A stretch of DNA of 41,177 nucleotides from an uncultured Thermomicrobium sp. GTDB taxonomy: Bacteria; Chloroflexota; Chloroflexia; Thermomicrobiales; Thermomicrobiaceae. The stretch covers positions 1-41,177 of the forward strand of contig CALIMB010000031.1 in the NCBI GenBank assembly GCA_938028665.1, read 5' to 3'. Every line of letters starts with the position of its first letter. Position 1 is the first letter of the stretch. The notes beneath the pieces are model-generated. The model did no database searches, was not told the origin of the DNA, and saw only the letters and a program-made list of their open reading frames with translations. Below are positions 1-41,177 of this stretch, one piece after another. A program made the position numbers and the translations under genes.

Positions 1-587
1 TATGATGCCGCAACCACCTGAGTGCCAACGACAAAAACACGAACGTCGCGCCCCGGCTTCTCAACATATTCCTGGAGATAGAAGACACCATGGTGAAAGG
101 AGCCGAGTGTCCGCTTGTGCTGCAGCACCTCCCGCGCTGCAGCTGGCGAATTCACGCGGGCGAGCAGTCGCCCCCATGAGCCAGTCACCGGCTTAATCAC
201 CGCTGGATACCCTAACTGCTCCAAAGCCGCAAGAGCACTTTCCACGTCGAAGGCAACGAGCGTACGGAGCGTGGGAACACCAGCTGCTGCCAAGAGTCGC
301 GTCGTTAGCACCTTATCGTCGGCAATCGCGGTCGCCTGACTTCGGTTGACCGTGGGGATTCCAGCAGACTCGAAGAGGCGTAGTGCTACCTGGCCCCGGC
401 TGTGTGCCATGCACCGGTCAAGGACCAGATCAACTTGCGGCCAGCTGTGTTGATTCGTCAGATCGAACACGAGCTGGCGGTCATACAGCCGCACAACCTC
501 TGCGCCACGCTCAGCCAGCGCACGGAGCAAGAGTTTCTCCTCTTCTCGGACATGTGAGAGTAACACCCCGATCCGCGGCGTCCTCAC
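1..587 (-). CDS. lysX: LysX, alpha-aminoadipate--LysW ligase (3' end outside window)
   Basis: ATP-grasp ligase of the RimK/LysX family. In the LysW pathway it joins the alpha-amino group of alpha-aminoadipate (or of glutamate, in ArgX-type enzymes) to the C-terminal glutamate of the carrier LysW. Only the first 195 residues are visible; the gene runs off the left edge. Visible features are the N-terminal DRCMAHSRG block near residue 60, the IPTVNRS strand, and the ATP-binding segment [15 protein letters not shown] near residue 140. [12 protein letters not shown] lies near the cut. These match the block order of Thermus LysX, recalled from family knowledge. The start is GTG in a GTGA overlap with the lysK stop, so the two are translationally coupled. 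It is the last visible gene of the lysW operon. Substrate choice (aminoadipate versus glutamate) cannot be settled from the visible part. Confidence 0.88.
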
Positions 588-1678
588 GACTCGTCCCCCC
601 ATCGCCCACCCACAATTTGTAATGCGATCCGCTCTATCGCCCGCTGCAACACGGCGATACCGCGCAAGAACTCGTCGATCGCGATGTGCTCGTTCGGCGT
701 ATGGTCTAGCCGCGAGTCACCCGGGCCATAGGCAACAATCGGACAGCCCCACGCTGGACCGACGATATTCATGTCTGAGGTTCCCGTTTTGACTTTCAGT
801 TTCGGCTTCCCCCCGAGCTCGCGGATCGCTGAGAGGAAGGCCGCAACCAATGGCGACCGCTTGTCGACCCGAAATCCTGCCGCGTTCACCGTCACCACGA
901 CTTCTCCAGCACCAGCAAGCCGCTGCGCCACAGCAACCGCCTGTTCTGGTGGGAAATCAGGGGGCAAGCGCAGGTTGGCCCGTAACCAGGCCTGTTCTGT
1001 CAGCCCATCCCCATTGGTGACGATGCTCAGAAGGGTCGGTGTCACGCAATCGAAGGCACGCGCCCGTCCAACATTCTGCTTCTCGCACCAGCTGACGAGG
1101 GCGTTCCAGAAACACACTGCATCCTCTGCTGCCGTTGTGCTTGGTCCAGCAGCATGCGCTGACGGACGGACGATCCGATACTCAATCGCCACTGATCCTT
1201 TGTAACCGAGTACAACGCCATCCCAGCCACTCGGCTCACCGATGATCACCGCATCCGGACGCGGGTGATGCTCAACGAGCCAATTCGCACCGCGTGAGCT
1301 CATCACTTCTTCTTCCACCGCACCCACCACAGTGAGGCGAATACCCGGCGGAAGGATGGCTCGAGCACCGGCCAACACAAATGCTGCAAGCGGCCCCTTG
1401 GCATCAACGGCACCACGGCCATAGAGCAACCCGTCCACCTGCCGTACCGGGATCCGACCCGGCACAGTATCGATATGCCCAAGCAGCATCAGCTCACGTG
1501 GGCCGGATCCCCGGGTCCCAATTGCGTTCCCCGCCTCATCCTGTGTCGCCTGGTAGCCGAGCTCCGTCATGCGAGTGCACAACCACTCGACGGCCGCCGC
1601 TTCTTGGCCCGAGAGACTCGGAATTCGGAGGAACGCTTCGAGGAACGCAGCCGCTTCGATGGCAAGCTCGGTTGTCAT
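584..1678 (-). CDS. lysK: LysK, [LysW]-lysine (or ornithine) hydrolase
   Basis: M20-family zinc peptidase, 364 residues, expected to release lysine (or ornithine) from the LysW C-terminus in the last pathway step. The metal and catalytic motifs are all present in order: [10 protein letters not shown] (first metal His and catalytic Asp), [14 protein letters not shown] (bridging Asp), [14 protein letters not shown] (general-base Glu pair), [15 protein letters not shown], and [11 protein letters not shown] (final metal His). ATG at 1678 is chosen because it follows a GAGG ribosome site and leaves one base after the stop of the upstream ATP-grasp gene. A longer in-frame reading upstream is only a shadow of that gene. 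The 3' end overlaps the lysX GTG by four bases. The enzyme is cytoplasmic. Confidence 0.9.
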
Positions 1679-1679
1679 C

Positions 1680-2516
1680 TCATTCCCTCGTCCCTGGGGG
1701 TGTTTGCTGAACCTGCTCCACCATGAACGCAACAATCCGGTCCGCGATCGGCACTCCCTGTTCAGCCAGCTCGCGGAACTGCACAAGATTTTCCGCGGAG
1801 AGGACAATCGGCTGACCGTCCCGCTCCACGACGTCAAGAACGTACACGCCGCTGCCGAGTCGTCCAACAAGCGCACTCGCCAGCGGCTCCCACCGTTCTC
1901 GCTTCTCGAGCGTTACCGGCATTTCGCCGCCCCGCCCTCGCACCACCGCAAGAAGCTCTGTCCCCACAATCACTATCCGTCGTACTGCGTCCGGCGCTGC
2001 GACCGCCTGCTGCACCAACACCGCCCGCTCCTCGCCGAGGACCCGTCGATGCTCCACCAGCGCCTCGGCAGCGTCAGGGTCCTCGACAAAGGCGATCGGC
2101 ATCGTCGGGTCCACCGCGAGCGATTTCAGATATACCGGGTATCCCAGTGACGCGATGGCGCGAAAGGTCGCCGCCTCTCCAAAGGCAACAATCGTCGGTG
2201 GCGTTGGAATTCCAGCCACAACAAGATGCCGAAGGAACGCCAAGCGATCCGCCAGCAGCCGCGTCGTCGCCGGGCGGTTGACGACGACCGCACCACGCGC
2301 TGCCAGCAGCGCAGCAAGCGCAGCTGACTCCGGGGTTGCCCGCTCTCGATCCAGTGCCACGGCTGGCATCTCAACCACACCTTCTGGTAAGGGGATAGCG
2401 ATGTCGTTGGGATCAACCAACTGAGTCTGCCAGCCGGCAGCAGCGAACGCTTGCTGGAGCAGGCGCTCCTCAACCCGCAGTCGCTCGGCAAGCAGCGCGA
2501 GTGTGGCCATCGTCAC
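1680..2516 (-). CDS. Divergent RimK/LysX-like ATP-grasp protein in the LysW operon
   Basis: A 278-residue protein with the size and layout of LysX: an N-terminal domain, [19 protein letters not shown], the linker PTPPTIVAF, then an ATP-grasp-like domain ([11 protein letters not shown] onwards). It differs strongly from the true LysX encoded at the left edge. The glycine-rich GSWGR segment is replaced by AVDPTMP. The SRG block of the substrate domain is missing. The C-terminal E-x-N metal pair of LysX is not aligned; the sequence there reads LSAENLVQF. The GTG start overlaps the lysW stop as GTGA. It could be an ArgX-type ligase of altered specificity, a partner or non-catalytic subunit, or a decayed copy, but the open frame and tight coupling argue for function. 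The role is inferred only from position. Confidence 0.75.
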
Positions 2517-2668
2517 TCGCCCCAGTCTTCTTCCTCAGCCGGTGCAAGTCCAAGCTCCAGCGGCTCGACCGAGAGGACTTCAAGATCAACTCCGCACTCC
2601 GGGCAGGAGACAATCTCCCCTACCTCGACGTCGGTGAGACCAAGATTGGCACCACACTCTGGGCACAT
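2513..2668 (-). CDS. lysW: LysW, amino-group carrier protein
   Basis: A 51-residue acidic protein, below the length usually listed as an ORF. It starts [11 protein letters not shown] and carries a second CPEC knuckle at residues 22-25, so a four-cysteine zinc ribbon is present. It ends EEEDWGE, the LysW signature whose terminal glutamate gamma-carboxyl is the attachment point for aminoadipate (lysine branch) or glutamate (arginine branch). The carrier protects the alpha-amino group and presents the substrate electrostatically to the pathway enzymes. The stop codon overlaps the GTG of the ATP-grasp gene that follows (GTGA). A purine-rich GGAGGGG ribosome site lies upstream of the ATG at 2668. 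First gene of the operon. Confidence 0.93.
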
Positions 2669-2700
2669 CGTGTGTTACCCCTCCACTCCGTACAACACTC

Positions 2701-2741
2701 CCACAAAACAAATCGGCGGTGAGCTTGTGGGCTCACCGCCG
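2701..2741 (-). terminator. Intrinsic terminator in the lysW leader (attenuator)
   Basis: Read on the minus strand, an 11-bp perfect stem (CGGCGGTGAGC / GCTCACCGCCG) with a 6-nt loop is followed by ATTTGTTTTG. This is a textbook Rho-independent terminator. It lies between the promoter and the lysW start codon, so it must be conditional. Stem halves are at 2731-2741 and 2714-2724 and the U-rich tract at 2701-2713. Confidence 0.8.
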
Positions 2742-2962
2742 CTCCGGCTCTACGCTAACGCGTCAAGTCAACAGGACCATCCGCGCGCGCTTCCGGTTGC
2801 GGCAGGAGCCCCCAGGGACCTGGGGGCGGGGATAGGTGCGGGGCTAACCAGGACGGCATAACCCGTGGTGCTCAGCGCCCCGGGTTTCTCTGCCATCCAG
2901 TTCATTGTCTCTCTACCCCGTACCATCGTCCGTCCCTGGCCTCCTGCCGCAACGGGACTTGC
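2742..2962 (-). promoter_or_regulatory. Structured leader RNA upstream of lysW (candidate riboswitch or attenuator)
   Basis: On the minus strand the segment at 2941-2952 (TTGCGGCAGGAG) is perfectly complementary to 2797-2808 (CTCCTGCCGCAA). Across a small 1x3 internal loop, 2932-2939 pairs with 2812-2819 for another 8 bp. Within this 20-bp helix, 2913-2920 can pair with 2827-2835 (one bulge), and 2881-2886 with 2860-2865. A competing local hairpin can form around 2811-2828. The 2797-2808 strand can also pair imperfectly with the 5' half of the downstream terminator. A 48-codon open frame starting at 2905, with a purine-rich site before it, crosses the structure but has no lysine run. The L-box core, T-box UGGN motif and SAM or cobalamin boxes were not seen. 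Confidence 0.55.
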
Positions 2963-2968
2963 ACGTAG

Positions 2969-2998
2969 ACTCTAGCACATCGGGCATGGCCAGCGCAA
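2969..2998 (-). promoter_or_regulatory. Sigma-70-type promoter of the lysW operon
   Basis: Minus strand: TTGCGC at 2993-2998, an 18-nt spacer, then TAGAGT at 2969-2974. Transcription would start near 2962, giving a leader of about 290 nt before lysW. It is the best hexamer pair upstream of the leader helix. Confidence 0.5.
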
Positions 2999-4940
2999 GA
3001 GGGATTTGTTTCAACCAGATTTCTCCTTGCGAAGACCGCTCCACTTCCCAGCAGTCGAAGACTGAGATCCGACTTCACCCGGTTGATGAGCTCCTAATGA
3101 GTCGGAGAGGCTGAACGCCGAGCAGGGGTTAGCACTGGTTCATTCAGACACAAACCCTCTACTTTCACTTGATTTCTCTCCACATCCCCACGCGGACCAA
3201 CGCCATGCTCAGCGACTCCGCCGCCAGCGTTGTGTTCGCTACTCATCGCCATTCGCGAGACCTCGAGCGTGACAACGGCTCACGGCCATCATCTCACGTG
3301 CTCGCTCCGGAGCTCGTCTATTCTCGCACCCCCGGCAGCAGCCAACTATCATGCCTGTACGCGGAACCAACGCGAGATTCTCTCAGAGTGCTCGCCTTGG
3401 CCACTTCTTCTTTTTCCCTTGCTGCTCGTCAATGCGCATGAATCGCCGTCAGTGGCCACCAGTACCCAACATGAAAGAACTCAGCCTTTAGTGGTCGTCA
3501 CTCTTCACAGTGATCTCGGTGCGGTAGCGTGCCTTGTTGTTCGGGATCATGCCAGGCCTTGTGATTTCTCGAGTCAGCACTCTCCCAGTCTTGTCGCGCG
3601 CTCCCTCGTACACCCAGATAAGTCATCAACGACGCGCCTCACGAAGCGACGAACTGTTCTCGCACTGGCTCATCCCTGTGCTTCGGTATCGAGCTCGCGT
3701 CCCTCCGATGAAGCGTATCTCCCTCACTTTCGGTCACCATCCAGGCATCACCAAGCATCGGGACGAACGCTGTGTGCCAGAACGCTACTCAGCCTGCAAG
3801 ATAGGTTCTCACCTCCACCTGGGTCTCACCTATCCAGTCACCACGGAACCACTGTCGCCACTGGCGTTGCTTCTACGGTTGCTCCATCAGCACAAATTAC
3901 CTAAGGGAACTGGGAGACGCCAATACCGGGTTTAGCTTCACTCCGACCCGGCGAGCTATCCTGCGCCACGTGATGGACTGTGTCGTAGTCGTACTTCTTG
4001 CGCTTCCACTTTGGCCCTCTCCGACCGACCACTCATCGTTTGGTCATGCGCGTTATGGACGCTCGTGAAACTCTGCCCCGAGCGCAGCCAGATTCCCTGA
4101 TCATCGACTCAGGGTGATTGAACCTCGTCACAGGGGTGCGAGAGATGCTGCGAGAGCCAAGGGAGTAGGTCATTTAGCTCTCTCGAGAGGCAATCACAAC
4201 CTCTAGTGACAACGCCACTGGCATTTTTGAATGTCCACCTGCCCAACACTTGATGCGGAACCCCTCGTTTTTCAAACACTCCGGCGTCATCGAGCCACGA
4301 AAGCAGAGTCACAACACCTTCCAGATGTGCAGCCGTCATTTCTTGCGGGTCGTCCACGGCATTTGCGGCGCATATTTAGTAGAAGCGTGTTCAGCACGCC
4401 TGCCAGCCGTCTGGCCGGCACTACGGCAACGTTGCCAAAGAGACCGCTGACAAACCTGTGATGTGCCATCGGTGTGCTCAGCTGCCACTGCCCGGCGTCC
4501 GGGGCGCAATTTCACCCGTTCAAGAGTCCACCAACCCGCCCAAAAGAAGATATGTCACCGACAGGGGAATACGGTGATGAAGCCGCACCGGTTAGATCGC
4601 TCCGCCCGCAGGGACCCTGTAGGGATCTCCAAGCAGTGACTTGCGCGCCGGAGCCGTTGAGTCATTTCCCTTTGCAAGAAACACTCCACTGCGAATACTG
4701 AGAATCAGGAGTATATCATCTTCTGCTGAATGGCGCACTTATCAGCGATCCCACACAGTCGGATTCCGCAAGTGATCATCTAGGTTTTCTTGTCATCGTG
4801 CGCACTCCTGTGACTCTTTTTCCCTTTCACTCGCTCAATCTTCCGGAGATCTCTTGCTGTACGTGAAGCGAGAAGTGGCAGGATGATACCTGGGCTCAAT
4901 TTCAACGGAGCCCAAGAGTTTCCCGTTTCCGTTCCTTTAC
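2999..4940. other. Gene-poor stretch of about 1.9 kb, no recognisable gene
   Basis: All six frames are broken by frequent stops. The open frames that exist, such as 3230-3904 plus and 4109-4357 minus, show no start with a ribosome site, no motif and no family resemblance that I can name. No tRNA T-loop, RNase P, tmRNA or SRP signature was found by eye. Codon texture differs from the flanking genes. The most likely explanation is long-decayed genes or insertion remnants. Confidence 0.5.
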
Positions 4941-4948
4941 TGTTCTGC

Positions 4949-4954
4949 TATCCT
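4949..4954 (+). promoter_or_regulatory. Possible -10 box for the SufR-like gene
   Basis: TATCCT lies 26 nt upstream of the start codon, just before a strong AAGGAGG ribosome site at 4967-4973. The -35 region (TTTCCG, about 17 nt upstream) is weak, so an activator or a regulated promoter is possible. Confidence 0.35.
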
Positions 4955-4979
4955 AGGAATTAAAGAAGGAGGTACAACG

Positions 4980-5648
4980 ATGCGCCAAGCAACCATCCCC
5001 CTCGACCGACCCTCGACCCGCGAACAACTCCTCATCTTGCTCAAGAAGAGCGAGGGTCTCACTGCTGATCAGCTCGCCCGGATGCTCGGGATTACCTCCA
5101 TGGCGGTCCGCAAGCACCTTACTGCGCTCGAGCGCGATGGGCTAGTGACGACACGGCTGCAGCGGCGCAAGATTGGTCGTCCAGCCCGCCTTTACCGCTT
5201 GAGTGCCCAGGCCGATGCTCTGTTCCCACAGCAATATGATGCCATGCTCACCGACGTCTTACAGGACCTGACGGCACTGGATGGTCCAGCCAAGGTCGAT
5301 CTCTTGCTGCGTCGTCGCGTGGAGCGTATTGGTCAGGTCCTTGCCCCAGAACTGGAAGGCACACCAACGTTGCGTGAGCGCGTCCGCAAACTCGCCGAAA
5401 CGCTGGATGCCCTTGGCTACTATACGACCTGGGAACAGCTCGACGGCCAGACATTCCGTCTCTCTCAGTATCACTGCCCAATCAGCAAGGTTGCCGCTAA
5501 CTTCCCAACCACTTGCGATGCCGAGGTCGACCTCTATCGGACGCTCTTACGTGCCGAGATCGAGCGACGCTGTCACCTTGCTTCTGGCGATCCGTGCTGC
5601 TCTTACCTGATCCGCGCTCCGCAGGCAGTGGCCGTTACCGCGTCATGA
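4980..5648 (+). CDS. SufR/DeoR-like helix-turn-helix regulator with Fe-S-type cysteines
   Basis: A 222-residue transcriptional regulator. Residues 13-75 form a winged helix (LTADQLARMLGITSMAVRKHL followed by the wing GRPARLYRLS). The C-terminal half carries cysteines at 166, 179, 198, 206 and 207. This arrangement recalls SufR-type repressors, which bind a [4Fe-4S] cluster and control Fe-S assembly (suf) genes. The start has a strong AAGGAGG site seven bases upstream. It stands alone on the plus strand and converges on the metal-ATPase operon with only a few bases between the stops. No suf genes are visible nearby, although an IscA/HesB gene lies far downstream. Cluster binding is inferred from the cysteines only. 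Confidence 0.75.
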   Translation: MRQATIPLDRPSTREQLLILLKKSEGLTADQLARMLGITSMAVRKHLTALERDGLVTTRLQRRKIGRPARLYRLSAQADALFPQQYDAMLTDVLQDLTALDGPAKVDLLLRRRVERIGQVLAPELEGTPTLRERVRKLAETLDALGYYTTWEQLDGQTFRLSQYHCPISKVAANFPTTCDAEVDLYRTLLRAEIERRCHLASGDPCCSYLIRAPQAVAVTAS

Positions 5649-5653
5649 GCCGC

Positions 5654-5797
5654 TTAGGACTGTGGAATTGTTCCGAGGAGGGTGAGGCTTAGCGCCAGGA
5701 CTGCGCAGCTCAGAAGGCCGAACAGGACCCCCAGCAGCGCCGCAGTACGCAGTCGCGTTCGCTGTTGACTTTTACCTTTGCTGCCGAGTCGGTCCAT
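5654..5797 (-). CDS. Small single-pass membrane protein coupled to the metal ATPase
   Basis: A 47-codon open frame beginning MDRLGSKGKSQQRTRLRT, followed by one hydrophobic helix of about 25 residues (AALLGVLFGLLSCAVLALSL) and the tail LLGTIPQS. The basic N-terminus suggests a cytoplasmic N-in orientation. The ATG lies 26 bases inside the end of the ATPase gene in another frame, an arrangement typical of translational coupling. The stop faces that of the SufR-like gene. No family is recognised. It may be a regulatory or stabilising subunit of the pump, by analogy with the small peptides that accompany some P-type ATPases. It could also be a chance frame, although its composition (a positive head and one clean helix) makes that less likely. 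Confidence 0.5.
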   Translation of the reverse strand: MDRLGSKGKSQQRTRLRTAALLGVLFGLLSCAVLALSLTLLGTIPQS

Positions 5798-7892
5798 CTG
5801 CCCCGCCGAAACCTAAGCGTGCACTGTTGCCAAGGATGAACACATCCGGTACCACTTGCGCTGTCGCCGCTAATGTCGGCGGCAAAATCCCCAAGGCTGC
5901 CAAGCTTAACCCGACCAGATTGTAGAGTGCCGTCCCTGTCAAATTCACCCAGGCGGTTCCCAGCGCGCGCCGTGCCCAGCGGATGGTCTCTGGCACGAGC
6001 AGCCAGTCCTCACGGAGCAATACCACATCGGCTGTTTCAGCTGCCAGCGCCGTGCCTAGCCGCCCCATCGCAATACCCACGTCTGCTTGGGCAAGTGCCG
6101 GCGCATCGTTAATTCCGTCACCGATCATCGCCACAATGCGACCAGCCTCCTGGTATGCCCGTACAACCATCAGCTTGTCCTCAGGACGCAGCCGAGCCCG
6201 CCAGCGAATGCCGAGCGGGTCAGCAAGTGCTGCAGCAGCCTGCTCATGGTCGCCGGTAATCAGCTCGATGTCCCGAATACCCAGACGCCGCAGCTCAGCG
6301 ATCGCCTCGGCCACGCCCGGTCGAAGCTCGTCGGCAAATGCCACCACACCAAGACGCTCCCCCTCCCATTCGACAACCACTACGGTCTTGCCCTGTGCCT
6401 GTAGCTCTGCAACCGGTAACCAATCCGCCTCGTTGCTCGATGGCGCGCGAACACGCACGGTCGCACCGTCGATCCGTACCGCTACGCCGACACCGGGGTC
6501 GAAGACGAACGCTTCTGGTGCAGCAAGCGGAAGCCCTCGCTCACGCGCAGCCGCACGTATGGCCTCAGCGAGGGGATGTTCGGCGTAGCGCTCAGCCGAC
6601 GCAGCAAGCGCAAGGAATTCATCCTCACTAAAACGCCCATCTGCCACAACAATGTCGGTCACGACCGGGCGCCCCAACGTGAGCGTCCCTGTCTTGTCCA
6701 AGAGCACCACATCAACCCGAGCGAGTCGCTCGATCACCGCACCACCTTTGATCAGTACCCCACGGCGTGCTGCGCGCCCAATTGTTGCGACCAACGCCAT
6801 CGGTGTTGCCAGTGCAAACGCACACGAGCATGCGACAACGAGCACTGCCGCCACTGCAAGCGGCTCGCGACGCACAAGCAACGTCAGCAGCGCAACGCCA
6901 ACAACGACCGGGAGATACCACCCGGAGAATCGGTCGGCTACGCGTTGCAGGCGCCCAGGATTCGCTTCTGCCGCCTCAACCAATCGCACGATGCGCGCAA
7001 ACGCCGAGTCAGATGCTGGCGCTGTCGCTTGCAATCGTAGGTACCCGCTGCGGACAATGGTTGCAGCGTAGACTTGCTCTTTGGCACTGACTGCGCGGGG
7101 GAGCGGCTCACCCGTCAACGCCGCCTCGTCGATCAGTCCGGTTCCCTCGATCACTCTTCCATCCACCGGCACCGCCTCGCCGGTACGGACGACGACTATA
7201 TCCCCCGGCACAACACTCGCAGCCGGAATCTCCACCTCACAGCCGTCACGCTCGACACGGGCACGCTGGGGTGCCAACGCCGCAAGCTCGCGCAGCGCCC
7301 GTCCTGCCTGCTCTCCGGTGCTTTCCTCTAGCATCGCGCCAAGCCGCATAAACAATACAACGATCGCCGCCGCTGCCCACGCACCAACCACCATCGCCGC
7401 TAGCGCACCCAGTGTCATGAGCGTATGTGCTGTCACTCGCCGCTGTCGCGCTGCGCGCACCACGTCACGAAAGATCGGCCAGCCTCCAGCCACGCTCCCC
7501 GCAAGCCAAAGTGGCCAGGGAATCCAGTCGTTGAGACGATCCACGAATCTGGTCAACTCTGCCACCACAACGGCGAGCACGATCGCCACAGCTACTGCGC
7601 TGGTAACGAGCACGCGTCGCCAGGCACGATCCACCGTCACCGTATCCCGACCAACCGGATAACCAGTGTCAGCCAGGATTCGCTCTACAGCCGCACGATC
7701 GACACGCGACGGATCAACCACGACTGCGACCTTGCGTGCCAGCGGGAATGCCTCGACCTCGAGCACCCCCTCAACCTTTTGCAACGCCTGCTCGACATGC
7801 CGCGCACACTCGGCGCAGTCGATCCCCTCGACCGAAAGCACGAGGGTCGTCCTACCGGAACGCTCCTCAGTCGTCACACGATGCTCCCCCAT
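5772..7892 (-). CDS. Heavy-metal P1B-type ATPase with CSC transport motif
   Basis: An inner-membrane metal exporter of about 706 residues. It has an N-terminal HMA metal-binding domain (GIDCAECA, Cys 26 and 29), eight predicted membrane helices, an actuator loop with LTGEP, the phosphorylation motif DKTGTLT (Asp 399), the nucleotide-domain HP motif (AEHPLAEA) and the hinge GDGINDAPALA. The membrane metal site reads CSC at residues 355-357, where the family usually has CPC; the serine codon is TCG. The last helices carry QVVPDVFILGNS and not the Cu-type MxxSS. With the CmtR-like sensor upstream, Cd/Pb/Zn is the likely substrate class. The start is ambiguous: ATG 7892, or GTG 7877 which has better spacing from GGGGGAG. 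Either overlaps the regulator gene. Confidence 0.9.
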   Translation of the reverse strand: MGEHRVTTEERSGRTTLVLSVEGIDCAECARHVEQALQKVEGVLEVEAFPLARKVAVVVDPSRVDRAAVERILADTGYPVGRDTVTVDRAWRRVLVTSAVAVAIVLAVVVAELTRFVDRLNDWIPWPLWLAGSVAGGWPIFRDVVRAARQRRVTAHTLMTLGALAAMVVGAWAAAAIVVLFMRLGAMLEESTGEQAGRALRELAALAPQRARVERDGCEVEIPAASVVPGDIVVVRTGEAVPVDGRVIEGTGLIDEAALTGEPLPRAVSAKEQVYAATIVRSGYLRLQATAPASDSAFARIVRLVEAAEANPGRLQRVADRFSGWYLPVVVGVALLTLLVRREPLAVAAVLVVACSCAFALATPMALVATIGRAARRGVLIKGGAVIERLARVDVVLLDKTGTLTLGRPVVTDIVVADGRFSEDEFLALAASAERYAEHPLAEAIRAAARERGLPLAAPEAFVFDPGVGVAVRIDGATVRVRAPSSNEADWLPVAELQAQGKTVVVVEWEGERLGVVAFADELRPGVAEAIAELRRLGIRDIELITGDHEQAAAALADPLGIRWRARLRPEDKLMVVRAYQEAGRIVAMIGDGINDAPALAQADVGIAMGRLGTALAAETADVVLLREDWLLVPETIRWARRALGTAWVNLTGTALYNLVGLSLAALGILPPTLAATAQVVPDVFILGNSARLGFGGADGPTRQQR

Positions 7893-8247
7893 CCTCCACC
7901 CCACCAGCATCAGGCTGCCAGGCACGAGACGCGTAGCGGGGACATGCCGCAACGCCCCATGCCGTCTCTCCGAGTACGTCTTCGGCCAGGCCAAGCAACA
8001 CGGCAATCCGCTCATCACTCAGGCAGTAGGAGACAAACTGTGCCTTCCGCTCGCGACTTACCAGTCCACAGTCGCGAAGGCACCGCAAATGATTGGAGAC
8101 GTTGGTCAGCGTCAGCCCGGTACGCTCGGCAAGCTCGCCAACAGTACACGGCCCACGACGCAGCACCTCCAAAATCGCCAGGCGGCTGGGATCCGCAAAG
8201 CCGCGGAACAACTTGGCCTTAAGCTCGAGGACTCGACGATCGACCAT
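7867..8247 (-). CDS. ArsR/SmtB-family metal sensor, CmtR-like
   Basis: A 126-residue winged-helix repressor that should dissociate from DNA on binding metal. The recognition helix reads TNVSNHLRCLRDCGLV. Cysteines at 56 and 60 in this helix and at 102 near the C-terminus fall almost exactly where mycobacterial CmtR has its Cd/Pb ligands (57, 61 and 102, from family knowledge). The CadC and SmtB ligand sets are not seen. The gene is first in an operon with the P1B ATPase, which starts inside its 3' end. An inverted repeat and a promoter lie immediately upstream, consistent with autoregulation. Metal identity is inferred from the ligand pattern. Confidence 0.88.
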   Translation of the reverse strand: MVDRRVLELKAKLFRGFADPSRLAILEVLRRGPCTVGELAERTGLTLTNVSNHLRCLRDCGLVSRERKAQFVSYCLSDERIAVLLGLAEDVLGETAWGVAACPRYASRAWQPDAGGVEDGGASCDD

Positions 8248-8249
8248 AC

Positions 8250-8280
8250 TATTTCCAGCAGTTCAGCAAGTCTTGAAATA
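8250..8280 (-). promoter_or_regulatory. Candidate operator for the CmtR-like sensor
   Basis: TATTTC and GAAATA form a perfect inverted repeat at the ends of this segment. A smaller palindrome, CAAGACTTG, lies inside. It sits between the -10 box and the start codon of the sensor, where a repressor would block transcription. Confidence 0.45.
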
Positions 8281-8281
8281 C

Positions 8282-8311
8282 ATTCTACTGCCCGCTCATG
8301 CTGTCTGTCAC
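8282..8311 (-). promoter_or_regulatory. Promoter of the metal-sensor/ATPase operon
   Basis: Minus strand: GTGACA at 8306-8311, an 18-nt spacer and TAGAAT at 8282-8287. Transcription would start inside the adjacent inverted repeat. Confidence 0.5.
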
Positions 8312-8458
8312 ACGGTTAGGGTGGCCAGCTGCCGTCAGACTGCCAGGCACAATCCCTGCCGACCATCCGCTCTTCAGTTTCGCCCTGAGATCAGCCCCTC
8401 TCCCCAAAGCAGTACTAACGGAAGGATAGGTGCGAGCACATTTTGGTCAACGTCATGG

Positions 8459-8587
8459 GCGGATCCGACGCACTGTGACCGAGAGGGTAAGACACCGGTC
8501 ACAGTACACAACATCCGCGGTGCGGTGAGCTAAGCAGATCCGGTGCATCGCGTCGCTCCTCTCACCTTCTGCTCCCTGCACCGGATC
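8459..8587 (+). promoter_or_regulatory. Hairpin-rich leader or intergenic structure upstream of metG
   Basis: Three helices are visible. GCGGAT 8459-8464 pairs with ATCCGC 8513-8518. Inside it ACTGTGACCG 8472-8481 pairs with CGGTCACAGT 8496-8505 over a 14-nt loop. Next, GATCCGGTGCA 8537-8547 pairs with TGCACCGGATC 8577-8587. A later small stem (CCGATT/AATCGG, 8647-8664) precedes the start codon of metG. No U tract follows any of them. I do not recognise the T-box or SAM cores. No strong plus-strand promoter was found before it, so whether it is transcribed with metG is open. Confidence 0.4.
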
Positions 8588-8707
8588 CCGGCATGCTCAG
8601 GATACTGTTCCGTTTTGTCCTGCCACAGTGTGAGCTGGAGGAAGCCGATTTGCTTTAATCGGAAGCTAAGATGAGCGGTTCGGACGAGCGAGCAGGAGTA
8701 ATAGGCG

Positions 8708-10462
8708 ATGCCTGAAACGATCGGTGTCTTTGTCGCGTGGCCGTACGCCAACGGTGATCTCCACCTCGGTCATGTGGCTGGTGTCTATATTCCCGCTGAC
8801 ACCTTTGCCCGCTATCACCGTCTCCGTGGTAATCGCGTGCTCATGGTCAGCGGAAGCGATGCCCATGGGACACCGATCACCGTAGCCGCTGAGCGCGAAG
8901 GCGTCACGCCAGAGGACATCTTCAAGCGCTACCACCGTCGCTTCCTCGAGACCTACCAGAAACTTGGGATCACCTTCGACCTTTTCACGCATACGCATAC
9001 TCGAAATCACTTCAGTGTCGCCCAGGAGATGTTCCGCACCCTCTACGAGCGTGGATACATTTTCACCCAGACCCAGATCCAGCTCTACTGCGAGTACGAC
9101 CGCCGGTTTCTCCCTGACCGCTATGTTGAGGGTACCTGTCCCTACTGTGGGTACCCAAACGCACGCGGCGACCAGTGTGATAACTGCGGCCGCACTCTTG
9201 ATGCCATCGAGCTTATCGACCCACGGTGTCGCCTCTGCGGACAGCGTCCTGTCCCTCGGGCAACAGAGCACTTTTTCTTTGACCTGCCGAGCTTCACCGA
9301 TCGCCTGCTGGCATACCTGGAGCGGCAGACCCACTGGCGCCCAAATGTCCAGCACTTTGTCCGAAACTTCATCCAGGACGGACTCAAGCCCCGACCAGTC
9401 TCCCGCGATTTGGAATGGGGTATTCCGCTGCCCATCCCTGGCTACGAGCAAAAAGTGATGTACGTCTGGTTCGAAGCGGTGATCGGTTATCTCTCGGCCA
9501 GTATTGAGTGGGCACTCGCCGAAGATCGACCTGAGGCCTGGGAGGCGTGGTGGCGTGATCCCGCCGCTCGCGGGTACTACTTCATCGGGAAAGATAACAT
9601 TCCTTTTCATGCCATCATCTGGCCTGCCGAGCTCATGGGCTATGATGAGACGCTCAATCTGCCGTACGATATCCCCGCCAACGAATTCCTCAATCTCGAG
9701 GGCCAGCAGTTCTCGACCAGCCGCAACTGGGCCATCTGGGTACCCGATTTTCTCTCTCGCTACGCACCTGATCCGCTCCGCGACTACCTGACGAGCATCG
9801 CTCCTGAGTCGCGTGACAGCGAGTTCACGTGGCAGGGATTCCTGGAGCGGAACAACAACGAGCTCCTCGCAACATGGGGGAACTTGGTCCACCGGATCTT
9901 GACTTTCGTCCAATCCCGGTTTGAGGGGCGTGTGCCAGAGCCGGGTGAGTTCGACGGCCGTGATCACCTCCTCCTTAACCAGATTGCGACCGGCTTCCAG
10001 CGTATCGGGGACCTCTACGAGCGAGTGGAACTGAAGGCCGCCCAGCGCGAGGCGATGGCCCTGGCACGCGAGGTGAATCGCTACCTCGATGAGAAAGCAC
10101 CGTGGTTTCAGATTCGTCAGGATCGGCAAGCTGCCGCGACCACGATCTTTGTGGCCCTGCGCGCTATCGACTCGCTCAAGCTACTACTCGCTCCTGTCCT
10201 TCCCTTCTCGAGCGAACAGCTCCACCACATGCTCGGCCACACTGAGCCACTCTTCGGCGAACTGGTCATTGAACCGGGACCAGAAACCGGCGGGCATGAA
10301 GTGCTCCGCTATCGACCAGCCCCTAGCGAAGGACGTGACCGCTGGGGACCAAGTGCTCTCGAGGCGGGACGACCACTACCGCCACCTCAGCCACTCTATC
10401 AGAAGCTCGACGAAGGAATTGTAGAACAGGAGCGACAACGCCTCCTCACCCAGTCTCGCTAG
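8708..10462 (+). CDS. metG: Methionyl-tRNA synthetase
   Basis: A 584-residue class I synthetase that charges tRNA-Met. The HIGH signature is HLGH at residues 19-22. The KMSKS loop reads FSTSR near residue 335, the variant common in archaeal-type and many thermophile enzymes. Four CxxC-type knuckles lie between about residues 144 and 187 (CPYC, CDNC, CRLC with flanks) and form the zinc-bearing connective domain. An alpha-helical anticodon-binding domain follows. The C-terminal EMAP/Trbp111 dimerisation domain found in some MetRS proteins is absent. The ATG at 8708 has a GCAGGAG site about 12 nt upstream. It stands alone, divergent from the metal operon. Confidence 0.96.
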   Translation: MPETIGVFVAWPYANGDLHLGHVAGVYIPADTFARYHRLRGNRVLMVSGSDAHGTPITVAAEREGVTPEDIFKRYHRRFLETYQKLGITFDLFTHTHTRNHFSVAQEMFRTLYERGYIFTQTQIQLYCEYDRRFLPDRYVEGTCPYCGYPNARGDQCDNCGRTLDAIELIDPRCRLCGQRPVPRATEHFFFDLPSFTDRLLAYLERQTHWRPNVQHFVRNFIQDGLKPRPVSRDLEWGIPLPIPGYEQKVMYVWFEAVIGYLSASIEWALAEDRPEAWEAWWRDPAARGYYFIGKDNIPFHAIIWPAELMGYDETLNLPYDIPANEFLNLEGQQFSTSRNWAIWVPDFLSRYAPDPLRDYLTSIAPESRDSEFTWQGFLERNNNELLATWGNLVHRILTFVQSRFEGRVPEPGEFDGRDHLLLNQIATGFQRIGDLYERVELKAAQREAMALAREVNRYLDEKAPWFQIRQDRQAAATTIFVALRAIDSLKLLLAPVLPFSSEQLHHMLGHTEPLFGELVIEPGPETGGHEVLRYRPAPSEGRDRWGPSALEAGRPLPPPQPLYQKLDEGIVEQERQRLLTQSR

Positions 10463-10780
10463 CACCACACTACTCCGTGGACCTCCTCGCAGGACCGGCG
10501 GTGATGGGTTCCGCAGAGCACGGCTTACTCAAGAAGCACCTGTCGCTCGCTGCTGAGCACTGATTTCTGCAGACTGGCTCGCGTTGAACGATGCGTCCGA
10601 CAGGCGGTTTGGCTTTCTATCGGTGACGCGGGTGTCCGGGTAGGGAACCTTCTGCCCCTACCGAGCGAGCAGATCACAGCACAAACACAGTACGCACCAG
10701 TGAGCCGCACCATGGCACGAAGGCGGTGGCTCCCTTCTGCCCACGCTCCAATGAGTCTTCCTCTGCCGGCAGATCAGCCG
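10463..10780. other. Intergenic region between convergent metG and transglycosylase genes
   Basis: No gene is seen. One short stem of the type GGTAGGG/CCCCTACC lies near 10638-10662 and may help end transcription from either side; no U tract follows. Confidence 0.35.
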
Positions 10781-13042
10781 TCATTCGTCCGTCATACCGT
10801 AGAGCTCTTGGTAAGCGCGGTACCCGGTGTAGACCCGCTGAACGTAGGCGTACGTCTCGCGGTAGGGAATCCACTCGACAAAGAGATCAGGATCGCTTGT
10901 CGGCCGCTCCCGAAGCCATTGTTGCACAGCACCAGCTCCTGCGTTGTAGCTTGCGAGTACGAGATAGAGCTGGCCGTGGAACTGCTCGAGACGGCGTGCC
11001 AGTCCAGCAGCTCCCAAAAGGATGCTCGTCGCCGGACGGAACAAGTCGTCTGGAGACCAGCGTGCCAGGCCGAGTTCTGCAGCTAGTGCCGCACCGGTAT
11101 CCGGCATCACTTGGGTGAGTCCACGTGCCCCGGCCGGTGAAACCGCCGTTGGTTCGAAGGTGCTCTCTTGACGAATCAAGGCAGCGAGCAACAAGGGATC
11201 GACGCCAAAACGCATGCTCACCGGCACCAACAATTCAGGATAGGGCACGGGTGCAAGGAGCGGAGCCAGTACAGTTCGCGGCACTTCCGTTCCCGAAGCG
11301 AGTCGGAGCCCAATGCGATACGCGTACGCTGCCTCGCCATAGCGAAGGAGCTCCCATCCAAATGCAGCGAGTGCAATTGGATCGTCACGGAGCTCCTCAG
11401 CAGCCACGTTGACCTCCCACCCGGCTGCCTCGCGCTCACCCAGATCCAGCAGCAGCAACGCACGGCGCGCCGCACTGCTCGCCTGGATACGCTGCGCTGC
11501 GGTCTCGTTCGTTACGCCGAGGCTCGCAAGCCAGATAGTCAATGGTCGATCGTTCGGCTGCAACGGGCTGAGTTGCTCTGGCATCTTCGCCAGCGGCGAC
11601 TCGCCATGCAGGAGTTCGCGAGCACGCTGGCCATAGAAAGTTTGGGGCTCGCTTTGCAGCACGCGTTGCCATACCTGCTGTGCACTTGCAAGGTCACCGC
11701 GCGCTGCCAGTGCCTTGCCGTACCAGAAACTGGTACGTGCATCACGACCTCCAGCCAGATCCTTCCACAGGACGGCAGCGCTCTCGATATCGCCACGTCC
11801 GTAGGCCAGGAGACCAAGTCTGAACCGTGCCACGCCGGCTGCCGTCGTCCCTGGATATTGCGCAAGCACGCGGCGGTAGAGTTCTTCAGCACGAGCCTCG
11901 TCATCCCATTCGACAAGTGTTCCAGCCGTAACAAGCGCGTCCGGAGTACGGGCATCCTGCGGATACCGATCGCTCATCGCTACTAGTTCTTGAACACCCG
12001 TCACTACATCCCCGCTCCGCACCCGCGCGATGGCTCGCTGGTACCAAGCATCAGCACGTACTGGATCCGCGTCCAGCACGGCCGAATAGCCGGCGATTGC
12101 ATTTGTGTAGCGTCCGGCAACGAAGGCTATCGCGGCACGACGTTCAGTCGGTACGACGCTCCCGGCGCCCAGAGCATCCAATTCATCGAGAGCGTGCACA
12201 GCTGCAGTGCTCTCTGGCGCGATTTCAATCGCCATGAGCAGATCAGCCTGCGCTGCCGACACGTCCCCAAGTTTCCGCGCTGCGCGGGCTCGTTGGACGA
12301 GAAGTGTGGCGCGATAACTCGGAATCGTCGCAAGTTCCAGAAGACGAGTTATCGTCTCACGAACGGCTAAAAAGTCACCACGCTGCTCCGCACGCATCCT
12401 TCGCCACTCCAGGGCGGCCACGGCGAGTCGCCTGATTGGTGCAGTGGTGACAATCTGATCGACAAGCTGCTCTGCCTCTGTTTCCCGTCTCGTACTCGCC
12501 AAGACGTCCAGCCAACGGTACTCGAGATATGGCGCGAGTTCCGGAAGCAAACGAACCGCAACGCGGAGTTGTTCGGATGCTTGCTCGTGTTCCCCAAGCG
12601 TAGCCAACGCACGAGCAGCAAGAACCGCTGCTATCCCTGCTGCTCGCTGATCCGGCGCCCGTTGTGCTGCTTCAACAGCGAGCTCGAGCGCCACATGTGC
12701 GTCCCCGTGCTCCAGTATCGCCCGTGCCAGGAGGAGCCGCGCTTCCAGCCGGTGCGCCGGATCAGGAGCTCCAAGGGCATTAGCCAAAAGCTGCGCTGCC
12801 TCCGCCGGTGAACCAGAAGCCAACAGCCGCCGCGCCTGCTCCAGCGCCGTTGTTGGATTGGTCGGTACCGGCACGGCTAGGGCCGGCGGCGTTGGATTCG
12901 TTCCTGCACCAGCTTGATGACTAACAGGTGTTGCCTCAGGAATCACTACTGGAACTGGTACCTGCCAAGAGGCAGCGACTGCGGCAAGGAGCGCAGCCAG
13001 TACAAGCGAGCCGTGCAAGAGTCCGCGCCCTTGACCCGTCAC
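10781..13042 (-). CDS. Slt-type lytic murein transglycosylase with TPR repeats
   Basis: A 753-residue exported peptidoglycan lyase. A signal peptide or anchor (GLLHGSLVLAALLAAVAASW) is followed by a Pro/Thr-rich linker. About 500 residues of helical TPR-like repeats come next (for example YTNAIAGYSAVLDADPVRADAWYQRAI, read in two blocks). The C-terminal SLT domain is from about residue 590: the catalytic Glu lies in RQESTFEPTAVSP, then GARGLTQVMPDT and ASYNAGAGAVQQWL. It cleaves the MurNAc-GlcNAc bond to form anhydro-MurNAc. The helical superhelix is the Slt70 layout. GTG at 13042 sits behind GGAGGAGGGA. It is monocistronic, with a 730-bp empty region upstream. Confidence 0.9.
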   Translation of the reverse strand: MTGQGRGLLHGSLVLAALLAAVAASWQVPVPVVIPEATPVSHQAGAGTNPTPPALAVPVPTNPTTALEQARRLLASGSPAEAAQLLANALGAPDPAHRLEARLLLARAILEHGDAHVALELAVEAAQRAPDQRAAGIAAVLAARALATLGEHEQASEQLRVAVRLLPELAPYLEYRWLDVLASTRRETEAEQLVDQIVTTAPIRRLAVAALEWRRMRAEQRGDFLAVRETITRLLELATIPSYRATLLVQRARAARKLGDVSAAQADLLMAIEIAPESTAAVHALDELDALGAGSVVPTERRAAIAFVAGRYTNAIAGYSAVLDADPVRADAWYQRAIARVRSGDVVTGVQELVAMSDRYPQDARTPDALVTAGTLVEWDDEARAEELYRRVLAQYPGTTAAGVARFRLGLLAYGRGDIESAAVLWKDLAGGRDARTSFWYGKALAARGDLASAQQVWQRVLQSEPQTFYGQRARELLHGESPLAKMPEQLSPLQPNDRPLTIWLASLGVTNETAAQRIQASSAARRALLLLDLGEREAAGWEVNVAAEELRDDPIALAAFGWELLRYGEAAYAYRIGLRLASGTEVPRTVLAPLLAPVPYPELLVPVSMRFGVDPLLLAALIRQESTFEPTAVSPAGARGLTQVMPDTGAALAAELGLARWSPDDLFRPATSILLGAAGLARRLEQFHGQLYLVLASYNAGAGAVQQWLRERPTSDPDLFVEWIPYRETYAYVQRVYTGYRAYQELYGMTDE

Positions 13043-13741
13043 ACTCCCTCCTCCCGAATACTGTGGACCGCTTGTGTGAGGATACCGCTAGCAACACTCG
13101 GCCACGGAAATCGAGCGTCGTGTCTTCCCACGGCAAGCACGAATAGGTCACCTCCCAAGTACCAGGCACGATGTGGTGCACACAAGAGCAACGCCCATCC
13201 AGGCCTCAGCTACGCATCATTCTGCTGGAGGGGAAACCAGAGGCAGCACAGGAGACGTGGCACTCAGCACTCTTCATTCACCCGGACCGGGTGTCACGAA
13301 CTACCTTCTTGCTGGGCATCGCAAGAGAGACAAGACACCCTCTGTTCACCACTCGATCAGCCATCCTTGTCCTCCGTCCGAACAACGAGAATTTGTTTAT
13401 ACAGCCTGATTCTTACGCAGCTCTCTTGCTCCTCATGCCGACAGTGGGCAGATATGGCGCAGCGTATGCCTTCGCTTGGGCCATTCCATGCACCGACATC
13501 GCGTGGGTGGGTCTTGCTCCCTCTTTCAGCGACGTGCGGTTCTTCCTTGCCCTGCGCAGAGCGGCCATGCTGGTGGTATGACAGGCATGATGGATCAGTT
13601 CTGAACGCTTTTGCTTCCTGGCCGCTGGCGGTCGGCCTGTCCTCGACCAGGACTCTGCTTGTGATGAGATCATCCGCGGCAATGCCTCGAAATACACCAT
13701 ACTCGAGTGAGCAGCAGAAAGAGCAAGAAAAAGCATAACGG
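13043..13741. other. Gene-poor stretch between divergent genes
   Basis: No gene is supported. Open frames lack ribosome sites and motifs. A CACCCGG-a-CCGGGTG palindrome lies near 13280. A TATCCT box near 13084 on the minus strand may belong to the transglycosylase promoter. Confidence 0.35.
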
Positions 13742-13757
13742 GAAATGGTACCATTTC
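13742..13757. promoter_or_regulatory. Perfect 16-bp palindrome, candidate operator
   Basis: GAAATGGTACCATTTC reads the same on both strands. It ends 18 bases upstream of a TATAGT -10 box (13776-13781) and so covers the -35 region of the SHOCT gene promoter. It is a likely repressor or activator site; the binding protein is unknown. Confidence 0.5.
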
Positions 13758-13810
13758 TCGGATACCGGGATGGGGTATAGTAGATGATGGGTAACGAGAG
13801 GAGGGAGACC

Positions 13811-14093
13811 ATGATGCCCTGTCCATGGTGTGGCCCGTGGGGTGGCGGCATGATGGGCGGGTTGGAGTACCTGGTGGTGGGGACTCATCATGATGATCTT
13901 CTGGTTGCTTATCCTCATCGGTCTTGTGCTCTTGGTCGTCTGGGCGATCCGGCAAATCGTCCACCGAGAGGGAGTACCGACGGGCACGAGCCGGGCACTT
14001 GAGATCGTACAGGAGCGGTACGCGCGAGGGGAAATTAGCCGCGAGCAGTACGAGCAGATGCGGCGTGACCTTCTTGGTGGAGCCAGCGGATAA
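13811..14093 (+). CDS. Small SHOCT-domain membrane protein, possibly frameshifted near its N-terminus
   Basis: The frame from 13890 encodes 67 residues: a hydrophobic helix (MMIFWLLILIGLVLLVVWAI) and a C-terminal SHOCT motif (ALEIVQERYARGEISREQYE). That ATG lacks a good ribosome site. A strong GGAGGGAG site instead precedes the ATG at 13811, in another frame, which reads MMPCPWCGPWGGGMMGG. Such a Gly/Trp/Met/Cys head commonly precedes the helix in this family. A +1 shift near 13854-13862 (a G-rich run) would join it to GWSTWWWGLIMMIFW. The shift may be a base error, a mutation or programmed. The coordinates given cover the joined form; 13890-14093 is the conservative call. Function unknown. 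Confidence 0.6.
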
Positions 14094-14640
14094 GTCGAAA
14101 TCTGCTCATCCATGCCGTCGCGTCGCTTCTGGTTGGCATGCTCGTTCTCGGGGTCATGGGCACTGTCGCAAGCCGCCAGATTCTCCGTGACCTCAGCCCA
14201 GAGGAATGTGGCCACTGGATATCTCCCGGACGGCAACCGATCCAAAGTCCGGAACGCGAATCCCGTGCGGCAGTATGATGATGTTCATGACGTGTGTGGA
14301 CTGCTACGGGAGGCGATGGCTGTGGGCTGCCCACGCCAATGTTCGTCAACCCAGATATCCGGTACCGGAATGTGACCGATCCCTAGAGCATGCTCGGGCC
14401 TGACGGGAGTTGTGGATACAGGTAGTGCTCCGCCAACGAGAGTCGCTGCGCCATCACTGAGGGAATCGGCCCGGAGAACGACCGCTGATCCTGGCCAATG
14501 CCGCGCTGGCAATTGGCTGATCAGCAATTCCTGATCTCCTCGTCTCTCTGCAGACGCTACCGTAATTCATTCGTGTACCCCACAAGCAACGCGTGCTGGC
14601 TTGCTACAATCCAGCCGATGAGCCAACGCCGGAGTCTGCA
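14094..14640 (+). other. Unassigned stretch with a possible broken small gene
   Basis: One frame just after the SHOCT stop reads NLLIHAVASLLVGMLVLG, then SRQILRDLSPEECGHW, ending near 14278. It looks like an exported or anchored peptide but lacks a normal start upstream of its hydrophobic part. A further Cys-containing frame (FMTCVDCYGR) continues in another phase. This may be a decayed small gene. The remainder up to the glycosyltransferase shows nothing recognisable. Confidence 0.3.
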
Positions 14641-15432
14641 ATGACCGTCGAACTCAGCGTGATTATCCCAGCATACAACGAGGAACTGCGCTTGCCGCAG
14701 ACACTGGCGGCAGCCCAGGCATATCTCAACCAACAACCATGGAGCTGGGAACTGCTCGTCGCTGATGATGGAAGCGATGATGCAACGCCGGAACTTGTCC
14801 GCCACTGGAGCCAACGGGAGCCGCGCATCCGGTTACTGCGCCTCCCACATCGCGGTAAAGCCGCCGCTGTCCGCAGTGGTGTGCTCTCCTCAGTAGGCAC
14901 CTATGTCCTCTTTATGGACGCCGATCTTTCAACGCCCATTGAGTACGTCGAGCCAGCGTTGGCGTTACTCCGCCAAAGCTGGGACGTGGTCATCGGCTCC
15001 CGCGAAGGCGCGCTTGCCCGCCGCATTGGCGAACCCTGGCACCGCCACGCAATGGGCCGGGTCTATAACTGGCTTGTGCAGCTGCTGCTGTTACCAGGTA
15101 TCGACGACACCCAGTGCGGTTTCAAAGGGTTTCGTCGTCTTGTTGCCCTGGACCTTTTCGGTCGATCGCTCCTCTATCGTGATGGTCAGCGACCACTTCG
15201 TGGGCCCCGCGTCACCGGTTTTGACGTGGAACTGCTCTATATCGCCCGGCGGCGTGGATACCGTATTGCTGTCCTTCCCGTGACCTGGCGACACGTCGAA
15301 GGCTCAAAAGTCCGACCAGTGGTTGATGCCCTCCTTATGCTCCGGGATGTGCTGGCTGTACGCATCCACGCATGGCGCGGTGCTTATGACGGTGCATCAG
15401 CCCCCGTAGAGGAACGCACACTGGGTGACTGA
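14641..15432 (+). CDS. Family 2 glycosyltransferase, dolichyl-phosphate glucose/mannose synthase type
   Basis: A 263-residue GT-A enzyme transferring a sugar from a nucleotide donor, probably to a polyprenyl-phosphate carrier at the inner face of the membrane. Motifs: ELSVIIPAYNEELRLP at the N-terminus, LLVADDGSDDAT (nucleotide-binding Asp), YVLFMDADLSTP (DxD-like metal site), DTQCGFKGFRR, and GFDVELLYIARRRGYRI (catalytic-loop region). No C-terminal membrane helices are present, as in Alg5/DPM1-like forms. ATG at 14641 is chosen over an in-frame ATG at 14593 because the protein fold begins there and a GGAG lies upstream. The BNR-propeller gene follows about 40 bp downstream, likely in the same transcript. 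Confidence 0.85.
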   Translation: MTVELSVIIPAYNEELRLPQTLAAAQAYLNQQPWSWELLVADDGSDDATPELVRHWSQREPRIRLLRLPHRGKAAAVRSGVLSSVGTYVLFMDADLSTPIEYVEPALALLRQSWDVVIGSREGALARRIGEPWHRHAMGRVYNWLVQLLLLPGIDDTQCGFKGFRRLVALDLFGRSLLYRDGQRPLRGPRVTGFDVELLYIARRRGYRIAVLPVTWRHVEGSKVRPVVDALLMLRDVLAVRIHAWRGAYDGASAPVEERTLGD

Positions 15433-15471
15433 CTTCAGTATCGCGCCGCTTGAAAAACGAGGAGGACATCC

Positions 15472-16506
15472 ATGGCCGCAACAACGCTCTACGCGACAAC
15501 CGGTGATGACGTGGTTCTCCTCAGGGAAACAAGGCGTGGATGGACGGTCGAGCCACTCTTGCGTGGAGTCGGAGCGCAGTGTTTGGCTCTCGATCCGGGA
15601 GACGGCTATCGCCTCGCCGTCGGCACATTCGATGAGGGGATGTATCTCTCCGAAGACGGCGGTCGCAGCTGGAGGCGGGCAGAGCGGCTTCCCGCGACCC
15701 GCATCCTCTCGGTCGCAATCAGTTCGGCGTGGCGCGTTGCTGCACACGGTGTCCTCTTTGCTGGATGTGAGCCGAGCGCGTTGTATTGGAGCGAAGACGG
15801 TGGACGACATTGGCAGGAGGCAAGCGCGCTGCGGCAACTCCCCAGTGCTCCTAGCTGGTCGTTCCCGCCACGCCCCTGGACCTCACACGTGCGCGCTATT
15901 GCGCTTTCGTCCCGGGATCCCGGGTTGGTTCTGGTCGGGATCGAACTCGGCGGCATCCTGCGCAGCACCGATGGCGGCATGACGTGGGCTGACCAACGCC
16001 CGGGCTGCTACCTGGACTGCCACGCACTCCTTCTCCATCCCACAGCACCCCAGCTCGTCTACGAGGCAGCCGGTGGTGGCGTGGCACTGAGTGAAGACGC
16101 GGGAGACAGTTGGCGTGCTATCGACGAGGGGCTCGATCGTCGATACGTGTGGGCCTTAGCCAGCCCGCCGGACGATCCGACAGTCTGGTTTGTCTCCGCA
16201 GCACCAGGACCGCGGGAAGCACATGGTCCTGGTCCGCACCGCGGAGCAACACCCAACCGCGAAGGCACGGCACAAGCACGAATCTATCGGCGCCAGGGGG
16301 CGACCCCTTGGGAACCGACTGCGGGCTATCCCGACCCGCTCCCTTCAATGCCTTATGCCCTCATCGTCCCCATGAGTGAACCGCGGGTCATCTACGCCGG
16401 TTTCCGCAACGGCATCGTCTGGCGGGGAATTGAGCTCGGTGACGACTGGCAAGAACTCCCGGTGCGTCTCGACTCTCTCCTCACTCTCGCCGCCCCTCCG
16501 GCGTGA
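15472..16506 (+). CDS. BNR/Asp-box beta-propeller protein (photosystem assembly factor/sialidase-like fold)
   Basis: A 344-residue protein made of repeated Asp-box elements: YLSEDGGRSWRR, YWSEDGGRHWQE, LRSTDGGMTWAD and LSEDAGDSWRAI. It is therefore a beta-propeller of the BNR/YCF48/VPS10 type. No signal peptide is apparent; the N-terminus is MAATTLYATTGDDV. No catalytic sialidase residues (RIP motif) were seen, so enzymatic activity is not claimed. A strong GAGGAGG site lies seven bases before the ATG. It follows the glycosyltransferase in the same direction. Function unknown; such proteins often act as binding scaffolds. Confidence 0.75.
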   Translation: MAATTLYATTGDDVVLLRETRRGWTVEPLLRGVGAQCLALDPGDGYRLAVGTFDEGMYLSEDGGRSWRRAERLPATRILSVAISSAWRVAAHGVLFAGCEPSALYWSEDGGRHWQEASALRQLPSAPSWSFPPRPWTSHVRAIALSSRDPGLVLVGIELGGILRSTDGGMTWADQRPGCYLDCHALLLHPTAPQLVYEAAGGGVALSEDAGDSWRAIDEGLDRRYVWALASPPDDPTVWFVSAAPGPREAHGPGPHRGATPNREGTAQARIYRRQGATPWEPTAGYPDPLPSMPYALIVPMSEPRVIYAGFRNGIVWRGIELGDDWQELPVRLDSLLTLAAPPA

Positions 16507-16617
16507 GCGAACGACGAGACAGACCAGCAAATGGCAAGCGCCGCCCTTGCAATCTAGCCTGCTGACTATTCTGCAGTCGACCGATTCACGAAAACGGTCA
16601 TCACCGTTAACAGCCGA

Positions 16618-16714
16618 GCAGCGTTGCCAGCGCTCCTCAGACGAACCATGCCCACGTCGTGGCTTACTGTTGGCAAGCCTACGCGCAGCGTTGCCAGCGC
16701 TCCTCAGCCGAACC
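16618..16714. repeat. Two 30-bp direct repeats, period 67
   Basis: Copies at 16618-16647 and 16685-16714 differ at one position. Core: GTTGCCAGCGCTCCTCAG. They lie between the convergent BNR and MFS genes, a 296-bp gap that contains no gene. They may be a remnant of a small tandem duplication. Confidence 0.7.
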
Positions 16715-16802
16715 CTACTGGACAAGGGACACCAATGCGAACGAGATGGTCTACCTTCTCAGCTCTTCCGAGGTCACCACTCATTGTGGACAGAGGAAAC
16801 AC

Positions 16803-18053
16803 TCAGTCCGAGACCGTTCGACGACGCATCCAGCCCAATCGCCAAACCCACGCCAGTACGGCGAGGTTGATGAGACTCGCTATCCAGAGGCCCAGCGCGA
16901 AGCGGAGCGGATCGCCAGCGCTTCCTTGACCAATTGTCGTACCAATGATGCTAGCCAGGGCAGTACTTCCGAAGCCGACAAGGCTGCTTGCGAAACCGGC
17001 AATACGCCCCAGCGGCTCGAGCGCCGCGCTGTTAGCGTTGGGGAAGATGAGCGCAATCGCAACGAACATGAGGAGAACACCCATCCAGAACACAGTGAAG
17101 CGCTCGGACAGTGAACTGACCACAACCAAATAGGTTGTAGCCAAAGCAAGGAGAAGAAGCGCCGCTGGTAACACTCGTCGGAAACCCAGCCGAGTGATGA
17201 GTATCCCGTTGATGATCGTTCCCACCACTTGTGCTAGCCCACCACCAGCAAAAGCGAGCGCAAAGGCCTCGTTGGAGAAACCAAAGTGACCTTTCACGAG
17301 CTGTGCTGCGCTTGCAAGATACGCTTGCAGCACCCCGTAGCTGACCCCGAGCACCAACAGAAAGGCAAGGCTCGGTTTGACAACCCAGAACGCCCTCGCC
17401 GCTTCCCAGAGATGGTGCGGGCTCTGCACCGTCCGTCGTTCCAGCGGTAACGTCTCTGGGACACGAGTAAGCAACCAGACAAGGGCCACGACCGCAAGTC
17501 CGGACATGAAGGCGAATGGAGCACGCCAACCCCAACGCAGGAGTAAAACGCCGATCGACGGGGCAAACAGCGGCGCTGCCAGCAAAACCATCATGGCAAA
17601 GGAAAAGACCCGCGCCATCGCTTCCCCGCGGAAGGAATCCCGTAGTAGCGCCGTCCCTGTCGCGCGAAGACCAGAAGCGAAGGAGCCCTGCACAAAACGC
17701 AAGGCAAGGAGGAGACTGAAGCTTGGTGCGACCAGCATGGACAGTGCAGCGATACCATACCCCACCGTTGCGAGAAGCAAAGGACGTCTGCGGCCGATTT
17801 GATCGCTGAGCGGACCAAAAAGGAGCTGCCCGACAGCAAAACCGAGGAAGTAGACATTCACCACCAACTGTGCCCGTGTCTCGCTCACTTGGAAGGCATG
17901 AGCCAATTCCTGCAGGCCAGGGAGCAGAATGTCAATAGCGAAGGCACTCATGGCCATTAAGAGGCCGAGCAGCGCAGTCAGCTCCCAGGTGGGAAGTGCC
18001 CCGGTCTCAAGACGGGCCAGGCGAGACGCAACCGCCTTCTCACTGTCCCCCAC
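16803..18053 (-). CDS. MFS multidrug transporter, Bcr/CflA type
   Basis: A 416-residue inner-membrane protein with twelve predicted helices, a proton-driven drug antiporter of the DHA1 class. The N-terminal half has SAFAIDILLPGLQELAHAF (the Bcr/CflA signature around helix 1) and GPLSDQIGRRRPLL (MFS motif A, loop 2-3). RFVQGSFASGLRATGTALL lies in helix 4. GTG at 18053 is preferred: it follows GGGGAGGAG by five bases, and the longer reading from 18122 crosses a repeat that looks regulatory. It is a single gene. Substrate is not predictable. Confidence 0.88.
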   Translation of the reverse strand: MGDSEKAVASRLARLETGALPTWELTALLGLLMAMSAFAIDILLPGLQELAHAFQVSETRAQLVVNVYFLGFAVGQLLFGPLSDQIGRRRPLLLATVGYGIAALSMLVAPSFSLLLALRFVQGSFASGLRATGTALLRDSFRGEAMARVFSFAMMVLLAAPLFAPSIGVLLLRWGWRAPFAFMSGLAVVALVWLLTRVPETLPLERRTVQSPHHLWEAARAFWVVKPSLAFLLVLGVSYGVLQAYLASAAQLVKGHFGFSNEAFALAFAGGGLAQVVGTIINGILITRLGFRRVLPAALLLLALATTYLVVVSSLSERFTVFWMGVLLMFVAIALIFPNANSAALEPLGRIAGFASSLVGFGSTALASIIGTTIGQGSAGDPLRFALGLWIASLINLAVLAWVWRLGWMRRRTVSD

Positions 18054-18106
18054 AGTCGCTCCTCCCCTGTCCGACCGAGTATACGCATGTCCATCTTTGG
18101 CCAGAT

Positions 18107-18131
18107 CGTAATAGTTTAGCACGTAATAGTT
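18107..18131 (-). promoter_or_regulatory. Direct repeat upstream of the MFS gene, possible operator
   Basis: AACTATTACG occurs twice on the minus strand, 15 bases apart (18122-18131 and 18107-18116), about 55-80 bp before the GTG start, where a promoter would lie. It is AT-rich in a GC-rich context. The bound factor is unknown. Confidence 0.4.
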
Positions 18132-18500
18132 GCATCATCGGAGAGAATGGACTACTGCTTTCATCCCTCGACGGACAGCGTAAGAACCAAGGCACACGTG
18201 CCGCAAAGGGGTGCCTTCCCTCCTCCACGGTTAAGGAGGCTGCTCGTCGCTCCTCCGCACTGAACACCACCGCATCAGCGGAGTGTTGAACCGCGCAGTC
18301 AGCAAAGACCAGCGAACTGAAGCGATCCGACCTGCTGGATTGCTAGGTGCAAGAGAACGAGAGACCAGCAGCCGACAGCCGACAGAGCGTCTGATACTCG
18401 CGTGCTACCTCGTCACAAAAACCGATATCCGCGGGAACACCTCTATTCCCGTCCTCTTCCTACACTGAGCTTCAAGGGGATTCTTCGACACTGATGGACG
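18132..18500. other. Intergenic region between divergent MFS and lipoprotein genes
   Basis: No gene is seen. A CCTCC...GGAGG stem can form around 18220-18262. No clear promoter hexamers were found for the lipoprotein. Confidence 0.35.
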
Positions 18501-18516
18501 ATTGAGGAGGTGAGTT

Positions 18517-19725
18517 ATGCGACGCTTCATCAAGGTGTTCCTAATCAGAGGTGGTGGTCTACTCGCAGTCTGTGTCCTGCTTGCTGTGCTTCTGTCTGGC
18601 TGCAGCGCCGGGACACCGACCCCAGCGCAAGTTACCGGTGCTCCGACACCGACGGCAGCACAGACAGCTGGTTCTGCAACGCAACAGGCGCAAGAGGCGG
18701 CAGCAACGACTCCCGAGCGAGCCACTCAGCCACCTACCACTGCGCCACAAGCAACGCCAACACTGCCCTGGGGAACGAGCAAGCAAGATGTCCACGCGAC
18801 ACTTGCTGAAGGCCAGACAGCCGAGCTCACCGAGGGAAAGGAGGTCTATCGGCTCACACTCGAAAAGATTGTCGATGGTGCTGTCTCCACCAACACACTT
18901 CAGCGGGCGAAGGAGGGGAACCGGTATCTCTTGTTCTCAATCATTGTCGAGAATGCCGGAACACGCTCTCATCTCGTCTCGACGGCCAACTTTGGACTCC
19001 GGACAGTTAGTGGTTTCGACTATGAACCGGTTTTTGCGCCGGTTGGCTTCCCCGAGGGGGATCCCCTTTCTCAGGAAATAGGTCCTGGTGGAAAAGCGCG
19101 TGGCATTGTTGTCTTTGAGCTCCCGGTTGATGAGCAGCCGCTCTTTCTCAAGTTCGACCCAAATCCGTTTACACCAGCTGAGCTCTATTTCAACGCACCG
19201 AATGCACTGGAACTCGTCCAGTCCGGAACTGCTGGCCAATCAGCTGCCGCAGCACCAGAGGGTACGCCGGGCGATCAGGCAGGCAAGAGCTGGGGAACGA
19301 GCAAGAACGACCGGCACGTCCCGCTTGCCGTTGGCCAGAGCGGCGCTATCGCCGACGGAAAACAGGTCTACCGGATCACCATTACCGCTCTCGTCGACGG
19401 TGCCAGCTCCAGCAACATGTTTGTCAGGCCGAAGGAGGGACACAAGTTCTGGCTGGTCCAAGTGCTGTTTGAGAATGCGGGGACCAGCTCGACCACCCTC
19501 CTACTGACACAATGGGCGCTCCGCACACAAGATGGGTTCGATTACAAGCCAGAGATCATAGTGACGGGCTTTGCTGAAGGAGAAGGGCTGCACGGAGAGG
19601 TCGGTCCTGGTGGCAAGAAACAAGGGATCGTGGTCTTCCAGATCCCGCAAGATGCTCAGCCACTCTTCCTGAAGTTCGATCCCAATCCGTTCACGAGTGC
19701 TGAACTGTACTTCGACGCGTCGTGA
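18517..19725 (+). CDS. Lipoprotein with two DUF4352-like domains
   Basis: A 402-residue cell-surface lipoprotein. A signal peptide with lipobox LLSGC places the lipidated Cys near residue 29. A Thr/Ala/Pro-rich linker follows, then two homologous Ig-like domains of about 140 residues (roughly 84-225 and 255-402). Each begins WGTSK, contains EVYRLTLEKIVDGA or QVYRITITALVDGA, and ends FLKFDPNPFT-AELYF. The fold is that of extracytoplasmic DUF4352 domains, whose function is mostly unknown. A strong GAGGAGGTGAG site precedes the ATG. The small membrane-protein gene follows closely and is probably co-transcribed. The two domains come from an internal duplication. Confidence 0.85.
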   Translation: MRRFIKVFLIRGGGLLAVCVLLAVLLSGCSAGTPTPAQVTGAPTPTAAQTAGSATQQAQEAAATTPERATQPPTTAPQATPTLPWGTSKQDVHATLAEGQTAELTEGKEVYRLTLEKIVDGAVSTNTLQRAKEGNRYLLFSIIVENAGTRSHLVSTANFGLRTVSGFDYEPVFAPVGFPEGDPLSQEIGPGGKARGIVVFELPVDEQPLFLKFDPNPFTPAELYFNAPNALELVQSGTAGQSAAAAPEGTPGDQAGKSWGTSKNDRHVPLAVGQSGAIADGKQVYRITITALVDGASSSNMFVRPKEGHKFWLVQVLFENAGTSSTTLLLTQWALRTQDGFDYKPEIIVTGFAEGEGLHGEVGPGGKKQGIVVFQIPQDAQPLFLKFDPNPFTSAELYFDAS

Positions 19726-19778
19726 CGCCACCTGTGGATCGGGAGACTCCTCCCATCCCAGATATGGAGGGAAGTGAG

Positions 19779-20180
19779 ATGCGGACCGGAGCGCTGGTTC
19801 TCGGGATTATCGGTGGTTTCGTCGGGCTTATTGCGGCCATCCTTGCACTGGGTTTTGGGGGTTTAGCTGCCGCATTCGCTGCTGAAGGCGCTGGCCTCGT
19901 TGTCGGTGGAGGAGTGGCAGCCATTATTCTGGCTGCGCTCGGCATCGTCGGAGGTGCGCTCGCACTCAGTCGTCCAGGGACAAGCGCCGTACTTCAGCTC
20001 ATCGTCGCCATTGGCGGCCTCCTGGCGATTGGACTTCTCTGGATCCCCTCCGCCATTCTCTTTGGGTTCGGCGCACTGACCGCTGCACTGGGGAGACGTC
20101 GCGGCCGAGCTCTTACCACAGCACGAAAGGCAACCGCCAACGGAAAACCGGAATCGGAAAGCCACCATGCGACGTCGTAA
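19779..20180 (+). CDS. Small polytopic membrane protein (DUF4064-like)
   Basis: A 133-residue protein with four predicted helices: TGALVLGIIGGFVGLIAAIL, FAAEGAGLVVGGGVAAIILA, LQLIVAIGGLLAIGLLW and AILFGFGALTAALG. A basic, polar tail follows. The pattern resembles DUF4064 small membrane proteins of unknown function. ATG at 19779 with GGAGGGAAGTGAG upstream is chosen. A GTG at 19722 overlapping the lipoprotein stop (GTGA) is the alternative and would add 19 polar residues. It is probably co-expressed with the lipoprotein. Confidence 0.65.
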   Translation: MRTGALVLGIIGGFVGLIAAILALGFGGLAAAFAAEGAGLVVGGGVAAIILAALGIVGGALALSRPGTSAVLQLIVAIGGLLAIGLLWIPSAILFGFGALTAALGRRRGRALTTARKATANGKPESESHHATS

Positions 20181-20223
20181 GAAACGCCCGAACCGCGCTC
20201 ACCATGTTTTTGTGATACGGCGC

Positions 20224-20255
20224 TGTCGCTCCTCCCGCGTGAGGGAGGAGCGACA
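20224..20255. terminator. 13-bp perfect hairpin between convergent genes
   Basis: TGTCGCTCCTCCC and GGGAGGAGCGACA pair over a 6-nt loop. It is placed 44 bp after the DUF4064-like gene and about 125 bp after the WYL gene on the other strand, so it probably ends both. No U tract follows on either strand. Confidence 0.5.
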
Positions 20256-20379
20256 AGACAAATATCAGCACCAGAGCGAGACGCAGCCAAGTCAGCTATC
20301 CGAGAAGACCGGAGAGGCCACCTGAATCAATGCACCGCGTGCGTGCTGCGACGAACATCGCGCAGTAGATTGGGCAGGA

Positions 20380-21417
20380 TTACTGTCCTGCCTCCGCCAC
20401 CCCTGGCTGTACAGCATCACGCACGCTGTACTTGCGCAGGATCCCACGCGCATGCGCGAGAATCTGCTCACGGAGTGATTCTGGACGAATCACCGTGACT
20501 TCCACACCATAGTACAGCACCCAGCGCACGAAGTCGGGCGTGATCGGCAAACGGACCCGGAAACGCACACGACCATCAGGAAGCTGCTCGACATGCTGTG
20601 TTGGATGCCACTCTTCCTCGGCAACCCATGGCGCTGCTGTTTGTGAGAACTCGAGTTCGACTTCTTCCGCAGGGATGTCGCGGCCCTCGATCATTCCCCA
20701 GCTGGCTGCCAGGAAATCTTGGAGCGTGAATTCGGGGCGGATCTGAAACGGTATTCGCGTATTCCAGAGCTTCTCGATCCGATCAACCTTCAACGTGCGG
20801 ATAGCATGGCGGAGATGACACCACCCGATGACATACCACGATCGGCCGAAAGGAACAACACAGTACGGATCGAACCGTCGCTCCACCCGCTCACTCCCAC
20901 GAGACGCAGTGCGGTAGCTGATCTCGACCGTATGGCAGAAAGCCATCGCTTCTAGGAGTTCTCGCAAACGAGTCGCACGACGCTGGTCGATCTTACTCGG
21001 CCGGCGGACACGTGCCGTCTTCTCTAAAAGCTTCCGGAAACGATCCGGCAGGACCGCACGCAACCGGGCAAGCGCGGCGTTCAGCTCCGGCCCCGATACG
21101 CCAGGGACAAAATGCCCTGCCTCGGCCGCCAAGAGCAATGCCAGTGCCTGAGCGAGATCGAGCTCGAGTGAAGGCAGCCGCGGCACCGCTGCCAGGTAGT
21201 ATCCCTGGCCTCGAGGATCACGTTCAATGGCAAGTGCTAAACGCTCGCGAAGGAGCTGCAGATCCTTCGTAACCTGACGCTCTGTCACCCCATACCGCTC
21301 GGCTAACGCTGCCCGATTATACTGACGCGGATACTGGCCAAGTAAGAGCACTATGTCAACTAGCCGGGCGACCCGATCGCCTTCCCCGTAGCGTTCTCCT
21401 CGTGCCCCGCGCGGCAT
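20380..21417 (-). CDS. WYL-domain transcriptional regulator
   Basis: A 345-residue DNA-binding protein. An N-terminal HTH (RAALAERYGVTERQVTKDLQ, residues about 36-56) is followed by a helical linker. The WYL domain comes next (HTVEISYRTASRG through FDPYCVVPFGRSWYVIGWC), and then a WCX C-terminal extension (FVRWVLYYGVEVTVIRPESL). WYL regulators sense nucleic-acid or nucleotide ligands in known cases; some control stress, DNA repair or phage defence. No defence genes lie beside it here. It is divergent from the WecG-type operon with 133 bp between, so it could regulate that operon or itself. The N-terminus matches the usual proteasome-accessory (PafB/C) layout loosely. Confidence 0.85.
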   Translation of the reverse strand: MPRGARGERYGEGDRVARLVDIVLLLGQYPRQYNRAALAERYGVTERQVTKDLQLLRERLALAIERDPRGQGYYLAAVPRLPSLELDLAQALALLLAAEAGHFVPGVSGPELNAALARLRAVLPDRFRKLLEKTARVRRPSKIDQRRATRLRELLEAMAFCHTVEISYRTASRGSERVERRFDPYCVVPFGRSWYVIGWCHLRHAIRTLKVDRIEKLWNTRIPFQIRPEFTLQDFLAASWGMIEGRDIPAEEVELEFSQTAAPWVAEEEWHPTQHVEQLPDGRVRFRVRLPITPDFVRWVLYYGVEVTVIRPESLREQILAHARGILRKYSVRDAVQPGVAEAGQ

Positions 21418-21550
21418 TGGTTCTCCACCCTCTCAATCGATGCTCACAGTATAGCGAATGACCGCTCATCAGTACTATCCTGCCAACGGTATCCTTCCTG
21501 TGGGACGGACGTGCGCTGCGGTACGCTGACACTCTCCGGCGAGGGTAACG

Positions 21551-22309
21551 GTGACCTCACCACGAGCGCAGCGAATTCGCATTCTCGGACTTCCCCTCGA
21601 CGACGTCACACTCGTCGAGGCTGTGAACCTGGCCAAGAGCTGGTGTACTGACGCCGGCACACTTCGCCAGATTGTGACGCTCAACCCAGAAATGGTCATG
21701 GCAGCACGCCGCGATCCTGCCTTCCGAGCTGTTATCGAAACGGCAACGCTGGTTACCGCTGACGGTATCGGGTTGATCGCAGCCGCCTGGTTGCGTGGGA
21801 CCCCTCTCCGTGGCCGCGTGACCGGTGTCGATCTCGTCGAGGCATTCGCCGCCGCTGGGTTGCGGCTTTTCCTCTTGGGCGCAGCTCCAGGAGTAGCTGA
21901 GCGAGCCGCAGGCGTTCTTGAGCAGCGCTTTGGAGCAACTGTTGTCGGCACCTGGGCTGGATCACCGCGTCCCGAGGATGCTTCCGCTGCGCTCGTGCGG
22001 ATCGCGGCGACCTGCCCCCAGGTGCTCTGTGTCGCCTATGGTGCTCCGGCCCAAGACCTCTGGATCGCTCGCCATCGGAGCGAGTTAACGCTCGCTGGCG
22101 TGCGCATCGCGCTTGGCGTAGGAGGTACTTTCGACTATCTGGCCGGTATCGTTCCACGTCCTCCAGTGATGATCCGGCGTCTCGGACTCGAGTGGTTGTA
22201 TCGTTTGATCCGGCAGCCGTGGCGCTGGCGTCGTCAGCTGGTGCTTCCATACTTTGCCGCGCTGGCCACGCTGGAGGCGATCCGGGCTCGACTTGGCCCG
22301 GCAACGTGA
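21551..22309 (+). CDS. WecG/TagA/CpsF family glycosyltransferase
   Basis: A 252-residue GT26 enzyme. Family members add N-acetylmannosamine or its uronic acid to lipid-linked GlcNAc in teichoic-acid, ECA or capsule synthesis. Motifs: IVTLNPEMVMAARRDPAF (nucleotide-site Thr/Asn), LVTADGIGLIAAAWL (catalytic-base Asp region), GVDLVEAF, LFLLGAAPGVAERAAGVL, and GVGGTFDYLAGIVPRPP near the C-terminus. The C-terminal basic tail (LIRQPWRWRRQL) fits peripheral membrane binding. GTG start behind GGCGAGGG. It is followed at 10 bp by the zinc-ribbon membrane protein, so it heads a three-gene operon. Confidence 0.88.
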   Translation: MTSPRAQRIRILGLPLDDVTLVEAVNLAKSWCTDAGTLRQIVTLNPEMVMAARRDPAFRAVIETATLVTADGIGLIAAAWLRGTPLRGRVTGVDLVEAFAAAGLRLFLLGAAPGVAERAAGVLEQRFGATVVGTWAGSPRPEDASAALVRIAATCPQVLCVAYGAPAQDLWIARHRSELTLAGVRIALGVGGTFDYLAGIVPRPPVMIRRLGLEWLYRLIRQPWRWRRQLVLPYFAALATLEAIRARLGPAT

Positions 22310-22319
22310 GGGAGGAGCT

Positions 22320-22871
22320 GTGTTCGCAACGCTGGACGAGCAGCAGTGCCCACGCCACCCGACTATTTGGACACGACTCCGCTGCAGCAAGTGCGGTACG
22401 CCAATCTGCCCACGGTGTATGGTCGAAACACCAGTCGGCTTTCGCTGCCCCTCCTGTGCCGGACTCTCCAGCCTCGCGTGGAATGATGTGCCCACGACGC
22501 TCCTGCTCCGTGCAGCACTGGTTGGGCTTCTGGTGGCGATTGCTGTGGGATGGTTGTGGAGTTGGGCACCTGCTTGGCAGTTCTATCTCGCTTTGCTGCT
22601 CGGGTTTGGTGTGGCCGAGGCAATGGCCTGGGCAGCTCGCGCCCAGCGTGGCGTTGCCCTGCAAATCATTGGCATGCTCTGCGTCTCGCTTGGACTCGTT
22701 CTCTCACGCCTCTTTCTCCTTGGACGAACGGGGCTGAGCTTAGCCGATGTGATCATGCAGCTTGATGATGCCCGGCTGTGGGCACTTCTCCAGCTCCGTC
22801 CACTCCCTGATCTTCTGTTCGCAGCTTTGGCGCTGGTCATCCCATTCGTACGCTTCCGGGTGCGACGATGA
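22320..22871 (+). CDS. Zinc-ribbon (B-box-like) multi-pass membrane protein
   Basis: A 183-residue protein. The first 50 residues have a B-box/RanBP2-like knuckle set: CPRHP, RCSKCGTPICPRCMV and FRCPSCAG, enough for two zinc sites. Four to five hydrophobic segments follow (LLLRAALVGLLVAIAVGW, FYLALLLGFGVAEAMAW and later ones), ending RFRVRR. GTG at 22320 with GGGAGGAG directly upstream is the start; the longer frame overlaps the preceding gene. It ends in an ATGA overlap with the sugar-kinase gene. This type occurs widely in Chloroflexota and Actinobacteria without known function. A link to lipid-linked sugar metabolism is inferred from position only. Confidence 0.72.
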   Translation: MFATLDEQQCPRHPTIWTRLRCSKCGTPICPRCMVETPVGFRCPSCAGLSSLAWNDVPTTLLLRAALVGLLVAIAVGWLWSWAPAWQFYLALLLGFGVAEAMAWAARAQRGVALQIIGMLCVSLGLVLSRLFLLGRTGLSLADVIMQLDDARLWALLQLRPLPDLLFAALALVIPFVRFRVRR

Positions 22872-23875
22872 CAATGTCACGGTATGACTACCGTCGGATC
22901 CTGGACACGATTCCACAGAAGCGATTCCTCGTGATTGGTGATCTGTATCTGGATCGGTACATCTTCGGTGAGCCTACCCGCATCTCGCGGGAAGCACCGG
23001 TGCTCGTCCTGGAAGAACGCATCATCGAGCATCGTCCTGGCGGCGGAGCAGCACCCGGCCTTGCACTCGCCGCGCTTGGCGCGCAGGTCGAACAACTTGG
23101 AATCGTTGGTGACGATCCGGAAGGCGCTCTCCTCCGCCAGCTGCTTACCGAGCGCGGAGTTGAGACGAGCGGTATTCTGATTGATCCAAGCCGACCAACA
23201 ACCCTGAAGACGCGCGTTGTCGCTATCGGTGCGTATAACGTGCTGCCGCAGCAGCTCGTTCGCGTCGACCGGCAAGTTCGTCATCCACTCGATGATCACT
23301 TAGAGGCACAACTTGTCGATCTCACCGAGGAACGAGCGACTACTGTTGACGCCATTGTGCTGTCCGACTACCAGAGCGGTGCGCTCACCCCACGCGTCAT
23401 CGCTGCAGCACTCGCGAGTGGGAAACTGACTGCGGTTGATTCACAAGGCCGGCTTGACGCCTTCTGCGGAGCGACCGTCGTGAAGTGCAACCGTGCGGAG
23501 GCAGAACGCTTCCTTGGTCGCTCACTTGCTTCCCCCGCCGAGCGAGCCACCGAACTCCCCGCGCTCTGGAGAGCACTCCAGTGCCACGTCCTTGTGGTCA
23601 CGCTCGGTGGCGAGGGTGCAGCCCTTGTCACAGCCGCCGGCTACTGGGAATTTCCGCCGCCAACAGTCCGTGCTGTCTTCGATGTCACGGGAGCCGGTGA
23701 CACCGTGCTCGCTGTCCTCGCAGCCGCCCTCGCCGTCGGAGCCGACCCGGTGGCTGCGCTTACGCTAGCGCAGCTGGCGGCGAGCATCGTCATCGGCAAG
23801 TTTGGCAACGCACAAGCGCATCGCGAGGAACTCCAAGCAACACTAGATACTTACGTACCGTTCACTGACCAGTGA
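22868..23875 (+). CDS. PfkB-family sugar kinase, RfaE/HldE N-terminal-like
   Basis: A 335-residue ribokinase-fold enzyme, closest in outline to the kinase half of HldE (heptose-7-phosphate kinase). Motifs: LVIGDLYLDRYIFGEPTRIS, EHRPGGGAAPGLALAALGA (substrate glycines), DDPEGALLRQLL, and FDVTGAGDTVLAVLAAAL (GAGD anion hole and catalytic Asp) followed by IVIGKFGNA. The nucleotidyltransferase half of HldE is absent. In an organism probably lacking LPS it may feed a nucleotide-activated heptose or another sugar for envelope glycans. The ATG overlaps the stop of the membrane protein (ATGA). Substrate is not certain. Confidence 0.8.
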   Translation: MTMSRYDYRRILDTIPQKRFLVIGDLYLDRYIFGEPTRISREAPVLVLEERIIEHRPGGGAAPGLALAALGAQVEQLGIVGDDPEGALLRQLLTERGVETSGILIDPSRPTTLKTRVVAIGAYNVLPQQLVRVDRQVRHPLDDHLEAQLVDLTEERATTVDAIVLSDYQSGALTPRVIAAALASGKLTAVDSQGRLDAFCGATVVKCNRAEAERFLGRSLASPAERATELPALWRALQCHVLVVTLGGEGAALVTAAGYWEFPPPTVRAVFDVTGAGDTVLAVLAAALAVGADPVAALTLAQLAASIVIGKFGNAQAHREELQATLDTYVPFTDQ

Positions 23876-23900
23876 CCGACCAAGAGCTCACTTCCCCAGC

Positions 23901-25757
23901 TCAAGCTGCTGGATCAACAGCAAACTGTAACCGGTACAAGTGTGCATATAGTCCACCCTGTGCCAAAAGTTCCTGGTGGGTTCCCTGCTCAACGATGCGA
24001 CCACCATGCAGCACCAGGATCCGATCAGCGGCTAACACGGTCGAGAGCCGATGCGCGCTGACGTGCGTCGTCCATCCGCGTAGAGTGGTAAGTAACTTCT
24101 TGGGCAAGCCGTTCCGACGCCGAGTCGAGCGAGGACGTCGCCTCGTCGAGCACCAGCACGGGCGGATCGGCCAGCAGAAGCCGAGCGAGAGCCAGCCACT
24201 ACTTTTCCCCACCGGGGAGACGATAGCCACGGTCGCCGACCGCCGTCTGGTATCCCTCGGGAAGTGCTAGGATTCGGTCAAGGATCTGCGCAGCACGGGC
24301 TGCAGCCTCAAGCTCCGCATCCGTCGCCTCTGGCCGTGCGTCGCGAAGATTAGCCGCAACTGTGTCCTGGAAAAGATATCGATCCTATGTCACCATCCCG
24401 ATCGCCCGGGCGAGCGTCTCTAGCGAGAGATCACGCGGGTCATAGCCATCCAATCTGGTCCGGCCCCATACGGGATCGAAAAACCGGGCAAGGAGATAGG
24501 TGATGAGCATCTTCCCTGCACCGCTCGGACCGACGAGTGCGATGAGTTCTGCCGGCTCGATAGGAGACGTCCGCAAGAGCCCAATAGCGGAGCGCTGCCC
24601 GCTCGGCCGGCTCTCGTTCCGGCACCACCAGCCCGACCACGCCTCCACTCGAGGATGATCCACGGTAGTCGGTGTATCACACGCTCTCAAAGATGATGAA
24701 GCCACTCGGTCGCTCAAGCCGAAGAGCATCCGAGCGCTCCACGACTTCAGTCGGCAGATCAAGAAGCTAGTAGACGCGCTCAAAGCTCATGAGCAAAGTT
24801 GCAAGGTCAACTGTGCGTGGAAGAGGGCAGTGACCGGCCCATACAACCGCACCAGATAGATGGTGAAAGTAACAAGCTCGCCGGTGGTCATGTTGCCTCT
24901 TATAGCAAAATAGCCCCCAGCGCCAAAGCCGAGCGCCGTACCAACCGCCGCGCCGAGTCCGTACAGCAGCATGAGCCAGCGTCCGGCAATTGCCAGCTGC
25001 ACCCCGATGTGCCGCACCGCCGCTGCACGAGCGCGAAACCGTGTCAGCTCGTCCTGTTGACGATGAAGGAGTTTCACCAGCACAGTGGGCAACATGGGCA
25101 GGGGAAGGCCCACAGCTCGTCCTGTTGCCGACCAAGGAGTTTCACCAAGAGCACACCACTCACTCCGAGCGTTGCTGTGAGCTGAGCCCTCATCGCAGCA
25201 TTCTGCTCCATCTGTGAGCGCGTGACCTGACACAGTGTCCGTCCAAATCGATGTAAGGGGACGAAGAACACGGGAAACACGACGAACGAAAGCAGCGTGA
25301 GTCGCCAATCCATCGCCAACTTTGCCACTAGCAAAACAACCACGAGTGCAACGTTGCTCACCAGCGTCGTGACCGTATTCGTCACAGCACGTTAAGCCCC
25401 GACAACGTCGTTCGTGAGACGAGAAACGAATTCACTCGCCTTGACACTGGTGAAGAAACGGTAACCTTGGCGCAAAAGGTGCTCATCCAGCGCACTGCGC
25501 AGGTCATAGATAATTCCCTCGTCGACGCGTGCGCTCAGTTGTCGCTGTCCCACACCCACCAGTCCAGAGAGGAGCGGCAGTAGGATCATGCCAAGGCTTG
25601 GGAGCACGAGGAGCTTCGCATCCCCTTCATAACTCGCCGTGGGGAGTGCTCGGTCGATCGCCGGCCGAGGGAGTTGCGCTTGGAGTGGTTCAAGGACGGT
25701 GCTGAGCAGAATTGCCGCAACCAGAAAAGCGATCAGCCAGCGATATGGCAAGGTTGA
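23901..25757 (-). pseudogene. Decayed ABC exporter (fused membrane and ATPase domains)
   Basis: Reading right to left, ABC-exporter pieces appear in order but in different frames. Membrane-domain parts lie at about 25392-25751 (PYRWLIAFLVAAILLST) and 25074-25385 (LAMDWRLTLLSFVVFPVFF). Further helices lie at about 24790-25130. The nucleotide-binding domain is at 24385-24580 with Walker A as GPSGAGKM (Met where Ser/Thr is expected). Its Q-loop is broken by TAG after GMVT (24385). The signature region reads LPGGEK-stop-W at about 24210. Walker B ([15 protein letters not shown]) and the H-loop end (SAHRLSTVL ... [13 protein letters not shown]) are still legible. At least two frameshifts are also needed. 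A 69-bp partial duplication sits near 25045-25155. Confidence 0.85.
25045..25155. repeat. Imperfect tandem duplication inside the ABC pseudogene
   Basis: CAGCTCGTCCTGTTG plus about 25 further bases occurs near 25045 and again near 25114 with several differences. The spacing of 69 bases is a multiple of three. On the minus strand it duplicates a VLLVKLLGRQQDEL-like segment, and the frame changes between the copies. Confidence 0.6.
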
Positions 25758-25901
25758 CTGGAGGACAGGCGGTAGGACGGCATGATCGATAAGTGGTCAT
25801 TCGTCTGACTCGACACTGCGCCAATGACTCGACCAGGTAGGCAGAGGAAGGCCGAGCATCACTCACCTCGCGCTGGAGCAACCCACCCTTGGAAAGACGG
25901 G

Positions 25902-25928
25902 AAAACCGGCTGGGCTATTCCCAGCCGG
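25902..25928 (-). terminator. Rho-independent terminator after the small membrane gene
   Basis: Minus strand: CCGGCTGGG, 5-nt loop, CCCAGCCGG, then TTTT. A 9-bp perfect stem 31 bp past the stop of the 61-residue gene. Confidence 0.75.
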
Positions 25929-25958
25929 CCAGCACAGTCAAGGCATGTCACCGTGCTG

Positions 25959-26144
25959 TCACCCGAAAAGACCGACAAGGATCATGACCACTGCCATGAC
26001 CACGATTACTGCAATCGCAACCCACCCGATCACCGCCAGGCGCGGCAATCCAAGACGACGTGCCCGCACCGCACCAGGAACACTCCAGAGTGCCGCGAAC
26101 AGCGCCAGAATCCCCATCGATACCATCGCCGGGTTGTCCGCCAT
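25959..26144 (-). CDS. Small two-helix membrane protein
   Basis: A 61-residue protein, MADNPAMVSMGILALFA at the start, with two hydrophobic segments (about residues 8-24 and 38-60) separated by a basic turn, VRARRLGLPR. A strong GGGAGGGGAG site lies eight bases before the ATG, and a clean terminator follows. No family is recognised. It stands alone between the decayed exporter and the LLM oxidoreductase. Confidence 0.7.
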   Translation of the reverse strand: MADNPAMVSMGILALFAALWSVPGAVRARRLGLPRLAVIGWVAIAVIVVMAVVMILVGLFG

Positions 26145-26211
26145 GATCGTGCTCCCCTCCCGTCCGTGGCCATAATGCTACGATTATCCTACTGCAGAGC
26201 GCGTATAGGCG

Positions 26212-27174
26212 TCACTCACTCCAGCCGAAGCGCCGGTCGAGCGCAGCAAGGACACCAGCGAGAGCTGCCTCTTCCGCCAGGTGGTCACGTGCTGGAATCA
26301 GCATCGTCAGGAGCTCATCAATCCCGCTCTCAAGGAGACGCGCCAGCCGCTCGCCAACCGTGTCCTGATCCCCCCAGACTACCAGGTGATCGAGCAACGC
26401 ATCGCTCGGCATCCCGTTCTCAAGCGGGAAACCGGCCGTGGCAAACATCTCAGCGTAGAACGGGAGGCGACCGTAGGCACCGACGACCGGTCGCGCCTTT
26501 TCACGCATCGTTGTCGCGTCCGTCGTCATTGCGACGGGCACGTGCACCACGAGACGCGGCCGGCGGCTCCGTCCAGCAGCCCGTGCGCCTGCTTCAAGCG
26601 CCGGAATGGCCTGCTGGTGGATATAGTGCGCCGGACACATCCACGAGAGCACGCCGTCAGCGATTTCACCTGCCAAGTGAAACGCCTTGGGCCGCAACGC
26701 CGACGTGTAAATTGGGACAGGTGCCTTCTCGGGAAGCCGTTGCCGAACACGGAAGAATTCACCCTGAAAATCGACTTGCCCCTCCCACAATAACGCGCGC
26801 ACGATCGTGACATACTCCCGGAGATGCGAGAGCGGGCGGATCATCGGGATACCAAGCGACCCCTCAATGATCGGCCGATGGCTCGGGCCAAGTCCGAGAC
26901 GGACGCGTCCGGGCGCCAGCTGATACACCGCAAGTGTCTGTTGGGCCGTCACGAAGGGGTGTCGCGGGTAGGTCGGAATAATCCCTGTACCCAGTACGAT
27001 CCGCTCCGACTGCACCGCTGCTGCCGCGTAGACGGTAAGCGCATCGATCGTCCGGCCACCGGTCACCGTCCAAAGAGCCGGGACACCCGCAGCTTCGAGG
27101 CGGCGGATCGCCGCGAGTGCTCCAACGGCACTGCTCCGATCAGGTTGATCGATCCCGATGCGCGGCCAAGCCAT
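26212..27174 (-). CDS. LLM-class flavin/F420-dependent oxidoreductase
   Basis: A 320-residue TIM-barrel enzyme of the luciferase-like monooxygenase family. Characteristic runs: VPALWTVTGGRTIDAL, SERIVLGTGIIPTYPRHP (cofactor-phosphate loop), RVRLGLGPSHRPIIEGSLG, HLREYVTIVRALLWEGQ, and PVPIYTSALRPKAFHLAGEI. These match F420-dependent forms (methylene-H4MPT-reductase-like) more than FMN monooxygenases, but the cofactor cannot be fixed by eye. AAGGAGG lies upstream of the ATG. Divergent from the deacetylase-family gene. Substrate unknown. Confidence 0.85.
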   Translation of the reverse strand: MAWPRIGIDQPDRSSAVGALAAIRRLEAAGVPALWTVTGGRTIDALTVYAAAAVQSERIVLGTGIIPTYPRHPFVTAQQTLAVYQLAPGRVRLGLGPSHRPIIEGSLGIPMIRPLSHLREYVTIVRALLWEGQVDFQGEFFRVRQRLPEKAPVPIYTSALRPKAFHLAGEIADGVLSWMCPAHYIHQQAIPALEAGARAAGRSRRPRLVVHVPVAMTTDATTMREKARPVVGAYGRLPFYAEMFATAGFPLENGMPSDALLDHLVVWGDQDTVGERLARLLESGIDELLTMLIPARDHLAEEAALAGVLAALDRRFGWSE

Positions 27175-27348
27175 GCTCCAGCACCTCCTTCCCCTCTAGC
27201 AGGGAGCCGTCCACCTTCTGCCCGCGCCAGTCTAACATGCTCCATGCCCTGTGGGCGCGAGTGAAGGCATTGCCCGCGCCTTCCCGTTCAGCCATCATCG
27301 AGAGAGCGAGATGCTGTGGCACCCAACGAAGCGAGGAGTACAAGAGCC

Positions 27349-28455
27349 ATGCGGACAGCATACTGCTATGACGAGCGGTTTCTCCAGCACGATACTGGTC
27401 TCGACGCACACCGCCTACCTGACGGCTCCATCCTCGAGCCGATCGAACACCCGTCCAGCGCGCGCATCATTCGGCGCACCGCTCAGCTCATCGCGAGCTC
27501 GGGGCTGCTCGCGGACACCCTCCTTGTTCCAGCCCGTCCGGCAACAGAGGAGGAACTCACTGCCTATCACACCCGGGAATACATCGCTCATGTCCAGCGT
27601 GTCACTGCTGAGGGTGGGGGCTGGCTTGATCCAGAGACCCCTGTCGTCCCTGGCTCATGGGATGCAGCGCTCCTGGCAGCTGGAGCAGCCATCGAGCTCA
27701 CCAATGCAGTCCTGGATGGCCGCGCGCGTCATGCTTTTGGACTGCTCCGCCCCCCAGGACACCACGCAATGCGGGAACAAGGCATGGGCTTCTGCGTGTT
27801 CAACAACGTGGTGATCGCGGTGCGCCATGCCCAGCGCCGAGGCATCCAGCGCGTCATGGTACTCGACTGGGACGTCCATCACGGAAACGGTACACAGGAC
27901 GCCTTCTGGGACGACCCATCAGTCTTGTTTATCTCGCTTCACCAAGAGAACTGGTATCCAGAGGGATGGGGTGCGGTTGACCACGTCGGTGGTCCGGGTG
28001 CGCAAGGAACGACTGTTAACATTCCACTCCCACCCGGTACTGGAAATCGGGGTTATCTCCTTGCGCTTGAGCGCATTGTCCTGCCCATCGCCCGGCAGTT
28101 CCGCCCCGAGCTCATCTTCGTCTCTGCTGGGCAGGACGCCAGCATGGATGACCCGCTTGGACGCATGCTTGTCACCATGAGTGGGTACCGGCAGATGAGC
28201 GAGCGAGTTCGAGAACTCGCCGATTCGATCTGCGATGGCCGACTGGTCGTCCTGATGGAAGGTGGCTACTCGCTCCGCTACGTTCCCTACTGCACCTTGG
28301 CAATCCTCGAAGGCATTCTGGGGCGCTACAGCGGTATCCCCGATCCCCACGCTGGGACAAGCGAGCTGGCACAAGCCGAGCGGGAATTCCGCCCGCAGCA
28401 GGAAGAAGCTGTCGAAGCAGCACGGCGGGTGCTCAGCCGCTATTGGAACCTATGA
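27349..28455 (+). CDS. Histone deacetylase-family amidohydrolase
   Basis: A 368-residue zinc amidohydrolase of the arginase/deacetylase fold. Active-site elements are complete: [20 protein letters not shown] (tandem His), [17 protein letters not shown] (zinc Asp and His), [13 protein letters not shown] (second zinc Asp) and MEGGYSLRY (transition-state Tyr). In bacteria the family includes acetylpolyamine amidohydrolases and acetoin-utilisation proteins (AcuC). The visible sequence does not decide which. ATG at 27349 follows GAGGAG; an in-frame earlier ATG at 27316 would add 11 unconserved residues. Divergent from the LLM gene. The uvrB promoter follows directly. Confidence 0.86.
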
Positions 28456-28518
28456 ACGACTGAGCGTGCTCAGCAACAGCGGAAAGTGAGCCCCATCCAG
28501 TCACCGGAGGACCTACTA

Positions 28519-28524
28519 GGGTAT
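28519..28524 (+). promoter_or_regulatory. Likely -10 box for uvrB
   Basis: TATACT lies about 40 bases before the ATG at 28564. It falls inside the possible N-terminal extension of UvrB, which supports the shorter start. No good -35 is seen. Confidence 0.35.
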
Positions 28525-28563
28525 ACTCGATCGCTGCACGACGCATGGTCCGGGCAGGAGAGC

Positions 28564-30570
28564 ATGCCAGAGTTCCAACTCGTCACGCCATTTCAACCGA
28601 CCGGAGACCAACCCCAAGCGATTGAGCAGCTCGTCGCAGGGCTCAAGCGCGGGTATCGGCACCAAACGCTCCTTGGCGTGACCGGCAGTGGCAAGACGTT
28701 CACCATGGCCAGCGTCATCGCTGCCGTGCAACGCCCAACGCTTGTCCTTGCCCCGAACAAGACACTCGCCGCGCAGCTCTACGCCGAGTTCCGGGAATTC
28801 TTTCCCCACAATGCCGTCGAGTATTTCGTCAGCTATTACGACTACTACCAGCCCGAAGCCTACGTGCCCCAGACCGATACCTATATCGAAAAAGAGACCG
28901 AAATCAACGATGAGATCGACCGGCTTCGCCTGGCCGCGACGCGTGCCGTCCGCACACGCCGCGATGTCATCATCGTCGCAAGTGTTTCCTGTATCTACGG
29001 TATCGGCTCGCCAGAAGAGTGGGACAAAGCGATCCTCGCACTTCAGCGCGGCCAGACTGTACGCCGCGATCGCATTCTGCGCCATCTCGTTGACCTCCAA
29101 TACGACCGAAATGACATGACGCTCGTCCGTGGTACCTTCCGGGCACGCGGTGACGTGATTGAGGTCTTCCCAGCCTACGAGGAGTTCGCTGTCCGTGTGG
29201 AGCTCTGGGATGATGAAGTAGAGCGGATCATTGAGTTTGATCCTTTAACCGGTGAAGTTCTGGCAACTCGCGAGCTCATCGAGATCTTTCCTGCGAAGCA
29301 TTGGGTCACGAGCGGCGAGCGACTGGAGGCAGCACTGCGCAGCATCGAGGCAGAGTTGGAGGAGCGGCTGGCGGAGCTCCGAGCACAGGGGAAACTCCTC
29401 GAGGCACAGCGGCTAGAACAACGGACACGCTATGACATCGAAATGCTACGCGAGGTTGGCTACTGCAGCGGTATCGAGAACTACTCACGGCACCTCTCCG
29501 GTCGGAAGCCTGGTGAGCCCCCCTGGACGCTGCTTGACTACTTCCCGAAAGATTTTCTTCTGTTTATTGATGAGTCGCACCTCGCCATCCCGCAGGTGCG
29601 CGGCATGTACTCGGGTGATCGCTCACGGAAGGACGTCTTAATTGAGTACGGTTTTCGACTCCCTTCGGCACGCGACAACCGCCCACTTACCTTCGAGGAG
29701 TTCCTCGAGCGTATCAATCAAGTCATCTACGTCTCGGCAACCCCAGGCCCCTGGGAGCTCCAAGTCAGCGAGCAAGTCGTGGAACAGGTCATCCGGCCGA
29801 CCGGCTTGCTCGATCCGGAAATTAGCGTCCGTCCGACCAGGGGACAGATTGACGACCTGTTGCATGAGATCCGCCAGCGTGTCGCTCGCGGGGAACGCGC
29901 CCTCGTCACCACGCTCACCAAGAAAATGGCAGAGGACCTGGCTGACTACCTCAAAGAAGTAGGAATCCGGACGCACTACCTCCACAGTGAGATCGACACC
30001 ATCGAGCGGGTCGAAATCCTGCGCGATCTCCGCCTCGGCATCTACGATGTCGTCGTCGGCATCAATCTCCTCCGCGAAGGGCTCGATCTGCCGGAGGTCT
30101 CACTCGTCGCGATTCTCGATGCCGACAAGGAAGGATATCTGCGCTCCGAAAGTGCGCTGATCCAGATGATCGGGCGTGCAGCGCGCCACGTGAACGGACT
30201 CGTCATCATGTACGCAGACACCATGACCGAGTCGATGCGGCGCGCGATCGAGGAAACATACCGGCGTCGCAAGATCCAGATCGAGTACAACGAACGGCAT
30301 GGCATCCAACCACGCAGTATCGTCAAGCAGGTACGCGACCTCACCGATCGGATCCGCCAAGCAGCCGAAGAACGCGCACCCTACCGGGCCGAGCCAGCTG
30401 TTCTGCATGCTGGCGTCCTTGGCGAGCTGTCCCCTGACGAGCTCGCTCGCCTCATTCGCGACCTTGAACGACAGATGAAGGAAGCCGCCAAGCAACTTGA
30501 GTTTGAGAAAGCAGCATTGCTCCGCGATCAGATCTTCGAGCTGCGACGCCTCCAGGAGGTACTTCGGTAA
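28564..30570 (+). CDS. uvrB: UvrABC system protein B
   Basis: A 668-residue damage-verifying helicase of nucleotide-excision repair. It receives damaged DNA from UvrA and loads UvrC. It has Walker A GVTGSGKT, helicase motifs with [16 protein letters not shown]-like beta-hairpin sequence (here [15 protein letters not shown]), [22 protein letters not shown] (motif II) and [18 protein letters not shown] (motifs V-VI). A C-terminal UVR motif ([20 protein letters not shown]) binds UvrC. The ATG at 28564 begins [17 protein letters not shown], the normal N-terminus, behind AGGAG. A GTG at 28486 would add 26 residues containing a promoter-like TATACT, so it is not used. Confidence 0.96.
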
Positions 30571-33130
30571 CAACACGCCGGCAGAAGGCCAAACATCCCT
30601 AAGCTCTCCAAGTGTTCTGCTATGTACCATCAGCCCACCCAAAGCGACATCCTGGGGATGCTGTACCTTACGCCCTCGCTTGGTAACATCGACACTGACA
30701 CCAGGCTAATGCCGCAAACGCTGTGGAAAGATGTGCACCACCACGTTGAATCTGGCTGCCACCGTTCACGTTCGAATTCCCAAGGATTCACTAGGTGATT
30801 CGCAGAAAGTCTACCCAGGCAGGAACGGCAACACAGAGAAGGACCCTTTGGACGACAACCCAGCAGTGGACTGTACGCACCCACTGTCGGTGGCGTTTTC
30901 CACCCCTCGCTCATGATACCCAGCACAATGGAAGCGGCGACCATCGTCGCCACTTCTCCAAACTGGGATGAGCAAGAGGCCGCCCGCTGACCCCGAAGGC
31001 GAATATCAACGCAGGAAGACCCACGAGTACTGCCGCTGTGACCGACCGGAGCAGAAGAACAGAGAACACAAACGGATCGAGAGGCCCGCAGGACTGATCA
31101 TCGTAGAGTTCGTCGCTCAGCGCGCTGGACACCAAGTGAAGCTGCGCTAGAGGATTGCCACCGCGATTAGTACCAGAATGACCGTGCAGAGCACGTCCAA
31201 CCGGGCCAGTGGGCGCAGATGGTGTCCCTCTAGAGAGCCACTCTGGCTAGCGTGCGCCAAGAAGCTTCTAGACAAAGCGGATTTCCCCATGATGATGGTG
31301 TTCCCACCTCGGTGTGGCCAGGTTAACGTCAGGTCCAGTGCAGGTATTGCAAGGAGAAGTCCACTTGCGAGCAAGCTTCAGACCCACAGACGCTCGTCAC
31401 AGATGGGGCACCACGAAGCCACCTACTACAAGATCCGGCGAGCAGTGCACCGCCTGCTACTTACTCCTGTAACCCTCAAGGCTGTGCAATAGTCGGTGAA
31501 CAGATCAATCTTCCCTCCTCTCACCATAACCAGAAACCAATTCCCCATCTTTTAGCACAAACCTATTGTAAACCACGACCACGCAGCTATCACGGACTAC
31601 ATGCTGCACCCTGGCAGCGTACGCCCCACGGTGAAGCGAAAGGGTGAACAGACCGAAGTTTCTGGCGTGTCGGCCATGCTACACGCAAACAAGAGTACGC
31701 TCGCGTACTCCGCGAAATCGAATGAGATTCCACGGGTCGCCCCTTGGTTGGATCCGCGCCAACGCAAGTCATTCGTGAAGGCACCCGACCAATCAATGAC
31801 CACTCGTCAGCTGAGCATACAGCTGGATCAGCACAAAGACATCCTAACGCTTGGGACCTTCGAGGTGCATCACTCCTGCAGCCTCCTGAGGAGCCGTCCA
31901 AAGACATGATCAACCATCACGTAACTGCCCGAATCCTCGAGAGCACCCCCCAATGATGGCTCCGCCAGGCGGGACTACAGTCGTGTAGATGTTCTCTGCT
32001 CAGAGAGATCTGGCTTCAAGTGTGATCCAGGCAAAGATGCGACTGAGCACGGTCATGCCCGTGAGTATGTGACGATCCACCTTCAAATGTGATCCAGGTA
32101 AAGATATCACCAATCACTTGCAAGCTGGATACGAGATTGACCCTGTTATTTCCGAAAAGATTCCGAGGTGCTCGCAGACTTTTGCACAAACGGCCTGTTT
32201 CTCGGGAAGAGCGCCGACCGACGCACGAACAACGACGTCGTCCGCCCACTCGGCCAAGCACGTCTCCAGCGAGAACTCGTCACAATCTGATTCTCCTCGC
32301 TTGCCAGTCTAACAGAAGAGGTCCGATATCACCGAGAACGTCCGATTGACCAACGACAATCGATCTGGTCGAGTACGATGAGTCCCTACATCCCACTGGA
32401 GATGTGCAGAGCAACCGGCGGGGCGGCACACGGACACACGGAAACACCCGGCTCTCGGGTCTTCAATCGGATGGTTTGCACTCTGCCCAGGATTGACAAC
32501 CGTCAACCATGCTCTCAGGCCAGATCACAGCATGAACCTCGATATGGTGAGGTGTTCGGCTGTCAGAGGGGTGGCGGATTTTGAGCTCGACCACGTCCTC
32601 CTTGCCAGGTCGGATCATCAGCCCCGGCACCAGAGGTACCGTCGGTGAATCCCACACGCTTGTCAATCGACAGCGGAATGTCGATGGACTTCAGTGCGAC
32701 ACCAACGGCTGTCGCCTGGCACCTCTTTTACCTCGTGATATGACGTCCGCCCAAGGCAACCGTGGCCATCCAGGAACGAGGCTCGCCGAAGATGTGCTCG
32801 ACTCTGCTGCCACCTGCGCAGCACGACCCAACCCCGGATGAGCTACCTGCCCACGCGCATGGAGGAAGCTCCCACGTACCAGGAATGCCAAACCGATCGT
32901 ACGGCTGCGCTTAAGCACCTATCGCTTTATTCTCCGGTTACCCTCCGGGCTATACCCTTTGGCTGCCGGTGCTCTCCGTTTCCTCGGCTACTCTTTCGGT
33001 TTCTCAGTATCACGACACAAAGCTCGTTTCTTGGGGTGTCCTGGGATAGTTTCCTGCCACACAGAGAATGCCAACCTCCCTGATCGGGGGGCCAACCCTT
33101 TCCAACGAGGTGCCAAGGTCATCCTGGCTT
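30571..33130. other. Gene-poor stretch of about 2.5 kb
   Basis: No coding region is supported on either strand. The longest frames (for example 31590-31913 minus, 32089-32349 plus) have no ribosome site, motif or recognisable family, and stops are frequent. No tRNA was found. A direct repeat at 32014-32105 resembles insertion-sequence end repeats. The rest looks like decayed sequence. Confidence 0.5.
32014..32105. repeat. Two 25-bp direct repeats, possible IS end remnant
   Basis: Copies at 32014-32038 and 32081-32105 differ at two positions and share TGTGATCCAGG. An additional GATCCA lies between them. Repeated GATCCA-type boxes are typical of IS21-family ends, but no istA or istB gene is visible, so the assignment is tentative. 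Confidence 0.5.
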
Positions 33131-33147
33131 GCTCTCCACCTGGTTTA

Positions 33148-33798
33148 CTAGGCACTCTCCGGGCGCGTGCGGACCAGCCCGGTACGCAACGCGTAGGCGA
33201 TCACTTGCGCACGATTCTCCAGATGCAACTTGTTCATGATGTTGCGGAGGTGATATTTCACCGTGTTCTCGCTGATGAAGAGGCGATTGGCAAGTTCTCG
33301 ATTCGACGTGACCCCTTGGACAAGCAACTCAAGAAGCTCACGTTCGCGCTCCGTCAGTGCTGTCTCCTCCTGTCGCCTTGGCTCACGTTGGCTGAGCTCC
33401 TGCAGGACACGTCGTGCCAGATGTGGGGTAAGAACTGGCTGACCCGCCTGCACAGACTCCAGAGCCCGGAAAAATTCATCGGTTTCCAAATTCTTCAACA
33501 AGTAGCCATACGCACCAGATTTGATCGCCTCAAAGAGATCGGCTTCGTCGTCCGACGCCGTCAGGATGACGACCTTGACTTCGGGAAGCTCGGTCGTCAA
33601 GATACGTGTGGCGCTGAGTCCATCGACCTCTGGCATGGTCAAATCCATGAGCACGATATCCGGTCGCAGCTGCCGAGTGAGTTCGATCGCCTCGCGGCCG
33701 TTCCCTGCCTCGCCCACGACGTTGACTCCGCGAGCCTCTAAGAGGCTCCGCAAACCATCACGGAACAAGGGATGATCATCGACAATCAAGACGCGCAT
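33148..33798 (-). CDS. NarL/LuxR-family response regulator
   Basis: A 216-residue two-component regulator. Receiver domain: VLIVDDHPLFRDG with acidic Asp 7-8, phosphoacceptor Asp 52 in IVLMDLTMPEVDG, Thr in VVILTASDDE and Lys in GYLLKNLETDEF. C-terminal HTH: LTERERELLELLVQGVTSNR followed by ANRLFISENTVKYHLRNIMNKL. ATG at 33798 is preferred over TTG at 33819 because a GGGGGAG site lies just upstream. The gene starts 23 bases inside the end of the kinase gene, its obvious partner. Target genes are not visible. Confidence 0.93.
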   Translation of the reverse strand: MRVLIVDDHPLFRDGLRSLLEARGVNVVGEAGNGREAIELTRQLRPDIVLMDLTMPEVDGLSATRILTTELPEVKVVILTASDDEADLFEAIKSGAYGYLLKNLETDEFFRALESVQAGQPVLTPHLARRVLQELSQREPRRQEETALTERERELLELLVQGVTSNRELANRLFISENTVKYHLRNIMNKLHLENRAQVIAYALRTGLVRTRPESA

Positions 33799-35197
33799 GC
33801 TCTCCCCCGTCGCTCCCAACAGGCACGACGCCGATGGGAATGACCGCTTCGATGGTCGTCCCCTGCCCGGGCCGTGAATGGATGGTCAGAAAACCACCGA
33901 CCGCTTCAGCTCGCTCTCGCATTGTCGCCAGACCGAAGCGTGGGTAATTAGCGCGTTCCAGTGCGGTCGGATCAAAGCCAACACCGTTATCTTCAATCCT
34001 GACGTGGAGCGAGCCATTCTGTCGCATCATCCTGATTGTCACCTGCGTTGCGCGCGCATGCTTTCGCACGTTAGCGAGTGCTTCCTGGACAATGCGTAAG
34101 AGCTGAAGCTCCGCCATCGGCTGGAGCCCACGCAGGATATCGTCGGACGACTCAACGATGAGCGTCGCGTTAACCCCACTCTGGTCCTGCCAGCGTTCAA
34201 GATAGGTCCGGAGTGTCTCTGGCAGCGTTCGGTTTGGCGCCAGTCCAGTTCGGAGGCCAAGGATCGCCTCGCGCACGTCTGCATATGCGTCTCGCGCCGC
34301 CTGTTCGAGCTGCCGCAGGTGCCGCTCGGCATCGGTTAGCCGCTCCGGTTGCCGAAGCAGCTCGCGCAGCGCCGATGCTTTGGTGATCACATAGCCAAGC
34401 ACCTGTGCCAGGCTATCGTGCATCTCCCGTGCGATCCGCTCGCGTTCCTCAATCACGGCGAGACTGGTCAGGCGCCGATGCCAGCGTGCATTCGTAATCG
34501 CCAATGCCGCTTGAGTAGCGAACCGCTCAAGTCGAAAGCGATCCTGCTCGTCGAACGGGCGACCGTCCTCACGATCAGCAAGGTAGAGACCACCGACGAT
34601 CGCTTCCCCCGAGCGGATCGGCACCCCAAGCAAGCTCCGCATCACCACGTGACCGCGTGGGTATCGACGCTCTCCCGGATAGCGGTCTAAATCGTCAATA
34701 CAAAGTGTCCGTCCCTCGCGTAGCACCTGATCGAGAATCCCGTGATCCTTTGTTTCTCCAATCTCGCATGCTTCCGTGTACGGATACCCAGACGTGAAGA
34801 GCGTTCTTGCCCCGTTATCGTCTTGCAGAAGCAAAAGACCATACCGCGCCCCGACCAAGCGACGCGCTTTGTCAATAACACGCTGCAAGACAACCGAGAG
34901 ATCGAGATCAGCTGTAATTGCTAGTCCAGCTTCATGGAGCGCGACGAGCTCAGCATGCTGAGCAAGGAGCTGCCGGTGCAGGTGACCAACCAAGCGAAAC
35001 ATCCAGTCCGTGAACCCGATGACACCGAGCACGGCGAGCATCCCGGTCAAGACCCAACTCCACATCACCCCGAAAATCGGTACCAGCCCATGCCACAGAG
35101 CAGTGAGTAGCCCGAGGAAGCCGAGGGGTAGGACAATGCCCAGTCGCTTGAGTCGGCGGAGTGATCGATCGAGTGTCATTTCCAGCTGATCAGTCAT
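33776..35197 (-). CDS. Sensor histidine kinase (GAF, HisKA_3, HATPase), NarX/LiaS class
   Basis: A 473-residue kinase. Two N-terminal membrane helices (IVLPLGFLGLLTALWHG and WVLTGMLAVLGVIGFTDW) have almost no outside loop. A coiled linker is followed by a cytosolic GAF domain (about 85-240; LVGARYGLLLLQDDNGA, LLGVPIRSGEAIVGGLYLA). The HisKA_3 dimerisation helix comes next with the phospho-acceptor His 260 in ERIAREMHDSLAQ. The HATPase has NVRKHA (N box) and GVGFDP, GLATMRERA (G boxes). The near absence of an external domain suggests that the GAF ligand or the membrane state is the signal. It is co-transcribed with the response regulator that overlaps its end. Confidence 0.92.
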   Translation of the reverse strand: MTDQLEMTLDRSLRRLKRLGIVLPLGFLGLLTALWHGLVPIFGVMWSWVLTGMLAVLGVIGFTDWMFRLVGHLHRQLLAQHAELVALHEAGLAITADLDLSVVLQRVIDKARRLVGARYGLLLLQDDNGARTLFTSGYPYTEACEIGETKDHGILDQVLREGRTLCIDDLDRYPGERRYPRGHVVMRSLLGVPIRSGEAIVGGLYLADREDGRPFDEQDRFRLERFATQAALAITNARWHRRLTSLAVIEERERIAREMHDSLAQVLGYVITKASALRELLRQPERLTDAERHLRQLEQAARDAYADVREAILGLRTGLAPNRTLPETLRTYLERWQDQSGVNATLIVESSDDILRGLQPMAELQLLRIVQEALANVRKHARATQVTIRMMRQNGSLHVRIEDNGVGFDPTALERANYPRFGLATMRERAEAVGGFLTIHSRPGQGTTIEAVIPIGVVPVGSDGGEHARLDCR

Positions 35198-35463
35198 TGG
35201 TCTCCTCGGCGTTCTTCACATCCCTACTCATTCAGGATAGCAGGCGGGTGGTTTTATGAGACGGCGGCGTGCTCTCCCCCACCCAGAGACACCCGGTTCG
35301 TCCGATTCGGACCACCGGTTGCACTACCTCCGCCTTGCCTGATCGTCACTACACCTCTCCCCACAGCACCTCGCTTGTCGCCACACAACTCCTGTGCGCC
35401 ACGCGCTCGCCCCTTCGGCGTGCGGTTCGCGACAGAAGACGTAACAACGCGGTACACTTTCAC

Positions 35464-35491
35464 TTGACAACTGGCCAGCATGGGGTAAGAT
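35464..35491 (+). promoter_or_regulatory. Promoter of the HesB/IscA gene
   Basis: TTGACA at 35464-35469, a 16-nt spacer, TAAGAT at 35486-35491. This is a strong sigma-70-type promoter 50 bp before the start codon. Confidence 0.65.
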
Positions 35492-35540
35492 CGAAAACAG
35501 GATGGTTGTGAAATCACGTGGTGAAAGTGGAGTGAGAACG

Positions 35541-35924
35541 ATGCAGCAGACAACGCTCATCACCATGACGCCCGAGGCAGTGCGTCGCCTCAAGCAGTTT
35601 ATGGACGAACAGGGCATGCCGGATGCCTACCTCCGCGTCTTTGTCGCGCCCGGTGGCTGCTCTGGCCTTCAGTACGGGATGGCGCTGGAGGAATCCGCTG
35701 AAGAAGACGACCTCACCTTCGAAATCGAGGGTGTTCGCGTCATTATCGATCCCTTTAGCGCCACCTATCTGGAAGGGGCGGAGATCGACTACGTGAATAG
35801 CTTGATGGGTGGCGGATTCACGGTTCACAATCCGAACGCGGTCGCCACGTGCGCTTGTGGCCACAGCTTTGATGCCGGGGGCAACGCCGGCACAGCACAA
35901 GGGTGTGGTTGCGGTGGCTGGTGA
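35541..35924 (+). CDS. HesB/IscA/ErpA-family iron-sulfur cluster carrier
   Basis: A 127-residue A-type carrier that accepts Fe-S clusters from the scaffold and delivers them to apoproteins. Conserved cysteines: GGCSGLQYGMALE near residue 41 and CACG near residue 105. The C-terminal pair is extended by a Gly/Cys tail (GCGCGGW). The ITMTPEAVRRLKQFM start is usual for the family. ATG at 35541 with GTGGAGTGAG upstream is used; an earlier ATG at 35502 adds 13 unconserved residues. It has its own promoter and is followed by a hairpin and tRNA-Leu. A SufR-like regulator is encoded elsewhere in the window, but no link is shown. Confidence 0.9.
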   Translation: MQQTTLITMTPEAVRRLKQFMDEQGMPDAYLRVFVAPGGCSGLQYGMALEESAEEDDLTFEIEGVRVIIDPFSATYLEGAEIDYVNSLMGGGFTVHNPNAVATCACGHSFDAGGNAGTAQGCGCGGW

Positions 35925-35964
35925 ACTACCAGCCTCTCTCAACGACGGTGTGCAGCACAAGAGC

Positions 35965-35994
35965 AACGGCAGCTGAACTTTGCCAGCTGCCGTT
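35965..35994 (+). terminator. Hairpin after the HesB/IscA gene
   Basis: AACGGCAGCTG and CAGCTGCCGTT form an 11-bp perfect stem over an 8-nt loop, 40 bp after the stop. The following bases (ATACTAG) are only weakly U-rich. Confidence 0.55.
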
Positions 35995-36019
35995 ATACTA
36001 GTATAGGGCGCTGCCCAAC

Positions 36020-36105
36020 GGGGGAATGCCGGAACTGGCAGACGGGCGTGACTTAGGATCACGTGCCGATGAGGCGTGTGGGTTCGAGTCCCACTTCCCC
36101 CACCA
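36020..36105 (+). tRNA. tRNA-Leu (anticodon TAG)
   Basis: The cloverleaf folds by hand. Acceptor GGGGGAA/TTCCCCC, D arm with GGCAGA, anticodon stem CGTGA/TCACG with loop CTTAGGA (TAG at 36054-36056). A 14-nt variable arm is typical of class II Leu tRNA. T arm GTGGG TTCGAGT CCCAC. The CCA end is encoded (36103-36105). TAG reads CUN leucine codons. Confidence 0.95.
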
Positions 36106-36578
36106 GGAGAGAAGGTGAACTTCGTTTTCACACCCATTGCTGGTCCACGGTGAATCAATCGTTGACTTCGTGCCACAATGGATGCCAATCGCTTTCGTGA
36201 TCCTGTGGCGTTGATCGCTTTCGCTGCTGACGGACAACACACACCAGACCCCACCCAGTCAACAGTAACAAACGATGCCTGCGTCGCTCCCCGTCCCTGC
36301 CAAGCGTCTGGCTTCCGCCCTCTTCAGTTACCGCATGTCCTCCGTGGCTACTCCGTTCCGCAGAGCGCCAGCTGACAGCCGCTCAGGTCAACAGAACCAC
36401 CAGTGTAGCGGTCAAGACAGCCTGACAGACCCGAACGAGCAGCAGGAGTGGCGAAGCGCGTTAGCCAGGAATCGCCATGCGGCTATCAAGATCACACAGC
36501 CTGAGCCCAGACGACGCCGGAGTGCTGGGCAGCGGAATCAACCAAGATCGGCGTGGAGCCTGGCCGCAGGGTCAAAGT
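36106..36578. other. Intergenic region between tRNA-Leu and dnaK
   Basis: No gene, promoter or repeat is evident apart from the dnaK terminator at its right end. Confidence 0.4.
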
Positions 36579-36616
36579 GAGCGAGTCGACCGGTCTTTAC
36601 ACCAGTCGACTCGCTC
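36579..36616 (-). terminator. Terminator-like hairpin after dnaK
   Basis: GAGCGAGTCGAC and GTCGACTCGCTC form a 12-bp perfect stem over a 14-nt loop, 25 bp past the dnaK stop. It is followed on the minus strand by ACTTTGA, a weak U-rich end. Confidence 0.6.
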
Positions 36617-36640
36617 CATCTGGCTCTGGCGAGGACCGCA

Positions 36641-38545
<1,905 letters not shown>

Positions 38546-38547
38546 GG

Positions 38548-39192
38548 TTACTCCTCACCTCGCTTTCGTTCGTTCGTTGCTGTCTCACTTTCCGGTGTGG
38601 TTGCCCGACGCTCCACCCGCACGAGAGCAGGTCGAAGCACACGCCCACGCAAGCGATAACCGCGCCGAATTTCTTCGACGACGACGTGATGTGGCCCTTC
38701 GCCACTTACCGCGACAGCCTCATGCTCCTCCGGCGTGAACACCCTTCCGACTACCTCGATCGGCTCGACACCCTCGCTTTCCAGAACTGCCCAGAGCTTC
38801 CGCTCAATCAAGAGCAGCCCCTGCACCCACGGGCTGTCTTTCGTTTCTTCCGGCAGGTGAGCGATGGCCAGGTGGAAGTCATCCAGCACTGGCAGGAGCT
38901 TGCGGATGAGTTCCATATGCGCCAGGTGCTTGAACTCCTCCAGCTCCTGTTCGACCCGCCGCTTGTAGTTGAGGAATTCCGCTCGAGCTCGTCGCGCCTG
39001 ATCGAGATACTCCTCGGCCAACTGCTTCAGATGCTCGTTCTCCAGGCGCAACGCCTCAAGCTCATCAGTGGGGATCGGGGGTGATTGCACCTCTTCCGGT
39101 GTGGCCACTTCGCTCGGCACCGGAACCGGCTCCTCCACCGGATGCACCCCCCCTGCCTGCTCGACACGTTCTGGCTGCTCGTTCACCGTCAT
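38548..39192 (-). CDS. grpE: Nucleotide exchange factor GrpE
   Basis: A 214-residue protein that releases ADP from DnaK. An acidic, Pro/Val/Glu-rich tail (about 1-45) precedes a long coiled coil ([20 protein letters not shown]). The family signature follows: [28 protein letters not shown], and [11 protein letters not shown] ... [17 protein letters not shown] in the beta domain. ATG at 39192 overlaps the hrcA stop (ATGA) and has GGAGGGAG seven bases away. A further in-frame ATG at 39207 lies before this site and is less likely. A thermosensing coiled coil is known for some thermophile GrpE proteins and is plausible here. Confidence 0.95.
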
Positions 39193-40238
39193 TGCACTCC
39201 CTCCCATTCCGGCCCACTCGAGAGTTCGCTCATCAACTCGGAGACAACCGAGGACACGAATCGAACCGCCGCAATCGCCCGCGCATAGGCCATCCGCTGC
39301 GGCCCGAGAACCCCAAGCCAGCCAGTGACGTCCACTCCCGAACGGTAGGACGAAAGGACGAGGCTGAACGGCCGAAGTTCACGCAAGGCCAGATCCGTGC
39401 CAATCAGCACCCGAACGCCTTCATCGGGGTCAAGCCGAGGCAGAAGCCAAGTCAACAGCATTCCGCCTCGCAGCACCTCTAGTAGCACTTGCGCGAGCTG
39501 AGCCTGAGCGAACTCGGGTTGCCGGACGACATACTCCAAACCTTCCGCATAGAGTTCTGAACGCTGCTGCTGTTCGATAAAGCGCAGCGCTTCCGCAATT
39601 CGACGCAGCACCAGCGCCGCTAACGGCTCTGCACCACTTGCCCGCCGCTCGATCGCCTGCCGATCCAGCCAGCGCAGCTCAGGATTGAGCATGCGACTCA
39701 GCGTACTCAATCGCTCTTGCTCGAGTGGTTCGCCAAGATCGAGCAACGACTGATGAATCGCCCCCGACTGCGTCACCAGGACGAGCAGCACAACACGCCG
39801 ACGCAAGCTGATCAGCTCAAAATGCCGCAACCGCTCAACGCGTGCGCGCGGTGGCGTGACCAGCCCCACGTTCCCGCTCGAATCCGCTAGGACCGAGGCA
39901 GCCAACTTGAGCCAACTCGGTACCTGCTGCTCTACCTGCCGGAACTGGTGCCGGATCATGAGCTGCTCTTCTGGCGTCAGCTCGCCCTCCTCCATCAAGT
40001 ACTGCACGTAGTAGCGCAGCCCCTGTTCGGTCGGCACCCGCCCTGCCGACGTGTGCGGCTGGGCAAGGAAGTCAAGCGCCTCAAGCACGCTCATGTCGTT
40101 CCGGACCGTCGCGGGACTTACACCCAAGGAAACCCGTTCCAGTAACGCCTTCGAACCAACCGCTCGCCCGGAACGGAGGTATTCCTCCACCACATGACGT
40201 AAGATCTGGCGTTGTCGCTCCGTCAACTGCACACTCAT
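39189..40238 (-). CDS. hrcA: Heat-inducible transcription repressor HrcA
   Basis: A 349-residue repressor of class I heat-shock genes that binds CIRCE. N-terminal winged helix: LTERQRQILRHVVEEYLRSG, VGSKALLER, VSPATVRNDMSVLEALDFL and HTSAGRVPTEQGLRYYV, which is a very clear HrcA signature. A GAF-like and dimerisation region follows (LVTQSGAIHQSLLDLGEPL, GGMLLTWLLPRLDPDEGVRV). ATG at 40238 is used; the longer reading from 40256 begins inside the CIRCE element. It is the first gene of hrcA-grpE-dnaK, overlapping grpE by four bases. Confidence 0.95.
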   Translation of the reverse strand: MSVQLTERQRQILRHVVEEYLRSGRAVGSKALLERVSLGVSPATVRNDMSVLEALDFLAQPHTSAGRVPTEQGLRYYVQYLMEEGELTPEEQLMIRHQFRQVEQQVPSWLKLAASVLADSSGNVGLVTPPRARVERLRHFELISLRRRVVLLVLVTQSGAIHQSLLDLGEPLEQERLSTLSRMLNPELRWLDRQAIERRASGAEPLAALVLRRIAEALRFIEQQQRSELYAEGLEYVVRQPEFAQAQLAQVLLEVLRGGMLLTWLLPRLDPDEGVRVLIGTDLALRELRPFSLVLSSYRSGVDVTGWLGVLGPQRMAYARAIAAVRFVSSVVSELMSELSSGPEWEGVQ

Positions 40239-40250
40239 CACATCCCCGTT

Positions 40251-40277
40251 TAGCACTCGACCCCCTCGAGTGCTAGC
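40251..40277 (-). promoter_or_regulatory. CIRCE operator
   Basis: TTAGCACTC, a 9-nt spacer, GAGTGCTAG. The consensus is TTAGCACTC-N9-GAGTGCTAA, so only one base differs. It lies between the promoter and the hrcA start, as expected for HrcA autoregulation. Confidence 0.95.
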
Positions 40278-40286
40278 CTACGGCAA

Positions 40287-40315
40287 GGATAGGCCTTGCT
40301 ACGGCTCATGTCAAG
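40287..40315 (-). promoter_or_regulatory. Promoter of hrcA-grpE-dnaK
   Basis: Minus strand: TTGACA at 40310-40315, a 17-nt spacer, TATCCT at 40287-40292. Transcription would start near 40280, just before CIRCE. Confidence 0.8.
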
Positions 40316-40704
40316 GTTCCCTCGTGCTGTCGTTTCCCCTCGCGCACCCTTCGCTGTCCAATCTACTGCACCCCCCACGCTATGAGCCCCACAATGGGTC
40401 TCCAAAGGGGTATGGCATCACTCTTGGCAGGCAGGCCGAACAGGAACTGTGCCCTATCTCGTTAGGCCACATCCGATGTAGGAGAGGCGCAATAGAGCTT
40501 CCGCCCACGTACCTCGGCTCCACCTTCATGACTGAGCACCGGCGAGGATGATATTGTGCTCCTCAGCCCTGTTGGAGGATAGACTGTCGGAACCTGCCTC
40601 TCGCTCGGGTCGAGCAGGGCGCCACTTCCTCTTCAAAAATCTGCGACCCACTGCTTGCCAACACGTCCGACGCACCTACTGGACACCGGCGGTATCAGCA
40701 GTGA
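40316..40704. other. Intergenic region between hrcA promoter and peptidase gene
   Basis: No gene, RNA or strong hairpin was recognised here. Confidence 0.35.
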
Positions 40705-41177
40705 CTATCCACACGCAGGCGGCCAACGAGAGGATCGTGAGTCTTCCCGGCTACCACGCCGGAGCACCATGGCGGCTACCAATGCAGCCAAACCCACGAC
40801 AAGTACCGCCGTGCGCTGGCTTTCTCCCTGTATCGCGGCTTGCTCGGTCAGCCAGGCTTTCCACGACCGATCGAGTTCGTCGACATCAAGACCCAGGCTC
40901 CGCTTGAGCGCTTCGTCGTCCGTCACCCCTTCGCGATAGGTGGCCAGCAGACGCGCCATTCCCTCCTCACCGTAGGTTACCAGCAGATATTTGACCACGC
41001 TCCGGCTCGCCGCGTAGCCGAGGAGGGCCGCTTCTGGATCGGTTCCAAAGCCAGAGCCGAGTGCTCTCAGGGAAGGGAGCTTCCCCGAGCGACGAGCCCG
41101 CTCAAGCGCGGCATCCAATCGCAGGTCGTCAGCCGTCTGATAAGCAGTCGCAAGCCCTTCGTCTAGCCAGGCTGGTA
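40705..41177 (-). CDS. Membrane-anchored peptidase MA-like protein (5' end outside window)
   Basis: The C-terminal 157 residues of a longer protein; the reading frame is open to the right edge. The visible start reads PAWLDEGLATAYQTADDLRL. The W-x-x-E-G-L-A block usually follows the HExxH zinc site in peptidase-MA-like (gluzincin) domains and supplies the third, glutamate ligand. Next come RSVVKYLLVTYGEEGMARLL and DRSWKAWL, conserved in this class. Near the end lies a transmembrane helix (TAVLVVGLAALVAAMVLRRG) with a basic, cytoplasmic tail (RRGSREDSRSSRW). The active site would face outwards. The HExxH itself lies outside the window, so catalysis is not verified. Confidence 0.75.
   Translation of the reverse strand, partial: PAWLDEGLATAYQTADDLRLDAALERARRSGKLPSLRALGSGFGTDPEAALLGYAASRSVVKYLLVTYGEEGMARLLATYREGVTDDEALKRSLGLDVDELDRSWKAWLTEQAAIQGESQRTAVLVVGLAALVAAMVLRRGSREDSRSSRWPPACG

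Follow-up and report, generated by a model that had tools for sequence, protein, structure and literature searches.

Attenuators of the trp/his/leu type combine a leader ORF with codons of the likely end product, mutually exclusive helices and an intrinsic terminator 5' of the first gene. The lysine operon of Thermus thermophilus is reportedly controlled by attenuation in a leader with lysine codons, and the lysine riboswitch (L-box), T-box and SAM leaders also choose between a terminator and an antiterminator in the leader RNA. In the speF leader of Salmonella and Escherichia coli (orf34/SpeFL), ribosome progress over a small ORF with conserved arginine codons reports arginine and decides RNA folding, the AGG-CGG codons of orf34 being the reporters for speF (PMC6386406). 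In the his attenuator of Salmonella, a single AGG caused the strongest stalling among sense codons (PMC4046918).

The leader described here precedes lysW in the window, i.e., the whole stretch of 41,177 nucleotides analyzed, which comes from a Thermomicrobium genome whose named relatives are Bacterium HR28 (HRbin28) and Thermomicrobium sp. CFH 73360. It shares the general anatomy of the trp/his/leu type, from which it differs in having one invariant rare arginine codon instead of a run, in the position of this putative sensor codon around 36 codons into the ORF, within a conserved peptide, and in the location of strand 1, which is found 5' of the ORF instead of inside it and includes the ribosome-binding site of that ORF. 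With the speF leader it has in common a small ORF, a conserved AGG and, as we propose, the reporting of arginine through ribosome progress; that leader, however, works with Rho and RNase G, serves a polyamine product and carries an unrelated HIRRT motif, whereas the present one has an intrinsic terminator and belongs to a biosynthetic operon. The Thermus leader reportedly acts by attenuation 5' of an operon of the LysW/AAA type as well, whereas in the present case arginine is the probable product and a run of lysine codons is lacking. In contrast with the L-box, T-box and SAM leaders, no Rfam match (at gathering or relaxed E-value) and no aptamer-like conservation were found.

We consider it reasonably probable that this leader is a ribosome-mediated transcription attenuator that reports arginyl-tRNA for a LysW-dependent arginine (ornithine) operon. 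The kind of attenuator is known, whereas the family and its architecture appear undescribed, and no publication dealing with attenuation, whether of LysW operons or in Thermomicrobium, was found. If this reading is correct, the leader would control a bacterial LysW operon probably serving arginine, a kind of element of which no example was found in the literature searched; one very rare codon, kept throughout the family, would do the work of the codon runs known from classical attenuators, and the anti-antiterminator helix would close over the leader's own ribosome-binding site.

Loci of relatives were retrieved through LysX-like proteins; the scan of the collection with LysX gave two near relatives only. 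The comparison set consisted of 16 loci from as many Thermomicrobiaceae genomes, belonging to five genera, and it is on this set that the ORF, its AGG codon, the long-range helix (P1, formed by strands 1 and 2), the antiterminator pairs, the terminator and the gene order were established; the absence of the ArgJ route was established in 21 genomes of the family. The order of elements 5' of lysW was identical in all 16 loci (extended -10 promoter, P1, terminator, lysW). A profile made from the 16 leader peptides had a single match in each genome (E 1.7e-15 to 7e-24), located 5' of lysW in all cases. When the search was extended to 61 genomes of the order, these were the only strong matches, the weaker ones being chance-like, with no credible match outside Thermomicrobiaceae; among 400 Chloroflexota genomes the matches were likewise confined to this family, with none credible elsewhere. 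Rfam gave nothing credible at the leader, whether gathering thresholds were applied or E values of up to 10 were admitted, and no match in the leaders of 11 relatives; L-box, T-box and SAM motifs were also without an Rfam match at the site, as the original prediction had stated.

Features of the leader and of the genes that follow it are collected in Table 1. The promoter, long-range helix, alternative pairing and terminator that had been predicted 5' of lysW, with the strand left unstated, were all present on the minus strand, a direction set for lysW and its leader by the promoter, the gene direction and the relatives. Fold energy is silent in this respect, because the plus-strand fold (z = -4.9) was as good as that of the minus-strand leader (z = -4.4; dinucleotide shuffles), and was not taken as evidence. 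The identical anatomy in the 16 loci and the lack of an Rfam match bear out the proposal of a conserved cis-regulatory RNA outside the known Rfam families, and both the compensatory changes in its helices and a promoter upstream of the long-range helix agree with it; none of the three conditions that the original prediction had named as refuting it thus applied.

Table 1. Features of the lysW leader and downstream genes (positions in the window, listed in the direction of transcription)
Feature	Positions	Strand	Details	Evidence
Promoter	2969..2998	-	-35 TTGCGC (2998-2993), 18-nt spacer, extended -10 TGC-TAGAGT (2974-2969)	
Strand 1	2930..2956	-	GTCCCGTTGCGGCAGGAGGCCAGGGAC; 5' arm of P1	Covariation with strand 2
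Leader ORF	2768..2926	-	52 codons: MVRGRETMNWMAEKPGALSTTGYAVLVSPAPIPAPRSLGAPAATGSARGWSC	Open in 16/16 loci
Conserved codons of the leader ORF	2819..2842	-	P-A-P-I-P-A-P-R	P, A, A, P, R invariant in 16/16; third positions vary
AGG codon	2819..2821	-	Invariant rare Arg codon, proposed sensor	16/16 loci
Strand 2	2799..2811	-	GGGCUCCUGCCGC; partner of strand 1 (P1) or of the terminator 5' arm (antiterminator); encodes leader-peptide residues G-A-P-A	
Strand 3	2729..2742	-	GCGGCGGUGAGCCC; terminator 5' arm; also forms the 3' side of the antiterminator by pairing with strand 2	
Intrinsic terminator	2704..2742	-	Stem-loop 2742-2714 (stem 2741-2714), T-rich stretch 2713-2704 (ATTTGTTTTG)	Terminator scan
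lysW	2513..2668	-	Amino-group carrier protein, 51 aa; operon gene 1	NCBIfam TIGR01206, 72.5 bits (cut-off 53.2)
LysX-like gene	1680..2516	-	Divergent ATP-grasp ligase, 278 aa; overlaps lysW stop codon	TIGR02144, 80.5 bits (far under cut-off 275.6)
lysK	584..1678	-	[LysW]-lysine/ornithine hydrolase	NF003367, 453 bits (above cut-off)

An extended -10 (TGN-TAnnnT) was found at the equivalent place in every locus, starting 43-51 nt 5' of the leader ORF (62 nt in one locus with a differently assigned ORF start), and transcription is predicted to start near 2962. The AGGAGG inside strand 1 is likely the Shine-Dalgarno site of the leader ORF. The CUCCU of strand 2 (2799-2811, minus strand) mimics the anti-Shine-Dalgarno of 16S rRNA and pairs with this AGGAGG of the leader itself.

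P1, which corresponds to the 20-bp long-range helix of the original prediction, comprises 13 perfect base pairs (2953-2941 with 2808-2796); when the apical CCAGGGAC/GTCCCTGG segment and the outer part were included, the duplex energy was -49.2 kcal/mol, as compared to -26.7 ± 4.2 for shuffles. In the alignment of the 16 leaders made with MAFFT, both sides had changed in 8 of the 13 pairs (a count inflated, as are the other covariation counts, by kinship among the loci, which represent around six effective independent lineages) and 88.7% of cells were paired. The covariation score was 0.498 vs. 0.235 ± 0.027 for shuffled alignments (reached by none of 500), and slid versions of the helix remained at or below 0.171. 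In an alignment-free test in which arms were swapped among nine representatives, none of 20000 permutations matched the native pairing, also when the invariant core was left out. The inner half of P1 alone performed no better than partner swaps, because this core is invariant; the support for P1 thus comes from its outer half. RNAalifold, used for the consensus fold, recovered P1 and the terminator on its own.

The leader could in principle be a ligand-binding riboswitch whose aptamer, binding lysine, ornithine, arginine or aminoadipate, is closed by P1; this helix does exist, with a 3' arm in competition with the antiterminator, as in many riboswitches. Against this, the region enclosed by P1 was mostly unconserved, with nothing resembling a conserved aptamer core, its one conserved segment showed codon periodicity in an ORF open in 16/16 loci, and RNAalifold gave no strong inner architecture common to the leaders. 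We regard a riboswitch as very improbable. The inner helices that had been proposed were not borne out, since none was convincing in all genera and the single conserved inner segment is protein-coding (pN/pS 0.24).

Strand 2 contains CUCC[U/C]GC in all 16 loci. Its alternative pairing with the 5' half of the terminator, which had been described as imperfect, exists and covaries, and the adjective understates an antiterminator of 13 pairs with one bulged U (2811-2799 with 2742-2729). Between strands 2 and 3, 90.4% of cells were paired and both sides had changed in three pairs; the covariation score was 0.162 vs. 0.091 ± 0.015, a value reached by none of 500 shuffles, and the partner-swap test gave 77 of 20000 permutations. 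Covariation was weaker for the antiterminator than for P1. A real antiterminator is favored by the GAG of strand 3: its pairing with strand 2 is kept in every locus, even in the four (G007, G009, G012, and G015) where one or two of the three letters remain unpaired in the terminator hairpin. The terminator stem (GCGGCGGTGAG...) starts 76-92 nt 3' of the AGG codon and was present, with -20 to -26 kcal/mol and a T-rich tail, in the 16 loci; no covariation was detectable in it across this set because the stem is nearly invariant. Cells scored as not paired in the alignment of the terminator partly reflected a shifted register in the genus g5, and folded hairpins were therefore used in their place. 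Antiterminator and terminator are mutually exclusive, with pairing whose conservation is indicated by the covariation of strands 2 and 3 and of P1. Of the aptamer, antiterminator and terminator states originally envisaged, three mutually exclusive pairings (P1, antiterminator, and terminator) can be retained, whereas the aptamer is not supported, the interior of P1 being the body of the leader ORF.

The leader ORF lies between promoter and terminator and has 47-53 codons across the 16 loci, with conserved start and stop and frame-specific conservation. From its start to the end of the AGG codon it spans 105-114 nt (93 nt in one locus), and its stop codon ends 48-54 nt after AGG. The motif PAxxxAPRxxx[A/T]PA occurred in every locus with synonymous variation, residues P29, A30, A34, P35, R36, P41, and A42 being invariant. 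For the motif codons P-A-x-x-P-A-P-R compared between genera, the frame of the ORF gave a pN/pS of 0.24 and the two alternative frames gave 2.1 and 1.26; the first two thirds of the region enclosed by P1, in the N-terminal part of the ORF, were unconserved in sequence, with pN/pS around 1 in all frames. The original prediction was right that a short frame without a lysine or arginine run crosses the leader; it dismissed too early a frame that is conserved and carries an invariant single AGG. GC-rich DNA commonly has open frames, and several others were open in some loci, so the structures might be real and the ORF an untranslated by-product of the RNA strands, with the switch set otherwise, e.g., by a protein. 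The frame-specific pN/pS and the conserved positions of start and stop argue against this, which we hold to be the least probable of the readings weighed here. Attenuation through lysine codons was rejected, as the ORFs contain one or two of them, at unconserved positions.

AGG accounted for 7 of the 918 arginine codons (0.8%) in neighboring genes of the same 16 genomes; in four genes of the window, it made up 5 of 225. The gap between this codon and strand 2 was 7 nt in all loci, a constant distance that fits a ribosome front edge located around 15 nt from the P site. The proposed stall site contains one AGG and no run of arginine codons, arginine as end product being itself deduced from gene content. 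A search for tRNA-Arg(CCU) with one strict pattern gave no match.

All 75 proline codons of the conserved columns were CCC or CCT, which make up 26% of proline codons in neighboring genes. This bias would also suit a ribosome-mediated attenuator responding, via CCY codons, to proline supply or to general translation status; the pathway product, however, is arginine or lysine and not proline, and the only motif codon without variation is AGG, so that we see little probability in this reading. More weight, still well short of an even chance, goes to nascent-peptide arrest, in which PAxxPAPR(xxx)APA would stall the ribosome from the exit tunnel, perhaps on binding of free arginine or ornithine, AGG being a slow codon in the arrest site and the position of the stalled ribosome selecting P1, antiterminator or terminator. 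Conservation at the amino-acid level near the proposed stall site is what such a peptide would show: P, A, A, P, and R are kept with synonymous change, the N-terminal part is unconstrained, the roughly 36 codons to the motif end are enough to fill the tunnel, and the proline codons are all of the slow CCC/CCT type (PMC8129111). An arrest peptide, on the other hand, requires no specific arginine codon, which is at odds with the invariance of AGG, a codon of 0.8% usage; moreover, the residues between PAPR and APA vary freely, and strand 2 accounts for APA at the RNA level. It is similarly doubtful, though conceivable, that PAxxPAPR represents a new class of arrest peptide sensing arginine or ornithine in the exit tunnel, with P1 closing over the leader's own ribosome-binding site and so restricting its reading to a few ribosomes per transcript.

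For the arginine attenuator that we prefer, a counterpoint is the single arginine codon, fewer than most classical attenuators have. A hungry codon alone would also leave unexplained the conservation of proline and alanine around AGG, to which slow proline codons or a nascent-peptide effect may add. The AGG could be kept partly through a local hairpin, CCCCCAG/CUGGGGG, seen in three of the five genera. This hairpin (CCCCCAG-NNNN-CUGGGGG; 2809-2826, minus strand) spans AGG in g1, g3, and g4 with a varied loop and is absent from g2; it may be a pause hairpin.

By its anatomy the leader belongs with the attenuators, and a response to tRNA charging would be expected of it. We infer AGG as the sensor, arginine as the signal, the queueing of ribosomes and the direction of control. 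Strand 2 could pair back with the 5' UTR that holds the ribosome-binding site of the ORF, giving P1, or forward with the 5' arm of the terminator. In an untranslated leader, P1 would form and the terminator would fold. With plentiful arginyl-tRNA, ribosomes would pass AGG and cover strand 2 while the terminator is being synthesized, blocking the antiterminator; after their passage P1 would close and transcription would end 5' of lysW. With scarce arginyl-tRNA, the ribosome would stop with AGG in the A site and its front edge just short of strand 2, and ribosomes queued on the start site would keep P1 open, so that strand 2 would take the terminator 5' arm and the operon would be read. Three to four ribosomes would fit into the 105-114 nt between start and AGG.

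Folding was modeled in the 16 loci with ribosome footprints masked and the terminator 3' arm not yet made. A pair of ribosomes, one at the start site and one at AGG, gave a modeled antiterminator probability of around 0.87 (median of 16), a single ribosome at AGG gave around 0.45 (median), and a ribosome on strand 2 gave 0.00 in every locus. With one ribosome at the stop codon and another at the start, this probability had a median of around 0.7, a state that would permit antitermination too. Once the complete terminator was present, it prevailed in almost every modeled ribosome state; control would thus have to be kinetic. Antitermination would need a second ribosome because the one stalled at AGG leaves strand 1 uncovered. 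A weak step of the model is how a ribosome stalled at AGG holds P1 open, which a follower on the start site would do.

The product of the operon was approached through gene content. ArgJ was absent from the genome and from the 21 family genomes searched, 14 of them of high quality. DapA, LysA, and ArgH were found in the genome; in a search for homocitrate synthase (LysS-like), the two best matches were LeuA and CimA, with two weaker matches besides, and no recognizable homocitrate synthase was present. The lack of ArgJ and of a recognizable homocitrate synthase, together with the presence of DapA, LysA, and ArgH, points to arginine: on gene content, the LysW operon probably makes ornithine/arginine and not lysine, the latter being probably supplied by the DAP route. 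That this is a lysine operon is accordingly doubtful, although family models give several operon enzymes lysine names and cannot separate the two substrates with certainty. The same division, arginine through ArgW and lysine through DAP, has been shown in a haloarchaeon (PMC10433800). If the attenuator is as proposed, the product of the LysW pathway in Thermomicrobium (arginine or lysine) would become directly testable.

The canonical LysX/ArgX is a second gene of this type located 3' of lysK and truncated by the contig end; the remainder of the operon, taken from the relative HRbin28 (L064), comprises argC/lysY, a methyltransferase, lysZ, and lysJ. The operon therefore contains two ligases, the divergent LysX-like one (1680-2516, minus strand) and the canonical LysX/ArgX, which raises the question of the role of the first. 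In HRbin28, the ORF between argC/lysY and lysZ (L064 11290-11958, plus strand) is class I methyltransferase-like. Elsewhere in the window, a predicted P-type metal ATPase (5772-8018, minus strand) adjoins a putative ArsR-type regulator ORF (7867-8247, minus strand), the two frames overlapping.
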